64,000 bases of DNA from an uncultured Lachnospiraceae bacterium. GTDB lineage: Bacteria > Bacillota > Clostridia > Lachnospirales > Lachnospiraceae. The notes under the pieces are model-generated. The model worked only from the letters and a program-made list of their open reading frames with translations, had not been told where the DNA came from and searched no databases. The translations under genes were made by a program, and so were the position numbers. The DNA is taken from positions 1 to 64,000 of the forward strand of contig CANOVJ010000016.1 in the NCBI GenBank assembly GCA_947570615.1, in the 5' to 3' direction. Positions within the stretch are counted from its first letter, which is position 1. The number at the start of each line of letters is the position of its first letter. Shown here in pieces: positions 1 through 64,000 of this stretch.

Positions 1-289
1 GTCTTTCATGCATGTCCGGCTGCCCGTTGCAGTGCTTCAGGATGGTCTGGACTGCTTTTTTCCATGTGGGTGTTTCTACGGTCTCACCAGAAGCAAATGT
101 TACAGAGACCGGCCTCTTCCCTTTCAGCATGGACGGCGAAGTCCTCCCCAAGCGGCATTCCCTGCTGCTGGTCTCTGAATAATTGTATGGTTCCCCATTC
201 TGATACATCCAGATCATGTCATCGCATCTTTGATTCACAACCCGCAGCAGTTCTGCTCTTACTTCTTCAATCAGTTCTATATAATCCAT
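1..289 (-). CDS. Hypothetical protein, partial (runs off left edge)
   Basis: An open frame starts at the ATG at 287-289 and stays open to base 1, so only the first 96 codons are visible. A run of six Gs at the right distance upstream gives a good ribosome binding site. The visible part is soluble and charged: an N-terminal helix (MDYIELIEEVRAELLRVVNQ) is followed by a segment with ETPTWKKAVQTILKHC. I recognise no catalytic motif and give no function. It lies just beyond the point where the neighbouring ABC transporter gene is cut, so it may belong to whatever sequence replaced the transporter's 3' end. Confidence 0.6.
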   Translation of the reverse strand, partial: MDYIELIEEVRAELLRVVNQRCDDMIWMYQNGEPYNYSETSSRECRLGRTSPSMLKGKRPVSVTFASGETVETPTWKKAVQTILKHCNGQPDMHER

Positions 290-305
290 CGAAATCCCCC
301 CTTCC

Positions 306-2171
306 TTAAAGCATAAAAAAAGAACCAGAATCTCTCCCTGCCTTAAGGATTTTTCTAATTCTCTTCCATATAACGTCATACACATTTTTCTTTCTGTTTG
401 TGTATGTAGTTCCTATTTTCCGCTTTTCCTTAACTCTATACACACCATACACAATTAAAACTATACTATACTTAACGTCCAGGATCATCAGCGGCGCTTC
501 TTTGTACAGCGCTCTGGCGAAAAGGAGCTTCTGCTTCTCCCCGCCCGAAAAATCCACCCCGCAGGGCTCCTCCCTGTCGGCCCCATTTTCTGCCTCCTGG
601 CCTGATTTTTCCTCATCCCCTGTCAGCCCTCTTCCGTTCACCTCCCGCACCAGAAGGGATTCTCCCTTTTGTGGCAGACTCTCATATTTCTCCAGAAAGC
701 CCGAGAGGCGCAGCGCCCGTGAGAGCCTCTCTCTGCAGATCTTTCGGGGCTCTTTTCCTGTCAGGTTAAAATCCAGCGTCATGGGAAGCAGGCCCGAGTC
801 CTGAAAAAGCGCGCAGACCAGCTCCTGGTACTCCTCTCTGCGAAAATCAGAGGATGGAATCCCGTTTATCAGTATCTCCCCCTCATCCGGCCGGTAAAAC
901 CCGCACAGAAGCTTTACAAGGGTAGTCTTTCCCGCTCCGTTTAAGCCGATCAACGCCAGCTTCTCTCCCGGCCCGACCGTCAGATTCAGATGGGAAAATA
1001 CAGCCTGTGTGCTCTCCGGATAAGAATAGCACAGATCCTTAATCTCCACCCTCACCCCCTGCTTTTTCATTGCATCCAGCCTTTTTCTGCCCACGCCCTC
1101 ATCCGACCAGAAGGGACTCTCCGGCAGGGCCAGAAACCTCCTGATATATCCCACGGAAACACACACGGGATTTAACTCCACAAGCTCGCTCAGGAACTGT
1201 CCAAAACAACGCGAAAGGCTCCCTGTCAGCCCCATATAGAGCACAAATTCCGCCGCCGGGAGCGCTCCGCCCGCCAGAAGGCTGATCAGGTAAAAGTACG
1301 AAAATGCGTTCACCAAAAGGGTGGTCAGCGCCTCCAGGGCCGCCCTCACAAAATTTCTGTTGTGAATCCGCCGGTAAATGCCGTTCATCTCCTCAAGGGC
1401 CCCGTCATATTTCCTTAAAAACCAGTCCGCCATCTGATACATCCGAATATCCTTGCCCGCCTGCCTGTCCATGGACTTCCTGCTGATATAAGCGGTCTTC
1501 CTGGCATAAGTCCCCACCTTCTCATGGAGCTTTGTGTGCTTTTTCCGAAGCCAGGCCACCGATAACGCTCCCACCAGCGCGTTTGCCAGCGTAAGAAGAA
1601 GGATCATACGGCTTTTCTCTGCGATCATGATCCCATACCACACAATCCCCGCCAGACTGCTCAAAATGGCGGGGACTGCGCACAGGGAGCTGCGAAAACC
1701 GAACTCATTTCCCAGCACATTCCAGGTATTTTTCCACAGACCGCTTATCTGCGGATCCTCCAGCATCCCGTAATCCAGACGCATCGCCTTGCCGTAACAG
1801 CGCTTTTCATAGTACATGGTGAGGGCGGGGTAATTTCGGTAAAGATATTCCCTCATCCCGGCGTCCGCCGCCTGGAGGAAAAATATCCCCAGAGACAGGA
1901 CGAAAATCCACGCCGCCAGCCGCTCCATCTCCCAGTGGTTTTCCAGTCCCTCCACCAGCCTGGCAGGAAGCAGGATTCCCAGATATGTGGCTGCCACGCC
2001 GGGAAGGGCAGGCAGAAACTGGAAGTAAAGCAGCCTTTTGTCCCAGGCCCCGGAGGCTTTAATATTATAAAGTATATTTCCTGCCCACTCTCCCGTCCCC
2101 ATCTTCTGCTCCCGTAAGGCCTTTCGGGATGCTCCTGACAAAGCCTCTTTCGTTCCCATGCGTTTTTTCAT
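306..2171 (-). pseudogene. ABC exporter (permease-ATPase fusion), 3' end lost
   Basis: Six-helix exporter domain (about residues 35-340) fused to an ATPase domain. Walker A (GLNGAGKTT, about residue 410), signature (FSGGEKQ, about 542) and Walker B (PLMILD, about 558-563) are present. The family then needs a catalytic glutamate, D-loop and H-loop (EPTAALD... and a later His). Here the frame continues instead into about 57 unrelated, AT-rich residues ([12 protein letters not shown]...) and stops at 306. The join is near base 476-480, where base composition also changes sharply. Without the catalytic Glu and switch His the protein should not hydrolyse ATP normally. There is also a long charged insert (about residues 505-535) before the signature. 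A terminator separates it from the kinase genes upstream. Confidence 0.8.
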
Positions 2172-2302
2172 GGTTCTTCCCTTTCCGCAGCGCCGTCTCC
2201 AGGTCGACTGCTTCCCCGTCCGCTTCCGGTGCTTTTGTTCCTGTTTTTCCGGTTTTCCGGTTTTTCCTGCTTTGCGTCTATTCTACCACAGATTTTATCC
2301 AT

Positions 2303-2343
2303 AAAAAAATTCGCGCATGAATGGACACCCCTCATGCACGAAT
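2303..2343 (-). terminator. Rho-independent terminator of the kinase/regulator operon
   Basis: Reading the minus strand, a 12-bp stem (ATTCGTGCATGA with TCATGCGCGAAT, one G-T pair) around an 11-base loop is followed directly by seven Ts. It overlaps the stop codon of the kinase gene ending at 2332. It separates the signalling operon from the ABC transporter gene. Confidence 0.8.
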
Positions 2344-3087
2344 TGTATTTTTCTTTTGAACATCCCCCGCCGCGACGAGGGGCAGCATCACCTCCGTGGC
2401 GAACACCCCGTTCTCCGCCTGCCGGTTGACATAACCGTGATATCTTGCGGCAATGCTGTCAATCCGTCCCAGTCCGAAGCCGTGGCCGGAAGGCTTCCCG
2501 GTAAGAAACCTCTCCCCCGTGCGCCTCCTGGTTCCCTTCATGGAATTGGTCACGGAAATATAGAGCTGCTTTTTCACAATATCGATATAGATCCGGATAA
2601 ACCGCTCCTGCTGCCGGGGGATCTCCAGCACGGCCTCCATGGCGTTGTCCAGCAGATTCCCGATCAGGACGGCCAGATCGATCCCGGACACGGCAAGCTC
2701 TCCCGGCACAAGCGCCGTGGCGTCCACCGCAATGTGGCGCTCCCGGATTATGGAGAGCTTGCTGTTTAAAATGGCATCCACCATCACATTTCCCGTTTTC
2801 AGAACCTGATCCACGCTGGTCAGATCCTCGTCCAGCCTGTCCAGATAGTCCATGGCCTGCTCATACTCCCCAAGGCTCATGCTGGCTTTGAGCACCTGGA
2901 TGTGATTATGGTAATCGTGCCGCCACCCCCGCATTTTCCGGTACATGACCTCGATTTCGTCGTAATATCTGCCCACAAGATCGTTCTGAAAGCGGGAGAT
3001 TCTGCCATCCACCAGCCTGGGCAGAAGCAAAAGCCACAGCAGAACATTAATCAGAACCGCAAAAATGATTATGACTGCTTCCAGCAT
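2332..3087 (-). CDS. GHKL sensor histidine kinase (last gene of signalling operon)
   Basis: A 251-residue kinase of the AgrC/GHKL class. One N-terminal membrane helix (about residues 1-24) is followed by the phosphoacceptor region WRHDYHNHIQVL (about 55-66), where the first His is the likely phosphorylation site. The N box is NLLDNAMEAV (about 144) and the glycine box GHGFGLGRI (about 204). With a single membrane segment it has almost no external sensor part, so it probably senses an internal or membrane signal or works with another kinase. It lies 62 bp downstream of the LytTR regulator and ends in a terminator. Confidence 0.88.
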   Translation of the reverse strand: MLEAVIIIFAVLINVLLWLLLLPRLVDGRISRFQNDLVGRYYDEIEVMYRKMRGWRHDYHNHIQVLKASMSLGEYEQAMDYLDRLDEDLTSVDQVLKTGNVMVDAILNSKLSIIRERHIAVDATALVPGELAVSGIDLAVLIGNLLDNAMEAVLEIPRQQERFIRIYIDIVKKQLYISVTNSMKGTRRRTGERFLTGKPSGHGFGLGRIDSIAARYHGYVNRQAENGVFATEVMLPLVAAGDVQKKNTIRA

Positions 3088-3149
3088 GGCCTTTTCCTCT
3101 CTTTCCTGTCAGACTGGCCCTAAGCCTTCTCCTTTTACAATATCACGCA

Positions 3150-3890
3150 TCACAGCGCTCCATCCGGCCCGTTTCTGCTGCGGCCTCCCACCCCGTAGTT
3201 TTCCACAAAGGCCTGATTTACCGCCCTGAGGCTGCCTCGGCTCACCGGGAGTCTGGTCAGGTCGTCCATCACAATCTCCGTTCTGGTGATGGCCGAGATA
3301 TGCCTCAGATTCACCAGATAGGAACGGTGGCACTTTACAAAGCCCTTCCGCTCTCCCAGCATTTTCACAAGCTCCGTCATGGAATGGCGCAGCCGCCAGC
3401 TCTCCCCGGCCGTAAAGAGCACGCTCCGGTGCCCCTGGGCCTCCGCATACCAGATCCTTGACGGAGCCAGCACAAGCACCCCTTCCTCCCCTGAGAAAGT
3501 CAGCTTCTCCTCGGGTTTTTCACGCCTCTGCACCCTTGAGAGAACGGCAAAGAGCTTTTCACGGGAAAGCGGCTTGAGCAGATACTGGATGGCCGCCACC
3601 TCGTAGCCCTGAGCCATATAGCTTTCATAGCCTGTGATAAAAAGGATCGGGAGCTCCTCGTCCTGCTGCCGGATCCGCCGGGCCAGCTCCATACCGCTTA
3701 AGGTGCCCATCTCAATGTCCAGGATCATCAGATCGAAATTTTGCTCATCCTCCCAGCGAAAAAACAGACTTTCCCCGTCGGGAAACTCTGTAATCTCCAC
3801 GATCTGTCCCTGAGCCGCGGCCCACTCCCGCAGATACCTTATGATCAGCCTTCCCGGCGCTTCCTCGTCGTCGCACACCGCAATCCTCAT
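3150..3890 (-). CDS. LytTR-family response regulator
   Basis: A 246-residue regulator of the AgrA/LytR type. The receiver domain (1-120) shows the acidic pair CDDEE, the phosphoacceptor in LMILDIEMG (Asp about 56), the conserved Thr/Ser region LFITGYES and the Lys in YLLKPLSREK. The LytTR DNA-binding domain (about 125-235) shows FVKCHRSYLVNLRHI, typical of the family. It lies between kinase genes, 5 bp from the stop of the one upstream. It is the only response regulator in the cluster, so all three kinases probably signal to it. Its targets are not visible here. Confidence 0.92.
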   Translation of the reverse strand: MRIAVCDDEEAPGRLIIRYLREWAAAQGQIVEITEFPDGESLFFRWEDEQNFDLMILDIEMGTLSGMELARRIRQQDEELPILFITGYESYMAQGYEVAAIQYLLKPLSREKLFAVLSRVQRREKPEEKLTFSGEEGVLVLAPSRIWYAEAQGHRSVLFTAGESWRLRHSMTELVKMLGERKGFVKCHRSYLVNLRHISAITRTEIVMDDLTRLPVSRGSLRAVNQAFVENYGVGGRSRNGPDGAL

Positions 3891-3895
3891 ACTTC

Positions 3896-4672
3896 TCAGC
3901 CCTTCCCAGGCAGGAATACATTGAATTCCAGAAAATTCACATCCCCTTCCTTATTATTGGATACCACAATATCCCCTTTCAGGTCAAGGACAATTTTTTT
4001 CAGCTTTTTGAGTCCGATTCCGTGCCCCTTCCCCTTGCTGGAATAGCCCTTCTGAAAGAACTGCGCCATCTCCTGGGGCGCGAATTCCCGGCTGGTATTG
4101 GCCACGCAGACCCGGAGGCGGATCCTCTCGTCCACAATATCCAGACGGATCACCTTTTCCTCCAGATTGCTTTCTGTCAGAGCCTCCATGGCGTTGTCGA
4201 ACAGAATCCCCAAGATCTCCACCAGCGTGTAATCGGAGATATGCAGCGCGCCCTCCCCGGCCGCAATCTTATACTCCACCCTGATCCCGCAGAGCCTGGC
4301 ATTCTGGATCTTGCGGTAGATAAAGCCCACCAGGATCGGATTTTCTATGGATAAAAGAAGCCTTGCCTCCTCGTTGTTTTCCATCACCTCGCACAGATAT
4401 CTGCGCTGGGCGCTCACCAGCTCCTCGTAATTGTCAATCGTATAAAGCATTCCCATTATGGCGCTGATATGATTGTTCATATCATGCTGCCTTTCCCTGA
4501 CCAGCGTTAAAAGCTCGTCATAAGCCTCGTAGTAGAGACCGCTTATCCTGATTTTCCGCTCCGCCTCCGCTCTGGACTTCTGCCAGTTGTACAGAACCAG
4601 CAGAAGCAGGAAAACGGACAGACACCCCAGAGCTGGCAGGATCTTAAGCGTCAGGGCAACCGTCCAGTCCAT
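3896..4672 (-). CDS. GHKL sensor histidine kinase (second of operon)
   Basis: A 258-residue kinase with one N-terminal transmembrane helix (about 8-30), the phosphoacceptor motif ERQHDMNNHISAI (about 60), N box ILFDNAMEAL (about 155) and glycine boxes GKGHGIGL (about 214). Its build resembles the 251-residue kinase at 2332-3087 but sequence similarity is moderate. It lies 7 bp downstream of the larger kinase and 5 bp upstream of the response regulator, so the genes are surely co-transcribed. Confidence 0.88.
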   Translation of the reverse strand: MDWTVALTLKILPALGCLSVFLLLLVLYNWQKSRAEAERKIRISGLYYEAYDELLTLVRERQHDMNNHISAIMGMLYTIDNYEELVSAQRRYLCEVMENNEEARLLLSIENPILVGFIYRKIQNARLCGIRVEYKIAAGEGALHISDYTLVEILGILFDNAMEALTESNLEEKVIRLDIVDERIRLRVCVANTSREFAPQEMAQFFQKGYSSKGKGHGIGLKKLKKIVLDLKGDIVVSNNKEGDVNFLEFNVFLPGKG

Positions 4673-4679
4673 ATGCTTC

Positions 4680-5762
4680 TCATCCTTTATCTGTTTTTTC
4701 TTCCCTGACGGGAAGGTACAAAAGTACCTTTACCTTAAACTCCTCCGGCGTATAGCGGATCTGCATCTCTCCGTCATATTTCTCCACCGTCTTTCTGATA
4801 CTGGCAAGCCCTACGCCATGGCCCCGGGGAGTGTCCTTGGTGGTGATAATCTCCCCGTTTTCCTTTTTCAGTACCCCATTGTAGGTGTTTGTGATGGTGA
4901 CGGTGAGAATGCCTCTGGCGCATCCCATGGATACCTCCAGCTCCTTCTTTTCGCTTTTCTGCATGGCCTCGCAGGCGTTGGCAAGCAGGTTTGTCAGAAT
5001 CACATTGATGTCAAAATCGTCCATGAAAAGCTCCTGGCTCATCTTCACATCCATTATGGCGCTTGCGCCGATCCGGTCGGTCTCCTCCATAAAATAGTTC
5101 AGGATGCTGTCCAGCCCCCCGTTGCCCGTCTCGATGTATTGTCTGGCGCTGCCTGCGCGGAGGCTGATCTTCTCCATATACGCCAGCGCTTTCCCGTTTT
5201 CTCCTCTGTGGACGTAATCGGAGAGCATCCTGAGATGATGCTTTAAGTCGTGCCGAAGGATCCTGTCCGCCTCCCCCGCGTCCTCCATGGCCTCCATCCG
5301 CCTGCGGTAGATCTCAAGCTGAAGACGCATCTCCCGCTCCCTGCGTCCTCCCCGCTTTTCATTTTCCTCCCTTATTCCTGCCACTCTCTGCAAAAAGCCC
5401 TTCAGGAAAAAATACATCAGGATAAAAAAGAAGATTCCCCATACCTCCACCGGAAAGAGAAAGCTGGACGCCGTATTCTCCACCCCCGCATCCAGAACCA
5501 GAGGAAGGAGCCTTTTTCGTATTCCTCCCCTGTATCCTCCCATAAGGAGCGTGAAAAGGCACAGCACCCCCACCAGGAAGCTCCATGAACCACCTGTCTG
5601 ATAAAAATGACCGGGACTCACCGCCAGAAAATATCCCGTCTGCAGCAACGGCAATATTTTCCGTTTTTCATCCTCCCTGAAATACAACCCGAGAAAAAGG
5701 CAGATTGCACCGCATTTCAGGCCCCCCAACAGTAAGTAAACAATGCCGTCCCCAACGCCCAT
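4680..5762 (-). CDS. GHKL sensor histidine kinase with multi-helix sensor (first of operon)
   Basis: A 360-residue kinase. The N-terminal 140 residues hold four or five hydrophobic segments, as in AgrC-like peptide sensors but shorter. A charged linker follows, then the phosphoacceptor motif RHDLKHHLRML (about 175), N box NLLANACEAM (about 262) and glycine box RGHGVGLASI (about 318). It is probably the main sensor of the operon. The start has an upstream GGAG. No AgrB- or AgrD-like gene is visible, so the ligand is unknown. Confidence 0.88.
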   Translation of the reverse strand: MGVGDGIVYLLLGGLKCGAICLFLGLYFREDEKRKILPLLQTGYFLAVSPGHFYQTGGSWSFLVGVLCLFTLLMGGYRGGIRKRLLPLVLDAGVENTASSFLFPVEVWGIFFFILMYFFLKGFLQRVAGIREENEKRGGRREREMRLQLEIYRRRMEAMEDAGEADRILRHDLKHHLRMLSDYVHRGENGKALAYMEKISLRAGSARQYIETGNGGLDSILNYFMEETDRIGASAIMDVKMSQELFMDDFDINVILTNLLANACEAMQKSEKKELEVSMGCARGILTVTITNTYNGVLKKENGEIITTKDTPRGHGVGLASIRKTVEKYDGEMQIRYTPEEFKVKVLLYLPVREEKTDKG

Positions 5763-5979
5763 TTCCGTTCACTCCAACCAGTTTTTTCTTCTTCCATATT
5801 ACAACATTCTGCATGATCTCCTATTTTATTTTCAATTTTACCGTTAAAAGTAGTAAAAACAAATATTATTAACATTAAACAGATATTTACAGAAGTATAA
5901 CTGTGTCCTGTTTCTACTAAACTATAGAGGAGATGCAATTATCTGCGACTTTGAATGTTTACGGAGGGGAGCCCTGAAC

Positions 5980-6312
5980 GTGATGGATGAGAAATTTGTG
6001 AGGGACAGAATTACGGAACTGAGGATGCGCAGGGAGAAATCCGAATGTAAACTGAGTCTGGAATTAGGCCACAGTAAATCCTATATCCAGTCCATCAGCT
6101 CAGGCCGGACTTCTCCTTCTTTGTCCGCCTTCCTGGAAATATGCGAGTATTTTGAAATCAGTCCCATGGAGTTTTTTGACGCAAGCATAAAAAATCCCGA
6201 ACGGATCCACAGAATTACGGACAAGCTCAATCTCCTCTCCGACAGGGATCTCGATTTTTACGAATCCATACTGGACCGGCTGATCAAAACCCCGCCGGAG
6301 TCCGGTTCCTGA
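5980..6312 (+). CDS. Small XRE-type helix-turn-helix regulator
   Basis: A 110-residue protein with a Cro/CI-type helix-turn-helix in residues 8-65 (LSLELGHSKSYIQSISSGRT) and the ending EYFEISPMEFFD common in clostridial XRE regulators, then a short helical tail. The ribosome binding site GGAGGGG at 5963-5969 serves either the GTG at 5980 or the ATG at 5983. It is transcribed away from the kinase operon across a 217-bp AT-rich region and could regulate it, but that is only inference. Confidence 0.85.
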   Translation: MMDEKFVRDRITELRMRREKSECKLSLELGHSKSYIQSISSGRTSPSLSAFLEICEYFEISPMEFFDASIKNPERIHRITDKLNLLSDRDLDFYESILDRLIKTPPESGS

Positions 6313-6340
6313 GAGGAACGCTCCGGCAGGGCGTATTTTT
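6294..6340 (+). terminator. Terminator of the XRE regulator gene
   Basis: GCCGGAG (6294-6300) pairs with CTCCGGC (6321-6327), with an inner GGTTCC/GGAAC stem, followed after a few bases by a five-T run. It begins inside the last codons of the XRE gene and lies between two convergent genes, so it may serve both. Confidence 0.7.
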
Positions 6341-6362
6341 GTCAGTCTGTTATACACGGGGG

Positions 6363-7091
6363 TCAGTCCGCAGAGCGCCCTGTTCCCTGTTTGTGAAGCA
6401 GTCCGTCATCCGGATTAAAAACCTTATATCCCGGATGTCTTCCCGTCACTCTGTAATAGCCTCTTAAGTCGATCAGCTTCTGAATATTCTCTCTGTTGAT
6501 ATCAAAGCTTCCCCCAAGGATCACCGCGTTGATGGTGATCTTCGCCCACAGCTCAAGGCTCTCCATTCTGTAAAAGGCTGTGACCACATCACTTCCCACT
6601 GCCAGCGCCCCGTGATTTTCAAGAAGCATCACATCATGCTCCTCCAGATAAGGCTCTATGGCGTCCGGAACCTCACTGGTCGAGGGCGTCCCGTACGGCG
6701 TCAGCGGAACGGAGCCGATCACGCTCACATCCTCGATCATGTTGTACATATCCATGGCCTTGTGGGCCACCGCAAAGCCCGTCGCGCCGGGCGGATGGGC
6801 GTGAACCACCGCCATCACATCGTCGCGCTTTTCATAACAGCGCAGATGCATTTTGATCTCGCTGGAGGGGCGGTATCCCTCGTTTGCCTCCAGAATATTT
6901 CCCTTTTCATCCAGCATAACCAGCTTCTGCGGCGTGATAAAGGACTTGCTGATTCCCGTGGGAGTGGCCAGGATCCTTCCGTCCTCAAGCCTTGCGCTGA
7001 CGTTGCCGTCGTTCGCCGCCACCCACCCAAGCTGCCACATCTTATGACATACGTCGCAGATCTGGTCCTTCACTTCGTTTATATTCTGCAT
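6363..7091 (-). CDS. Class II aldolase/adducin-family protein
   Basis: A 242-residue member of the L-fuculose-1-phosphate aldolase / L-ribulose-5-phosphate 4-epimerase family. Signature parts are NDGNVSAR (substrate phosphate loop), TPTGISK, the catalytic Glu in PSSEIKMH, the zinc histidines in HAHPP (about 98) and a third in ENHGA (about 158). These enzymes cleave or epimerise phosphorylated sugars using zinc. The substrate cannot be fixed from sequence, and aldolase is more likely than epimerase. The gene stands alone, convergent with the XRE regulator and 80 bp downstream of the DUF362 gene. Confidence 0.85.
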   Translation of the reverse strand: MQNINEVKDQICDVCHKMWQLGWVAANDGNVSARLEDGRILATPTGISKSFITPQKLVMLDEKGNILEANEGYRPSSEIKMHLRCYEKRDDVMAVVHAHPPGATGFAVAHKAMDMYNMIEDVSVIGSVPLTPYGTPSTSEVPDAIEPYLEEHDVMLLENHGALAVGSDVVTAFYRMESLELWAKITINAVILGGSFDINRENIQKLIDLRGYYRVTGRHPGYKVFNPDDGLLHKQGTGRSAD

Positions 7092-7171
7092 ATGTTCTCC
7101 TTCCCCTGCCCGAACAGGCTTACAGGCGTTTAAGCGTTCGCTGTGATACCGGATCCCCGGACCGCTTTTTC

Positions 7172-8278
7172 TCAGATCTCAATCAGCTCATATTCTCTGC
7201 TTCCGATTCCAAGCTTCTGCGCATGCTCCACGCAGCTTTTCCAGTTGGTGGAGGGAGCGGAATCCATAAAGTGGTCGTGATGTACATGGGGCATCCGCTC
7301 AAGCTGGCTGTTCGACATAACCGGCTGACGGTTCACCGCATCCGCGCAGGCCACGTCCAGGGCCACCGGATCAAAGGAGGCGAACATGCCCACATCCGGC
7401 ACGATGGGAATATCGTTCTCCGCGTGACAGTCGCAGTTGGGCGAGACGTCCACCACCAGGCTGATGTGAAAGTGAGGCCGTCCGGCCAGCACCGCTTTTG
7501 AATACTCCGCGATCTTGCAGTTTAAAATATCGTTGCTCTCATCCCCCGCAGGGCATACCGCGTCCATGGGACACACGCCGATACAGCGCCCGCAGCCTAC
7601 GCATTTGTCGTGGTCGATGGCGGCCTTCCCCTGCGTGATGGAAGGCGCTTCGTGGGCGCAGATTTTGATGCAGCGCCCGCACCCCACGCAGTCCTTTTCA
7701 TTCACATAGGGCTTTCCTGCGCTGTGCATTTCCATCTTCCCCGCCCGGGAGCCGCAGCCCATTCCGATATTTTTCAGCGCGCCGCCAAAGCCCGTGGCCT
7801 CATGTCCCTTGAAATGATTCAGGGAGATAAACACATCGGCGTCCATCACGGCCCGTCCGATCTTAGCCTCCTTCACATACTCGCCGCCCTCCACCGGCAC
7901 ACTCTCCTCGTCGGTGCCCTTGAGGCCGTCGGCAATGATCACGTGGCATCCGGTGGAAAAAGGCGAAAATCCGTTCACATAGGCCGCGTCCAGATGATCC
8001 AGGGCGTTTTTGCGGCCCCCCACATAGAGGGTGTTGCAGTCCGTCAGGAAGGGCTTTCCGCCCAGCTCCTTAATCACCTTCACCACCACCGCCGCATAGT
8101 TCGGACGCAGATAGGCCAGGTTTCCCGGCTCCCCGAAATGGATCTTGACAGCGGCATACTTGTTCTCAAAATCGATCTCGCCGATCCCTGCCGTCCGGAT
8201 CAGACGCTCCAGCTTCTGCGGAAGATTCTCGCTGAAGGATGTCCGCATGTCTGTGTAGTAAACCTTTGATTTCTCCAT
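7172..8278 (-). CDS. DUF362-family protein with two 4Fe-4S clusters
   Basis: A 368-residue protein. The DUF362 domain takes up most of it (KIHFGEPGNLAYLRP, FISLNHFKGHEATGFGGALKNIGMGCGSRAGK). Two ferredoxin motifs interrupt it: CVGCGRCIKIC (about 198) and CVGCGRCIGVCP (about 227). Proteins of this family are common in anaerobes and are thought to pass electrons in the cytoplasm, but the reaction is unknown. The start has a GGAG-type ribosome binding site. No partner dehydrogenase lies alongside. Confidence 0.9.
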   Translation of the reverse strand: MEKSKVYYTDMRTSFSENLPQKLERLIRTAGIGEIDFENKYAAVKIHFGEPGNLAYLRPNYAAVVVKVIKELGGKPFLTDCNTLYVGGRKNALDHLDAAYVNGFSPFSTGCHVIIADGLKGTDEESVPVEGGEYVKEAKIGRAVMDADVFISLNHFKGHEATGFGGALKNIGMGCGSRAGKMEMHSAGKPYVNEKDCVGCGRCIKICAHEAPSITQGKAAIDHDKCVGCGRCIGVCPMDAVCPAGDESNDILNCKIAEYSKAVLAGRPHFHISLVVDVSPNCDCHAENDIPIVPDVGMFASFDPVALDVACADAVNRQPVMSNSQLERMPHVHHDHFMDSAPSTNWKSCVEHAQKLGIGSREYELIEI

Positions 8279-8318
8279 ATAAAGCTCCTTTCATATCTGA
8301 AATTGTGAAATGAATCAT

Positions 8319-9449
8319 TTATTCTGTCTCCGGTGTCCGAATCTCCACGAAGCGGAAGGATTTTCCCCTGTCCGTCGATCTGTACAGGGCCAGTGCGGCT
8401 TCATCCCCGCCGTTGTAATCTCCGTCCGCCCCCTGTCCGCACAGCACGTAAACCGCGCCCTCCTCCTCCCAGGGCATCCAGGGGTAATCATAGGGCTCGC
8501 AGGTAAATCCATCGTCCAGCGTGACCACGTACGCCTCCATCTCCACCGGCTCATAGCTTCCGCCTCCATCCCGCGTCACATACAGATCCGCCTCATCCCC
8601 GCCGTTGTGCATCAGGGTTGCAAATCCAAAGCTCTCATCCAGGAAGGTAAAGTCGATCCCCTGCCCCAGCTGCTGGTCAAAGGGATCCGGATTGGACATC
8701 TGCCAGCTTTTCCCCGCGTCCACGCTCTTTAGCAGGCCATAAAAACGGCTCCCCAGGGCGGCGTCCTCCACCACCATCCGGTAGCGCACCGTCCCGTCCC
8801 CCACCTGACATTCCTTCTCGTAATCACCGTCCCAGATATCCATGAAATCCACTTCCCCGCCGGAGGAAGCTTCCTCCAGGGAAGAAATCTCTTCGGCGGA
8901 AGATTTGTCTTTGGCAGTATTTTCCTCCGGCGGATTCTCCCCTGCCCGGTTTCCGTGGACAGGATTCTCCCCCACAGGCGGATTGATGCTCCAGTCGGGA
9001 ACGGGTCTGCGGAAAATCCCCGCCGCCACCTCGTAGTAACCTGTCTGCGTTTCCGAGAGAAAGCCCGACCATTGACATTTTAAAAGCCCGTTCTCCAGCC
9101 GCTCCTCCTCCACCATTTCCTCCGTGAAAACATAAAAAACGCCCCGGAAAAAGGCAGAGCCCAGAATTACAAGCGCCAGCGCCGCCGCAAAGATTCTCCG
9201 CCCCAAGTGGAGCGATCGGATGTATTTCCCGCCCAGCCGGTCAATTTCATCGCCCAGAAACCTGCTGCCCGCATACAGGATGCCCAGGGGCATCACCAGC
9301 CAGAGCCAGATTCCCTTTATCTCCTGGGCAAACGTGCGCAGCTCCAGGCCCTGACGCTCTGCCCCGTACTCTACCACGGTCATGACCAGGGCCGGAATGA
9401 CCACTCCGGCTATGACCATCGCATATTTCTGTACCCGATTCTTTTTCAT
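8319..9449 (-). CDS. Membrane-anchored protein with Asp-box (BNR-like) repeats
   Basis: A 376-residue protein, if started at the ATG at 9449, which has AGGTGG seven bases upstream. The GTG two codons earlier is too close to that site. It has three hydrophobic segments in the first 110 residues, then an acidic linker rich in E, S and N (about 160-200). The external domain carries Asp-box-like repeats: SVDAGKSW, TRDGGGSYE and STDRGKSF, as found in sialidase and BNR propellers. Too few repeats are present for a full propeller, and no glycosidase residues are recognisable. Function unknown; probably a surface protein. Confidence 0.75.
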   Translation of the reverse strand: MKKNRVQKYAMVIAGVVIPALVMTVVEYGAERQGLELRTFAQEIKGIWLWLVMPLGILYAGSRFLGDEIDRLGGKYIRSLHLGRRIFAAALALVILGSAFFRGVFYVFTEEMVEEERLENGLLKCQWSGFLSETQTGYYEVAAGIFRRPVPDWSINPPVGENPVHGNRAGENPPEENTAKDKSSAEEISSLEEASSGGEVDFMDIWDGDYEKECQVGDGTVRYRMVVEDAALGSRFYGLLKSVDAGKSWQMSNPDPFDQQLGQGIDFTFLDESFGFATLMHNGGDEADLYVTRDGGGSYEPVEMEAYVVTLDDGFTCEPYDYPWMPWEEEGAVYVLCGQGADGDYNGGDEAALALYRSTDRGKSFRFVEIRTPETE

Positions 9450-9547
9450 GTCCACACCACCTGTCTGATAAGTATACCTTCTTTACCGTCCAGGCGCAAG
9501 TAAAAACAGTCGGCGCGCTCCCATAAGAGAAGCCCTTTTCCGTAAGC

Positions 9548-10339
9548 CTAAAAGAGCTCGTCCAGCAGAATGTAGTACCGGATCTTCTCCCGGTCCGGCT
9601 CGATCCCCAGATGCGCAAAAAGCCGATCCGGACAAAATCCCCCGACGTCTTTTCCGCCCCGGTACTTCCCCCTGTAGTTATGTTCCAGACTCCGGTAACA
9701 CAGGGCAATATCCTGATACCGGTCTGCAATCCCCGCCTTTCCAAGATCAATGAAACCGCTGATCCTTCCATCCTCCACAAAGATATTGGGCAGACAGTAA
9801 TCCCCGTGGGAAAAGACCGGATCCTCCTCCGGCCTGTTCTGTTCCAGCCATGCAAGAAGCTCCCGGGGATCCCGGAATCTCCCCTCCCCAAAGGTGTCCG
9901 GCTCCGCGTCGTCCACATCCACAAGATCATGCTCCACCTGATACCGGGCCATCTCCAGCTTTCGGTCCAGCCCGCTGTCAAAGGGGCAGTCCTGCGTCTG
10001 CACCTGCCAGAGCATCTCAAGCCCCCGGGCCAGAATCGCCGTCAGTCTCTCAGGATCCCCCATAAGAAGCTTATCGCACGCCATTGTCCCCGGCAGTCTG
10101 GACATGAGAAGATAACTCATTTTCTCATGGCTTTCATGACAGATTACCTTCGGAACCGGAAGCCTTCCCTGCAGCCACCCGAGCGCCTGCGCCTCATGGA
10201 CGGTCTCCTCCGATTCTTCCTCCACTTTCAGAACCATCTTTTCATAAAGCAGTACCCGAGCCCGGGACATGCCCACCGAATCGGTCCCGGGCTTCTGTCC
10301 GCCCACAATGCTTTTTATTTTTTGCGGTATGTAAATCAT
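9548..10339 (-). CDS. APH(3')-family aminoglycoside phosphotransferase-like kinase
   Basis: A 263-residue kinase-like fold protein. It has the catalytic loop HGDYCLPNIF (about 187-196), the magnesium motif GFIDLGKAGIADRYQDIA (about 206) and the C-terminal YYILLDELF typical of APH(3') enzymes that phosphorylate kanamycin-type drugs. Length and ending match that family well. The start at 10339 is chosen because AAAGGAGG lies just upstream; an upstream in-frame ATG at 10369 lacks one. Resistance is plausible, but chromosomal relatives often have low or no activity on drugs. Confidence 0.85.
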   Translation of the reverse strand: MIYIPQKIKSIVGGQKPGTDSVGMSRARVLLYEKMVLKVEEESEETVHEAQALGWLQGRLPVPKVICHESHEKMSYLLMSRLPGTMACDKLLMGDPERLTAILARGLEMLWQVQTQDCPFDSGLDRKLEMARYQVEHDLVDVDDAEPDTFGEGRFRDPRELLAWLEQNRPEEDPVFSHGDYCLPNIFVEDGRISGFIDLGKAGIADRYQDIALCYRSLEHNYRGKYRGGKDVGGFCPDRLFAHLGIEPDREKIRYYILLDELF

Positions 10340-10416
10340 TCGGCCTCCTTTTTCTTTGTGCGTATCCATCTAACAGCAGGAAGGCTTTCCGGCTTTCATC
10401 AAAAACAAGTCTCCTG

Positions 10417-10990
10417 TTACTCGGTAACTAATTTAAAATTATATTCTGCAATAAAATATATACAGGTATTTAACACCCAGATAAATCCCGTCATACTGTC
10501 TTTACTCGCTGAATTCTGCGCTTTTAGTATTTCAGTCAGATCCAGTCTTTCAAAATATTCTTTGTATCTGTTCTCCGGAGGATAATTAATATACAGCCTT
10601 CCCATATCAGCAGCATCAGCAAAACATCTTTGCATTTCTAAAATCTTTTCTTCCGGGAAATTTATATCATGTCGCTCATAATCAAATACTAAAACTATAT
10701 TTGTGAAATCTTCTTTAATATCGAAGTTTATCCGGATATTGTTTCTTACTGATAACAAAGGGAAGATCAATATCTTCATTTTCCTCTGCCCACTGCTCAC
10801 CATACTCTTTCACAATATCGTTATATAACTGATAGATATTTGTTCCATAAATCCAGATTTCGTCCATATTGATATTTATTTCAGGAAAGCATTTAACAAG
10901 GAGCCGGAATAACTTATTTTTTTCGTGATGCCCTTCTACGATCAGCAGATTTTGGCCTCGTTTTCTCACCTCACTTCGATAACTATTCAT
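10417..10990 (-). pseudogene. TOPRIM-like partner of the OLD-type ATPase, frameshifted
   Basis: The start ATG at 10990 overlaps the 3' end of the ATPase gene by 8 bp, so the two were translationally coupled. The first frame gives about 80 residues beginning NLLIVEGHHEKNKLFRLL, with the Glu expected of a TOPRIM metal site, and stops at 10715. A second frame continues the same protein (TNIVLVFDYERHDINF, with an acidic D-x-E pair) and ends at 10417. The frame change falls between about 10715 and 10760. The assembled protein would be about 190 residues, so an internal or C-terminal part may also be lost. It is AT-rich like its partner. The TOPRIM assignment is my inference from the acidic motifs. 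Confidence 0.65.
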
Positions 10991-12134
10991 ATTTATCAAA
11001 CTCCCCGCTAATGTACATCTTTTCAAGATTATGACCTTCTCTCAGCTCTCTTTCTGTTGCATTACAAAGCGCAGTCAGTGTACCCGCTCCTGACAAAATA
11101 AATAAACAATCCGGTCGCATCAGTCGGTTTGTCATCAAATTAGTATTATGAGAAGTCATAATAATCTGACATTCAGGATATCTTCTCTTAAAAAAGTTAA
11201 TCACCTTCTCTGCCATTTCATAGTGATAAAAGGCGTCAAATTCATCTAAATATATAAAAGACGGATCCCAGCTTTTAGGAATCAACCGCCTGTATAAATC
11301 AACCAATGCTAACGTTCCACTGGATGCAGTTTCATAAAACGGTACTAATTTTTCGTGTCCAAAATACAGCTCTCTCTGACCGTCTGGTAATTTTATTAAT
11401 ACCAGTTTACACTCTATACCCATTTCATTAAGAAAATTTTCCAGATCCTTTAATTTGTCCGGATCCTCCAGCAATTCATAAAAACTGTCATTCATTCTTC
11501 TTGAAATTCTTAACATTCCATTTCCGGCTGTAATCATAAGCATTCTTCTGGTATAATTGGCCAATTTAATCAGAACAGAATCATTGCTCAATGCAACATT
11601 ACTTATCAACCACCTCAAAAATGGAAGCTTAGGCTCCTGAGGCTCTTCCTGCTCACCAATATCTATTGATTGCAAATATCTGTCCGTACTGGCTGTTTCC
11701 GCATTTATATATTCAAGATTCTTAAAATCAAATTTATTATTTTCAAAATCACAATGGAAAATAGTCTTACCGTCAATGAGCAATTCTTCGTCACTGAGTT
11801 TCTGGTGGGAAAATCGAGCATAGCGATATACCAATTCATTATTTCCAAACCTGAACTCATATGAAAAAGTTGCCGTTTCCTCTGTTGAGTCCGCATTTAG
11901 AAATATCCCTGTATCCAAATAAGTACGCCCGCCAGATATTGTTGTACATATATCAGTTAATGCCTTGCCCAAATTCGTTTTTCCTGTGGCATTCCTGCCA
12001 TAAATCAGCATTTTGCTTACAGTCCCAGCAGTGATACAATCTGTACTGAACTGATACCCCGCAGTATTTTCAAAATTTACAGATATTTCATCTTTAAAAT
12101 TTTTGTAATTTTTTACTGTAAATTTCTTTAACAT
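10983..12134 (-). CDS. AAA/OLD-type ATPase, likely phage-defence component
   Basis: A 383-residue ABC-like ATPase of the AAA_15/AAA_21 type. It begins MLKKFTVKNYKNFKDEISV, the usual opening strand. Walker A is YGRNATGKTNLG (about residue 45), the signature-like helix SSGTLALVDLYRRL (about 277), Walker B SFIYLDEFDAF (about 300) and the switch region TSHNTNLM (about 337). Such ATPases pair with TOPRIM nucleases in OLD, Gabija and PARIS defence systems. The downstream gene fits that role but is frameshifted. Base composition is clearly more AT-rich than the genes on either side, which suggests acquisition by transfer. Confidence 0.8.
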   Translation of the reverse strand: MLKKFTVKNYKNFKDEISVNFENTAGYQFSTDCITAGTVSKMLIYGRNATGKTNLGKALTDICTTISGGRTYLDTGIFLNADSTEETATFSYEFRFGNNELVYRYARFSHQKLSDEELLIDGKTIFHCDFENNKFDFKNLEYINAETASTDRYLQSIDIGEQEEPQEPKLPFLRWLISNVALSNDSVLIKLANYTRRMLMITAGNGMLRISRRMNDSFYELLEDPDKLKDLENFLNEMGIECKLVLIKLPDGQRELYFGHEKLVPFYETASSGTLALVDLYRRLIPKSWDPSFIYLDEFDAFYHYEMAEKVINFFKRRYPECQIIMTSHNTNLMTNRLMRPDCLFILSGAGTLTALCNATERELREGHNLEKMYISGEFDKYE

Positions 12135-12299
12135 TTTCCTGTCATCCTTTCATACAGATTGATTGTACACGACTCTGTAATCAGAGTATAACCATTTTTT
12201 CAATTCTTCACAACAGATTCCCGTAACTTTTTTACGGCAAGTCTGAATTATCTCTTTATTGAGGAGACATCAGCGTATATAAGCTTCCCACAGAGAAAA

Positions 12300-12336
12300 A
12301 CTTTCTATAGAGAAAGTATCGGATCTATGGTAAAAT
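12300..12336 (+). promoter_or_regulatory. Promoter with a perfect palindrome over the -35 box
   Basis: TAGAGA (12308-12313), 17 bases, then TAAAAT (12331-12336) make a plausible sigma-A promoter for the BMP-domain gene at 12395. The inverted repeat ACTTTCTATAGAGAAAGT (12300-12317) covers the -35 box, where a repressor would block RNA polymerase. Confidence 0.5.
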
Positions 12337-12394
12337 AAAGTGTGCGCAGATGCGCGGAGAATACATATAACCCTGTCAAAGAGGGAGGCGGATT

Positions 12395-14308
12395 ATGAGC
12401 AGAGACGATTACACAAAAGCATATAGAGCAGGAAAAAAGGATTACCAGGCGAGAATGCTCCGGGGGGAGAAGCCCACGCTGGAGGTTTTAGACGATATCA
12501 TGCCGGACAAGGGCTCCTATTTTGAGCAGTCCCTGGGGCTGGTGCAGATCCCCATCGACCAGATCGTGGGAACCAAGACAGTGGGAAGGAGCAGCTCCTT
12601 CTCCGGGAATTTTATGCCCATCCTGCGGGACGGGACGGAGTTTGCCGCCAAATGGGCCAGCTTAAGCACCAGCCATGTGGAGGAGGGGATCCGGGATCCC
12701 ATCAAGGCCTACGAATACATGAACAAATTTTATGTGGAGGAGGGGAATAAACGGGTCAGCGTCATGAAGTTTTTCGGCGTGGTCTCCATCCCCGGAATCG
12801 TGACCCGCATTGTGCCCAGGCGCACCGATGAAAAGGAAAATAAAATCTATTTTGAATTTATGGACTTTTATCAGGCCGCGCCCATCAATTATATCTGGTT
12901 CACCCAGGAGGGGAGCTTTAAAAAGCTCCAGGAGGCTGTGGGAAAGAAGCCCGGGGAAACCTGGAGCGACGACGAGCTGCTCAAGTTCAGCTATATTTAC
13001 ACGCGTTTTACCGCGGAGTTCAAGGCCAGAGGCGGCAGTCGTCTCTCCATCACCCCGGCGGACGCGTTCCTTTCCTTTATCACTCTCTACGGCTACGACG
13101 AGCTGGAGGAAAAGACTACCAATGAGCTCAAAGAGCTGATCGCGAAGACCTGGGAGGAGTTCGAGCTTCTTCAGGAGGATCAGGAGATCGACCTGCGCAT
13201 GAAACCCAGTCAGGAGAAGAAGCCGCTGATCAGCACGCTCCTGCATCCGCTGACCTCCTCCAGGCTTAAGATTGCCTTTATCTATGAGAAGACGCCGGGA
13301 ACCTCCGCGTGGACCTACGCCCATGAGCTGGGCAGGCTCTATCTGGAGCAGACGTTCCCGGAGGAGGTCAACACGGTTTTTTATGAAAACGGCACGCCGG
13401 AGAATAGTTCTCTTTTGCTGAACGAGGCCATGGACGCCGGCTGTAACCTGATCTTCACCACCACGCCCTCCTTTGTGCAGGAAAGTGTGAAGGCGGCTAT
13501 CGCCAATCCCCATGTTCATATTCTGAACTGTTCTCTGAACACCTCCCACCGCTACATCCGCACCTACTATTCGCGGATGCACGAGGCCAAATTCCTGATG
13601 GGGGCCATCGCGGGAGCCATGGCGGAGAACAACCGCTTAAGCTATGTGGCGGACTATCCGATTTACGGTTCCATCGCCAACATCAACGCTTTCGCCCTGG
13701 GGGCCAAGATGATCAATCCCCGGGCGACGGTTTATCTGGAATGGTCCTCCTTAAAGGACGCTGATCTGGAGGAGAGGCTGCGCAGATCGGAGGCCTCCTG
13801 TATCTCAGGACGGGACATGGTGATCCCGGAGGACGCCTCCCGGTTTTTCGGCATTTACCATCTGGAGGGGGAACATCCCAGAAATCTTGCCATGCCTCTC
13901 TATCACTGGGGAAAGTTTTACGAACAGCTGATCCGCACCATCATGGACGGAACCTGGAAATACGACGACGATCCCTCCTCCACCAAGGCAATCAACTACT
14001 GGTGGGGCATGGCGGAGGGCGTGATCGACGTGGTGTGCTCCCAGCGCCTTCCCATCGGCACCAAGCGGCTGGTGGAGCTGCTCAAGTCCACCATCAGCTC
14101 GGAGGTGTTCAATCCTTTTTCCGGAATTCTCTACTCCCAGAGCGGAATCTTACAGGATGACCCGAACCGGAGCCTCTCTCCCGAGGAGATCATGACAATG
14201 GACTGGCTGGCCGAAAACGTGATCGGCTCCATTCCCAGAAAAGAGGAGCTCACCGAGCACGCGGAGGCTGTGATCAGACAGCAGGGAGTAATAAAAAAGG
14301 AAGGTTGA
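12395..14308 (+). CDS. Cytoplasmic BMP-domain protein with ParB-like N-terminal part
   Basis: A 637-residue protein. Residues about 285-610 match the basic membrane protein (BMP/Med) ligand-binding fold of nucleoside-binding proteins (KIAFIYEKTPGTSAWTYAHELGR, FTTTPSFVQES, FLMGAIAGAMAENNRLSYVADYP). It has no signal peptide or lipobox, so unlike transport proteins of this family it should stay in the cytoplasm. The N-terminal 280 residues contain VEEGNKRVSVMKFFG, which resembles the ParB/Srx-type motif. The start has GGGAGGCGG upstream. The metallophosphoesterase gene follows after 7 bp. It may be a nucleoside sensor; the function is not known. Confidence 0.75.
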   Translation: MSRDDYTKAYRAGKKDYQARMLRGEKPTLEVLDDIMPDKGSYFEQSLGLVQIPIDQIVGTKTVGRSSSFSGNFMPILRDGTEFAAKWASLSTSHVEEGIRDPIKAYEYMNKFYVEEGNKRVSVMKFFGVVSIPGIVTRIVPRRTDEKENKIYFEFMDFYQAAPINYIWFTQEGSFKKLQEAVGKKPGETWSDDELLKFSYIYTRFTAEFKARGGSRLSITPADAFLSFITLYGYDELEEKTTNELKELIAKTWEEFELLQEDQEIDLRMKPSQEKKPLISTLLHPLTSSRLKIAFIYEKTPGTSAWTYAHELGRLYLEQTFPEEVNTVFYENGTPENSSLLLNEAMDAGCNLIFTTTPSFVQESVKAAIANPHVHILNCSLNTSHRYIRTYYSRMHEAKFLMGAIAGAMAENNRLSYVADYPIYGSIANINAFALGAKMINPRATVYLEWSSLKDADLEERLRRSEASCISGRDMVIPEDASRFFGIYHLEGEHPRNLAMPLYHWGKFYEQLIRTIMDGTWKYDDDPSSTKAINYWWGMAEGVIDVVCSQRLPIGTKRLVELLKSTISSEVFNPFSGILYSQSGILQDDPNRSLSPEEIMTMDWLAENVIGSIPRKEELTEHAEAVIRQQGVIKKEG

Positions 14309-14315
14309 CACTGCC

Positions 14316-14939
14316 ATGAGGATAATGGTGATCGGAGATGAGGAGTCAAAATCTTTGTGGGACTTCTTTGATAAAAGCAAGGTGGAGGGGGTTGACCTGA
14401 TTATTTCCTGCGGCGACCTGGATCCCCGCTACCTTTCTTTTCTGGTTACTCTCTGCGCCGTACCCGTTCTGTACGTGCATGGGAACCATGACGGAAAATA
14501 CGAAAAGGTACCGCCCGAGGGCTGTACCTGCATTGAAGACCAGATTTTTGTATACGAGGGCATCCGCATTCTGGGGCTTGGGGGTTCCATGCGCTATCGT
14601 CCCGGCCCGCACCAGTACACGGAAAAGGAGATGGAAAAGCGGGTAAAAAAGCTCTGGTACCAGCTTTTTAAGCACCGGGGCTTCGATATCCTGGTGACCC
14701 ACTCTCCCGCCTATCAGCTGAACGACGGGAGAGATCTTCCCCATCAGGGCTTCCAGATCTTCCGGACTCTGATGGAAAAATATCGTCCCAGGTTTTTCCT
14801 CCACGGTCACGTGCATATGTCCTACGGAAGAAAACACAAGCGCTATGACCAGTATCAGGATACCCATGTGATCAACGCGTTCGAGCGCTGCACCTTTGAT
14901 TTTGAGGACGACAATCCCAGGGAACATATCGTGAGATAA
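14316..14939 (+). CDS. Metallophosphoesterase
   Basis: A 207-residue calcineurin-like phosphoesterase. Metal ligands are visible in order: MVIGDEES at the start, CGDLD (about 32), GNHDGKY (about 58), THSPAYQ (about 128) and HGHVHMSYGR (about 160). The first motif is GDE rather than the usual GD-x-H, so one metal ligand looks replaced. It lies 7 bp after the BMP-domain gene and is probably translated with it. The substrate is unknown; a nucleotide or second messenger would fit a nucleoside-binding partner, but that is a guess. Confidence 0.85.
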   Translation: MRIMVIGDEESKSLWDFFDKSKVEGVDLIISCGDLDPRYLSFLVTLCAVPVLYVHGNHDGKYEKVPPEGCTCIEDQIFVYEGIRILGLGGSMRYRPGPHQYTEKEMEKRVKKLWYQLFKHRGFDILVTHSPAYQLNDGRDLPHQGFQIFRTLMEKYRPRFFLHGHVHMSYGRKHKRYDQYQDTHVINAFERCTFDFEDDNPREHIVR

Positions 14940-14944
14940 TGCGC

Positions 14945-15688
14945 TCAGAGGCTTTCCTCCTCCAGCTCCTCCAGAATATGGAGCATATCCCGGATGGACT
15001 CGCCCTGCCGCAGCTTTTCCTGTAATCTGCGCAGTACCTTCAGATAACTGATTTTCTCCGGTATCACGCCCTCCACCACGCCGGGGAAAAGGGTTCTGAT
15101 GTTGTCGATCATGATTTTAACAAGCTGCTTGTTCAGAATGTCCGCGTAGTGCTCCTGACACCGGGCCGCCGTCTGGTCGATCATTTCCCGAAACGCCTCC
15201 ATCCCTTCCGCCTGCGCGTCTGTCTCATACAGTATCCTGTCATAGGAAAGAATCCGGTACTGCCTCTTTCCAAGCCGTACGTTGTCCTTAAGCCGCACCA
15301 GCGCCATCAGGATCCCCCTGCTCTCTGCAAGCCTTTTTCTCTGCTGGTTGACATAGTCCGTCTTAAGACCTTCGATTACGCAGGGGATCAGCCCTTCCCC
15401 GAATTCAAGAAGAAGGGGGTCGGCCACCAGATTGTTTCTGATCTCCTGCTCCATGATCACATTGTTGTTTTCGACAACCTTTCCCTCCGGGATCCCGAGC
15501 AGCATGTCCGCGTTCACGTCCAGAACCTGACAGATTCCCTTCACCAGGGAGATGTCGGGCAGACCGCTTCCTCTCTCCCACTTGCTCACCGCCTGGGGCG
15601 TCACGCCCAGCCGGGAGGCGAACTCCTCCTGGGTCATTTTCCTGTTCTGCCGGTACTGGCAGATGATATCTCCGATGCTTTCCTTCAT
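14945..15688 (-). CDS. XRE helix-turn-helix fused to an FlhA-like C-terminal domain
   Basis: A 247-residue protein if started at the ATG at 15688. Residues 1-65 are a standard Cro/CI helix-turn-helix (MTQEEFASRLGVTPQAVSKW). From about residue 85 the sequence matches the cytoplasmic domain of FlhA/FHIPEP export proteins in order: DPLLLEFGEGLIP, RLKDNVRLGKRQYRIL, then the C-terminal set AARCQEHYADILNKQLVKIM, PGVVEGVIPEKIS, LRRLQEKLRQGESIRDMLHI. No membrane part is present and no flagellar gene lies in the window. The domain is probably a sensor or oligomerisation module here. It is convergent with the phosphoesterase gene, only 5 bp away. Confidence 0.8.
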   Translation of the reverse strand: MKESIGDIICQYRQNRKMTQEEFASRLGVTPQAVSKWERGSGLPDISLVKGICQVLDVNADMLLGIPEGKVVENNNVIMEQEIRNNLVADPLLLEFGEGLIPCVIEGLKTDYVNQQRKRLAESRGILMALVRLKDNVRLGKRQYRILSYDRILYETDAQAEGMEAFREMIDQTAARCQEHYADILNKQLVKIMIDNIRTLFPGVVEGVIPEKISYLKVLRRLQEKLRQGESIRDMLHILEELEEESL

Positions 15689-15825
15689 GACAAATACCTG
15701 TGCCTTTCTCACGTCTGTGAATGATAAGGATACGTTACCGCAGCCCCGCTGACCTGTACCCCTATTATACCGGCCCGGAGCCTGGCGGTCTAACAACGAA
15801 GTGTTCATCTCCCCCTCAACCCGGT

Positions 15826-16137
15826 CTAATCCAGGTGAAAGACCATCTGAAGATCCGTGCTGACCGGGCTGTTATCCGGGTTCGTCTCCATGATATCCGC
15901 CATATAATCCCACCACTTCCGGTTGATCTGCGTGTCCGCCCCGGCCTGCCAGAGCGCCTCGTCCTCAACCTCAATGCAGCCGAACAGCGTCAGCGTCTCT
16001 CTGTCCAGAAAAATGGAATAATTTTTTCCGCCATGGGCGTGGATCATCTCCTTCATCTCCGGCCAGAGCAGGTTGTGCCTCCTCTCGTACTCCGCCTCCA
16101 TTCCCGGATACAGCTTCATCTTAAATCCTCTGATCAT
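15826..16137 (-). CDS. rhaM: L-rhamnose mutarotase
   Basis: A 103-residue protein that matches RhaM (YiiL) in length and sequence: MKLYPGMEAEYERRHNLLWPEM, the catalytic His region, NYSIFLDRETLTLFG and the conserved ending QMVFHLD. RhaM interconverts the alpha and beta forms of L-rhamnose. No other rhamnose gene is nearby. Its start overlaps the stop of the Crp/Fnr gene by 4 bp (ATGA), so the two are translated together and the regulator may respond to sugar availability. Confidence 0.92.
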   Translation of the reverse strand: MIRGFKMKLYPGMEAEYERRHNLLWPEMKEMIHAHGGKNYSIFLDRETLTLFGCIEVEDEALWQAGADTQINRKWWDYMADIMETNPDNSPVSTDLQMVFHLD

Positions 16138-16802
16138 GTCTCTTCCTCCTTTTTCAGAAAAGTTTTTTCAGTCTTTCCCCCCTGCGCCAGCCGGTACGTC
16201 CCCTTCCCCAGCCTTCTGACCAGTCCGGCGGCCTCGCACCGGTTCAGGATTCTCTGAAGGTGTCTTGCACTGCAGTGAAGCTGGAAGGCCGCCTGCTCTA
16301 TTCCCTTTAAGGTTCCATCCGCGCATTTGTATTTCATGTAGGAGATAACCCGCTCTGCGAGGGAGGCAGGGGCGGCGTCCATGACAGTCATCGCCCCGAT
16401 TTTGGCGGAAAGGCTCTTACAGATCATCTCCAGAAATCTGTTGTTCTCCAGAAGCGTTTTCCTGTGTTTTTCAACAGAAAACGAAATACAGGTCACTCTC
16501 CCGGCGGCTTCCGCATAAATACTGCTGTTCCTGGGGTAAAAAATCTCCATGTCGCCGAGAAAGCAGTCCGCTGTTTTTCCCGAGAGCGAATAACGCGTAC
16601 CGTCGTCGCGGACAAAATAAATGTCCACGGCCCCCTGCTCCACAATCTGGAACAGTAATTCGCTCTGAAAAGGAGAACTCACGAATTCGCCCTTTTCATA
16701 GTTTATCAGATAATAATCCAGATCCAGCGAGTCCAGCACGGAGCGGTATTTACTTCCGGCGAGGCAGTCTGCGATTTCCTTTTTATCGTATATTCTTTCC
16801 AT
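16134..16802 (-). CDS. Crp/Fnr-family transcription regulator
   Basis: A 222-residue protein with a cyclic-nucleotide-binding-like domain (about 25-125; EQGAVDIYFVRDDGTRYSLSG, DCFLGDMEIFYP) and a C-terminal winged helix (about 160-205; AAFQLHCSARHLQRILNRCEAAGLV). No FNR-type N-terminal cysteine cluster is present, so it is not an oxygen sensor of that kind. The phosphate-binding residues of true CRP are not obvious. It overlaps rhaM by 4 bp and is divergent from a MATE pump. The palindrome at 16819-16830 between them is its likely binding site. Confidence 0.85.
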   Translation of the reverse strand: MERIYDKKEIADCLAGSKYRSVLDSLDLDYYLINYEKGEFVSSPFQSELLFQIVEQGAVDIYFVRDDGTRYSLSGKTADCFLGDMEIFYPRNSSIYAEAAGRVTCISFSVEKHRKTLLENNRFLEMICKSLSAKIGAMTVMDAAPASLAERVISYMKYKCADGTLKGIEQAAFQLHCSARHLQRILNRCEAAGLVRRLGKGTYRLAQGGKTEKTFLKKEEET

Positions 16803-16818
16803 AGAACATCCCCAAACA

Positions 16819-16860
16819 GGACATATGTCCCGTTTTTCTGAATTTATCTTACCTTATAAT
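16819..16860 (+). promoter_or_regulatory. Likely Crp/Fnr operator and MATE promoter
   Basis: The palindrome GGACATATGTCC (16819-16830) is followed by a perfect TATAAT at 16855-16860, with no recognisable -35 box. With a start about 7 bases after the -10 box, the palindrome centre falls at about -42. That is the classic class II activator position for Crp/Fnr proteins, whose gene begins 17 bp to the left. Confidence 0.6.
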
Positions 16861-16887
16861 GATAAAAAAATCAAGGGAGGGACAAAA

Positions 16888-18255
16888 TTGAAAATTAGAA
16901 ATACGACATCCGTTTTTGAAGAAAAAAATATTTCCAAAGCAATTATGAGGGTTGGATTACCCGCCATGCCGGGCCAGCTCACCACACTTATTTATAATCT
17001 CGCCGACACATTTTTTGTGTCTCTGACAAAGGAACCCGCCACGATTGCCGCGGTGACGCTGTGTGCGCCAATCCTGCTCATAATTATGTCGATCGCCTGT
17101 GTTTTTGGAATGGGAGGCAGCAGCGTAATCGCCAGATTGCCGGGAGAGAAAAAGGAGGAGGAAGCCGCCTCCACCATGAATTTCTGCGTATATGCGATGG
17201 CTGCTGCGGGCATGATTCCCCTTGTCCTGGGGCTCGTTTTTTTAGAGTCTCTGGCAGGAATATCCGGTGCAGATGAAAACAATATTGCCTATACCTGCGA
17301 TTACCTGAAATGGATTTTCGCAGGCGCTCCGTTTATCATGCTGGCAAACGGCTTCGTCCACCTGTTCCGCTCGGCAGGACTGGTGAAAGAGGGGACGATC
17401 GGACTGATTATGGGAAACGTGATCAACATGGCGCTGGATTATGTGTTTATCGCGATCCTTGGGTGGGGGACAGCAGGAGCCGCTCTTGCAACATCCGCGG
17501 GATTTCTGTGTGCGACGATCTATTATATCGTCTGTATGCTTCACCGGACGTCCCGGGGAAACCGGCTGGTACCGCTGACCCTTATGCGTTTTTCGCCGAA
17601 CGCGGCCATGGTCCGCAGTGTGGTAAGTATCGGTATTCCGGGGGCGCTCATCACCGTGCTGATGAGCGTTTCCAACATCGTCCTCAACAATTATATCGGT
17701 ATCTACGGCTCCGACGCAGTGGCTTCTTACGGAATCGCATATAAGCTTGATATGATCCCGATTCTGCTTTCCGTGGGATTATCGCAGGGCGTGGCTCCTC
17801 TGGTTGGATATTTTTATGGAGGAAACCGGAAAAAGCGACTGTTCGATACGGTGAAGTACGCGGCGTTGTACGGAATTGCCCTGGGCGCGGTATTTACCGC
17901 TGTGTTTATTGCTTTCGGAAAACCGCTGGCCGCCTTCTTTTTGCAGGATGACGCGCTGATCGAACAGACGGGTTATTTTTTTAAAATCCTGTGCCTGTCG
18001 GCTCCCATGCCGGGCGTCATCAATATGGTGACGGGTTATTTTCAGGCGTTGGGAGCGGCCGCCAAATCCCTGGCTGTCACGGTTCTGAGAAACGCGGTCC
18101 TCTTTATCCCGGGAGTGATTATTTTAAATTACTTCTGGAAGCTGGACGGCGTGATCGCGGCGCAGCCCGTTGTCGAGACAGTTTTAACCGTAATCTGTAT
18201 ATTTATGTATATCAGGGATATCCGGTCGCAGGTCCATTACCGCTTCAATCAGTAA
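16888..18255 (+). CDS. MATE-family multidrug efflux transporter
   Basis: A 455-residue membrane protein with about twelve hydrophobic helices. It has the family start region GLPAMPGQLTTLIYNLADTFFVS and the mid-protein repeat GIPGALITVLMSVSNIVLNNYIG. The start is taken as the TTG at 16888 because AGGGAGG lies seven bases upstream; a further upstream ATG at 16825 has none and overlaps the operator. MATE pumps export cationic drugs using sodium or proton gradients. It is divergent from the Crp/Fnr gene, which probably activates it. Confidence 0.9.
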   Translation: MKIRNTTSVFEEKNISKAIMRVGLPAMPGQLTTLIYNLADTFFVSLTKEPATIAAVTLCAPILLIIMSIACVFGMGGSSVIARLPGEKKEEEAASTMNFCVYAMAAAGMIPLVLGLVFLESLAGISGADENNIAYTCDYLKWIFAGAPFIMLANGFVHLFRSAGLVKEGTIGLIMGNVINMALDYVFIAILGWGTAGAALATSAGFLCATIYYIVCMLHRTSRGNRLVPLTLMRFSPNAAMVRSVVSIGIPGALITVLMSVSNIVLNNYIGIYGSDAVASYGIAYKLDMIPILLSVGLSQGVAPLVGYFYGGNRKKRLFDTVKYAALYGIALGAVFTAVFIAFGKPLAAFFLQDDALIEQTGYFFKILCLSAPMPGVINMVTGYFQALGAAAKSLAVTVLRNAVLFIPGVIILNYFWKLDGVIAAQPVVETVLTVICIFMYIRDIRSQVHYRFNQ

Positions 18256-18279
18256 AACGATTTATATGATACAAAACAG

Positions 18280-18308
18280 TTGCAGTCTGTATCAGAAAAT
18301 GGTAAAAT
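18280..18308 (+). promoter_or_regulatory. Sigma-A-type promoter for the secreted protein
   Basis: TTGCAG (18280-18285), 17 bases, TAAAAT (18303-18308). The resulting leader before the ATG at 18459 would be about 145 bases. Confidence 0.6.
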
Positions 18309-18458
18309 ATCTCATGTCACTTCAAAGATAAATGCTTCGCGAGCCATCCTATATTTTTACAGAATGACTCACCCTGCAAACTGGACATACTTTTATAAGG
18401 TATTAGTGCCGTAGGGCATTGATATACCACACTTAATAACAGAAGGGAGAGATTCATC

Positions 18459-19055
18459 ATGAAAAAATTAGTTTTACTGGCTCTGGCAGGCGCTATGGTT
18501 TTCGCAGTTCCTGTTATGGCGCAGGAGACCGGCGCACCGCAGGCGGTTTATCTTGAGGATTCCTCAAACGTGGGCGATCCTTCCATCACCGTAGCTGCGA
18601 TCGAGGAAGGCAAGTTAGTCGGCGAGTATATGAACAATGCTGTGACCGGCATCTGGGCTATGGACAAGGTTGTGCCTGTTGCACAGGGCGGCGGCGTTGT
18701 GGTTGACGGCGTAAAGACCAACCTGACCTTCTCCGTGTTAAAGCCTGAGCTCAGACGTGTTTACACCATCAAGGATGCTGCAGCGACCATGGGCGGTACC
18801 GTCCTCAACGTTGTGAAGGTTGGCATCCCTGCTGAGCTTCGTTTCGAGACAGCCAGCGTTAACTTCTACACTCCTGGCATCGTAGACGGACAGAACGTGA
18901 AGGTATTCCAGTATTCCTATTCCGAAGGGGATGACGATATCTGGACAGAGCTCAACGTTACCGAAGTAAGAGAAGACCATGTAGTGGTTGATATTCCCAA
19001 CAACGGCGGCGTGATCGCTTTCGTAGAAGTTCCTGCTGAGACAGTGGCAGAATAA
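18459..19055 (+). CDS. Secreted protein of unknown function
   Basis: A 198-residue protein with a clear signal peptide (MKKLVLLALAGAMVFAVPVMA, cleavage before QE). The mature part of about 176 residues is rich in V, G, T and E with alternating hydrophobic residues, suggesting a beta-rich fold. It has no cysteine, lipobox, sortase motif or membrane anchor. I recognise no family. The codons look biased towards those of highly expressed genes (many GTT, GCT and GGC), unlike its neighbours. It has its own promoter and terminator and a strong GAAGGGAGAG ribosome binding site, so it may be an abundant exported product. Confidence 0.75.
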   Translation: MKKLVLLALAGAMVFAVPVMAQETGAPQAVYLEDSSNVGDPSITVAAIEEGKLVGEYMNNAVTGIWAMDKVVPVAQGGGVVVDGVKTNLTFSVLKPELRRVYTIKDAAATMGGTVLNVVKVGIPAELRFETASVNFYTPGIVDGQNVKVFQYSYSEGDDDIWTELNVTEVREDHVVVDIPNNGGVIAFVEVPAETVAE

Positions 19056-19109
19056 TACCGACTTAAAATTTTATCACCTGTTTTCAAAGGAATATTGAGG
19101 GGAGAACAG

Positions 19110-19241
19110 ATGATGGATCCGCGCATGAAGCGCAATCTGAAATATCATATTTTCTATCAAGTGTGGGTTAAGCGTACTGTCGCCACAGACGGCAGTACGC
19201 TTTTTTATGCGCAGCCCCATGCAGAGGAAGTATGCCGCTAA
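19110..19241 (+). CDS. Possible 43-residue small protein
   Basis: The ATG at 19110 follows AGGGGAGAA at a good distance. The frame encodes 43 residues (MMDPRMKRNLKYHIFYQVWV to ...AEEVCR) with a basic first half. The frame runs through the terminator of the preceding gene, so most transcripts from that promoter would end inside it. It could be a decayed gene end. I have no family match. Confidence 0.25.
   Translation: MMDPRMKRNLKYHIFYQVWVKRTVATDGSTLFYAQPHAEEVCR
19170..19206 (+). terminator. Terminator of the secreted-protein gene
   Basis: GCGTACTGTCG (19172-19182) pairs with CGGCAGTACGC (19190-19200; one G-T pair), followed at once by six Ts. It is a strong intrinsic terminator. Confidence 0.8.
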
Positions 19242-19289
19242 AGCGGCGCATGGGGACGCGGCGAGCAGGGGAAGATCAATCTTCCCTAC
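19213..19289. repeat. Cluster of inverted repeats between convergent genes
   Basis: CCCCATGC (19215-19222) pairs with GCATGGGG (about 19248-19255), enclosing GCCGC-TAAA-GCGGC. Next, GGGAAGAT (19269-19276) and ATCTTCCC (19279-19286) form a second perfect hairpin. Neither is followed by a T-run. They may be structured RNA or a remnant of a repeat element. Confidence 0.5.
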
Positions 19290-19359
19290 TCGATCGCAGG
19301 GGCGTAAAGGGGAATTGGCCGGCTCGCGATGGGTATCGGCAAAAGGGTCTGCTTCCATC

Positions 19360-19851
19360 TCAGGATTCTCCCTCCACAGAGATCCCATAGTCCAGGATCA
19401 CCTTCCCGCTCTCATCCGGCGTGGTAAACCGCGGGCAGTTATACCGCTCAAAGCACCAGTCGTCCTCTTTCCGTTTCAGGCCATGAGCCTCTAATTCCCT
19501 CAGACACATATTGTGGGTATCCATTGAAAAGAATTCTCCGCTTTCCATACTTCCGCACAAATAGAATACGGCGTAATCAACCGGCTCCATATCCACATGT
19601 TCGAACCCCTCCGGAACCTGCGTGCCTGACGGGAAAAACATCCCGATCCAATACTCCGGCATTCCGTCCACGATATGAACGGCTCCCACATAACCATTAT
19701 CGTTGAGCGCAAGCCCGGGCGTCTCCTCCAGTCTGTCAAACCAGTTATTGGCCCACCATTCCTCCCAGTTTGCGCTGCCTGTATATTTTTTCCCTATAAA
19801 GCGCGCCGCCGGGGCGCTCTCCTTTTTCATTTCCAGAATTTTTACCGCCAT
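19360..19851 (-). CDS. GyrI-like/AraC effector-binding domain protein
   Basis: A 163-residue protein if started at the ATG at 19851, which has AAAGGA eight bases upstream. It has the pattern of stand-alone GyrI-like small-molecule-binding domains: RFIGKKYTG near the start, DGMPEYWIGMFFPSGTQVPE, then VDYAVFYLCGSMESGEFF and a closing strand with FERYNC. Such proteins bind drugs or hydrophobic ligands. It lies 77 bp downstream of the glycosylase-like gene in the same orientation, with no obvious functional link. Confidence 0.75.
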   Translation of the reverse strand: MAVKILEMKKESAPAARFIGKKYTGSANWEEWWANNWFDRLEETPGLALNDNGYVGAVHIVDGMPEYWIGMFFPSGTQVPEGFEHVDMEPVDYAVFYLCGSMESGEFFSMDTHNMCLRELEAHGLKRKEDDWCFERYNCPRFTTPDESGKVILDYGISVEGES

Positions 19852-19928
19852 TTTAACCATCCTTTCTGCCTTTTTGCAAGACAACGCTTCTCTCCGGCAT
19901 CGTGACTTTCTTTCCCGGTATGTCTGCC

Positions 19929-20762
19929 CTATCGGCCCGGCAGGGGCTGACAGAACGGGCAGAAGTACACCGTTCCGCCCAGATAGCTGGCTTTCTCGAT
20001 AGTTGAGCCACAGTAAGGGCAGGGCTTGCCCACCGTTCTTTTAGAAAGTCTGACGGCATAGCCTCCCGGCTCTGCGAACAGCGTTTTTTCCGTATCCCGC
20101 CCTCCGGCGGCCAGCATTTCCTTAAGGACACGGACCACCGCTTCGTACATTCTCCTCCAGTCTGCCTCGTCCAGCGTCTGGATCCTCCGTTTGGGATGGA
20201 GCCCCGCCTCCAGCAGGATGTCCTGGAGCACGCCGTTCCCAAGACCGGGAATCCTCTGGTGGGTGGCCAGAAACTCCTTGACCGAGGTCTTCCCCGCAAG
20301 CCCTTCCCTGAGCTTTGAGAAGTAAGCGTAATCGAATTCCTCCGTCACCGGAAGGGGCCTTTCCTTCGCCGCCAGGTACCAGGGGTTATCATAAGTCGCC
20401 GGCTCTGTCAGGAGCATGGCCCCATACATCTGAAGCGTGCAGATCAGGGACGCGCCATCCTCCAGGGTGATCCGCATCTGATATCGGTCCGGAAGCTTTT
20501 TGCCGGGCGGAAAATAGCGAAGATTTACCCCGTCCCCCAACAAAAGACACCAGGGGGAAAGCGCGATCTCCACCATACTCCCGATTCCCATACTCTCTCC
20601 GATCTGCTTTCCTCTCATGATCCTGGCATAGGCGGATGGATCCCCCTCGTACCAGGCAAAGCCGTGCTTCGTGTGCTCCGCCTCCGCATCCGCAATCCTT
20701 TTCCCCTTTACAGTCTCATTCAGTTGTCTGGCAAGCGTAGCGCTCTCCGGTATCTCCAGCAT
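19929..20762 (-). CDS. Fpg/Nei-family DNA glycosylase-like protein lacking Pro2
   Basis: A 277-residue protein. It has the helix-two-turns-helix region of Fpg/Nei enzymes (LATHQRIPGLGNGVLQDILLEAGLHPKR, about 160-190) and the C-terminal zinc finger CPYCGSTIEKASYLGG...CPFC (about 248-270). Active family members begin MPE, with the N-terminal proline acting as the nucleophile; this one begins MLEIPES, so Glu3 is kept but Pro2 is Leu. I have seen this start type in other clostridial proteins labelled endonuclease VIII. It may bind lesions without cutting or use another nucleophile. The start at 20762 has AGGAGGAAG upstream. Confidence 0.85.
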   Translation of the reverse strand: MLEIPESATLARQLNETVKGKRIADAEAEHTKHGFAWYEGDPSAYARIMRGKQIGESMGIGSMVEIALSPWCLLLGDGVNLRYFPPGKKLPDRYQMRITLEDGASLICTLQMYGAMLLTEPATYDNPWYLAAKERPLPVTEEFDYAYFSKLREGLAGKTSVKEFLATHQRIPGLGNGVLQDILLEAGLHPKRRIQTLDEADWRRMYEAVVRVLKEMLAAGGRDTEKTLFAEPGGYAVRLSKRTVGKPCPYCGSTIEKASYLGGTVYFCPFCQPLPGR

Positions 20763-20815
20763 AATCTTCCTCCTCTCTCCCCGTACGGCCTCTGTCGGGA
20801 CAGGCCATACCGCTC

Positions 20816-21685
20816 CTACTGCGCCATATATGCATAAAGCGTAATCCATTTATTCTCTTCGCCAACTTTTCCCGCTTTAAATGCCGGTACGCTTTTTGAG
20901 CCGGATAATATATATCTCCCGTTATCCAGCCTGTATCGGTTCAGCGCCTTATATCCCTCCTGCATCGCTTCCGATTCCACGGGGCACCCCAACACCCTCA
21001 GCGCATATACAATATTCTGGACGCCCACCTTAATCGGATCCGACGGATAAAATGTTTCCAGCATGACGTCCACCATGGGCGTCTTTCTATCGTCCATCCG
21101 GTAAAAAATATTTCTTCTGATGAAATAATCTGCCAGCGCGCGCTCACACCCGTATGCAATCCCCGCAAGACGAAGCTCCGCCGCAAGCAGCAGATATTCA
21201 ACCGTCAATCGGGCGCAGCTCTTATGGGGTTTCTTCGGGTCGTTTATTTTCTTATTGCTGCTGATGCAGCCAAATCCCCCGTCCTCTTTGATTTTGCCCA
21301 GCATACATCCAATCTCGTCCTTTACCATATCGACCTGGTAATATCCCAGTTTCACCAGGTTCCTCAGCAGGTATGGCTCCCCGCACATCATCTTAAAGCC
21401 GGTACACTGAATGAGCGAAAACACCTCCTCATCGATATCGCCCCCGATCTCATTCCTCGTCAGTCCCCACTCGGCAAATGCCATAATTGCGTCAAACTTA
21501 TCCCAGCGCTTGTCCTTTTTTAATTTCTTCAGTCCCCGTTCATACATCTTACTCCGGAGCAGGCTGCTTTTGCATGCAATGACTTCCGGATCGTCGCCGC
21601 CGCGTTTTTGAAACTCCTTAAGCGTCCGGAGTCTGACCTCCGGCGTGTCCTCCTCTAACAACCATTCTAATATATTCTCATCCAT
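20816..21685 (-). CDS. Hypothetical helical-repeat (alpha-toroid-like) protein
   Basis: A 289-residue soluble protein. It contains repeated helical segments and phrases such as EDGGFGCISS and LDNGRYILSG, which recall QW-like motifs of the terpenoid-cyclase/prenyltransferase toroid fold. No catalytic DxDD or zinc ligands are visible, so an enzyme role is not supported. A start region with repeated charged helices suggests HEAT-like packing. It lies 53 bp upstream of the glycosylase-like gene and may share its transcript. Function unknown. Confidence 0.65.
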   Translation of the reverse strand: MDENILEWLLEEDTPEVRLRTLKEFQKRGGDDPEVIACKSSLLRSKMYERGLKKLKKDKRWDKFDAIMAFAEWGLTRNEIGGDIDEEVFSLIQCTGFKMMCGEPYLLRNLVKLGYYQVDMVKDEIGCMLGKIKEDGGFGCISSNKKINDPKKPHKSCARLTVEYLLLAAELRLAGIAYGCERALADYFIRRNIFYRMDDRKTPMVDVMLETFYPSDPIKVGVQNIVYALRVLGCPVESEAMQEGYKALNRYRLDNGRYILSGSKSVPAFKAGKVGEENKWITLYAYMAQ

Positions 21686-21807
21686 TTGTCTTCCCTCTCT
21701 GGCCTTTCGATAGTCCTTTTATTTACCGGGAGAATCGGGCGGGGAGCCTTCCCCTGCCCGTGTGCAGCCCGCCAGGCGTGACTGCGCCTGTCTCCGTCGG
21801 CATTTTT

Positions 21808-22062
21808 TCAGGACTTCCATCTGGAAAGCGTGGGGAAATACGCCATAAGCGCCGCCCTGGCCTCCTCAAGAGTGGCGGCCCGCCCCTGCTCCACCTCGAT
21901 GGGAGCGCAGAAATTCACCATCTCCTCCATGGTACAGTCCTCCATTTCCCCGTTTTTGTAACAATAGCAGCAATATGTATCGTTTCTGCTCCCGTCCTTC
22001 TCCATACCGTACTGATCCTCCTGCATGGGCATTCCGCAGCTCTGACAGATTTTCAATTCCAT
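21808..22062 (-). CDS. Small zinc-ribbon protein
   Basis: An 84-residue protein with two cysteine pairs, CQSCGMPM at residue 6 and CCYCYKNG at about residue 31, spaced as in the putative zinc-ribbon family (PF12674-type) found in many Firmicutes. A helical C-terminal half follows (MEEMVNFCAPIEVEQG...ALMAYFPTLSRWK). Role unknown. The start has a strong AAGGAGG eight bases upstream. The promoter carries a perfect palindrome. Confidence 0.8.
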   Translation of the reverse strand: MELKICQSCGMPMQEDQYGMEKDGSRNDTYCCYCYKNGEMEDCTMEEMVNFCAPIEVEQGRAATLEEARAALMAYFPTLSRWKS

Positions 22063-22112
22063 TTTTACACATCCTCCTTGTCTTTTCTGGCTTTCACTTT
22101 AATTACATCTCT

Positions 22113-22151
22113 ATCATACCAGAGCGAATATGACATCTGTATGTCATATTC
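22113..22151 (-). promoter_or_regulatory. Zinc-ribbon gene promoter with 11-bp perfect palindrome
   Basis: GAATATGACAT (22126-22136) and ATGTCATATTC (22141-22151) form a perfect inverted repeat with a 4-base spacer. On the minus strand a TATGAT -10 box lies at 22113-22118 and the palindrome covers the weak -35 region (TACAGA, 22136-22141). This is a repressor-type layout. The WYL regulator gene ends 24 bp away and is a candidate binder. Confidence 0.6.
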
Positions 22152-22174
22152 AAAACAGGTTTTCAGAAAATCTC

Positions 22175-23245
22175 TCAGAATTTTTCGCTCTCCACTTTTT
22201 CTTCCCCCTTTTCCTCATAGAGCTTTCCCATGGCCTGGATGCGGCTTCTTATCTCCTCAATGATCTCCCTGGGCCCAAGCACTCTGGCGGAGGGCCCAAA
22301 GGAGAGGATCAAGCCATACACCCAATCGTCAACCTGGCAGCACATATGGATTTCGAAGCTGCCGTCCGCAAGCACCGTGATCTGATCCTCCTCGAAGCGG
22401 TCGTACACCCGCCAGGCCTCCTTTTTGTCGATCAGAAGGACAATCTCTCTGTACGTTTTGTCCGCGGGAACGTCGTCAGCTTTCGCTTTCCCGGTCGCAT
22501 CCACAGCATCCGCGCCCCCGCCGCCGCAGACGTTTCCGCCTCCAGGATTGCCATCCCCGACACTTCCGCCCCCGACATTGACGTCGCCGGCAATGTTCCC
22601 ACATATTTGTTCCGGAAAAATCTGTCGGCCTTCCTCTGCCCGCGGCGTAAAGCTCTCCTCCTTCCGCTCCACCCGCTTCATCCGCAGCACCTTGAACAGC
22701 CGCATTTCCTGCCGGGTTCTGCAAAAGGCCCGCAGATACCAGGTATATTCCCTGAAAAGAAGCTGCACCGGTTCCACCTCCCGGTGGCTCATGCCGCCGT
22801 ACTGTCCGTAGTAGTCGAACACCAGCACGTTATGGAAAAGAATGGCCTCCCTGATCTGCCCGTACAGCTCCCCCCGTCTCCCGCTCCAGTCGGAAAAGTC
22901 GATGGACACCCAGTTTAAGGGCTCCGCCCTGAAAAAGTCCCCCAGCTTTATAAGGATCTCTTCCTCCTTAAGCGCTCCGGTCTCCTTCAGGCTCTCCAGC
23001 GCGGAGAGGATCTGCGTCTGCTCCTGTCTGGTCACCAGCATTTTGTCCAGCACGAACTCCCGGGTGATGCTGATCCCTCCGTTTTTGCCCTTTCTGGCAT
23101 AGACGGGAATGCCCGCCATGCTCAGCGTCTCCACGTCCCGGTAAATGGTGCGCACGGACACCTCGAACCGCTCCGCCAGCTCCGCCGCCGTGACGGTCCC
23201 CTTATTCATCAAAAGATAGATCATGCCCAGCATGCGATTGAGCAT
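22175..23245 (-). CDS. YafY-type WYL-domain transcription regulator
   Basis: A 356-residue protein. It has an HTH_11 domain (1-60; TAAELAERFEVSVRTIYRDVETL), a WYL domain (about 130-190; ILFHNVLVFDYYG, EPVQLLFREYTWYLRAFC) and a C-terminal WCX domain (about 265-345). Between WYL and WCX is an unusual insert of about 45 residues (216-262), mostly Gly, Asn, Asp and Val (GGGSVGDGNPGGGNVCGGGG). WYL regulators bind ligands or nucleic acid to control repression. It lies upstream of the zinc-ribbon gene in the same orientation. Confidence 0.85.
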   Translation of the reverse strand: MLNRMLGMIYLLMNKGTVTAAELAERFEVSVRTIYRDVETLSMAGIPVYARKGKNGGISITREFVLDKMLVTRQEQTQILSALESLKETGALKEEEILIKLGDFFRAEPLNWVSIDFSDWSGRRGELYGQIREAILFHNVLVFDYYGQYGGMSHREVEPVQLLFREYTWYLRAFCRTRQEMRLFKVLRMKRVERKEESFTPRAEEGRQIFPEQICGNIAGDVNVGGGSVGDGNPGGGNVCGGGGADAVDATGKAKADDVPADKTYREIVLLIDKKEAWRVYDRFEEDQITVLADGSFEIHMCCQVDDWVYGLILSFGPSARVLGPREIIEEIRSRIQAMGKLYEEKGEEKVESEKF

Positions 23246-23319
23246 TTTAACATTCTCCCTTTCCTCGTGGTATTGTGTACAACAAACGCTGTCACGCTTC
23301 GCAAGCCAGCTTATTGTAA

Positions 23320-24287
23320 TTAAAGCATTGCAGACAACGCTTCACATTCTGCATAAAGCTGTTTCAGCGAGCTGCTTTTTTCCCCGGACGTGAGGTTATC
23401 GCATTCCACACTGTATATAAACTCTGAAATATCCTCCATTCTGCGCCTGAGACGGTAAAACGCCAACGCGTCCTCACTTACTTTGTACTCTTTTCGCCGC
23501 TTCTGACAGGCCGACATAAACTCCCCTGCGGCATAATCAAAAAAGAATCCTTCCGTAAAGACAAACAAATCCGCCTCTGCCGGTGCAAGACGCAGCCCTT
23601 CCCAGTCTACCAGAATAATTTTGTCCGTCCACATGAGATTCCATCCATGTATGTCGGTATGACACAGCACCCTGTTCCCGTGGCTGCTTTTCAGAGTCTT
23701 TGCCAGCATCCCCAGCCTTTCAAGCCCTCCTCGCAGACTGCTTTCAAAAGGCCGCAGGATACTCTGAACCCCGGACTCTTTATCCCTTCTGTCCGGAAAA
23801 GCTTTCAGCATATCCGCAAACGGGAGAGAAAAGTCCTCCTGAATAAATTGTGCGGATCCGGATATCTCCCCGCCATGCGAATGTAATTCAGCCAACGCCC
23901 AGGCCAACTGCCGGATCTGTTCTTCCGTAAGACGATTATTCTTTAATGTTGCCCCATTTATCATGGGGAACGCCACAAGAATCCACCTGTCGTCTTCCAC
24001 TTTATACTGACCGCTGCGGGTCAGCACAGGCGCAGCCATCCAGTCACGCATCCCCGTATCCTCACAAAGCCTGAATAAAATGGGCATATATCTGTCCATA
24101 CGGTCGATATACGGCTGCACGGAAGATCGATGTTTATCATATGCTTTTACAAAGTATTCTCCTTCTGTGGTCCTTACCGTGCAGGCCTGCGCCGTCCAGC
24201 CCCGTCCACCTGCCTGATTTCACATATATCCGAAGCATAATTTTCGCTGAACAGGCGCAAAACAGATTCCAATATGATTTTTTTCAT
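23320..24287 (-). pseudogene. APH/choline-kinase-like phosphotransferase, frameshifted
   Basis: The true start is probably the ATG at 24287, with GGAGG six bases upstream. The first frame gives MKKIILESVLRLFSENYASD and reaches a G-run (CCCC on the plus strand at 24200-24203). One base is missing there, and the protein continues in another frame with GWTAQACTVRTTEGEYFVKA and then the kinase body. Catalytic motifs are intact: LCHTDIHGWNLMW and ILVDWEGLRLAPAEADLF. The repaired protein would be about 322 residues. The family includes kinases for aminoglycosides and other small alcohols. A homopolymer slip or assembly error explains the break equally well. Confidence 0.7.
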
Positions 24288-25003
24288 CCTGACCTCCATA
24301 TCACACTCCTGACGGCGGCACGATACGGACTTCACACGCTTCCTGTATATTGTGATCTCACATCTGCGCCTCCGTCTCGATCCACGGTATTCTCCCGTCG
24401 CCGCCTGCTTCTTCTGTGTTTCATCCAGTATAAAGAAAATCACACCTCCTGGCAATACCGGACATACCAGATAAATATCTTTTTGGATGCAGTAATCTGC
24501 ACTTTTACATGGGAGAGACAGGCTTTCTGTTCTTTTCCTTTGTAAAACACACTTGTTTACTGACCTGGAAACCGGAGAACAAGTGTAATATATAATTATC
24601 AAAGTGCATTTTTGAGTAAATTAAAAAGGTGCAAAGTCTATTCAATTATCAAGGTGCTGTTTCATTTTTCAGCAGGAAATGTTATAAAAGGAAGAGGGCT
24701 ATGATTACAGCTATATACACTACACGTATATAGCGCCATGGTACGAAAAGCCTGGATATAAAACTGTACTGAGATGGAACAGGAATGGAATTAAATAGTG
24801 CGCCATACGAAAATCAAAGATACCCGTGTGTAAGGCAGAGAGCAGGACATCACAGAAAACGATTGATCAGGGGTACTTCCACCCAAAAGTGAAAGCCCCC
24901 CGATCAACAGAAGGCTGACTGACCAGTGCTCAGGAAAGATCGCACCGCATCAAAAAATCACCCTCTCAAACCTGGTTTTCCAGGTTGCTGCCGCTTCAGG
25001 CTT
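24288..25003. other. Gene-free stretch with repeats, possible insertion-sequence remnant
   Basis: I see no supportable gene here. The stretch is AT-rich and holds a 14-base direct repeat, AATTATCAAAGTGC (24594-24607) and AATTATCAAGGTGC (24644-24657). It also holds several inverted repeats: ACACTTGTT/AACAAGTGT (24549-24557/24578-24586), a perfect GCTATATAC/GTATATAGC (24710-24718/24726-24734) and a long hairpin at 24863-24907 that begins TTGATCAGGGG and ends GATCAA. Repeated short motifs near an end, followed by a ribosome-binding-site-like AGGAAGAGGGC and an ATG with an early stop, recall IS21-type ends. No transposase is left. Confidence 0.4.
24969..24986 (-). terminator. Hairpin after the inositol operon, possible terminator
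   Basis: AACCTGG-AAAA-CCAGGTT on the minus strand, 18 bases after the last gene of the operon. The T-run (TTTTTT) comes about 11 bases later, so it is a weak intrinsic terminator at best. Confidence 0.4.
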
Positions 25004-26659
25004 CTATGCAAACTCCTCCAGCTTCCTAGCGACTCTTCTTCGAAGCTCATACAGCCAGGAGGCCTCCTTCGGATATTCCGTGAAGGTAAAGGGCTTCTCC
25101 CCTCCCTCATAGATCAGCGCTTCCACCGTCTCCCGCCCTGCCAGGGACTCCAGCTTTTCAAGGGCCCGCATATCGTAAAGAGCCTGCCGCTGTACCTCCG
25201 CCCGAAGGGACGACCAGGGCTCTCCCTCCGGCCCCGGATAGACCAGGAAGGAATCCCCCGAGGGGAACGCATACCCGGCGTGGGTATTCAGGAACGGATC
25301 GATATGCTCCGCAGAGAGCTGGGAATTGTAAAAATTAAAGCTCCACTGCAGAAATCCCTTAATATCATACAGATACATCAGCACGCCCATGATCCGGTTT
25401 CTGGCGCCGGGCATGGCGAAAAAGCGATTGGGAACCAGATATTTCTGGCTGCAGCAATAGTATGTCCAGAGATTTTTCACCCCGTGATCCACAAAAGACT
25501 GGATATGATCGTTGGAGGGAATCGGCTGGGCTACGAGACCCTTTTCGTAAAAATCGTAATCGCTCAGGGCGTCTATGAGATTCCAGCCCTCTAACAGATC
25601 CGTCACCACCGCTTTAGCCTGCTGATAGGTCTCCATGCTCTCCACCGAGGGCTCGTCGGAGATATGGAAGTAAATCTGTTCCTTCCGATATCCCAGGGAC
25701 AGAAGCTTATCCTGCAATGCAGGAAGAAAAGCTCTCAGAAAGCTCCGGTAGGAGGGGTCTGTGGCCGCTACATGCCAGCCGAACATTTTTTCCAGTCCCT
25801 GATCCGTCTCCACCATGATCTTGGGCGTAGCCTTCGCCCCCCACTGGGTAAAGAGGTGGGGGATCTCGATGTACTCCGCCCCGTACCTTCTGCACAGGCC
25901 ACACCATCTCTCCAGCTTTTGGAAGTCAAAGCTCCACTTTCCTTCCCTGTAAGAAATATCCGCCAGCTGCACCGTGGTGCGCTCCCCTCCCACGGCCGTG
26001 TCAAGGGGCGGGGTAAACACCGGCGTCAGGATCATATTCACGCCCAGCTCCCCGGCCAGCTTAATCTGCTTTTCGATAGCCTGCCAGTGAAATTCCCCGA
26101 ACACCTCCGCCCGGTAGTAATCCGCCAGGCAGTCCGCGTGGAACCACTGGGTATGGATCAGCTTCTGAGGCGGCAGCTCCTGAGCCGACACCTCCAGGGT
26201 AAACCCAAGACGCACCTCTTCCTTTTCAGAGGTAAGCGCCACCTCCACCGGATAAATTCCCCCTTCCACTTCCTTCGTTCCAGGGAAATCAATCCACACG
26301 GCCCGGTACTGTCCCTCCACCGGGACGATCAGATCGTCCCGGCGGGGCTTTAACAGATCCGGGAACAGGCCCGGCTCCCTGGTCAGATAGTTGTCGTCCG
26401 TGCGGCCCCTTACCGGCATGGCGGAAGGGATCTGCTCCACGTCCCGCAGTCTCGCCCGGGCGGGGAACCCTTTGATTTCACAGCGGAAAATATCCCTCTC
26501 CTCGTCCTGTGCCTCCGGAAGCATCCGGTACACAAGCTGCAGGGCAGGGATCTCCCCCCGCAGGATGGAGATCCTCTCTCCCTCCTCCATCACCTGGGGC
26601 ATCCGGTTCCAGAACACCTTTTCCAGAGAGCCCGCCAGATAAAACTCATACTTTGCCAT
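25004..26659 (-). CDS. DUF4091-type glycoside-hydrolase-like protein
   Basis: A 551-residue protein if started at MAKYEF (26659); an ATG at 26695 is also possible. It has an N-terminal beta-sandwich (about 1-190) and a TIM-barrel-like domain. The barrel starts at HTQWFHADCLADYY and has the acidic motif HISDEPSVESMETY (about 375), typical of the DUF4091 family of putative glycosidases. No signal peptide is present, so it acts in the cytoplasm. It is the last gene of the inositol operon. I infer that it cleaves or remodels an inositol-containing sugar; no substrate can be read from sequence. Confidence 0.8.
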   Translation of the reverse strand: MAKYEFYLAGSLEKVFWNRMPQVMEEGERISILRGEIPALQLVYRMLPEAQDEERDIFRCEIKGFPARARLRDVEQIPSAMPVRGRTDDNYLTREPGLFPDLLKPRRDDLIVPVEGQYRAVWIDFPGTKEVEGGIYPVEVALTSEKEEVRLGFTLEVSAQELPPQKLIHTQWFHADCLADYYRAEVFGEFHWQAIEKQIKLAGELGVNMILTPVFTPPLDTAVGGERTTVQLADISYREGKWSFDFQKLERWCGLCRRYGAEYIEIPHLFTQWGAKATPKIMVETDQGLEKMFGWHVAATDPSYRSFLRAFLPALQDKLLSLGYRKEQIYFHISDEPSVESMETYQQAKAVVTDLLEGWNLIDALSDYDFYEKGLVAQPIPSNDHIQSFVDHGVKNLWTYYCCSQKYLVPNRFFAMPGARNRIMGVLMYLYDIKGFLQWSFNFYNSQLSAEHIDPFLNTHAGYAFPSGDSFLVYPGPEGEPWSSLRAEVQRQALYDMRALEKLESLAGRETVEALIYEGGEKPFTFTEYPKEASWLYELRRRVARKLEEFA

Positions 26660-26726
26660 ATCCTTTGCCCGTTTCCTTTCCGTTCTTTCTTCCATATCCG
26701 CCGGCTTCCTTCTCCGCTCCCGGCTC

Positions 26727-27884
26727 TCAGTCCTCCCAGAGCGACCGGTAAATGGCCGCAATATCCTCCGCGTTAAGCGCCCGCCTGGTGTTGGCCGGAG
26801 AGCCCGACGCCAGGGCGTCATGCGTCATCCTGGGAATGCTGTCAAAAAATTTCTCCCGATCCAGCCCGTACTCTCCGGGCGTGGGAATCCGGCAGTCCTT
26901 ACAGAGCTTTTCGCAGGCGTGGATGAATTTCTCCGCCGCCTCCGGATCCGTATCCTTCTCCCCCGCCGCTCCGATGGCCCTGCCAAGATCCGCGAACCGC
27001 TCCGCCGCCTCCCTGTACACATAAGAAAAGCATGCCGGAAGGAGCATGGCGTTGCTGACCCCGTGGGGCACATGGAACAGGGCACCGATGGGCCGGCTCA
27101 TGCCGTGGATCACCGTGACGGAGGCGTTGTTAAAGGCGATCCCCGCCTCCAGCGCCGCCAGGCTCATCTGCATCCGGGCCCCCGCATCGTCTCCATGGGC
27201 GAAGCACTCCGGCAGATACCGGAAGATCCGCTTCACGGCGCTGAGCGCCAGGGTATCCGTCATGGGCTGGGCCCTGCGGGAGGTGTAGGCCTCCGCCGCG
27301 TGGCAGAGAGCGTCCAGCCCGGTGGCCGCCGTGATGGAGGGCGGCGCGGTCATGGTGAACCTGGGATCGTCCACGGCGATATCCGGCATCAGAACCTTTC
27401 CCTTAAGGAGCATCTTGATGTCCGCCTGGGTGTTGGTGATGATGGTAAACTGGGTGGCCTCGGAGCCCGTTCCGCTGGTGGTGGGGATGGCCGCCATGGG
27501 AGGAAGGGATCCCGTGATCTCCTTCCCGTACCAGTCGTTGATGGAGCCGCCCGCCACCGCCACCACGGCGATGGCCTTCATGGTGTCGATGGGGGAGCCG
27601 CCCCCCACAGCCGCCAGAAAATCGCAGCCCTCCGCTTTCCAGAGCGCCAGGCCCTCCTCCACCATCCGGTCCGTGGGCTCCCCCGTCACACCCTCGAACA
27701 CCGCGAAATCGGTTCCGTTCTCCTTCAGTATTTTCGTCACCGCATCCACGTTTCCAAGCTTAACCATGGAAGGGTCTGTGACAATCAACGCTTTTTTTCC
27801 GCAGCCAGCCAGGAACGGGGCCGCCTGTTCAAGGGCCCCCTCCCCGTAAAAAATCTGCCTGGGCATCATAAACTGATTCGACAT
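26727..27884 (-). CDS. Iron-containing (group III) alcohol dehydrogenase
   Basis: A 385-residue enzyme if started at MSNQFMMPRQ (27884), which has a GGAG nine bases upstream. It has the NAD-binding GGGSPIDTMKAIA (about 95), the TTSGTGSEAT motif (about 137) and the metal site: Asp in TGLDALCHAAEAY and His in HGMSRPIGALFHVPHG. These enzymes reduce aldehydes or oxidise alcohols with NAD(P)H. In this operon iolA is missing. The enzyme may reduce the malonic semialdehyde made by IolJ to 3-hydroxypropionate; that is inference from position only. Confidence 0.88.
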   Translation of the reverse strand: MSNQFMMPRQIFYGEGALEQAAPFLAGCGKKALIVTDPSMVKLGNVDAVTKILKENGTDFAVFEGVTGEPTDRMVEEGLALWKAEGCDFLAAVGGGSPIDTMKAIAVVAVAGGSINDWYGKEITGSLPPMAAIPTTSGTGSEATQFTIITNTQADIKMLLKGKVLMPDIAVDDPRFTMTAPPSITAATGLDALCHAAEAYTSRRAQPMTDTLALSAVKRIFRYLPECFAHGDDAGARMQMSLAALEAGIAFNNASVTVIHGMSRPIGALFHVPHGVSNAMLLPACFSYVYREAAERFADLGRAIGAAGEKDTDPEAAEKFIHACEKLCKDCRIPTPGEYGLDREKFFDSIPRMTHDALASGSPANTRRALNAEDIAAIYRSLWED

Positions 27885-27998
27885 AATTCTATTCTCCATT
27901 TCTGCTGCATTGCGTATGTTCTGCATTCCCTCCGGTATATCCGGAGCGCTCTCCTGCCCGGATGCTCCCGGGCCCGAAAAGAAACGGCCTGCCAGGTG

Positions 27999-29012
27999 TC
28001 AGTCCAGCTCGGAGATTTTCACCGGCCTGTGCTCCTCCACCGATTTTCTGGCGGCCAGACCGATCTTCACCGACTGCATTCCCGCGTGGATTCCCACCGG
28101 GACATCCTTTCCGTTCTCGCAGGCGTCCACGAACTGACGCATCTCCTCGGAAAAGGATTCCATATACCTTTCCAGGAAAAAGAACAGAGGCTTTTCTCCC
28201 GTCACGCCTGTAGCGTCAGAGATCACCGCCGTGGAAAGGGTATCGTTGGCGGTAGCCGCCATCCCCTTTGAACCGAACAGCTCCGCTCTCTGATCGTACC
28301 CGTAGGCCGCCCGTCTGGAGTTGTCGATCACGGCCAGCGCGCCGTTTGCCATCTTCATGGTGATGATGGCGGTGTCCACATCCCCCTGCTCTCCGATGGC
28401 CGGATCCACCAGCACCGCGGACTGCACATAGACCTCCTCCACATCGCTGTCCGTGAGGAAGCACGCCATATCGAAATCATGGATGGTCATATCCAGGAAC
28501 ATGCCCCCGGAGACCTTAATGTAGGCCGGATTGGGGGGCTCGGGATCCCGGGAGGTGATCTTCAGAATATGGGCCTGGCCGATCCGTCCCTCGTCAAAGG
28601 CTCTGCGCACCGCCGCGAAGTTGTGGTCGAAGCGGCGGTTAAAGCCCACCTGGAACCTGCACCCGGGGTGCGCCGCAAGAGCGTCCGCCACCGCCTGGAT
28701 TTTCTCCAAGGAGTGATCCACCGGCTTTTCGCAGAACACATGCTTGCCCGCCTCGATGGCCTCGATGGAGATGGACGCGTGGGTGTCCGTGGAGGAGCAC
28801 ACCAGCACCGCGTCGATCTCCTTATGGTTGATAATCTCTTTGTAGTCCTTATAGACCTCCTCGACGCCCATGCTCCTGATAAAGCGCTCCGTCTCCTCAT
28901 TCATAAAGGGATCCGCCACTGCAACCACCACCGCGTTCTTTACGTGATAAGTGATGGATTCCAGATGCACCTTCCCGATGCGCCCCGCGCCGATAATACC
29001 GATTCTGATCAT
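27999..29012 (-). CDS. iolG: Inositol 2-dehydrogenase
   Basis: A 337-residue Gfo/Idh/MocA oxidoreductase. The NAD site is GIIGAGRIGKVHLESI at the start, the catalytic Lys is in FCEKPVDHS (about 97), and the substrate region FLDMTIHDFDMACF supplies the Asp and His used by IolG. It oxidises myo-inositol to scyllo-inosose, the first step of the pathway. Sequence and context (next to iolE and iolD) make IolG the best call; some homologues act on other inositols. Confidence 0.9.
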   Translation of the reverse strand: MIRIGIIGAGRIGKVHLESITYHVKNAVVVAVADPFMNEETERFIRSMGVEEVYKDYKEIINHKEIDAVLVCSSTDTHASISIEAIEAGKHVFCEKPVDHSLEKIQAVADALAAHPGCRFQVGFNRRFDHNFAAVRRAFDEGRIGQAHILKITSRDPEPPNPAYIKVSGGMFLDMTIHDFDMACFLTDSDVEEVYVQSAVLVDPAIGEQGDVDTAIITMKMANGALAVIDNSRRAAYGYDQRAELFGSKGMAATANDTLSTAVISDATGVTGEKPLFFFLERYMESFSEEMRQFVDACENGKDVPVGIHAGMQSVKIGLAARKSVEEHRPVKISELD

Positions 29013-29050
29013 AATTAATTCCTGCCTTTCCTTTTTCTGTTGATTCTATT

Positions 29051-29959
29051 TCAGATTCCCGCCTTGTCCGCGATATATTTCCTTGCCTTTATGGCATACT
29101 CCAGGGGATTGGCCAGGGCCGGATCCTGCTCCGCCTCCACCAGCACATACCCTTCGTAGTCGTTTTCCGCCAGCGTCCGGAAAATGGGCTCAAAATCGAT
29201 GGCCCCGTCCCCGGGCACCGTGAAGGCGCCCAGCCGTACCCCCTGCAGGAAGCTTAAGTTTTCCTGCCTTACCTTTTCCACGATCCGGGGGCGGATGTCC
29301 TTTAAGTGTACGTGGCGGGTTCTTCCCATGTACTTTTTCAGCACCGCCAGGTAATCCTCCCCGCAGTAGGCCAGGTGGCCGCTGTCAAACAAAAGCCCCA
29401 CCAGCTCCGGATCCGTGTTCTCCATCATCCGGTCGATCTCCGCCGCCGTCTGAACCACCGTTCCCATGTGGTGATGGAAGGTAAGGGCGATCCCCATATC
29501 CCTGGCGACCTTTCCCAGCTTATTTAATCCCGTGCAGAGCAGCTCCCACTCCTGATCGTTCATCACGTATTTGTCCCGGAAAATGGATTTGTCCGTGCCC
29601 TGGATGGAGTGCCCCTGCTCGGAGACGCCCACCACCTTCGCCCCCATCTCCTTCAGAAAGGTGATGTGCCGGATAAAGCCTTCTTCCGTCTCCTCATAGG
29701 GCGCCGTGGTCAGGAAGGTGGAAAACCAGGCGTTGCAGATCTGCATTCCCCGCAGGGACAGGGCCTTTTTCAGCACCGCGGTGTCCCTGGGATACTTGTT
29801 GCCCACCTCACAGCCGCTAAAGCCCGCCAGGGCCATCTCCGAGACGCACTGCTCAAAGGTGTTCTCCGCCCCCAGGTCGGGCATGTCGTCGTTGGTCCAG
29901 GCAATGGGGGCGATCCCCAAATGCACTTTTTTTGCGTCAAGCGTCGTTTTGTTGTCCAT
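29051..29959 (-). CDS. iolE: Inosose dehydratase
   Basis: A 302-residue enzyme of the xylose-isomerase-like TIM-barrel fold. It begins [22 protein letters not shown], as IolE does, and has metal-site motifs [10 protein letters not shown] (about 160), [12 protein letters not shown] (about 189) and HVHLKDIR (about 218). It dehydrates scyllo-inosose to 3D-(3,5/4)-trihydroxycyclohexane-1,2-dione. Its ATG shares one base with the iolD stop (TGATG), so the two are coupled. Confidence 0.93.
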
Positions 29960-31878
29960 CAGTATTTCCTCGCCTTCTCCAGATTTTGCTTTTTGTTTTC
30001 GTAAGAGCGCCTCACCTTCTCGTTCGATGAGGTGCTGGCAAGACCCACATGCCACCACGCGCCGTAGCCGTCCGTCATGGTCTTGGGCATCACCTTGATA
30101 TCGATCAGGGTGGATTTATCCTGCTTTAAGCTGTCCGCCAGGGCATTTTCAAGCTCCTCCATGGTTCTTACCCGGTAGGTCTTCACCCCGTAGCCTGCGG
30201 CGCAGGCGGCGAAATCGATGGGGATCAGATCCCCCAGGAGATTCCCATCCTCATCCCGGAAACGGAACTCCGTGGCCAGGTTTCCGATGCCGTTGGACAT
30301 CTCCAGGTTGTTGATACATCCGAAGCCGCTGTTGTCAAAGAGCAGAACATTGATCTTCCGGCGCTCCTGCAGGGAGGTCACCAGCTCCGAGTGCAGCATC
30401 AGATAGCTCCCGTCCCCGCACATGGCGTACACCTCCTGGCCGGGTCTTGCCAGCTTTGAGCCCAGGGCCCCGGCAATCTCATAGCCCATGCAGGAATAGC
30501 CGTACTCCATGTTGTAGGAATACCGGCAGTCGGTGGTCCACATCCGCTGCAGGTCTCCGGGAAGGGATCCCGCCGCTCCCACACAGATGGCGTCCCCTGG
30601 AATCAGCTCCCGCACCCTGGCCACCACCGCGGTCTGGGTCAGGGCGCTGCCCGTCATCTCGCGAAACTCCGGCAGGGTTGCGGGATCTCCCGCGGCGATC
30701 AGGGGCTTAAAGTCCTCCCCGAAGGCGTAGGAGGAGAGGAATGCCATCTCCTTATCCCACTTTTCTTTTGCCTTTCGGATCTCCTCCCCGTAGCCGGAGC
30801 GATAGTCCTTTTCCCGCAGGATTTCATGCAGCGCCGTGATGGCCAGCCTGGCGTCCGCCACCACCTTCACCGCCCCCAGCTTGTAGGCGTCAAAGCGGGA
30901 GGCGTTCACCGTCAGCACCCGCGCATCCGGCCGGAACAGGGATTTGGAAGCGGTGGTAAAATCCGAAAACCGGGTTCCCACGCCCAGAATCACATCCGCC
31001 TCTTTTGCGATGTCGTTGCCGGCGCTGTTGCCCGTCACGCCAATCCCCCCGAGATTGTAAGGGTGGGAGGAAAGGCACGCGCTCTTGCCGCTCTGGGTCT
31101 CCGCAAAGGGGATATGGAAGGCCTCGCAGAAGGCCTCCAGGGCCTCTCCCGCCTCGGAATAACGCACCCCGCCGCCGCAGATCACAAGAGGCTTTTTCGC
31201 GGAGAACAGCGCCTGCGCCACATCCGAGAGCTCCTCCGGCGAGGGGACGATCCGGGTGATCCGGTGAACCCTCTTTTCGAAGAATTCCTCCGGAAAGTCA
31301 TAGCTCTCCCCCTCCACGTCCTGGGGCAGGGAGATGCACACCGCCCCGGTCTGGGCCGTATCCGTGAGCACCCGCATGGCGTTTGTCATGGCCGACATGA
31401 GCTGCTCCGGCCGGGTGATCCGATCCCAGTAGCGGCACACCGCCCGGTAGGCGTCGTTGGTGGTGGTTGCCAGGGAATTGACCTGCTCAAACTGCTGCAG
31501 CACCGGGTCCGGCTGTCTGGTGGAAAAGGCGTCCGCCGGGAACAGAAGGAGCGGAACGTGGTTCACCGTGGCCGTGGCCGCCGCTGTCACCATGTTGGCC
31601 GCCCCCGGCCCGATGGAGGAAGCGCAGGCGATGATTTTCCTTCGGTTATTCTGTTTGGCAAAGGACATGGCCACGTGAGCCATCCCCTGCTCGTTTTTTC
31701 CCTGAAAGACCGTGAGGCCTCCCCGGTCAGAGTCCAGGGCCTCCCCCAGCCCGCACACAATGCCGTGGCCGAAAATGGTAAAGATCCCCTCCACAAATTT
31801 GTTTTCCACACCGTCAAAGGACACATACTGGTTGTCGAGAAATTTCACCAGCGCCTGTGCGGTCGTCATATATGCCAT
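29959..31878 (-). CDS. iolD: Trihydroxycyclohexane-dione acylhydrolase (ring opening)
   Basis: A 639-residue thiamine-diphosphate enzyme of the acetolactate-synthase type. The N-terminal binding domain shows [12 protein letters not shown] and the conserved region [19 protein letters not shown]. The C-terminal ThDP motif is [15 protein letters not shown]...[13 protein letters not shown]. It hydrolyses the ring of the IolE product to 5-deoxy-glucuronate. The start has AAGGAGG eight bases upstream. Length matches other IolD proteins. Confidence 0.95.
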
Positions 31879-31939
31879 CTTAAATACCTCCTTATTTCAG
31901 TTCCGCAGATATTCTTCAGAGCATCTGCTGTTTTCGTTT

Positions 31940-33802
31940 TTACCCCGCATACCGGATGGTGTAGGACGATTTGTCCAGATCGATTTCCACCTCCGTGCCG
32001 TCGCCAAATACGGTCTTCTGCCTCCGTCCTGCCGCATCCAGGAACTCATGCCGGACCATCTCGCTTCGCGCCACCTTCTCCTGAAGCTGCGCCACGATAC
32101 GATAACGCTCCACCTCCCGGGAAAGCGCTTCCCCCTCCAGCTCGAAGTTCAGATATGCCGCCCCGCCGTTTAACAGGGCATAGAGCATATAGTCTCCCTG
32201 GGGCTGGTCTGCGTCCATCAGCCAGGGCAGCACCACGCAGTCGTGATAGACCAGATTAAAGAGCGGAACCGGGATCCCCATGGGATCCTTCTTCGGGGCA
32301 AGCATAAACTCATAAGGCCCATAGTGGGCCGTCACCACACTGGGGATGGCCCAGTCCGCCGCCTCCTCGGAGCTTGGCAGGATATCGTTGGCGTTTAAAA
32401 AGTCAAAGCAGTTTTTCCTGTATTCAATGCATTCCTTCCGGGTCATCCGATGCCAGGGATGGGCGCATTCGTCGCTCTCATTGCATGTAAACACGTCCAG
32501 ATAGGTTCCCTGGGGCTTTATCCCATGCCGGAACATCTCTGTAAAATTGCGCTTTAAGTAGAGCGGGGCCTGTGTGGCGCAGATGTAGGTCTGCCAGCCT
32601 CCCGCCCAGCGGCAGAAATCCGGCTTCTGCCCCTGGGGCGAAACGATGGAGAATTCACCGTCGTAGGTTTTCGCATCAAAATAGTAATCCCTGTACTGGT
32701 CATGGATGGCAAAGATATAATTCATCTCCTTCATGCTCTCGGCCAGACGCTTCATCCCCTCCCAGCCGCCGGCCTCGCCGCACGCAGGCAGATAGTCCGG
32801 ATGCTGATTGTCGTATCCCGGCTCTCCCCAGCCGTCCAGATGCAGATATACCTTTTCCAGCCCCATCTCCTTCAGGCGTCGGGCCTGCCGCTCCCGCACC
32901 CCGAAGGGCGTTACGGAATCATTCTTCTCCGGGTGCTCTCTGTCATAGTACGCGGAGTCGGGAGATACGTGGTTTTTGATTCCCGTATGCACGATAGCGG
33001 AGCCGATAAACCGATCCACCAGCGGATTTCGGGCCGCCTTTTCTTTCAGCGTCACCACAAGCCCCTTCTCCCTTGCATATGCTCTGTAGACCTTGCAAAG
33101 CTCGTTGTAATCTCCGTCCTTTACAAAGCGGTACTTCACAGTCCGTCTGTACGCCAGCTTCCCAAGGCTTGGAAGCCACCGCACCGACAGGTGGCAGTAA
33201 TCCGAACCGGCCGGATGCTCCACCTGATATCCCGCGTCCCAGGGGTCGCACACGATGGCGATATAGGACGCCCCGGGCCGCACCTGTCCAAACCATGGCA
33301 TATAGGAACCGGCGCTGCACATCTGGCCGTCAAAGGTCACTCTGTCCACCGCGTATTCCCAGTCGTTGGGAATCAGCAGTCCCTGCATCAGACTGATGAG
33401 GGAATACCAGTCCCTTCTGCGGCTGGTAAACTCCATGGGCCCCGGCCAGTAAAAGTTCCCCACGATCGCCTCCGCCTCCTGTAAGGGGGTCAGCTCAAAA
33501 AACACATCCTGTGTGGCATACTCGATCCATATCACAGTCTGGAAGCTCATCGCGTCTTCTTTTCCGCCAATGGAAAACCCGGTAAACACGCTTCTGATTC
33601 CCGTCCCCACCCCTGTTTTCCAGGCGAAATGCTCCTTTTTTCCGGCGCTGTCAAACCGGATCTCCTCCCCGTCCACACAAAAGTAAGGCCTGTAGGAGTC
33701 AGCCACGCGCCAGCGCTCCCCCCGGCTGGTGATCTCCAGCCCCAGGGTGTCCTGATCCAGGCATATTTTAGTATCCTGAAAGCTTATCTCTGTCCTGCTC
33801 AT
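31940..33802 (-). CDS. DUF5696-like putative glycoside hydrolase
   Basis: A 620-residue protein without a signal peptide. An N-terminal beta-sandwich (about 1-250) is followed by a barrel-like domain with acidic, aromatic-rich motifs: YLHLDGWGEPGYDNQHPDYLP (about 327, possible catalytic Asp) and GTYLDVFTCNESDECAHPWH (about 430). This resembles the DUF5696/GH101-related group of putative glycosidases. It lies inside the inositol operon between iolB and iolD, which is unusual. I infer a role in freeing inositol from a glycoside in the cytoplasm. Confidence 0.7.
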   Translation of the reverse strand: MSRTEISFQDTKICLDQDTLGLEITSRGERWRVADSYRPYFCVDGEEIRFDSAGKKEHFAWKTGVGTGIRSVFTGFSIGGKEDAMSFQTVIWIEYATQDVFFELTPLQEAEAIVGNFYWPGPMEFTSRRRDWYSLISLMQGLLIPNDWEYAVDRVTFDGQMCSAGSYMPWFGQVRPGASYIAIVCDPWDAGYQVEHPAGSDYCHLSVRWLPSLGKLAYRRTVKYRFVKDGDYNELCKVYRAYAREKGLVVTLKEKAARNPLVDRFIGSAIVHTGIKNHVSPDSAYYDREHPEKNDSVTPFGVRERQARRLKEMGLEKVYLHLDGWGEPGYDNQHPDYLPACGEAGGWEGMKRLAESMKEMNYIFAIHDQYRDYYFDAKTYDGEFSIVSPQGQKPDFCRWAGGWQTYICATQAPLYLKRNFTEMFRHGIKPQGTYLDVFTCNESDECAHPWHRMTRKECIEYRKNCFDFLNANDILPSSEEAADWAIPSVVTAHYGPYEFMLAPKKDPMGIPVPLFNLVYHDCVVLPWLMDADQPQGDYMLYALLNGGAAYLNFELEGEALSREVERYRIVAQLQEKVARSEMVRHEFLDAAGRRQKTVFGDGTEVEIDLDKSSYTIRYAG

Positions 33803-33855
33803 TTCTTCACTCCTGTTTTTTAATCAATCAGTCGACTCGCGGAGCGTGACAGCGA

Positions 33856-34626
33856 TTAATCCTCCTGCATCAGCCAGGCGTGCTCCGGCACATCGATCCT
33901 GGTTTTTCGCCAGGGATCCCCCTCCAGATGACGGATCAGCCAGGCATAGTACATCCGGTAGCCAGGGGCCGCCGCCTGCTGGTGGGCGTTCATGGGCGTG
34001 ATGGTCAGACATCCCTGATCCTCCACCTTAAAGCACTGCTCCCCGTCGAAGCCCACCCCAAAGCCCTGGGGCTTATCAAACTCATAATAGTAGAGCTCCG
34101 GCTGGGGATGAAAATGGGGCGGATAGCTGGACCAGCATCCCGGCCTGTGGAACACCTCCCCCATCACCATGTTGGAGCAGGGAGCGTTGTCGTAGTCAAA
34201 CACCGTCAGCACCTGCCGGTGGGCCGTGCCCTCCCACTGGGCGCTGCCGAACTCCTGCAGGGTGCATTTTTCCGGGGTATAAAATACCGTCTCAAACTCC
34301 CTTTCATTGACCGTGCGCTGGATTAAAAGCCTGCTCTCCTTCCTGGCGGCGACGGTGATCTCCTTCCCCTTGCAGACATGGAGACAATAAGGCTTATCCT
34401 GGAAAACGCTGCGCCTCTCTCCCTTCTCCTGTCTGCCCTCAAAGGCAAAGCTCACCTCCCCGGCAAGGAGCATCACCGCCGTCTCCTTCTGCGCCGACTG
34501 CAGGGATACGCTCTCCCCCGGCGCAAGCCTTTTTACCCACACATCCATCAGCATGTGGCTGTTCTTCCCGTCCTCCAGACAGAGGATCTTTTCCCCCTTC
34601 TCGTTAAATTCCGGTCTCTCGTACAT
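33856..34626 (-). CDS. iolB: 5-Deoxy-glucuronate isomerase
   Basis: A 256-residue bicupin protein. It has the IolB metal and substrate motifs: HRPGCWSSYPPHFHPQPELYYYEFDKPQGFG (its parts lie near residues 160-190), with two His and a Glu as metal ligands. It converts 5-deoxy-D-glucuronate to 2-deoxy-5-keto-gluconate. It starts 16 bp after the iolC stop. Confidence 0.93.
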   Translation of the reverse strand: MYERPEFNEKGEKILCLEDGKNSHMLMDVWVKRLAPGESVSLQSAQKETAVMLLAGEVSFAFEGRQEKGERRSVFQDKPYCLHVCKGKEITVAARKESRLLIQRTVNEREFETVFYTPEKCTLQEFGSAQWEGTAHRQVLTVFDYDNAPCSNMVMGEVFHRPGCWSSYPPHFHPQPELYYYEFDKPQGFGVGFDGEQCFKVEDQGCLTITPMNAHQQAAAPGYRMYYAWLIRHLEGDPWRKTRIDVPEHAWLMQED

Positions 34627-34641
34627 GCTTTGTCCCTCCTT

Positions 34642-35658
34642 CTACTGCAGCGCCACCATTTCTCCGTACTTTTCCTTTTCTTCCTTAATAAACTGCTCCA
34701 CCTCCTTAAGCGTGGGCATGGCCGCGGAACAGCTGTGGGCCGAGATCAGCATGGAGGCCGACGCGGAGCCATACTCCAGCGCCTGTGGCACGCTGCATCC
34801 GTCGATCAATGCCCGCAGGAAGGAGGATGCATACCCGTCCCCGCCTCCAAAGCCTTTCAGCGCGTTGGTTGGGAAGGGCCTGACCGCATAGTGCTTTCCG
34901 TCGCAGGCGTAGGCCGTGGAGCCTTCCTTTCCATGCTTGATCACCACAACCTTACATCCCTGCCCATGCCAGTATCTGGCGCTCTCCTCATCCTCTGACG
35001 GGATCCCCGCAATGCGCTCCGTCAGGTCAAACTCCTCCCGGGAGCCCAGAATCAGATCGCTGTCTCTTGCCACCAGGGAATAGTAGATGGAGATTTCGTC
35101 CATGCTTTTCCAGGTATAGGCCCGATAGTCGATATCAAATATCACCGCTGCCCCGTTCTTTTTCGCCAGCATCACCGCCTTGAGCGCCGCCTCCCTGGAA
35201 GGGCTGGCCGCAAGAGCCGTGCCGGAGATCAGCACTGCCTTCGCCTTTTTGATATACTCCTCGTCGATATCCTCCGGGGAGAGCTGTAAATCCGCCACCC
35301 CGTCCCGATACATCAATATCTGGCTCTCGGTGGGACTTTTGATCTCCGTGAAGGTGAGTCCTAACTTTTCTCCGTTTTCGCAGCGCCTGATGTGGCTTAC
35401 GTCGATCCCCTCCTTCTCAAAGTAATGGGTCACATAATCCCCGAACTGATCGTCAGACACCCTGGCGAAAAAGCCGATCTTCTTCCCAAGCCTTGCCATC
35501 CCCACCGCAATGTTGGCCGGAGAGCCTCCCAGATATTTGTTGAAGTTGCTGCTCTCCTCCAGCGGGCGGTTTAAGTCCACCGGATTAAAATCGATGGCGA
35601 TCCTGCCAAGCAGGATCAGATCCAGCTCCCTGGAGGAGTCAAATGTGATGTACTGCAT
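34642..35658 (-). CDS. iolC: 5-Dehydro-2-deoxygluconokinase
   Basis: A 338-residue PfkB-family sugar kinase. It has the N-terminal GGSPANIAVGMARLG (about 45) and the C-terminal motif FGGGDGYASSFLRAL (about 265) with the catalytic Asp; the usual GAGD reads GGGD here, as in other IolC proteins. It phosphorylates the IolB product to give the substrate of IolJ. It lies 18 bp from iolJ. Confidence 0.94.
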   Translation of the reverse strand: MQYITFDSSRELDLILLGRIAIDFNPVDLNRPLEESSNFNKYLGGSPANIAVGMARLGKKIGFFARVSDDQFGDYVTHYFEKEGIDVSHIRRCENGEKLGLTFTEIKSPTESQILMYRDGVADLQLSPEDIDEEYIKKAKAVLISGTALAASPSREAALKAVMLAKKNGAAVIFDIDYRAYTWKSMDEISIYYSLVARDSDLILGSREEFDLTERIAGIPSEDEESARYWHGQGCKVVVIKHGKEGSTAYACDGKHYAVRPFPTNALKGFGGGDGYASSFLRALIDGCSVPQALEYGSASASMLISAHSCSAAMPTLKEVEQFIKEEKEKYGEMVALQ

Positions 35659-35675
35659 ATCGTTCTCCTTTCTTA

Positions 35676-36521
35676 TTAAAAGTTCCGCAGTTGGCCCGCA
35701 AAGAGCCGGATATGGGCCGCCGTATTTTTATAAACGCCCTCCACCATGGCTTCCGACAGTTTGAAATAGTCCGCCTTCGTGACGCCGGCGCAATAGTCCC
35801 TGGCATAATCCGCCATGGACTGCAGGCCGGAGGTTGCGATATTGATCTTGCGGATTCCTCCATTGATGGCCCTTCTGAACATCTCCGGAGTCATTCCCGT
35901 GCCGCCGTGAAGCACCAGAGGAACCCTGGTCCTCTCCCGGATCTGATCAAGGATATCAAAACGCAGCTCTGGCAGCGCCGCATAGACGCCGTGGGCGTTT
36001 CCGATCGCCACCGCCAGGGCGTCCACCCCGGTTCTTACGCAGAACTCTCCCGCAGATTCGGGCTCCGTACAGCGGATCTGCTTTTCCCCGCCGCCCTCAT
36101 TTCCGCCTACCACGCCCAGCTCCGCCTCCACCACTGCGCCGTAGGAGGAGGCCAGCTCCTTCACCCTTCTGCTGGCCTCAATATTTTCTTCAAAGGGCAG
36201 GGAGGATGCGTCCAGCATCACGGAAGAAAAGCCCAGCTCCAGAGCCTGCCTGATGCATTCCAGTGTGAGTCCGTGATCCAGATTCACCGCAATATCCACC
36301 GTCGCGTTCTCCGCAGCGGCCACCATCATGGGGCCGATCAGGGAAAGGGGCGAATGTCCCAGACGCTTTTGGGCGATCTGGAGAATCACCGGCTCCCCGA
36401 GCTCCTGGGCCGCCTGCACCACCCCCATGACCATTTCCATATTTCCCACATTAAACGCGCCCACCGCGCCGTTTTTCTGCCCGGCCCGGTCCATGAGCCG
36501 GTCCATCGTCACAAGTGCCAT
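35676..36521 (-). CDS. iolJ: Class II aldolase IolJ (DKGP aldolase)
   Basis: A 281-residue class II aldolase. It has zinc and substrate motifs VNLDHGLTLE (about 82), VVEAELGVVGG (about 130), AIGNAHG and VLHGGTGMT (about 208). It splits 6-phospho-5-dehydro-2-deoxygluconate into dihydroxyacetone phosphate and malonic semialdehyde. It is the first gene of the inositol operon, with AGGAGGAAAT before its ATG. It could be a general FBP aldolase by sequence, but the operon position supports IolJ. It lies only 43 bp after the antiporter gene, so read-through from there is possible. Confidence 0.88.
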   Translation of the reverse strand: MALVTMDRLMDRAGQKNGAVGAFNVGNMEMVMGVVQAAQELGEPVILQIAQKRLGHSPLSLIGPMMVAAAENATVDIAVNLDHGLTLECIRQALELGFSSVMLDASSLPFEENIEASRRVKELASSYGAVVEAELGVVGGNEGGGEKQIRCTEPESAGEFCVRTGVDALAVAIGNAHGVYAALPELRFDILDQIRERTRVPLVLHGGTGMTPEMFRRAINGGIRKINIATSGLQSMADYARDYCAGVTKADYFKLSEAMVEGVYKNTAAHIRLFAGQLRNF

Positions 36522-36564
36522 ATTTCCTCCTGTCCACGTGCTCCGGCACGTATGTAATCAGATG

Positions 36565-38316
36565 TCACTGTTTCTTTCCCTTCTTCTTTTTCTTGTTTCT
36601 GGAGGACTTGACCTCCCTCTCATGGCGCTTTACTTCCCGCTCCATGTTGAAGGTATCGTTCTCGCTGGCTCCCCTGCTGTACTCCCGCAGCTCCGGCAGA
36701 ACCGCGTGTAGCTCCTCCTCGTCGGCCCCCTCCGCGGCACAGGGATACTCCGTCGGATCCGGATCCCCGGAAACCTCCGTCTCTCCCCCGTCCTCCGGGG
36801 CCTGCGCCTTTGGCCCGCACATGTCCGTACTCCGCTGCCCGTCCCCTTCCGGGACTTCGGGCTGCTCATCCCTTTGCAGATCCGCGCGCCCGGGCTCTGT
36901 GGGCTCCTCCTCCCCGCTTTGCAGGGCAGGACAGGAACGGCCCGCCTCCCCGCTGTCCTGCGTTTTTTCCGGAGGGAGAATCGCCTGCTCCCCCGCCTCG
37001 TTTTTCTCAGAGTCTTCCTCCGAAGCGTCCGCCTCCGCACCGGCGACTTTCGCCCCGCAGGCGCTTCTCCCATCAGAAACGGCTTCCTCCTCACAAACCG
37101 CCTTCCCTCCCTTTTCCCTGGAAATGCTTCCCGAGAGGAACAGAGCCGTCTTTGCGCTCACAGGCCCCACCATCTCATAGAGCACGGAGGAGGAAAGAAT
37201 GATGGTCAGCAGAAGATTCCCCGTCTCGGCGGGCAGCATCCTCTGAGCGAGAAAGGCCAGACCTATGGCGACCCCGGCCTGGGGAATCAGGGCAAACCCC
37301 ATATAATTACGGATCGCCGCGCTGGTCTTCATGACCATACAGCTGAAATAGGTGCCCAGGTATTTTCCGATAATACGGATGACAAAATAGCATACGCCGA
37401 TCGCCCCCACTGTGGAGAGCGCGTTCAGATCCAGATTCATCCCTGAGACGATAAAAAAGATGGACATCACCGGAGGGGTGAAGCTGTTAATCTGCCGGAA
37501 CAGCTTTTTGTCCTCGGTCAGATTTATGTAGAATGCGCCGAACACCATGCAGGAGAGCAGCGGGGATATATCGATGGCCGCGCAGATCCCGCTCAGGCCC
37601 AGAAGCATGGCGATGGCCAGAATCAGCCGGTTGTCCCTGCTTCTGGCCGGAATCAGCAGACGGCTTAAGAAATATCCGCAGAAAACTCCCAGCGCGATCA
37701 CGATAATGTTATATGCCAGGGGCACCAGAATATCGTGGGCGGAAAGGCTTCCCGCCGCGTTTCCGTTCACGACGGCCGAAATAATGCTGAAGGCAAGCAG
37801 ACAGACCACATCGTCCAGCGCCACAATCTGCAATAGGGTATCCACGAACTCTCCCTTTGCCTTGTACTGGTTGATGGTCATCATGGTGCTGGCCGGAGCG
37901 GTGGCTGTGGCGATGGCGCCCAGCATCAGCGCAAAATCCCAGTTTAAGCGGAACATGAATTTCAGAAGAAAGGTCACCAGCACCCCCGCCGCCAGGGCCT
38001 CGCTGATGGTGATCACAATGATCCTCCTTCCGGTGCGCATCAGCACTTCCTTTTTGAAGAATTTTCCTACCCCGAAGGCGATGAACGCCAGCGCCAGGTC
38101 GCTGATAAAGCTCATGCCGCCGATCATATTCCGGGGAATAAAATTGAGCCCGCAGGGGCCGATCAGAATCCCCGCCAGAATATAACCGCTCACCTTTGGC
38201 ATGTTCAGGGTATTGGTCATCCGCGTCATGATAAAGCCGGAAAAAAGAATGATGGAGAGGGTAAGAAGCACCCTCGTCTCCTGATTTAACTGATTTAACA
38301 TCCCCACTACATCCAT
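36565..38316 (-). CDS. CPA2-type cation/proton antiporter with acidic tail
   Basis: A 583-residue protein. Residues 1-395 hold about 12 membrane helices of the Kef/CPA2 family, with the paired region LQIVALDDVVCLLAF (about 162) carrying the conserved Asp-Asp. After about residue 400 comes a 180-residue tail rich in E, D, P, G and Q that looks disordered. It ends in a strongly basic stretch (SSRNKKKKKGKKQ). No KTN or TrkA domain is present in the tail, unlike most Kef systems. It exchanges K+ or Na+ for protons. It has its own sigma-A promoter at 38357-38385. Confidence 0.88.
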   Translation of the reverse strand: MDVVGMLNQLNQETRVLLTLSIILFSGFIMTRMTNTLNMPKVSGYILAGILIGPCGLNFIPRNMIGGMSFISDLALAFIAFGVGKFFKKEVLMRTGRRIIVITISEALAAGVLVTFLLKFMFRLNWDFALMLGAIATATAPASTMMTINQYKAKGEFVDTLLQIVALDDVVCLLAFSIISAVVNGNAAGSLSAHDILVPLAYNIIVIALGVFCGYFLSRLLIPARSRDNRLILAIAMLLGLSGICAAIDISPLLSCMVFGAFYINLTEDKKLFRQINSFTPPVMSIFFIVSGMNLDLNALSTVGAIGVCYFVIRIIGKYLGTYFSCMVMKTSAAIRNYMGFALIPQAGVAIGLAFLAQRMLPAETGNLLLTIILSSSVLYEMVGPVSAKTALFLSGSISREKGGKAVCEEEAVSDGRSACGAKVAGAEADASEEDSEKNEAGEQAILPPEKTQDSGEAGRSCPALQSGEEEPTEPGRADLQRDEQPEVPEGDGQRSTDMCGPKAQAPEDGGETEVSGDPDPTEYPCAAEGADEEELHAVLPELREYSRGASENDTFNMEREVKRHEREVKSSRNKKKKKGKKQ

Positions 38317-38356
38317 TCTGCCGACCTCCTGTGCTGACTGTATAAAGTATTAAATC

Positions 38357-38385
38357 ATTTTATCATTCCCTTCCCGTTCAGGCAA
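38357..38385 (-). promoter_or_regulatory. Sigma-A promoter for the antiporter gene
   Basis: On the minus strand TTGCCT (38385-38380), 17 bases, TAAAAT (38362-38357), about 35 bp before the ATG region. It may also feed the inositol operon, because only 43 bp separate the antiporter gene from iolJ. Confidence 0.6.
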
Positions 38386-38499
38386 GAGTGGAACGCATAA
38401 AGAATGAAAAATTGCATGATTTTTTCGTTCCTGTTCTTTTTCTTCTATACTATATGACTATAATCCGTACACAGCGTTCAGAATGTCCTTCGCAGATTG

Positions 38500-39408
38500 T
38501 CAGATGCCGCTTTCCTTCTCCCCTCCCTTTTTCAGGTCATAGTAAAACAGATACTGCTGCATGATTCCCGCATTTTTCTGATACTGCTCAAAGGGAAAGC
38601 CCTGGGGATATCGGCCGGCCAGCACCCTGTCCATATGGACATCCACAGGAAAGGCCTGCGTATGATGCAGGCCAAAAAGACAGACACATTCCGCCACCTT
38701 CACCCCCACTCCGCACAGCTTCATAAGCTCCTGTCGGGCCTGCTCATGGGGCAGCGCCCTGATCTGCGCAAGGTCTGCCTCCCCCCGGGCGATGCATCCC
38801 GCGGTTTCGTGTATGTAGCGGCTGCGATAGCCCAGGTTGCAGGCGCGAAGCTCCTCCGGGGAGGCGGCTGCAAGGGCCTGCGCCCCGGGAAAATCATAAT
38901 AGCGTCTTCCCTGCTTTGTCCTTTTTTCCTCTCCGAAGGTTTTGCAGAGCAGATCGATGCATCTTCTGATCCGCCTGATATTGTTCTGCTGGGAGATCAG
39001 AAAGGAAACGATCATCTCCCACAGATCCTGCCGCAGAATCCTGATCCCGCTGCCGTGCGCCGCGGCCCTGGTAAGCCAGGCGTCCTGCCTGTCGATGGAG
39101 GCGATGATTTTTCCATAATCCTCGTCCAGATCGAAATAATTTTTCCAGACCTTTTCAAACTCCTGCCGGGTGCAGTCAAAGAAAATCTCATCCCCGTTCT
39201 GTCTGATCTCCAGATACCTTCCCAGCGCGCACAGAGCGTAACTCTCCTCCCCGTCCGCATCCAGCCCGGCGCTCCCGGCCCGCTCGCGGTTCGTTTCCGG
39301 CGAATCCTCCCCCTCTGACGCCTGCTTTTCCAGTCGCTCCAGCCGGAAACACTGTCCTGACTCACAGATCTGTCTTATGGAAAAATACTCCGCTCTGACT
39401 CTGACCAT
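38500..39408 (-). CDS. 8-Oxoguanine DNA glycosylase (OGG1 type)
   Basis: A 302-residue HhH-GPD base-excision enzyme if started at MVRVRAEYF (39408), with AAGGAG seven bases upstream. It has the N-terminal OGG domain, then SFLISQQNNIRRIRRCID, and the helix-hairpin-helix LMKLCGVGVKVAECVCLFGL. The catalytic Lys is in VGVKVAEC and the Asp in AFPVDVHMDRVL. It removes 8-oxoguanine opposite C. A short acidic insert lies at about residues 30-55. Confidence 0.9.
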   Translation of the reverse strand: MVRVRAEYFSIRQICESGQCFRLERLEKQASEGEDSPETNRERAGSAGLDADGEESYALCALGRYLEIRQNGDEIFFDCTRQEFEKVWKNYFDLDEDYGKIIASIDRQDAWLTRAAAHGSGIRILRQDLWEMIVSFLISQQNNIRRIRRCIDLLCKTFGEEKRTKQGRRYYDFPGAQALAAASPEELRACNLGYRSRYIHETAGCIARGEADLAQIRALPHEQARQELMKLCGVGVKVAECVCLFGLHHTQAFPVDVHMDRVLAGRYPQGFPFEQYQKNAGIMQQYLFYYDLKKGGEKESGI

Positions 39409-39492
39409 CTCTTTCTCCTTCGCCCGTCGCTCCGGGCCCATCCCTTCGCTCCGAAGGCATTCTTATACCCGCTCTGAATCATGCCAGAGACC

Positions 39493-40845
39493 TCAGTCCT
39501 TCCCGGTATTTCTGCGCAGATCGTACCCGCCCACCCGGCGCAGGCACAAAATTCCCGCCAGATCCGCCAGAAACCACCCGATGGGGATGGCCCACCAGAT
39601 TCCCCACACGCCGATCTGAGGAACCGGCGAGAGCAGATAAGCCAGAAGCACCCTCGTCCCGAGGGAGATCACTGTCAGCACCAGGGACATTTCCGGCTTT
39701 TCCACCCCCCGGTAAAAACCGTAGAGAAGAAAGAGCACGCCGATCCCGCAGTAAAAGGCCCCCTCCGTCCTTAAATAGCCCACGCCGGTCTCTATGATCT
39801 GCCGCTCCCCGGCCTCCACAAAAAAGCCCATCAGCCAGGGGGCAAGCACAAAAATCCCCCCGGAGATGACCACACAGAAAAAGACAGAGAGCGCCGCCGC
39901 CCTGCGGCTTCCCTGTCGGATCCGCAAGACCTTGCCCGCCCCGTGATTCTGGGAGATAAAAAGGGAGAAGGCGTTCCCGAATTCCTGGGCGGGCATATAG
40001 GCAAAGGAGTCGATCTTCACCGCCGCCGCAAAGGCCGCCATCACCACTGTCCCAAAGCTGTTCACCAGCCCCTGGACCATGAGGATGCCGAAATTCATCA
40101 CCGACTGCTGGACGCAGGCGGCCAGACTGTGGCGCACCACCTCCGTCACCGTCCTTCTGTCAACGGCAATCTCCGATCTTCCCGGGCGCAGGTCCGGCTC
40201 CCGGATCCAGGCATAGACCCCGATGCCGATCCCCGACACCGCCTGGGAGAGCACCGTAGCCAGGGCCGCTCCCCCTGCCCCCATCCCGAAACCGATCACA
40301 AACAGAAGATCCAGAGCGATATTCATCGCCGCCGAAATTCCCAGAAAGCACAGTGGAGTCAGGGAATTGCCCATGGCCCGCAGAAGAAATGCAAAATAAT
40401 TATAGAGAAACACGAACCCGATCCCCCAGAAAATCACCCACACATATTCGTGCATCAGCCCGTAAATACTCTCCGGCACCTGCAACAGATGCAGAATGGG
40501 ATGAATCAGCGCAAAGGCCAGCACGCTCAGCAGTACCGCCGCCGCCGCAATAAACAAAAAAGAAGCCAGCATACTCTTTTTCATCTGCGAGGCCTCTTTT
40601 TTTCCGTAATACATGGACAGGATTGCGCCGCTGCCCATACACAGCCCGATGAGGATCGAGGTCAGAAACGTCATCAGCGTGTACGCGCTGCCCACCGCCG
40701 CAAGGGCGTCCTTTCCCAGAAACCGTCCCACGATCAGGGTATCCGCTATATTGTAGCACTGCTGCAACAGATTTCCCAGAATCATGGGGCCGGCAAATTT
40801 CAGCATGGTTTTCGTCACGCTCCCTGTTGTCAGATCCTTTTCCAT
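39493..40845 (-). CDS. MATE-family efflux transporter
   Basis: A 450-residue protein with twelve hydrophobic helices. It starts MEKDLTTGSVTKTMLKFAGP and has ADTLIVGRFLGKDALAAVG, typical of NorM/DinF-like clostridial MATE proteins. It is unrelated in detail to the other MATE gene of the window. It is probably co-oriented with the glycosylase and nfo genes by chance of position. Confidence 0.9.
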   Translation of the reverse strand: MEKDLTTGSVTKTMLKFAGPMILGNLLQQCYNIADTLIVGRFLGKDALAAVGSAYTLMTFLTSILIGLCMGSGAILSMYYGKKEASQMKKSMLASFLFIAAAAVLLSVLAFALIHPILHLLQVPESIYGLMHEYVWVIFWGIGFVFLYNYFAFLLRAMGNSLTPLCFLGISAAMNIALDLLFVIGFGMGAGGAALATVLSQAVSGIGIGVYAWIREPDLRPGRSEIAVDRRTVTEVVRHSLAACVQQSVMNFGILMVQGLVNSFGTVVMAAFAAAVKIDSFAYMPAQEFGNAFSLFISQNHGAGKVLRIRQGSRRAAALSVFFCVVISGGIFVLAPWLMGFFVEAGERQIIETGVGYLRTEGAFYCGIGVLFLLYGFYRGVEKPEMSLVLTVISLGTRVLLAYLLSPVPQIGVWGIWWAIPIGWFLADLAGILCLRRVGGYDLRRNTGKD

Positions 40846-40916
40846 GTATCCCGCATCCTTTCTGTATCCATTCCAAACTCCGCTCTTTCCGCCGCCGGAT
40901 CCTTACCCCGCCGGCC

Positions 40917-41771
40917 TCAGGCGCCGGACACCGGGTCCGCCTCTCCCAGCTGCTGCCTGATCATGCGTATCTCCCGCTTATGTCCCCCGTCATCCAGGGG
41001 CGTCTCCAGATAAAAGGGCAGATTCTTAAGACGCGGATGTTCAAGTACGCCAAGCAGAGCCTCCATCCCGATCTGTCCCTCACCGATGACGGCGTGGCGG
41101 TCCTTATGGGAGCCAAAGGGCGCAAGGCTGTCGTTTAAGTGAATGGCCCGGAGAAGGGGAAGGCCCAGCACACGGTCAAACTCCTCCAGCACACCCTCCA
41201 GATCGTGGACGATGTCATATCCCGCCGAAAAGACGTGACAGGTATCCAGACAGATCCCCACCCTCTCCGGATGGGACACGCCGTCCCGGATGGCCTTAAG
41301 CTCCTCAAAGGAAGCGCCGATTTCCGTCCCCTTCCCGGACATGGTCTCCAAAAGCACCGTGATCCGCTCCCTTCCGGTGATCCCCTGATCAAGGCCTCTT
41401 ATGATGTTCTCAATCCCCGCGCAGACGCCGATTCCCGTATGGCTCCCCGGATGAAAGACCAGATTCTCGATCCCCAGAGCGTCCATCCTGGCCACATCCT
41501 CCCGGATCACCATGCAGGCAAACTCCCAGGTGGATTCTCTGGCGCTCGCCAGATTCATGGTGTAGGGGGCGTGGGCCAGCACCGGGCCAAAGCCGTTCTC
41601 TCTCCGGATCGCATCAAAACGCTCCCTCTCTTTCTCACTGCAGGCGCGATAGCCCGATCCTCTGGGATTTCGGGTGAAAATCTGCATGGTATTCGCTTCC
41701 ATCTCCACCGCATTCTGCGCCGCCCCTGCGATTCCGTCCGCAATGGACATATGGCTCCCTATCGTCAGCAT
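40917..41771 (-). CDS. nfo: Endonuclease IV (AP endonuclease)
   Basis: A 284-residue TIM-barrel enzyme. Zinc ligands appear in order: [13 protein letters not shown] (about 108), LLETMSG (about 142), [13 protein letters not shown] (about 176), [16 protein letters not shown] (about 214-229) and GEGQIG. It cuts DNA at abasic sites, a natural partner for the OGG-type glycosylase two genes away. The length is normal. Confidence 0.95.
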
Positions 41772-41797
41772 CAGTTTTGTTCCTCCCTGTCAGAGCA

Positions 41798-42328
41798 TCA
41801 GTCTGTTCCTTCGTCCTCCACCGGCCGCCAGGCCTCCCCGAACTTCACATCCTTAAACAGCGCCGCCAGGCCTGTGATCTGCTTCAGGCGCAGGATCTCG
41901 TCCCTGTCCATTCCCAGATGCCTGGAGATCCATGCGTCGGAGCGCCCCAGCTCGTGGAGCTCCTTTACGATATTGCTCATCAGATCCACGTTATGGCTTC
42001 CCCTGGCCCGGTTGTGCCGAATCGTGCTGGCCATCCTCTGATCGATGGGCTTGTCGATCACGGACACCGGAAGAAGCCCCTTTTCCCTCTCGTAAATATC
42101 CTCGTGCTCGAGCATCACCCGATAGCGGTGAAAGCCGTCCACGATCACATAGATGTCGCTTTCCTTACTGTAATAGCATACAATAGGCATGGTGTAGCCG
42201 TCAATCTTTATACTCTCATAGAGCAGCTTCATCTCCGGGGGTGCCACCGAGTTGGGATTATATGTATTGGGCTTAACCTTCTCCACAGGAACCTGAATGA
42301 TGTGGTAAACAGGGCTGCTATATTCCAT
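41798..42328 (-). CDS. IbrB-like ParB/Srx-domain protein
   Basis: A 176-residue protein with a ParB-type domain: VPVEKVKPNTYNPNSVA near the start, DGYTMPIVCYY and VIVDGFHRYRVMLEH (about 64). The latter is the nucleotide-binding motif of this domain. A helix-turn-helix-like segment follows (DAWISRHLGMDRDEILRLKQI). In E. coli the IbrA/IbrB pair consists of a PAPS-reductase-like protein and a ParB-like protein; the same pair is found here. It overlaps the ibrA-like gene by 11 bp. Confidence 0.82.
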   Translation of the reverse strand: MEYSSPVYHIIQVPVEKVKPNTYNPNSVAPPEMKLLYESIKIDGYTMPIVCYYSKESDIYVIVDGFHRYRVMLEHEDIYEREKGLLPVSVIDKPIDQRMASTIRHNRARGSHNVDLMSNIVKELHELGRSDAWISRHLGMDRDEILRLKQITGLAALFKDVKFGEAWRPVEDEGTD

Positions 42329-43649
42329 ATTCCATCTCCTCCACGCTTTCGTACTTTCGCCTGATGATTTCGATATGTTTCTTCTGCTGCTTGCTCATGC
42401 CAAAGCCCATGAACCGGCAGATATGGTCGTTTTTCAGAATGCAGTAGCACATCCGCTTCCAGCTCGGGATATCCTTGGTGGACTTGATATCGTCCGTATC
42501 GTCCGGGATCTTTCCGATAAAGATAATCCGCGTCTTTTTGCTCAGGGTATAGTTGGAAACCCCGTTCCTTCTGATCTGATAACCGTGCCGCTCCAGCTCC
42601 CTGATGTTCTCCTCGTCCAGCCCCCCGCCCGTCTTGTGCCAGAACTCAATGGAGGTCTTGAACTTCTTCACATAATTATTCCGCAGTCTGGCAGGAAGGG
42701 TGTCCAGCAAAAACAGGGTATAGGACTTCCAGGTATGGCCCTCGGGGAGGGTGACATTGCGATATCCCATGGCTTTGGTCCTTCCATAGATACTGGCAAA
42801 GTTGGCTCCCTGCACCCTGCCCACCAGCTTCACCCAGATCTCGGGATCGATCACGCGATATAAATTTAAGGAATCCTTGGAATAATCGTTAAAGGGGGAC
42901 GCCACCCGCATCTGGGAAACCTTCAGACCTGCCATATAATAAAGATCGTACAGACGATTGTAATCATAGTTAAAAATATAATTGGCGTGCCAGATATCCT
43001 CCGAGGACCAGTCAAAGAGCGGCGAGGCGCACCACACGTCCTTGAACTGCTGAGTGATCCAGCACTCGTCCTTATATCCATACTTCTTATTCAGGAAGCC
43101 GCTGTACCTCTGGAGGGATTCGTCCGCCCGCATTCCCAGAAGACACACGGTTTTTTTGTCCCCATGACAGATCCGGTACCAGCGTCCGAACTGCCTGGCA
43201 AGATCCTCCTGGTGCATCCGGTAACGGTAAGTGGAAATGGGGTTGTTGTCCAGATTAATCACGTACTCCTTACGGGGCATGGGCCGCACCCAGCTCTCCT
43301 TTCTGGTATCGTCCCAGGGATACCAGAACATCTCATAGCTGCTAAGGGCCGTCCGGGTGGCCATGGGAAGGCACACCCAGTAAGGCTCCACCTGATCCTT
43401 TACCCGCTCGAAGGTCCGCTCCACATACTCGCTTGTGACCGTATACTGCGCCTCAAAATCCTGATGGAACATGCCGATCACTCTGTCCGGATAATATTTA
43501 TTCCGGTAATCCAGCAGCATATTGAGCAAAAGCCCGCTGTCCTTTCCCCCGGAAAAGGACACGTAAATATTCTCAAATTCTCTGAAAATCAGATCCAGAC
43601 GCTCTAAAAAGGCGTCGTACACATTCTTTTTCAGATACTCCCGCTTCAT
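42318..43649 (-). CDS. IbrA-like PAPS-reductase-family protein (DUF3440)
   Basis: A 443-residue protein. It has the PP-loop IYVSFSGGKDSGLLLNMLL (about 28-45), GMRADESLQRY (about 170) and PLFDWSSEDIWHANY (about 210), features of adenylyl-type PAPS-reductase-like enzymes. The C-terminal DUF3440 region runs about 300-440. It lacks the C-terminal ECGLH cysteine motif of real PAPS reductases, so it probably does not reduce sulfate. Its relative in E. coli affects expression of immunoglobulin-binding proteins. The substrate is unknown; nucleotide or DNA modification is possible. Confidence 0.82.
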   Translation of the reverse strand: MKREYLKKNVYDAFLERLDLIFREFENIYVSFSGGKDSGLLLNMLLDYRNKYYPDRVIGMFHQDFEAQYTVTSEYVERTFERVKDQVEPYWVCLPMATRTALSSYEMFWYPWDDTRKESWVRPMPRKEYVINLDNNPISTYRYRMHQEDLARQFGRWYRICHGDKKTVCLLGMRADESLQRYSGFLNKKYGYKDECWITQQFKDVWCASPLFDWSSEDIWHANYIFNYDYNRLYDLYYMAGLKVSQMRVASPFNDYSKDSLNLYRVIDPEIWVKLVGRVQGANFASIYGRTKAMGYRNVTLPEGHTWKSYTLFLLDTLPARLRNNYVKKFKTSIEFWHKTGGGLDEENIRELERHGYQIRRNGVSNYTLSKKTRIIFIGKIPDDTDDIKSTKDIPSWKRMCYCILKNDHICRFMGFGMSKQQKKHIEIIRRKYESVEEMEYGI

Positions 43650-43777
43650 ATATCATCCACCCTTTAAGACCGGATTTTCCATATTCTGGAAAAGTCTTAA
43701 TAGTGAATTTATCACAGAAAACGAGTTTATTCAACCGGATATGGTAAATTTTACCATTTTCTGACACCCTGTGATTC

Positions 43778-45082
43778 TCAGTGTACCAGCATGTTCTCGA
43801 TAAAAATCCCGTATCCCCTGGCAGGATCCTGCACCAGAACGTGGGTGACGGCCCCGATGAGCTTATCGTCCTGGATGATGGGACTGCCGCTCATCCCCTG
43901 TACAATTCCCCCGGTGGCCATGAGCAGCTCAGGATCCGTGATCTCCAGCACGATTCCCCGGTTCACATTGTCGTTTTCCAGGTTGATGTCCGTGATCTCC
44001 ACGTCATAGGCCTGCGTCTCCCCTCCCAGAGAACAGATGATCTGGGCAGGGCCCTTTTGGATCTCCTGCTTGAGCCCCAGGGGAAGATAATCGTATTCCA
44101 CCTGCCCGGCGATCTCCGGGGTGCAGATCCCGAAAATCCCCCGGGGGGTATTGGCGGTGATCTCACCCATGATATTTCTGTCGTCGTACTCAATAAATCC
44201 GGTGAGCTCCCCGGGTGATCCGGTGGCTCCCCGGGTGATTCCGATGATCTGGGTATGGTAGAGGGTACCCCTGGACAGACTCATCAGCGTGCTGGTGTCC
44301 ACATCATTGATCCCATGGCCCAGCGCGCCGAAGCAGCCGTTCTCGTCCACATAGGTCATGGTTCCCACCCCCTGGGCGTTGTCCCTGACCCAGATCCCCA
44401 TCTTGTACTCTCCGTTCTGATTCATCTGCGGCCTGGCCTTTACCTCGATCAGCGCATCTCCCCTCTGTACCTTAAACACCAACTCCTGGCCCTCGCAGTG
44501 ACTGATCCGTTCGATCAGCTGCCTCTTTTCGCTGATCTCCTCGTCATTGATCTCCAGGATATAATCCCCTGTCTGGAATACATATTTACCGGGGTTATAC
44601 TTCTGTCCGTCCTCCCCCTCAAACTCGCCGATCCCCACCACCAGCACACCCTGTGTCCTGACGTAGATCCCGATGGGGATCCCCGAGGGCTTAAGGCGCA
44701 GATCCTGGATCACCTCCACGTCCACCTCTTTTAAGGGAATCATCCCGAACAGGCGAAGCTGCAGCTTATACTGATCCACCTGGCTGGCTCTGAGAGTGAG
44801 GGGCCTGCCCAGGTCGATGTGGATCCGGTAATCCATCTCCGGAAAAGGGTTCGCCCCTCCCGACACCTCCACCGCCTCCCTGTAGAGCTCCCCGCTGGCC
44901 GGTACTTTAAAATCCAATTCCTGATCCACCCCCGCTTTGATCATGATGGTGGACGGAACACTGAGCCACATAAAGAAATAGAGAGAAAAAATCACTCCCA
45001 ATACGCCAAGGGTCAGCATCACATATAAAAATCTCTTATAGATCAGAACCCTTCTATGGTCTGGTTCTCCTAAACGTTCCAA
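43778..45082 (-). CDS. spoIVB: SpoIVB serine peptidase (sigma-K checkpoint)
   Basis: A 434-residue protein if started at the TTG at 45082, which has AAAGGA nine bases upstream. An ATG at 45130 lies inside the recN terminator and is unlikely. It has one membrane helix near the start and a PDZ domain (about 165-245, QTGDYILEINDEEI). The S55 peptidase domain has the His in ALGHGINDVD and Ser in GGIVQGMSGSPIIQ. It is made in the forespore and triggers pro-sigma-K processing. In most spore formers spo0A follows; here an ibrA-like gene does. Confidence 0.92.
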   Translation of the reverse strand: MERLGEPDHRRVLIYKRFLYVMLTLGVLGVIFSLYFFMWLSVPSTIMIKAGVDQELDFKVPASGELYREAVEVSGGANPFPEMDYRIHIDLGRPLTLRASQVDQYKLQLRLFGMIPLKEVDVEVIQDLRLKPSGIPIGIYVRTQGVLVVGIGEFEGEDGQKYNPGKYVFQTGDYILEINDEEISEKRQLIERISHCEGQELVFKVQRGDALIEVKARPQMNQNGEYKMGIWVRDNAQGVGTMTYVDENGCFGALGHGINDVDTSTLMSLSRGTLYHTQIIGITRGATGSPGELTGFIEYDDRNIMGEITANTPRGIFGICTPEIAGQVEYDYLPLGLKQEIQKGPAQIICSLGGETQAYDVEITDINLENDNVNRGIVLEITDPELLMATGGIVQGMSGSPIIQDDKLIGAVTHVLVQDPARGYGIFIENMLVH

Positions 45083-45111
45083 GCTTCCACATCCTTTATC
45101 ATAAACTTTGT

Positions 45112-45146
45112 AAAAAAAGAGGGCATACAAGCAGTATGTCCTCTTT
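45112..45146 (-). terminator. Terminator after recN
   Basis: A 13-bp stem (AAAGAGGACATAC with GTATGCCCTCTTT, one mismatch) around TGCTT, followed by Ts on the minus strand. It ends the long operon before spoIVB. Confidence 0.8.
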
Positions 45147-45206
45147 ATTATGTGAAAAACTTTATTTTTTAGTTGCGATATTTTACTTTTTTACTTCCAA
45201 ATGCTG

Positions 45207-46964
45207 TTATTTCTTTTTTGCGCTCTTTTTAACCTTCTCCGCGGTCTGTTTCATCTCCCTGGCATTGCCCAGAACCGCCTCCGTGAGCTCGCCGCTGCCC
45301 AGAAGCCTGGCCAGCTCCTTCAGGCTCTCCTCCCCGGAGAGCTCTCTGATATCCGTAACGGTTCTTTCACCCTTTTCACCGTCCTTTACCGGGCCGGCAT
45401 CCCCGGAGTCTTTTTGGGAACCCGAACCCTTCCGTACCCTTTTTTCGATCAGGAAATGCCGCTCCGCCATGGAAGCGATCTGGGCCAGATGGGTGATACA
45501 GATGATCTGGTGGTTTGCGGATAATCTTCCCAGCTTTTCCGAAACCTTCCAGGCCGTCCTGCCGCTGATCCCGGTGTCAATCTCGTCAAACACCAGCGTA
45601 TCCGTCTCATCCTTATCCGCAAAAACCGTCTTAAAGGCCAGCATGATCCGGGAGAGCTCTCCGCCGCTGGCAATCTGCCAGATGGGCTTTAAAGCCTCCC
45701 CGGGATTGGTGGATATCAGAAACTCCACCTTATCGTATCCGTCCGCCGAAAAGGCGTCCTGAACAGGAGTGACTGTGATGGCAAACTCCACGTCCAGAAA
45801 ATTCAGGCTGGCCAGCGCCTCCTTAAGCTGATCGGCCAGCGCGGGTGCAGCCCCGCTTCTGAGCCTGGAAAGCTCCCCGCACAGGTTCAAAACCTCTTTC
45901 CTTTCGGACTCCATTTTCTCCTGAAGCTGCTGCATGTAGATCTCATAATTCTGAAGCTTTAAAAGCGCCTGCTGCTTTTCCTCCTGGCTTTTCAGGATAT
46001 CCTCCACGGTAGCCCCATATTTATCCCGCAAATGGTTCAGAAGATTGAGCCGCTCCTCCAGGGAGGCGAACTCCTCCCCGTCAAACTCCAGGCTGTCCTC
46101 ATATTGTGCCATGGAACGGTTAAAATCGTTCAGCAGATCGTCGATTTCCGTAAGCTGCGCGATGAGGGGCTCGATCTCATCGTCATAGGCGCTTAAGGTT
46201 TTCAGCTCCCGCAGGGCATGTCCGGCGGCCTCTCCCGCGCTCCCCTCCTCGTCGTATCCGGTCAGGGCGTGGACAAGGCCCACAACCTCTTTCATCTTCC
46301 TGGCGTTGGCCAGCTTCCGGTATTTCTTCTCCACCTGCTCATCCTCGCCGGGCGTCAGGGCGGCGGACTCGATCTCATTGATCTCAAAGGCCAGGAACCT
46401 GGCCTCCCGCTCCCGCACGGCCTCGTCGGAATTCTGCTCCTCCAGCTCCTGTCTGAGCCTTCTGTACTGTGAAAGCCGCTCCCTGAGCTGCTCCCGGATC
46501 TTTCCGCCGGCCGCGCCCACGTAATCGTCCAGCATTTTTCCGGCGGCCGCCGGCTTCAGGAGGGACTGATGCTCATGCTGTCCGTACATATCCAGAAGAC
46601 ATCCTGAAAGGCTCTTTAACTGCCCGGCGCTGATGATCTCCCCGTTTGCCCGGCAGACGCTCCTGGCAGCCATGATCTTCCTCTGTAAAATAAGCGTCCC
46701 ATCCTCCTCCAGGGGAAGATCCAGCTCCCTGAGCATCCCGCGCTGCCTCTCGTTTAAGGAAAAGACCAGCTCCACCAGCGCATACTCCGCCCCTGAGCGG
46801 ATGTAGTCCTTCCCGGCCTTCGCCCCCAGGGCGAGATTGATGGATCCGATGATGATGGATTTTCCCGCCCCTGTTTCCCCGGTGAGGATATTCATCCCCG
46901 GAGAGAAATTCACCTCCTGCTCATCGATCAGCGCCAGATTTTTTACATGTAGACTTTCAAGCAT
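45207..46964 (-). CDS. recN: DNA repair protein RecN
   Basis: A 585-residue SMC-like ATPase. It has Walker A LTGETGAGKSIIIGS (about 28-42), a long coiled-coil middle (about 160-370), the signature region ASGGELSRIMLAFK and Walker B DTLVFDEIDTGISG (about 450-470). An insert rich in K, G, D and S (about 510-535) precedes the last helices. RecN acts in repair of double-strand breaks. It is the last gene of the nusB-to-recN unit and ends at a strong terminator. Confidence 0.96.
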   Translation of the reverse strand: MLESLHVKNLALIDEQEVNFSPGMNILTGETGAGKSIIIGSINLALGAKAGKDYIRSGAEYALVELVFSLNERQRGMLRELDLPLEEDGTLILQRKIMAARSVCRANGEIISAGQLKSLSGCLLDMYGQHEHQSLLKPAAAGKMLDDYVGAAGGKIREQLRERLSQYRRLRQELEEQNSDEAVREREARFLAFEINEIESAALTPGEDEQVEKKYRKLANARKMKEVVGLVHALTGYDEEGSAGEAAGHALRELKTLSAYDDEIEPLIAQLTEIDDLLNDFNRSMAQYEDSLEFDGEEFASLEERLNLLNHLRDKYGATVEDILKSQEEKQQALLKLQNYEIYMQQLQEKMESERKEVLNLCGELSRLRSGAAPALADQLKEALASLNFLDVEFAITVTPVQDAFSADGYDKVEFLISTNPGEALKPIWQIASGGELSRIMLAFKTVFADKDETDTLVFDEIDTGISGRTAWKVSEKLGRLSANHQIICITHLAQIASMAERHFLIEKRVRKGSGSQKDSGDAGPVKDGEKGERTVTDIRELSGEESLKELARLLGSGELTEAVLGNAREMKQTAEKVKKSAKKK

Positions 46965-46987
46965 ATGTCAATTTTTCCTCCGCGTAC

Positions 46988-47440
46988 TCAGTCCTTTAAC
47001 ATATTCCGGATTTTCTCCATCACCTGCTGCGTATCCTCCACGGTTCTGACCGCCATCATAATGGTATCGTCCCCCGCAATGGAGCCCACGATCTCCTTCA
47101 ATTTCATGGCGTCCAGCGCGGCTGCCACCGCCATGGCCATCCCCGACACAGTCTTTACCACCAGGATATTCTGGGCCATATCCATGGAGATGAACCCGTC
47201 CTTCAGCACCCGTATGTACTTGTCGTTGAGATAGTGATCGCTCTGGGTCAGAATGGCGTATTTCTGCCTCCCGTCCCCTGTGGGGATCTTGGAGAGCTTG
47301 AGCTCCCGGATATCTCTGGACACCGTGGCCTGGGTGACGGGATAACCGTCCCTTTTGAGCAGCTCCGCCAGCTCCTCCTGAGTCTCGATCTCAAGCTGCT
47401 CCACCATCTCTCTGATTCTCTGATGTCTGCTCTTCTTCAT
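46988..47440 (-). CDS. argR: Arginine repressor
   Basis: A 150-residue ArgR/AhrC protein. It has the winged helix at the start (RHQRIREMVEQLEIETQEEL, with PVTQATVSRDIREL as recognition region) and the C-terminal hexamer/arginine-binding domain with GSIAGDDTIMMAVRT (about 118). In Firmicutes it is regularly next to recN, as here (24 bp). It represses arginine synthesis and activates catabolism. Confidence 0.96.
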   Translation of the reverse strand: MKKSRHQRIREMVEQLEIETQEELAELLKRDGYPVTQATVSRDIRELKLSKIPTGDGRQKYAILTQSDHYLNDKYIRVLKDGFISMDMAQNILVVKTVSGMAMAVAAALDAMKLKEIVGSIAGDDTIMMAVRTVEDTQQVMEKIRNMLKD

Positions 47441-47541
47441 AATTATAGCGTCCCGCCGCGCCGGATGTGCGGGCGTATGGGCTCCTCCCTCAGATTTTCT
47501 GCCTCTGCAGCGCCGCCCGACTTCTCCCCCTCCGGGGAATC

Positions 47542-48447
47542 TCAGTCGCTCATCTTCCGGTTCAGGACCTCCAGGAAGCTGACCTGGGAGAGCTTCACGA
47601 TCCCCGTGGTTCTGCCGGATTTGCGAATCTCGAGCCTCTCCCCCGTGCGAAGGGGCACCTTATGGCATCCGTCAAATATGGCCTCCACCTCCTGAATCTC
47701 CCCGTCCCTGCTGCTCTCGATCTCCACGCTCACCCGGTCCTCACAGGAGAGCACAATGCTCCTGCTCTGCATGGAATGGGGACAGATGGGCGTAAGCAGG
47801 ATCAGCTCCGCCCTGGGCTCCACCACAGGCCCTCCCGCGGAGAGGCTGTATCCGGTGGAGCCCGTGGGCGTGGCCACGATCACCCCGTCCCCGTGAAACC
47901 GGTGGAGAAGCTGCCCGTTTACGTAGATCCTGAAATTGATGATCTGCAGCGATCCCTTTCTGGTGATGACAATATCGTTCAGCGCCCGGGCCTGGTCCTG
48001 CCTCCCGCCGACAGGCTCTGCGGCCCTGTCCCGGTCTCCGGCTGCGCTCCCGGTATCCTGCGCCCTGTAGCTTTTGCCAAGGAGCATCATGCGGTTTTCG
48101 ATTTCGTATTCGTCCCGGATCAGCTTTTGCAGGGCGTCCTTAATCCCGTCCCGGTTCACCTCCGCCAGGAATCCCAGGGTACCCATATTGATCCCCAGGA
48201 AGGGAATGTCCCGGTCCGCCAGGTCTACCGCAGCCTGCAGAAGGGTCCCGTCCCCTCCCAGCACCAGGATACAGTCCACCTCGGAGCTGACCTGCTCCCG
48301 GTATGTATAACCATCCCGATCCGCCTTTTTCGTGCCCTCATCCACCAGACAGGTTTTTCCGAGGCTCTCCAGATACTCTCTGATCAGAAACGCCGTCTCA
48401 AGGGCTCCCTCCCTGGTGGAATTGGCAATCACATAAAAATGATTCAT
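47542..48447 (-). CDS. nadK: NAD kinase
   Basis: A 301-residue kinase. It has GGDGTLLQAAVDLAD (about 65, phosphate binding) and the motif TPTGSTGYSLSAGGP (about 195). An insert of charged residues (about 125-150, DTGSAAGDRDRAAEPVGGR) lengthens the middle. It makes NADP from NAD. Its start overlaps the tlyA stop by 4 bp (ATGA). Confidence 0.95.
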   Translation of the reverse strand: MNHFYVIANSTREGALETAFLIREYLESLGKTCLVDEGTKKADRDGYTYREQVSSEVDCILVLGGDGTLLQAAVDLADRDIPFLGINMGTLGFLAEVNRDGIKDALQKLIRDEYEIENRMMLLGKSYRAQDTGSAAGDRDRAAEPVGGRQDQARALNDIVITRKGSLQIINFRIYVNGQLLHRFHGDGVIVATPTGSTGYSLSAGGPVVEPRAELILLTPICPHSMQSRSIVLSCEDRVSVEIESSRDGEIQEVEAIFDGCHKVPLRTGERLEIRKSGRTTGIVKLSQVSFLEVLNRKMSD

Positions 48448-49352
48448 GGCTGTCCCTGCCTTTCTCTGTCAAGGCTTTTGTGGGCGTTTTCCACCGTCTG
48501 CGCGATCAGCGCGCTCATCTCCTCCCGCCATGAAAGGCCGGTTTTCTTCCGGATGATCTCATCTAAAAGCTCCTCGGCCTGACTCTCGGAATAATCTGCG
48601 CTCTCCGGCGCCCTGTCCATGTTCCTGGCTGTGTGCAGCAGATATTCTATATTCCCTTCCGGGCCTTTCACAGGGGAAAAATCAAGATGCAGAATGTCGA
48701 AGCCGACCGCATCCGCGTAATCGATTATTTTTCTTATGACTTCCGTATGAATCTGCGGCTCCCGGACGACGCCCTTTTTGCCCACCTTATCGCGGCCTGC
48801 CTCAAACTGGGGCTTGATCAGGCACACCATCTGCCGTCCCTGTCCCAAAAGCGCCCTGGCAGGCAGAAGAATTTTGGTAAGGGAGATAAAGGAGACGTCC
48901 ACCGAAACGAAATCCGGCTTCTCCTCCACATCGTCCGGCGTCATGAATCTGAAATTGGTCTTCTCCATACAGACCACCCTTGGATCGCTTCGCAGCTTCC
49001 AGTCGAGCTGTCCATAGCCCACGTCCACGGAATATACCTTCCGGGCCCCGTTTTGCAGCATACAGTCGGTAAAGCCGCCGGTGGACGCGCCGACATCCAT
49101 ACAGACCCTGCCCTCCAGATCAAGGCCAAATTCCTTCACCGCCTTTTCCAGCTTGAGCCCTCCCCGGCTCACATATTTAAGGAGCGCGCCCCTGACCTCG
49201 ATCCGCGCCCGCTCCGCGTCAAAACCGGTTCCGGCTTTGTCCTCCCGCTGTCCGTCCACAAACACATTGCCTGACATAATCATGGCCCTGGCCTTCTCCC
49301 GCGAAGGGGCCAGGCCTCTTTTTACAAGCAAAACATCCAGTCGCTCCTTCAT
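48444..49352 (-). CDS. tlyA: TlyA-family rRNA methyltransferase
   Basis: A 302-residue protein with an N-terminal S4 RNA-binding domain (1-60; RLDVLLVKRGLAPSREKA) and a SAM methyltransferase domain. The latter has DVGASTGGFTDCMLQNGA (about 83), SVDVSFISLTKIL and the region LIKPQFEAGRDKVGKKG. Such enzymes make 2'-O-methyl groups on rRNA and can affect sensitivity to capreomycin-type drugs. The start shares a base with the dxs stop. Confidence 0.94.
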   Translation of the reverse strand: MKERLDVLLVKRGLAPSREKARAMIMSGNVFVDGQREDKAGTGFDAERARIEVRGALLKYVSRGGLKLEKAVKEFGLDLEGRVCMDVGASTGGFTDCMLQNGARKVYSVDVGYGQLDWKLRSDPRVVCMEKTNFRFMTPDDVEEKPDFVSVDVSFISLTKILLPARALLGQGRQMVCLIKPQFEAGRDKVGKKGVVREPQIHTEVIRKIIDYADAVGFDILHLDFSPVKGPEGNIEYLLHTARNMDRAPESADYSESQAEELLDEIIRKKTGLSWREEMSALIAQTVENAHKSLDRERQGQP

Positions 49353-51214
49353 TATCGGCTTTCCATTTCTTTCATGATTCTCTCCGCAATGGATCCGGCG
49401 TCAATGCCGATTTCCCGCTTGAGCTGATCCACATTGCCATGCTCCACGTATTCGTCCGGTATGGCGATCTGCATGAATCCGGCGCAGGTGTGCAGATCGT
49501 CCACCGCCTCACGGACCTTCTCTCCGTAGCCGCCGCTGGCCACATTTTCCTCCATGGAGACCACCAGAGAATGGTTCTCGCAGGCCCACTTCACCGCTCT
49601 CCCGTCGATGGGCTTGACGAATCTGGCGTTGACAATGCTGCATTTATGGCCTGCCCCGTTCAGGATCTCCTTCACCTCGCAGGCTGTTTTCACCATACTT
49701 CCCACGGCCATCAGACAGATTTCGCCCTCCGCGCAGATAAGCTCCGCCTTCCCCATCTCGATGGGGCTGCGGTACTCCTTAAGGCCGCTCCAGGCCTCCC
49801 CTCTGGGATAGCGCACGGCCACAGGGCCCTCATATGCGATGGCAAACTTCATCATATCGGAAAGCTCCCATTTGTTCTTCGGAGCCAGAATATGCATATT
49901 CGGTATGGAGGAGAGATAGGACAGGTCAAAAATCCCCTGGTGGGTCTCCCCGTCGCTTCCCACCAGCCCGGCCCGGTCTATGGCAAACACCACCGGAAGA
50001 TTCTGGATACACACATCGTGAAGGATCTGGTCGTAGGCCCTCTGCAAAAAGGAGGAATAGACCGCCACCACAGGCCGCAATCCCCCGGCGGCCATTCCCG
50101 CGGCAAAGGTTACCGCGTGCTCCTCCGCAATCCCCACGTCGAAGAAACGCTCCGGGTACATGTTCCGGAAACGCTTAAGGCCCGTCCCGTCGGGCATGGC
50201 GGCGGTGATGGCCACCACCCGCTCATCCCTGGCCCCCAGCTTGGTCATGACCGTGGAAAAAATATCTGTGTAATTGGCCGTCGTACGGGGTCTGGTGGGC
50301 AGTCCCGTCTCGATGTCAAAGGGCTCCGCCCCGTGGAATCTGGCGGGATGGCGCTCTGCCGGCGCAAATCCCCTGCCCTTCTGGGTGATCACGTGGACCA
50401 GCACCGCGTTCCTGGTCCTTCTGGCCTCCTGCAGTACCCTGAGCATGGCGGGAATGTTGTGCCCGTCCACCGGCCCCAGGTAGGTGATCCCCATATCCTC
50501 AAAGAACATGCCCGGAACCACCAGATGCTTGAAGCTGCTCTTGGCCTTGCGGATTCCCTCCACCACCTTGTTCCCCCTGGGGATTTCCTTGAGCGTGTTG
50601 TACACCCCCTCCTTGATATCAAGGTAGGCGTCGGCGGTTCTGATATTGTTCAGATATTTGGACATACCGCCCACATTTTCGGAGATGGACATGTTGTTGT
50701 CGTTGAGCACGATAATAAAGTTGGTCTCCAGCTTGGCGGCATTGTTCAGAGCCTCATAGGCCATGCCCCCCGTCAGAGAGCCGTCGCCGATCACGGATAC
50801 GACGGTGTTGGTCTCCCCCTGGAGATCTCTGGCCTTCACCAGACCAAGCCCCGCCGAGATGGAGGTGGAGCTGTGTCCCGTGTCAAAGCAGTCGCACTCG
50901 CTCTCCTTGCGCTTGGGGAACCCGCTCAGGCCTCCCTGCTTGCGCAGATTCTCAAACCCCTCCCGCCTGCCTGTAAGGAGCTTATGGGTATAGGACTGGT
51001 GCCCCACATCCCAGATCAGCTTGTCCTTTGGCAAATCGAGAAACAGATGAAGCGCCATGGTCAGCTCCACCGCTCCCAGGTTGGAGCCCAGATGTCCGCC
51101 GCTTCTGGAGATCTTCTCGATGAGGAAATCCCGTATCTCCTGGGCGAGCTCCTGGTAATCCGAGGGATCCGTATTTTTGATATCATTGGCGCCTTTAATC
51201 GAATCAAGTAACAT
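49352..51214 (-). CDS. dxs: 1-Deoxy-D-xylulose-5-phosphate synthase
   Basis: A 620-residue enzyme if started at MLLDSIKGAND (51214), with AGAAGG about ten bases upstream. It has the ThDP motif GDGSLTGGMAYEALNNA (about 150-166) and the transketolase motif DRAGLVGSDGETHQG (about 415). It catalyses the first step of the MEP isoprenoid pathway. Next to ispA it gives this operon two isoprenoid genes. Confidence 0.97.
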   Translation of the reverse strand: MLLDSIKGANDIKNTDPSDYQELAQEIRDFLIEKISRSGGHLGSNLGAVELTMALHLFLDLPKDKLIWDVGHQSYTHKLLTGRREGFENLRKQGGLSGFPKRKESECDCFDTGHSSTSISAGLGLVKARDLQGETNTVVSVIGDGSLTGGMAYEALNNAAKLETNFIIVLNDNNMSISENVGGMSKYLNNIRTADAYLDIKEGVYNTLKEIPRGNKVVEGIRKAKSSFKHLVVPGMFFEDMGITYLGPVDGHNIPAMLRVLQEARRTRNAVLVHVITQKGRGFAPAERHPARFHGAEPFDIETGLPTRPRTTANYTDIFSTVMTKLGARDERVVAITAAMPDGTGLKRFRNMYPERFFDVGIAEEHAVTFAAGMAAGGLRPVVAVYSSFLQRAYDQILHDVCIQNLPVVFAIDRAGLVGSDGETHQGIFDLSYLSSIPNMHILAPKNKWELSDMMKFAIAYEGPVAVRYPRGEAWSGLKEYRSPIEMGKAELICAEGEICLMAVGSMVKTACEVKEILNGAGHKCSIVNARFVKPIDGRAVKWACENHSLVVSMEENVASGGYGEKVREAVDDLHTCAGFMQIAIPDEYVEHGNVDQLKREIGIDAGSIAERIMKEMESR

Positions 51215-51300
51215 GCTTTCAACCTTCTTTTCTTTCGTCTGTGCCGCCGCACACACCTACCGCCGCGCGTTTTCTGCGAGTTCGTTTTTCTCCGGGGATC

Positions 51301-51360
51301 ATTTCTCTCTGAGAATCACTTCTCTCTGAGAGTTATTTTTCTCTGAGAGTTATCTTTCTC
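51301..51360. repeat. Short tandem repeat, period 17
   Basis: Three to four imperfect copies of a 17-base unit like CTTCTCTCTGAGAGTTA lie between dxs and ispA. The last copy runs into the final codons of ispA. No clear function is visible. Confidence 0.6.
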
Positions 51361-52249
51361 TTGTGATCAGGAACGACACCAGCTCCTCCAGGAATTCGTT
51401 TCTCCTGTCAAAAGAGGTGAGGATCTTCAGAGCCTCCCGGGACATTTTCTCAACCTCTTCCTCTGCCTTTTTCAGCCCGTGCAGACTTACAAAGGTGAGC
51501 TTGTGGTTTCTCTCATCGCTTCCCACAGGCTTTCCCAGAACCTCCTGGCTGCTGGTCACATCCAGAATATCGTCCTTAATCTGGAAAGCGATCCCTATGA
51601 GATAAGCCGCCCGCTCCATGGCCTCCACCGCCTTCTGATCCGCTCCCGCCAGGATCGCCCCGATCATCATGGCGGCCTGAATCAGCGCGGCCGTTTTATT
51701 TTCATGGATGAACAAAAGGGCTTCTTCCGTCACATTCTGCGCGCTTTCCGCCTCAATATCGGCGCACTGGCCGCCGATCATGCCCCCAAGTCCCGCCCTG
51801 TTGCCCAGCACCTTAAGCGCCTGTGCCGCCCGTCTCATGGTCTGCAGATCCGTCGCCTGATCGAATGCCGACGCTGCGGTCTCGTAGGCCAGATTCAGAA
51901 GCCCGTCCCCGGCCAGCACCGCCATGCCGTCGCCATAGACCTTCCAAGTGGTCTCCCGCCCTCTGCGGTATTCGTCGTTATCCATCGCCGGGAGATCGTC
52001 ATGCACCAGCGAGTAATTGTGAATCATCTCCAGGGCAGCCATAAAGGGCTCTACAAGCTCCCCTTCCCCGCCGAACAGAAGAAAGCACTCCCTCATGAGA
52101 ACCGGGCGCAGACGCTTGCCTCCCGCCATGGCGCTGTAATTCATGGCCTGTGCCGCCCTTATCTGAAAGCCTTCCTCCCGGGGCAGATATTTCTTAAGGA
52201 CAGCCTCCGCAAAGGCCGTCTTCTCCTCAAGCGTCTTCTTAAAATTCAT
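51350..52249 (-). CDS. ispA: Geranylgeranyl/farnesyl diphosphate synthase
   Basis: A 299-residue trans-prenyl synthase if started at MNFKKTLEEK (52249), with GGAGAGACGG upstream. It has the first aspartate-rich motif HDDLPAMDNDEYRRG (about 80) and the second QIKDDILD (about 220), with KLTFVSLHG between. It condenses isoprenyl diphosphates to C15 or C20 chains. The start overlaps the xseB stop by 11 bp. Confidence 0.95.
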   Translation of the reverse strand: MNFKKTLEEKTAFAEAVLKKYLPREEGFQIRAAQAMNYSAMAGGKRLRPVLMRECFLLFGGEGELVEPFMAALEMIHNYSLVHDDLPAMDNDEYRRGRETTWKVYGDGMAVLAGDGLLNLAYETAASAFDQATDLQTMRRAAQALKVLGNRAGLGGMIGGQCADIEAESAQNVTEEALLFIHENKTAALIQAAMMIGAILAGADQKAVEAMERAAYLIGIAFQIKDDILDVTSSQEVLGKPVGSDERNHKLTFVSLHGLKKAEEEVEKMSREALKILTSFDRRNEFLEELVSFLITRER

Positions 52250-52469
52250 CCGTCTCTCCATTCCCGTTTAAGATCAGTACCTTTTTTTCCACCTGATCGA
52301 TGGCCTCGTTGCATTTTTTCAGAAGCTCCATGCCGTTTTTGTAAATCTGGAAGGACTCCTCCAGCGAGAGCTCCTCCTGCTCCAGAGAAGCCACCGTCTC
52401 CTCCAGCCTTTCAAAGGCATCCTCCAGCTTCATTTCCTGTTCCAGCGCCTGTTTTTCCTGCCTGTCCAT
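52239..52469 (-). CDS. xseB: Exodeoxyribonuclease VII small subunit
   Basis: A 76-residue helical protein of typical length and pattern (FERLEETVASLEQEELSLEE, then FQIYKNGMELLKKCNEAI). It is the small subunit of exonuclease VII, bound to XseA. It begins 1 bp after the xseA stop. Confidence 0.95.
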   Translation of the reverse strand: MDRQEKQALEQEMKLEDAFERLEETVASLEQEELSLEESFQIYKNGMELLKKCNEAIDQVEKKVLILNGNGETDEF

Positions 52470-52470
52470 C

Positions 52471-53727
52471 TTACCGTTCTTCCCGATCCTTTCGTGGATA
52501 TTTCGCCGTGACCGAAGCCTCCACCCTTCCGTTTTTTACATAGATGTGGAGATGATCCCCGGGTGAAACCTGGTTTACGTCCGTGAAAGTCCTTCCCTGC
52601 TCATCGGACACATAGGAATATCCCTGATTGAGCTTGTCCAGAGGGGAGAGGCCCTTTAGCTTTTCAATATAAATCGCCAGCCTGTGCCTGTTTATGGTAA
52701 TCCTGTGATTCATTGCCGCACAGAGCCGCTCTTCCATGCCCATGGCGAAGGTCCTGCGCTCCCTGATCCTGCCCATGGGGCTGTTCGCCTTAAGCCGGGC
52801 GTTCAGCGCCTGCATATCCGCCCGGCAGAGCCTGATCCGTCCCTGCATCTGACGCAGCAGCGTCGCCTGTATTCCCGCAAGCTGAGCCAGAAACAGCGAG
52901 ACATCGTATACCGCCAGCTCCGCGGCCGCGGAGGGCGTGGGTGCGCGCAGATCCGCCACATAGTCGATGATGGTGGTATCCACCTCATGGCCCACCGCGG
53001 AAATCACGGGAACACTACAGTCAAACACCGCCTGGGCCACCGCTTCCTCATTGAAGGCCCACAGATCCTCAATGGAGCCGCCGCCCCTTCCCACGATCAT
53101 CACATCTACCTGTCTGCGCTCTAACTCCTTTATCCCCTCTACGATGCTGGCCGCCGCCGCATCTCCCTGCACGATGGCAGGATAGAGGATGATCTGTACA
53201 AAGGGATTACGCCTGGAGGCCACATTGATGATATCTCTCACCGCCGCCCCGGTGGGAGCCGTCACCACGCCAAGGGTTCTGATATATCCGGGGATCGGCT
53301 TCTTGTATTCGGCGGCAAACATACCTCTTTCAAGCAGCTCCGCCTTAAGACGTTCGAACCGCTCATAGAGGGCTCCCGCACCGTCCCGCTCAATCTCTCT
53401 GGCGTACAGCTGGTATTTGCCGTCCCGCTCGTACACATCGATTGTACCCCTGACCACCACCTGCATCCCTTCCGCCATCCGGAATGCAAGACCGGAACGG
53501 TTTCCCGCAAACATCACGCAGGAAATCGTTCCCTTTTCATCCTTTAAGGTAAAATAAATATGTCCGGAGGAGTGATATTTGCAGTTGCTGACCTCCCCCT
53601 TTACGGAGAGCTCCTGAAGCAAAAAATCCTGCGCGAACATATTTCTGATATATGAATTTACCTGGCCGACCGTATAGACGCTGCGGATCCTGCCGCCCGT
53701 ACCGCCGCCCTCCCCTTTTCCTCTCAT
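52471..53727 (-). CDS. xseA: Exodeoxyribonuclease VII large subunit
   Basis: A 418-residue protein if started at MRGKGEGG (53727); an earlier ATG at 53763 lies inside nusB. The order is an OB-fold (VYTVGQVNSYIRNMFAQDFL...SSGHIYFTLKD), a catalytic core with TAPTGAAVRDI and IVGRGGGSIEDLWAFNEE, then coiled coil. It degrades single-stranded DNA. The pair with xseB is normal. Confidence 0.95.
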   Translation of the reverse strand: MRGKGEGGGTGGRIRSVYTVGQVNSYIRNMFAQDFLLQELSVKGEVSNCKYHSSGHIYFTLKDEKGTISCVMFAGNRSGLAFRMAEGMQVVVRGTIDVYERDGKYQLYAREIERDGAGALYERFERLKAELLERGMFAAEYKKPIPGYIRTLGVVTAPTGAAVRDIINVASRRNPFVQIILYPAIVQGDAAAASIVEGIKELERRQVDVMIVGRGGGSIEDLWAFNEEAVAQAVFDCSVPVISAVGHEVDTTIIDYVADLRAPTPSAAAELAVYDVSLFLAQLAGIQATLLRQMQGRIRLCRADMQALNARLKANSPMGRIRERRTFAMGMEERLCAAMNHRITINRHRLAIYIEKLKGLSPLDKLNQGYSYVSDEQGRTFTDVNQVSPGDHLHIYVKNGRVEASVTAKYPRKDREER

Positions 53728-53740
53728 CTGCAACACGCTC

Positions 53741-54139
53741 TCATGCGAACCTGGCCAGAACACCGTTCACAAAGGAGGAGGAAGAGTCCTGACCGAACTT
53801 TTTGGCCAGCTCCACCGCCTCATTGATGGCCACACCGGTAGGTATGTCATCATCGTAGAGCATTTCGTAAACCGCAAGACGCAGGATGGTCAGATCCACC
53901 TTTCCCATACGTCCGGTATCCCAGCCCTGAACCTTCTCGTTCAATGCCTGGTCGATACTGTCCAGCTTCTCCACGATCCTGCCAAATTTCTCACTGATCC
54001 GGGAATTGTCTTCCTCCGTCATGGCGTTCTCCTCATCCGCAAAGAAGAATTCCTCCTGCCGGGCAAGCTCCTCCCTCGCGTTAAACTCCACCCGGAACAA
54101 CAGCTTAAAGATCTGTTCCCTTATTTCTCTTCTGCTCAT
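53741..54139 (-). CDS. nusB: Transcription antitermination protein NusB
   Basis: A 132-residue all-helical protein. It has the start [19 protein letters not shown] and the conserved [28 protein letters not shown] near the end. It binds boxA RNA with S10 during rRNA transcription. It lies 15 bp downstream of the asp23 gene. Confidence 0.95.
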
Positions 54140-54154
54140 ATGATGGCTCCGTAT

Positions 54155-54535
54155 TTATTTTTCCCTCTGCATACACACCCCGGCAATACGGATATCCACA
54201 TCCGATACCTCCAGGCCGGTCATATTTTCCACCGTGGATTTCACCTTTTCCTGAACCCTCTGGGAAATCGCGGGGATATTATACCCGTACTCCACGATCA
54301 GATTCAGCTCCGCTTTTACACGCTTGCCGCTGACCTCCACCCTGACGCCTCTGGCAAGATTTTTCATGCCCATTTTGCTCCGCAGCTCATTGCCGATGTT
54401 CCCGGCCATATCGGTGACCCCTTTCACATCGGTGGCCGCAAGACCGGCGATCATGGCGACCACATCGTCGGCGATCTTCACCGTCCCAAGCTCTTCCCGC
54501 AGGATATGCATGTTCTGTTCTGCTGCTTTTTCCAT
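54155..54535 (-). CDS. Asp23/Gls24-family envelope stress protein
   Basis: A 126-residue protein with the Asp23 pattern: ADDVVAMIAGLAATDVKGVTD followed by VRVEVSGKRVKAELNLIVEYG and a closing strand region. Family members sit near the membrane and respond to cell-envelope stress; the YqhY form is usually found upstream of nusB, as here. It is the first gene of the operon. Confidence 0.93.
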   Translation of the reverse strand: MEKAAEQNMHILREELGTVKIADDVVAMIAGLAATDVKGVTDMAGNIGNELRSKMGMKNLARGVRVEVSGKRVKAELNLIVEYGYNIPAISQRVQEKVKSTVENMTGLEVSDVDIRIAGVCMQREK

Positions 54536-54626
54536 AATCTATTCCTTTCTCTCTGCACTGTCTTTCAGAAATATTCTTCCATCTGCGCTGTCTGTTTATC
54601 CCCGCCGGACAAACAGAATTATTTAT

Positions 54627-54655
54627 ATCATACCAAAAAACTGGTGTTTTGCCTA
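54627..54655 (-). promoter_or_regulatory. Promoter of the asp23-nusB-...-recN operon
   Basis: On the minus strand TAGGCA (54655-54650), 17 bases, TATGAT (54632-54627), about 90 bp before the asp23-family ATG. It is the only clear promoter seen in front of the tightly packed genes down to recN. Confidence 0.55.
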
Positions 54656-54745
54656 GCCCCGTGACGAAACTTGCGCAAAACTTATCAGGCAAACAGCATT
54701 TCAGGATGCCCTCTTTATCCCGCCCGCGCTCCTGCCGGAATGCTC

Positions 54746-56086
54746 TCACAGCCAGAAGCTCAGGCTCATCTGCTCCTCATTCTCCGCATAGGATACCGTC
54801 CCTTCCCCGGTGCTTAAGTAGTCGAAGATCCCCTGCTCTTCGATGAGATGCGTCATCATCTGAGCATAAACCGTCTGATCCGCGCATTTGAGGGTTACAT
54901 AGCTGCTGCCCCGCTCACGGGAGGTGGAAAAGACCTCCCGAAGCCTGTCCCGGTCCACCTGGGTAAAGTAAAGCCCCTCCCGGACATAATAGTTATCCTC
55001 CATACAGTCGCAGACAGGAATCTCCACGATGGGATCGATGATGTGGGTTTTCGTGAGCTGCTGCGTGGTAACGCACAGATAATCGTAATTGATGGGCGGA
55101 ATGCTGCCCAGGGTCTGATCTGCGCTTCCGCCTACGATCTGATAGGAAGCGTCCCCCCAGGTCGTATCCACATAGTAATAATTTCCATCCAGCCTTACCA
55201 GATTCCAGGCATGTCCCTCCCCGCCGGAGACTCTGCCCATCACAAGGGCGGCGTCGATCCCCGCCCTCTCAAGGAGATACTGTGTTGCCTTGGCATAGCC
55301 CTGACAGACACTTCGGTTGTGGATAAACACGGAGCAGATATTCTGATTGTCCGGGGCCTGCGCATCGTACTCTGTGTGATTGATGATATATTCGTAAATA
55401 TATTTTACTTTTTCATAATCCCCAAAGCCCGCCTCCATGCCCGAAAGGCACTGCGCCACGTACCGGTCGATCTGTTCCTTACACCTTTGGGCCTCCTCCC
55501 GGTTCACATTGTAGGCTCCCGAAAAAGTGATCTTTTTCACCACGTCCCCCAGCGTGTATCTGGTAAAGGTGTAACCGTCCACATAGAAGATCTCCGGGTG
55601 ATCGTTGAGCACACACTGAAACACCTTTTCAATCCTGTCCGTCTCCATACAGGACAGAGCCACGCCTTCCCCGAAATCGTCCAGGATCCTGAGGATCTCC
55701 GCATAGAGAAGCTGCTCCTGCTCCTCCAGCCTGTCATAGTGAAACCGGCCCCTCTGGCGCTTCCTGATCTGTTCAGCCTCCTCGGGAGAGATGCCGGAAA
55801 TACCGCTGATCTCCTCAGAGTCCGCTTCCCTTCTCTCCTGACCGGGATTCTCGTTCGTCCCTGCACAGGCCTCTCCGTCCTCCTGCGTCCGGTCCGGCGT
55901 TTCCTGCCCCGAAGCCTGTGCCTGCTCCTTCGAATCCTGCGAAGGGCCGTCAGTGGATACGCCCCCTTCCGATTGCCCGCTATGAAATTTTGTCCCGTCT
56001 TCCCGTGTCTGCCCCGCCGATCCTGCGCATCCGCACAAAAGCGCAAGGCACAGAAGCAGAAGACACATGCTCCGTCTTATTTTCAT
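54746..56086 (-). CDS. Transglutaminase-like lipoprotein
   Basis: A 446-residue protein with a lipoprotein signal ([12 protein letters not shown], lipid Cys about 20). A low-complexity linker follows (about 25-110, rich in E, G, Q and S). The transglutaminase-like domain has Cys in [16 protein letters not shown] (about 265), His in [10 protein letters not shown] (about 291) and Asp in YYVDTTWGD (about 305). Many such clostridial proteins act on the cell surface as proteases or in wall cross-linking. The ATG is adjacent to the prfC stop, so it is co-translated with prfC though unrelated in function. Confidence 0.88.
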
Positions 56087-57679
56087 TCAGTCACGTCCAA
56101 ATTCCGCAAGTTCCAGTCCCCTGTTGCGATCCAGCGTCATCCCCACGCTCCATGCGTTCACGAACAGAAGAAGGGGATTTCCCTTCAGGTCCCTGACCTT
56201 CTTCATGTCGGAGGTCCCCGTCAGATGCTCCAGATCAATATCCTTATTCTGTATCCACCTGATATGCTCATAGGGCAGATTTTCCAGACGGATCTCCACA
56301 TTGTACTCGTTCTCCAGACGGTATTTGAGCACGTCAAACTGGAGCACTCCCACCACGCCCACGATGATCTCCTCCATTCCTGTGTTGAACTCCTGGAAAA
56401 TCTGGATGGCGCCCTCCTGGGCGATCTGGGTGATCCCCTTCACAAACTGCTTTCTTTTCATGGTGTCCATCTGCCTCACCCGCGCAAAGTGCTCCGGCGC
56501 AAAGGTGGGAATCCCCTCATAGCAGAACTGCTCCCTGGGCATACACAGCGTATCCCCGATGGAAAAGATTCCCGGGTCGAACACCCCGATAATATCTCCC
56601 GCCCAGGCCTCCTCGAGCACCTTCCTCTCGCTGGCCATGATCTGCTGCGGCTGGGAGAGGCGCATGATCTTTCCTCCCTGCACATGCTTCACCTCCATGC
56701 TGGCCTCATACTTGCCGGAGCAGATCCGCATAAACGCGATCCTGTCCCTGTGGGCTCTGTTCATGTTGGCCTGAATCTTGAACACAAAGGCGGAGAACTC
56801 TTTGCGTGTGGGGGAGATCAGTCCGGTATCCGCCCGTCTGGGCAGAGGATTTGTGGTCATCTTAAGAAAATGCTGCAGGAAAAATTCCACCCCGAAATTG
56901 GTAAGGGCCGATCCGAAGAACACCGGCGTCAGCTCTCCCGCCTGCACCAGCTCCAGATCGAATTCCGCGCTGGCCCCGTCCAGAAGCTCGATCTCCTCCC
57001 TCAGGGTATCCGCCGCCTCCTGTCCGATCGCGGAGATCAGATTTTCCTGCTCCGACACAGCAATCTCTCTGCTCTCCCCCTCCTTCGTGCCCTTCTCCGT
57101 GTCGGAGTAGGTGATCACACAGTGCCTGTCCCTGTCGTAGACGCCCTTAAATCTCTTTCCGGAGCCGATGGGCCAGTTCACCGGACAGGTTGCGATCCCC
57201 AGCTCCTTTTCGATCTCGTCGAGAAGCTCAAAGGTATCGTTCGCGTCCCTGTCCATCTTGTTGATAAAGGTAAAGATGGGGATTCTGCGCATGACGCAGA
57301 CCTTGAAAAGCTTGCGCGTCTGGGCCTCCACGCCTTTGGACGCGTCGATCACCATCACCGCGGAGTCCGCCGCCATCAGGGTTCTGTAGGTATCCTCGGA
57401 AAAGTCCTGGTGCCCGGGCGTGTCCAGGATGTTGATGCAGAAATTATCATACTCAAACTGCAGTACCGAGGAGGTGACAGAGATTCCTCTCTCCTTCTCG
57501 ATCTCCATCCAGTCTGAAACTGCGTGCCTGGCCGTCGCCTTTCCCTTCACGCTTCCCGCCAGGTTGATGGCTCCCCCATATAAGAGAAATTTCTCTGTCA
57601 GGGTGGTTTTCCCTGCGTCCGGGTGGGATATGATGGCAAAGGTTCTTCTTCTGTTTATCTCCTGTTCGTAATTATCCAC
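56087..57679 (-). CDS. prfC: Peptide chain release factor 3
   Basis: A 530-residue translational GTPase if started at the GTG at 57679, which has GGAGG eight bases upstream. G motifs are SHPDAGKTTLTEK, ERGISVTSSVLQF, DTPGHQDFSED and INKMDRD. The rest follows RF3 rather than EF-G (VGVVGVLQFDVLKYRLENEY). It recycles RF1 and RF2 after termination. The start overlaps the deoB stop by 8 bp. Confidence 0.95.
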   Translation of the reverse strand: MDNYEQEINRRRTFAIISHPDAGKTTLTEKFLLYGGAINLAGSVKGKATARHAVSDWMEIEKERGISVTSSVLQFEYDNFCINILDTPGHQDFSEDTYRTLMAADSAVMVIDASKGVEAQTRKLFKVCVMRRIPIFTFINKMDRDANDTFELLDEIEKELGIATCPVNWPIGSGKRFKGVYDRDRHCVITYSDTEKGTKEGESREIAVSEQENLISAIGQEAADTLREEIELLDGASAEFDLELVQAGELTPVFFGSALTNFGVEFFLQHFLKMTTNPLPRRADTGLISPTRKEFSAFVFKIQANMNRAHRDRIAFMRICSGKYEASMEVKHVQGGKIMRLSQPQQIMASERKVLEEAWAGDIIGVFDPGIFSIGDTLCMPREQFCYEGIPTFAPEHFARVRQMDTMKRKQFVKGITQIAQEGAIQIFQEFNTGMEEIIVGVVGVLQFDVLKYRLENEYNVEIRLENLPYEHIRWIQNKDIDLEHLTGTSDMKKVRDLKGNPLLLFVNAWSVGMTLDRNRGLELAEFGRD

Positions 57680-58856
57680 GTATTTTTCCTCCAAATTCCT
57701 CAAATCGGATCAGGGACGTCCCCGCAATGTCCCCCTTCACTCCAAGGGCCGCAAGCACCGTCGCGCCAATATCCGCAAAGGTCTGTCTCGTCCCCAGATT
57801 ACCCGGAGCGATCCCTTTTCCGTAAATCAGCAAAGGGGTATGCTCTCTGGAATGATCGGTGGATACCGTATAGCCGGGATCGCACCCGTGATCCGCCGTA
57901 ATCATGAGCAGATCCTCCTGGCGGAGCTTTTCCAGAATCTGCGGCAGTCTTTCATCAAACTCGGAAAGGGCCCGGGCATAGCCTTCTATATCGTTTCTGT
58001 GCCCGTAGAGCATATCATAATCCACCAGATTGATAAAGCACAGTCCCTTAAAATCCTGATCCAGATATTCCAGCGTCCTGTCGATCCCTTCTTTGTTTCC
58101 TCCGGTATACACGTAGGAGGTGATGCCCTTTCCCGCAAAAATATCCTTTATTTTGCCTACGCCGATGACCTCCATCCCCGCGCCGGAGATCGCATCCAGC
58201 ATGGTCTGCCTGGGAGGCTCCAGGGAAAAATCGTGACGTTTCGCCGTTCTGGTATAATTCCCGCTCTCTCCCACAAAGGGCCTTGCGATCACTCTCCCCA
58301 CGCTGTGCTTTCCGGAAAGGAGCGCGCGGGCCATCCGGCAATACTCATACAGCGTCTCCACCGGCACAATCTCCTCATGAGCCGCGATCTGGAACACACT
58401 GTCCGCGGAGGTATAGACGATCAGCTTCCCCGTCCGCACATGCTCGTCCCCATAATCCCGGATCACCTCTGTCCCGGAATAAGGTTTGTTGCACAGGATT
58501 CCTCTTCCCGTCATTTCGCAGAAGGCATCCGTTATCTCCCCGGGGAACCCCTCCGGGTAAACCGGAAGCGGTTCGGGAGAAATACATCCTGCGATCTCCC
58601 AGTGTCCGATGGTGGTGTCCTTCCCCCTGGAGGCCTCCTTCATTCTCCCGTAGAGCGCCTGGGGCTTCAAAACGCCGTCCCGCCAGTCGATTCCGTCAAT
58701 ATTAAACAGTCCAAGCCGTTCCATGTTGGGCATGTGGAAACAGGAGCCCCTCGAGGCGGAACGCAGGGTATTGGTGCCTGCGTCTCCAAATTCGGCCGCA
58801 TCCTCCATCGCTCCGATTCCCACACTGTCCAGAACAATCAAAAACACTCTCTTCAT
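57672..58856 (-). CDS. deoB: Phosphopentomutase
   Basis: A 394-residue alkaline-phosphatase-fold enzyme. It starts MKRVFLIVLDSVGIGAM (Asp metal ligand). It has DTTIGHWEIAG (catalytic Thr about 86), DYDMLYGHRND (about 288) and ITADHGCDP (about 328) followed by DHSREHTPLL. It converts ribose-1-phosphate and deoxyribose-1-phosphate to the 5-phosphates in nucleoside salvage. It is followed directly by prfC. Confidence 0.96.
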   Translation of the reverse strand: MKRVFLIVLDSVGIGAMEDAAEFGDAGTNTLRSASRGSCFHMPNMERLGLFNIDGIDWRDGVLKPQALYGRMKEASRGKDTTIGHWEIAGCISPEPLPVYPEGFPGEITDAFCEMTGRGILCNKPYSGTEVIRDYGDEHVRTGKLIVYTSADSVFQIAAHEEIVPVETLYEYCRMARALLSGKHSVGRVIARPFVGESGNYTRTAKRHDFSLEPPRQTMLDAISGAGMEVIGVGKIKDIFAGKGITSYVYTGGNKEGIDRTLEYLDQDFKGLCFINLVDYDMLYGHRNDIEGYARALSEFDERLPQILEKLRQEDLLMITADHGCDPGYTVSTDHSREHTPLLIYGKGIAPGNLGTRQTFADIGATVLAALGVKGDIAGTSLIRFEEFGGKIRG

Positions 58857-58952
58857 AGGGTATCCCTTTCTTTCTTTTTAAAACTCCCTCAACAGGTTCT
58901 TCTTCCAATTCCAGTATCAGGATACCACATTTTTCTGAATCTGGCATTAATA

Positions 58953-59711
58953 TTATTCTTCACTTAAGGTACTGATCACAATTGCGTCCGGGGAAACGCC
59001 TGTCTTGCGGATGACAATATCCTCGATCTGGGCTCTCTGGGCCTCTGTCAGCTCCGGAGCGTTCACCACCACGTCCACCGTTCCGTCGGTTATGCTCACC
59101 ACCACGTCGTCGAATCCCTTGCTCTCCAGAAGAATCTCCGCAGAGGTCTCCTTCTCCGCCACGTCCGTGATGGCGATCATGTTGTCTACCGCTTCCTGCT
59201 TCTGTTCCTCGCTGATATTCACGTTATTGATGATCTCAAGAAGCGTTTCCTTGTTTCTGGCCCTGGTCTGTTCCTTTAACAGTCTTGCCCCCGAGAGGGT
59301 GTTTAAACTTCCCGACGAGGTAAATACCGCCTCTCCCGGCGTCTCCCCTTCGGAGAGCTGGTTCTGCGTATTCTGCGCCATATCCCCCGTCATATTCTCC
59401 GCAAGCAGATCCTCCATCCCCTCATCCAGATAATTTTCTTCTGAAAGCACCACATCGGAATCCAGGCTCTCAATATCCCCGTAGACGCTCTGATCCATCC
59501 CGGCCGCGGAGAGATCCTCATCCGAAATTTCAAAGAGGGCCGCCACATCTGTATCCGACTGCTGATCTGAGGCCACCACCGTATCTGAGCCCGCCGTCAT
59601 AATTTCCTCTTCCGTAATTTTGCTGCCGGCAAAATTCAGGTACCCTGCAACCGCAATCATGATTGCCAGCGCCGTGATCATAATCTGATTCTTTTTCACC
59701 ATATTCTTCAA
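58953..59711 (-). CDS. spoIIIAH: Stage III sporulation protein AH
   Basis: A 252-residue protein with one N-terminal membrane helix (about 8-28) and a long acidic linker (about 30-135). The YscJ/FliF-like ring-building domain is at the C-terminus (TSAEILLESKGFDDVVVSI...IVIRKTGVSPDAIVIS). In sporulation it binds forespore SpoIIQ to form the channel between the two cells. It is the last gene of the spoIIIA operon. Confidence 0.94.
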   Translation of the reverse strand: MKNMVKKNQIMITALAIMIAVAGYLNFAGSKITEEEIMTAGSDTVVASDQQSDTDVAALFEISDEDLSAAGMDQSVYGDIESLDSDVVLSEENYLDEGMEDLLAENMTGDMAQNTQNQLSEGETPGEAVFTSSGSLNTLSGARLLKEQTRARNKETLLEIINNVNISEEQKQEAVDNMIAITDVAEKETSAEILLESKGFDDVVVSITDGTVDVVVNAPELTEAQRAQIEDIVIRKTGVSPDAIVISTLSEE

Positions 59712-59725
59712 TTCCGTTTCTCCTT

Positions 59726-60358
59726 CTACTGAGATATCATTTTAACTATTTTAATTTTATGTGCCTCAAGTCCAAATAATGCCTGAATTGCTTCCGTTAT
59801 ATTTCGGATTGTCCCGGCGCTGCCGCCTCCCTGGGCGCAGACCACCACGCCTTCCACCCGGGGGGAGAGCACCTGCTTCACATAGGGGCTGCCGCCGCTT
59901 CCCTGCCCGCCGCTGTAGATGGTCTGCTCGCTCTGCGTGATATCCGTGGTATTCCTGCTGCCCCCGGCGGAATCCACCTCGGTGGTGCCCTCCCTGACCG
60001 TACTCTGATCCTTCTCCACCACGGCCAGAGCGGAGCCCTCCAGCGTCACCATCACCCTGACCCGGCCCACGCCCTCCATGGCGCCCAGCAGCTCCTCCAG
60101 GGAATGCTCCAGGCTCTCCGCATAGGAAAGGGTCTCCTTCTCAGAGCCGCCTGTACCTCCCGCCTTCTCTGTCTCCGACTGTAAATTCATTATAGCAGCA
60201 TCACTGTCCCATTTTCCGGACTGCAGCTGTGATTTTTTTTCTTTTTCCTCCACCGGCCAGGCGATCACCAGAAGAAGGACGCCCACCAGTATCACGATCA
60301 GAAAATTATCCCGGGTCATTTTGTGGGAAAACTTCCCAAATATCTTCTTTTCAGACAT
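59726..60358 (-). CDS. spoIIIAG: Stage III sporulation protein AG
   Basis: A 210-residue protein if started at the ATG at 60358, with GGAGGG eight bases upstream. The GTG at 60367 overlaps the ribosome binding site. It has one membrane helix (about 15-35) and a periplasmic-like domain with LEELLGAMEGVGRVRVMVTLEG and the C-terminal strand region VEGVVVCAQGGGSAGTIRNI. It forms a ring in the SpoIIIA-SpoIIQ channel. Confidence 0.93.
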   Translation of the reverse strand: MSEKKIFGKFSHKMTRDNFLIVILVGVLLLVIAWPVEEKEKKSQLQSGKWDSDAAIMNLQSETEKAGGTGGSEKETLSYAESLEHSLEELLGAMEGVGRVRVMVTLEGSALAVVEKDQSTVREGTTEVDSAGGSRNTTDITQSEQTIYSGGQGSGGSPYVKQVLSPRVEGVVVCAQGGGSAGTIRNITEAIQALFGLEAHKIKIVKMISQ

Positions 60359-60363
60359 CCGAC

Positions 60364-60945
60364 TCACCCTCCCTCCTGCCGCAAAACAATTTCAACCCTC
60401 TGCTCCTCCACCCCCAGGGCCTGGCCGCAGAGCCTTTGCAGCCTTTCCTTCTCCGCGTCATCCTGCGCCACAGCGCCTTCCTGCCGAGCGCTCTCCTGCG
60501 GGGACTTCTCCCCCAGACGCACCGGTTCGATGCGGATCTCTCCCCCCGCGCCGCCCGCCTTATCCTCCGCCTGCACTGTGACCACCACCCTTCCCTGATC
60601 CTGGTCCAGCGCCACCGCCTGGATGTGATATCCGCTGTCGCATTCCTCAAGCTTCTCTTTCAGCTCCTGCTCGATGGCTCTCGCGATGCCGTCCCTGTTA
60701 TCCTCCACTGCAAATCCCTGTCCCTGAGCGCTGACTGCCTGTTCAAGCTGCGCAACCCTGTCGGCGATCCTCCGCCTTTCCTCCTCATCCGTAAGAAGCT
60801 GAAAAAGGGGCTGCGTGAGCTGCAGGATCATCATGATTCCCACCAGCAGTCTCACATATTTCCCGTAAGAGCTGCCGGGCACAAAAAAAAGAATGGCCTG
60901 CGCAATTATCATAAAAATACAGATGTCCTTAATAATGGAAACCAT
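60364..60945 (-). CDS. spoIIIAF: Stage III sporulation protein AF
   Basis: A 193-residue protein if started at MVSIIKDICIF (60945), after GGGAGG. It has two hydrophobic helices at the N-terminus, then a charged helical region and a ring-building-type domain at the end (GALGVEEQRVEIVL region). Part of the mother-cell side of the channel complex. Confidence 0.88.
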   Translation of the reverse strand: MVSIIKDICIFMIIAQAILFFVPGSSYGKYVRLLVGIMMILQLTQPLFQLLTDEEERRRIADRVAQLEQAVSAQGQGFAVEDNRDGIARAIEQELKEKLEECDSGYHIQAVALDQDQGRVVVTVQAEDKAGGAGGEIRIEPVRLGEKSPQESARQEGAVAQDDAEKERLQRLCGQALGVEEQRVEIVLRQEGG

Positions 60946-60962
60946 TGAGCCTCCCTTCTCAT

Positions 60963-62183
60963 TTACCCGGAAAAGGTACAGGAAATCACCGCGATCACGA
61001 TCACAAACACAGCCACGCCGGCGGCCAGGCACTTAAGGAGCAGAAAGCATCCCTCCCCCACCCGGTCTGTACAGGCCGAAATCCTCTTGTCGCTGACGAT
61101 CCCCGTGATGGCCGCCCCCAGCTTTACCACTCCCGTGACGATCAGTATCCTGGAAAGCGGCATGATGCAGAAGGCGATCAAAAGCACCAGAAGCAGCACG
61201 CCGAGACTGTTTTTGATCAGCACCGCCGAGCCCAGCATCAGCTCCGTCATGCCCTCCGCCACCCCGCCGATTCCCGGAATGGCGGAAATCGCCTTTCGCA
61301 TGGCGGAGATCCGAAGCCCCGAGGCCACCGGCACAATGACGGCCTGCACCAGCCCCAGCCCCGTCACCACCCCCAGGGCCGCCTTCAGGGCCAGACCGAT
61401 CCCCCTGGCAATAAAATCCAGCAAAAGAGCCAGCTTTTCCTCGGCCCAGAGCCCATTGAGCAGAGCCAGCATCACATAGCTGTAGATCAGGGGGATGAGC
61501 ACCGTATTTAAAAAGCTTTCCACCAGATAGACCAGGGCAAGCATCAGCTGATAATATCCCATCGCCGCTGCCGCTCCCTGGGCCGCTCCCACCGCCATAA
61601 AATAGGTAGGAATAAACATTTTGATGAACAGCACAATGCTCTCCATGGCCCCGCCGGCAATCTCCGCCACGAAGAGAAACACCTTTGTGAGGATCACCAT
61701 CAGAAACAGATAGAGGAAGTAAAAGCCCGCCTGGGCGATCTGCTCTCCCGCAAAGAGATCAGAAAATTCCGCAAAAAGGGCGGAGACCACTCCCAGCACC
61801 AGAATGTAGATCAGGATCTGACGGATTCCCGAGAGCTCTCCCAGCAGAGAGCTTTTAACCTGTCCTGCCAGAAGCCCCAGGGCGGCCGGGGCCTGTCCTG
61901 CCATCACCATGGAAAGCAGCTCCTCTCCGTCCAGGGCAAACCCTGGAAAAAGGCTGTCGATCCCCTCGTTGACAGAACCCATATCGCAGGAGGCAAGCCA
62001 CTCCTTTACACAGGAAAATTCCCCGTCCGAAGCCTCCTGCAAAAAGACCTCCTCACTCCCGGAGGTTTCCTCCGGATAATCTTTCTCCTGCGCGCGCGCC
62101 TCCTGTCTCCACAGCAGGCAAAGGGCCAGAACGCATGCCACCACAAAAATTCCTCTTTTTTTCCTTTTCACTGTCCCTCTCAC
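60963..62183 (-). CDS. spoIIIAE: Stage III sporulation protein AE
   Basis: A 406-residue polytopic membrane protein. It has an N-terminal signal sequence (about 10-28), an acidic region, then about eight membrane helices with the conserved KAISAIPGIGGVAEGMTELML (about 290-310). The start is a GTG at 62183 overlapping the spoIIIAD stop; an alternative GTG lies at 62171. It is the likely core membrane protein of the channel machinery. Confidence 0.93.
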   Translation of the reverse strand: MRGTVKRKKRGIFVVACVLALCLLWRQEARAQEKDYPEETSGSEEVFLQEASDGEFSCVKEWLASCDMGSVNEGIDSLFPGFALDGEELLSMVMAGQAPAALGLLAGQVKSSLLGELSGIRQILIYILVLGVVSALFAEFSDLFAGEQIAQAGFYFLYLFLMVILTKVFLFVAEIAGGAMESIVLFIKMFIPTYFMAVGAAQGAAAAMGYYQLMLALVYLVESFLNTVLIPLIYSYVMLALLNGLWAEEKLALLLDFIARGIGLALKAALGVVTGLGLVQAVIVPVASGLRISAMRKAISAIPGIGGVAEGMTELMLGSAVLIKNSLGVLLLVLLIAFCIMPLSRILIVTGVVKLGAAITGIVSDKRISACTDRVGEGCFLLLKCLAAGVAVFVIVIAVISCTFSG

Positions 62184-62566
62184 CCCGCAATGGCGTTAAT
62201 GTTTTCGATCACCGCAGCCAGCACCGGGATTCCCATAAGCAGCACCGAAAGCTTACCGAAAATTTCAATCTGCCCGGCCACCGCCCCGTAGCCCGCGTCC
62301 TTGCAGATGGATGCGCAGAACTCGCACACATAGGTGATCCCCACCGCCCTGAACAGAAACCCCAGATAGTCCGTACTCCCGTTTAAGGCCCCCTGGAGCT
62401 CCCTGATTCTCTCCAGCAGCGCCTTAAGGCCGCTTATGGAAAAGGTAAAGATAATCAGACAGATCCCGGCTCCCAGATACAGGGCGTATTCCGGCCTGCC
62501 GGACTTAAACTGCAGAGCCAGCATTACCCCCGCCACCCCCAGCATCCCAATCCTGATAATTTCCAT
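62180..62566 (-). CDS. spoIIIAD: Stage III sporulation protein AD
   Basis: A 128-residue membrane protein if started at MEIIRIGMLGV (62566), with AAAGGAGCG upstream. Four hydrophobic helices are visible, including VTYVCEFCASICKDAGYGAV-like residues (GITYVCEFCASICKDAG) conserved in the family. Confidence 0.92.
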   Translation of the reverse strand: MEIIRIGMLGVAGVMLALQFKSGRPEYALYLGAGICLIIFTFSISGLKALLERIRELQGALNGSTDYLGFLFRAVGITYVCEFCASICKDAGYGAVAGQIEIFGKLSVLLMGIPVLAAVIENINAIAG

Positions 62567-62627
62567 TTCGCTCCTTTCCGCCTGTGCCGCCTCCACCAGG
62601 CTCCGCCGCCGGGTCGGCACATTGCAT

Positions 62628-62822
62628 TCATAAGCTGAACAAATCCTGTATCATGATGAACAGATCATAGATATAGGGCAAAATCCAGGTGAGCACCAGA
62701 ATCAGTCCCGCAAGGCTGATGAGAAAAGCGTGCTCCTCCCGTCCGCTGTGCTTTAAAATCTGACCTAAAATGGTGATCAGAATCCCCACCGCCGCTATTT
62801 TAAAAATCAGATTGATCTCCAT
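62628..62822 (-). CDS. spoIIIAC: Stage III sporulation protein AC
   Basis: A 64-residue protein with two membrane helices, the usual length of SpoIIIAC (MEINLIFKIAAVGILITILG at the start). The start has GAAAGGAGCGGG upstream. Small membrane partner of SpoIIIAD. Confidence 0.93.
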   Translation of the reverse strand: MEINLIFKIAAVGILITILGQILKHSGREEHAFLISLAGLILVLTWILPYIYDLFIMIQDLFSL

Positions 62823-62873
62823 ATCCCGCTCCTTTCGCGCCGCCCGCGCACTTTTTCCTCCGTTTATCCCTCC

Positions 62874-63389
62874 CTACAGAAGCAGAATGGACAAAAGAAC
62901 GCCTCCGGCTGCCCCAAGGCTCATGATCATTCTGTTTTTTTCCTGCCTCTGCTTTTCCATCTGTTCGATCTGCAGGCCCGCCTCCCGGATCAGTCCGTCC
63001 AGCGCCAGGGCCTGCGCGCCTTCCTCCATAAACCCCAGACAGCGGGGAAAGTCGTAAAGCAGCTTCTTTTCCTGCTCCTTTAAGGGCGTACCCGAAAGCG
63101 CCCGCTCCATCTGCTCTCTCCAGATGGCGGGCAGATTCTCGCTCCCCTCGTAAATTCCTCTGTAAACCGCCTCAAAGGCCTCCCCGAAGGGCTCCTGCTC
63201 CTTTTCCGAAAGGTGCATAAGCGCCTCCGGGATGGTCGCCTTCTGGTAGGCGATATAATACTTCATGGTTTCATAGACAGCGCGGATCTGCACCAGCAGC
63301 CGAAGGCGCTGATTCCGCTCCCGGCAGATGCCCGCCGCAAATCCGATGCAGCCTGCGATCACCATGACGCTTCCCGCCAGCCTTAACAT
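62874..63389 (-). CDS. spoIIIAB: Stage III sporulation protein AB
   Basis: A 171-residue protein with a membrane helix at each end (about 3-20 and 152-171). A helical region lies between them (LRLLVQIRAVYETMKYYIAY, EKKLLYDFPRCLGFM). It resembles GspF-type inner-membrane proteins of secretion systems and is thought to dock the SpoIIIAA ATPase. Confidence 0.92.
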   Translation of the reverse strand: MLRLAGSVMVIAGCIGFAAGICRERNQRLRLLVQIRAVYETMKYYIAYQKATIPEALMHLSEKEQEPFGEAFEAVYRGIYEGSENLPAIWREQMERALSGTPLKEQEKKLLYDFPRCLGFMEEGAQALALDGLIREAGLQIEQMEKQRQEKNRMIMSLGAAGGVLLSILLL

Positions 63390-63413
63390 ATCCTCCCCAC
63401 CTTCTCTGTTCCG

Positions 63414-64000
63414 TTACGTTTCCGAAAACAGTCTTCTGCCGTCCGATCCGAGGATTTCCCGGATCCTGCATCTGCCCTGCGCTTTTTCCAGAAAAACAAA
63501 TCGTTCGAAGCAGTCCCCGGGCCGGTATCCCTGCGCAGCCGTCTCTGTCCCGGATGACGCGCTGACCATACTGCCGTTGATCCGGCCCTTTACATCCTCC
63601 ATAGAATCCCCGTGCATGGTCGCCACCACACTGCTGCCGCTGCGCAGCACCTGAAAGAGCGCACTCATATCCTCCCTGCCCCCGATCTCATCCACCGCCA
63701 CAACCGCCGGCGCCATGGACCGCATCAGAAGCATCATCCCCTGTACCTTGGGGCATCCGTCCAGCACGTCCGTGCGTATCCCCAGGCGGTTCTGCGGGAT
63801 TCCCATAAAGCTTCCGGCTATCTCGGAGCGCTCGTCCACCACCCCCACCTGTCGGCCCGGCCCGCAGGGATTTCCGTCCGACACCTGCCGCACAATATCC
63901 CGCAGCATGGTGGTCTTGCCGCATCCCGGCGGGGAAACCAGGAGCGTGTTCAGAAAGCGGCCCCTGCTGTACAGCCATGGCATGGCCTTCTCTGCCGCGC
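63414..64000 (-). CDS. spoIIIAA: Stage III sporulation protein AA, C-terminal part
   Basis: The gene runs off the right edge. About 195 C-terminal residues are visible, with Walker A LLVSPPGCGKTTMLRD, Walker B PAVVAVDEIGGRED and GSSVVATMHGDSMEDVK, typical of this secretion-ATPase-like protein. It energises the spore channel. The frame is open through base 64000; the internal ATG at 63983 is not the start. Confidence 0.94.
   Translation of the reverse strand, partial: AAEKAMPWLYSRGRFLNTLLVSPPGCGKTTMLRDIVRQVSDGNPCGPGRQVGVVDERSEIAGSFMGIPQNRLGIRTDVLDGCPKVQGMMLLMRSMAPAVVAVDEIGGREDMSALFQVLRSGSSVVATMHGDSMEDVKGRINGSMVSASSGTETAAQGYRPGDCFERFVFLEKAQGRCRIREILGSDGRRLFSET

Follow-up and report, generated by a model that had tools for sequence, protein, structure and literature searches.

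The window (the whole 64,000-nucleotide stretch analysed here, from an uncultured Lachnospiraceae bacterium) carries a gene in which a helix-turn-helix (HTH) domain is joined to pieces of the cytoplasmic domain of FlhA, a protein of the flagellar export gate (Table 1). This pairing had been proposed by a first-pass annotation and is borne out by profile searches. Pfam places an HTH_3 domain, with matching fold, at residues 11-61 (E 7.7e-15), and FHIPEP (PF00771, the FlhA family) in two pieces (E 7.1e-16; 58.3 bits against a gathering score of 29.1). The NCBIfam FlhA model TIGR01398 matches at E 6.3e-18 but reaches 64.4 bits against an equivalog cut-off of 772.1, and phmmer matches FlhA-C of Bacillus subtilis (3mix) at E 4e-10. 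Together, these matches indicate that the FlhA likeness is homology rather than a product of chance short motifs. The annotation had also held that no membrane part is present, and the N-terminal transmembrane domain of FlhA is indeed absent: the 247-residue protein begins with the HTH, and its PF00771 matches start at profile position 321 of 657. The start methionine is common to all 22 rows of alignment A1, in which the starts of the relatives are a scripted choice (the start codon closest to the beginning of the match, at that point or before it). A1 and A3 are alignment sets of 22 fusion rows each, A3 being the wider set; G000 denotes the window's own genome, and other G and L numbers label genomes and loci of this analysis.

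Table 1. Features of the fusion gene and its promoter region in the window
Feature	Position	Strand	Details
HTH-FlhA(D1/D3) fusion gene	14945..15688	-	247 aa; start ATG at 15688
XRE/Cro-C1 helix-turn-helix	15491..15688	-	residues ~1-66; Pfam HTH_3 match 11-61
Linker-like helix, residues 75-87	15428..15466	-	model helix 77-87; occupies the FlhA linker position
FlhA domain D1 core, residues 90-157	15218..15421	-	EFGxxLIP ... RxRDN ... YRILSYD
Last D1 helix and FlhA domain D3, residues 163-247	14948..15202	-	ADILNKQLVK ... ESIRDMLHILE
Putative operator TGAACACTTCGTTGTTAGAC	15788..15807	-	abuts the -35 box; family consensus T[CA]AAC-N5-GTTG-TTTTAC
Putative -10 box TATAAT	15764..15769	-	18 bp after TTAGAC; from sequence

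In phmmer alignments, residues 70-148 pair with FlhA 342-422 of the full-length chain 36hw_A2, and residues 180-245 with positions 176-241 of the 369-residue chain 6ai1, approximately FlhA 499-564 if the offset of 323 from the first piece is applied. The D1 and D3 fold of the FlhA cytoplasmic domain is present, and the resemblance to FlhA-C expected beyond residue 80 holds at the level of fold. When the 22 A3 fusions were aligned with 30 FlhA rows, 45 consecutive FlhA columns were gapped in 86-100% of the fusions, exactly between residues 165 and 166. The lost stretch (about FlhA 423-498) comprises D2 and the rest of the return of D1, given where we presume the D2 and D4 boundaries of FlhA to lie; D4 and the membrane domain are gone too, leaving the last piece with no D2 ahead of it and no D4 behind. 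With one FlhA as query, the FlhA-like part is 22-27% identical to FlhA over its length, and a 67-residue piece of the copy at L026 reaches 40%. The copy in G159 (L075) keeps much of the D2 region, matching PF00771 314-541 in one stretch (E 7.4e-29), and looks like an intermediate on the way from FlhA to the short fusion.

The missing stretch bears on what such a domain could sense. According to excerpts of PMC8166844, FlhA-C is the docking platform for the chaperones FlgN, FliS and FliT, and its dimple residues D456, F459 and T490 lie at the D1-D2 interface; in an excerpt of PMC8213127, chaperones bind FlhA between subdomains 4 and 2. Sensing of flagellar chaperone-substrate complexes through the FlhA-like domain would build on this docking role, yet the dimple residues fall inside the stretch that the fusion lacks, and subdomains 4 and 2 are both missing. 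Because the site itself is absent, chaperone sensing by the known FlhA route is unlikely, and we regard chaperone sensing as highly improbable overall. The first-pass interpretation, in which the export-gate domain was reused in gene control, perhaps to sense export chaperones, is thereby divided: sequence, fold, tree and selection all speak for reuse of the gate fold in a protein with a DNA-binding domain, and the chaperone part, as far as it relies on the known site, falls with the dimple.

The pieces that were kept could serve contacts between subunits. In the FlhA ring, the linker contacts D1 and D3 of the adjoining subunit through residues E351, W354 and D356 (PMC8166844, in excerpt); a later paper, likewise in excerpt, puts the linker contact on the neighbour's D1 and D2, not D1 and D3, and names GYXLI as an FlhA motif (PMC9431611). 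The linker-like helix of the fusion carries Ile83 at the position of Trp354 (phmmer alignment, read by eye), which is invariant in the 22 rows of A1 and not in A3. Of GYXLI the fusion retains the glycine but has lost the tyrosine, which all 30 FlhA rows share. The FlhA part may be an oligomerisation fold only, joining HTH heads without conveying any flagellar signal, in which case the tie to flagella described below would reflect the birthplace of the domain. The C-terminal domain of SinR or lambda CI brings HTH heads together in this manner. The linker contacts of FlhA favour such a role, as do the loss of the dimple and D4 from the fusion and the failure to find a flagellar regulon (see below).

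A contig scan of public genomes returned 39 loci, consisting of 21 intact fusions, a fusion with a broken frame (L026), a D3 remnant (L038) and 16 loci whose match is confined to the HTH part. Of the 22 loci with a fusion, 21 are labelled Lachnospiraceae, Roseburia, Agathobacter or Acetatifactor, and one, L009, is labelled Clostridia only. In a profile search of 299 genomes of the family (298 genera), at least 12 carry the fusion, a count based on at most the best 12 candidates per genome, so that a divergent fusion could be missed; a thirteenth candidate, G287, was rejected as a cut FlhA. With G169 and G189, two of the 12, counted once with L007 and L014, the distinct fusion genomes number 32. 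An intact fusion is also found in the single-contig genome G242. Across 392 Clostridia genomes, again with at most the best 8 candidates per genome scored and a divergent fusion liable to be missed, the only matches listed that were not FlhA-like frames were in G000 and, as a remnant, in G687. Outside the family, six frames of short or unusual form (G654, G456, G696, G615, G474 and G662) were inspected, and every one reads as a piece of FlhA.

At the sensitivity used, no fusion was found in phages, plasmids or IMG/VR. A phage origin was rejected, the single phage match being an unannotated record that carries an FlhA ORF, and a plasmid origin likewise, both plasmid matches being annotated flhA genes. 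At 22213-27782 (L201), the record MT835480.1, labelled Bacteriophage sp. (UNVERIFIED), contains a 688-aa FlhA-like ORF; the ORF ahead of it reads by eye as FlhB, and the two together make this part of the record look like a bacterial flagellar cluster. A viral-contig scan seeded with two HTH peptides returned 45 loci. The two that reach furthest into the C-terminal part, L166 and L184, were read and rejected as fusions, the former being an XRE protein with a hydrophobic, membrane-like part and the latter a 171-aa XRE protein; in the other 43, the match ends by residue 94.

All 22 A3 fusions lie on one side of a 100/100 branch that separates them from the 30 FlhA rows. For this tree 35 FlhA loci were considered and five left out, three by a motif and length filter (L001, L090 and L094) and two by a motif filter (L082 and L084). 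Branches within the fusions are long and the root of the tree is unknown; the topology is compatible with one origin of the fusions, short of proving it. In pairwise comparisons, the dN/dS of the FlhA-like part is 0.08-0.24 in eight of nine pairs (dS exceeds 1 in four of the eight) with one pair saturated, and that of the HTH is 0-0.10 in seven of nine, the others being saturated. Both halves of the fusion are under selection in the pairs tested. A decaying FlhA fragment or an assembly artefact without function would account for the broken copies (L026 by its frame, L038, L081 and the second copy of G301), yet the fusion is intact in 21 public contigs and in G242, its promoter site is kept, and the selection test contradicts decay; we find this explanation scarcely credible.

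As a separate observation, the D3-only remnants at L038 and L081 (in G687) and the broken frame at L026 seem to reflect a fusion gene that is lost now and then. G301 encodes a second fusion copy (L204, G301:C70:4000-7642) without the start of its HTH. The gene directly upstream of this copy looks, by eye, like one for a serine recombinase, so the HTH part may be the site of a mobile-element insertion.

FliG is encoded in all 32 fusion genomes, which argues for a tie between the fusion and flagella; the first-pass annotation had suggested seeking the fusion elsewhere and checking for flagella, and this is the outcome. An FlhA of at least 300 bits is found in 30 of the 32, the exceptions being G249, whose FliG runs off a contig end, and G317. 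The window's own genome has both FliG and FlhA. Within the family sample, 151 of 299 genomes have FliG, namely every one of the 12 with the fusion and 139 of the 287 in which none was seen (one-sided Fisher p 2.2e-4, a statistic that ignores kinship), and none of the 148 genomes without FliG had a fusion among the matches listed. Since no fusion was seen in 139 of the 151 FliG-bearing genomes, flagella do not need it. This distribution weighs against the oligomerisation fold: a mere oligomeriser should outlive the loss of flagella, yet FliG accompanies the fusion in 32 of 32 genomes. We consider that reading possible rather than probable.

The window genome encodes two distinct FlhA proteins that share 45.7% identity over 346 aa (L001, G000:C44:2-1798; L002, G000:C27:2-1210), both best matched by the FlhA model. 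One of them may belong to a second export system or to a contig that contaminates the bin.

An inverted-repeat site, a typical though not a defining trait of XRE regulators, lies upstream of the fusion gene. Since a -10-like box follows the T[CA]AAC-N5-GTTG-TTTTAC site, the latter abuts the -35 box. An operator matrix scored with leave-out gives at least 16.8 to 26 of 32 upstream regions, a level reached by at most one of 671,250 background positions; the matrix was trained on sites of its own choosing, a bias that leaving out each row and its near kin lowers without removing. Six regions have weaker sites, namely L048 (13.3), L053 (12.3), L075 (11.5), L010 (9.8), the window (9.0) and L055 (3.0, not significant). 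For the window's leave-out score, about 0.015 sites are expected by chance in the region. The conservation of this promoter site suggests autoregulation.

Sites beyond the gene's own promoter are not in excess. The exact pattern matched 21 times in the 32 genomes, 15 times at fusion promoters (in 15 genomes) and six times elsewhere, against seven matches of the control; it cannot match the G000 site, which reads GAAC, and G000 gave no match. Among the six, L113, L114 and L124 lie in long open frames, L123 and L128 lie beside a gene that looks ribosomal-protein-like by eye, and the sixth is L108. With one mismatch allowed, ten genomes gave 37 matches, nine at fusion promoters and 28 elsewhere, and the control also gave 37. 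Of 27 one-mismatch loci viewed, 22 are inside ORFs of at least 80 aa, and the remaining five showed nothing flagellar on inspection by eye. Outside fusion promoters, exact and one-mismatch sites are thus at control level and reveal no flagellar regulon. The flagellar contigs of G000, G299, G300 and G169 (241,891 bases) contain no match to the operator core [AC]AAC-N5-GTTG-[TC], a test that is weak for G000, whose own site departs from the core, and nothing above 13.4 bits for the full matrix. Direct control of the flagellar clusters of these four genomes through this site is not supported by the sequences. A rearranged control core matched six times in the same bases, and the absence of the true core from these contigs (L095-L107) could be chance or avoidance.

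The gene neighbourhood offers no flagellar partner either. ORF clustering of 23 contexts (the window and L006-L027, up to 8 kb on each side, some clipped by contig ends) found no neighbour conserved beyond close kin. The 22 ORFs of one flagellar cluster (G300) have no close relative in these contexts except the fusion itself, where the queries were plus-strand ORFs of at least 130 aa and the set left out flagellin and chemotaxis genes located outside that cluster; the ORF read by eye as FliI finds a 27%-identical ATPase in the contexts of L018 and L019. In the window, the downstream neighbour of the fusion gene is convergent, so no operon partner follows it. A protein that acts mainly after translation would fit the lack of an operon partner: as a decoy for an FlhA subunit it could cap or poison the gate ring and so limit flagellar number or export, with the HTH only setting its dose by autorepression. 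The confinement of exact sites above control level to its own promoter, in 15 genomes, and the presence of FliG in all fusion genomes tested agree with such a decoy, but an identity to FlhA of only 22-27% (one FlhA query) and the lost tyrosine of GYXLI count against it. We judge a decoy decidedly unlikely.

The mechanism proposed here starts from these computed features (the fusion and its fold, the single branch apart from FlhA, selection, FliG in every fusion genome tested and the conserved promoter site). We favour an autoregulated one-component transcription regulator whose sensor would be a mimic of an FlhA subunit, a reading that we place somewhat short of an even chance. Its XRE domain would recognise the inverted CAAC-N5-GTTG site that adjoins the -35 box in the promoter of its own gene. 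What remains of the FlhA cytoplasmic subunit in the C-terminal part (linker-like helix, D1 core and D3) would act through protein-protein contact: it would oligomerise and most likely dock onto the export gate of the flagellum or the FlhA subunits in it, FlhA being the probable partner. Binding to DNA, at least at its own promoter, would then depend on whether the export apparatus is present or how far it has been assembled. The sign of regulation is presumed to be repression, the default for XRE proteins, and targets beyond its own gene may exist. In Helicobacter pylori, FlhA binds the flagellar regulator FlgS, and there the N-terminal part of FlhA, not the cytoplasmic one, was enough to produce the regulatory effect (PMC6978683, a review, in excerpt). 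Against gate docking stand the missing D2, which the linker contacts according to the excerpt of PMC9431611, the tyrosine of GYXLI that is not kept, and the lack of a flagellar neighbour and of a flagellar regulon in the searches above.

A more specific form of gate docking is a one-protein assembly sensor, in which a repressor with a built-in piece of the FlhA ring would enable the cell to sense or count its export gates. Free protein would shut its own promoter and perhaps a few targets, and copies that dock into or cap FlhA rings would leave the DNA. If true, coupling of gate assembly to transcription would need neither a two-component system nor a secreted anti-sigma factor. We consider such a sensor unlikely.

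Compared with the FlhA cytoplasmic domain (PF00771; SctV-C in injectisomes), the fusion lacks the membrane domain, D2 with the dimple, and D4, and has gained a DNA-binding head. XRE regulators of the one-component type are known with various C-terminal domains; unlike SinR/SlrR and other members, the fusion has a C-terminal module derived from an export gate. The NCBIfam families listed for three fusions do not name a pairing of HTH and export gate, and no description of an HTH-FlhA fusion was found in the open-licence PMC literature, where an export-gate domain as the C-terminal module of an XRE regulator appears to be undescribed. The proposed logic resembles the checkpoints of FlgS/FlgR (Campylobacter, Helicobacter), FlrBC and FleSR, in which transcription follows assembly of the export gate (PMC7064773, PMC6978683, both in excerpt). 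All of these work as two-component systems with the MS ring, rotor and export gate as their inputs (PMC7064773, in excerpt), whereas in the fusion a piece of FlhA would be part of the regulator itself.

A structural gate part has been reused in a protein with a DNA-binding head, with the D1-D3 core kept and the cargo-binding parts shed. Lachnospiraceae are abundant gut commensals whose flagellins are seen by the immune system, and the matching of flagellar genes to flagellar assembly in this family is, to our knowledge, little studied. If the fusion reads the gate, it would represent a very direct coupling of machine to gene and a handle on motility control in relatives of Roseburia and Agathobacter. 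Even as a mere oligomerisation fold, it would be a clear case of a secretion-gate domain turned regulator module.

Other genes near the fusion in the window have features of their own. The gene at 12395-14308 (+) encodes a protein of 637 residues whose Bmp/PnrA-like substrate-binding domain (residues 292-462) follows about 290 residues that have no Pfam match and, by eye, no signal peptide. Relatives of this gene and of the phosphoesterase gene at 14316-14939 adjoin the fusion in L006 and L008. Further away, 10417-12134 (-) contains a gene for an AAA_21 (AbiEii-type) ATPase followed by two short ORFs, which could be a small defence-type module.
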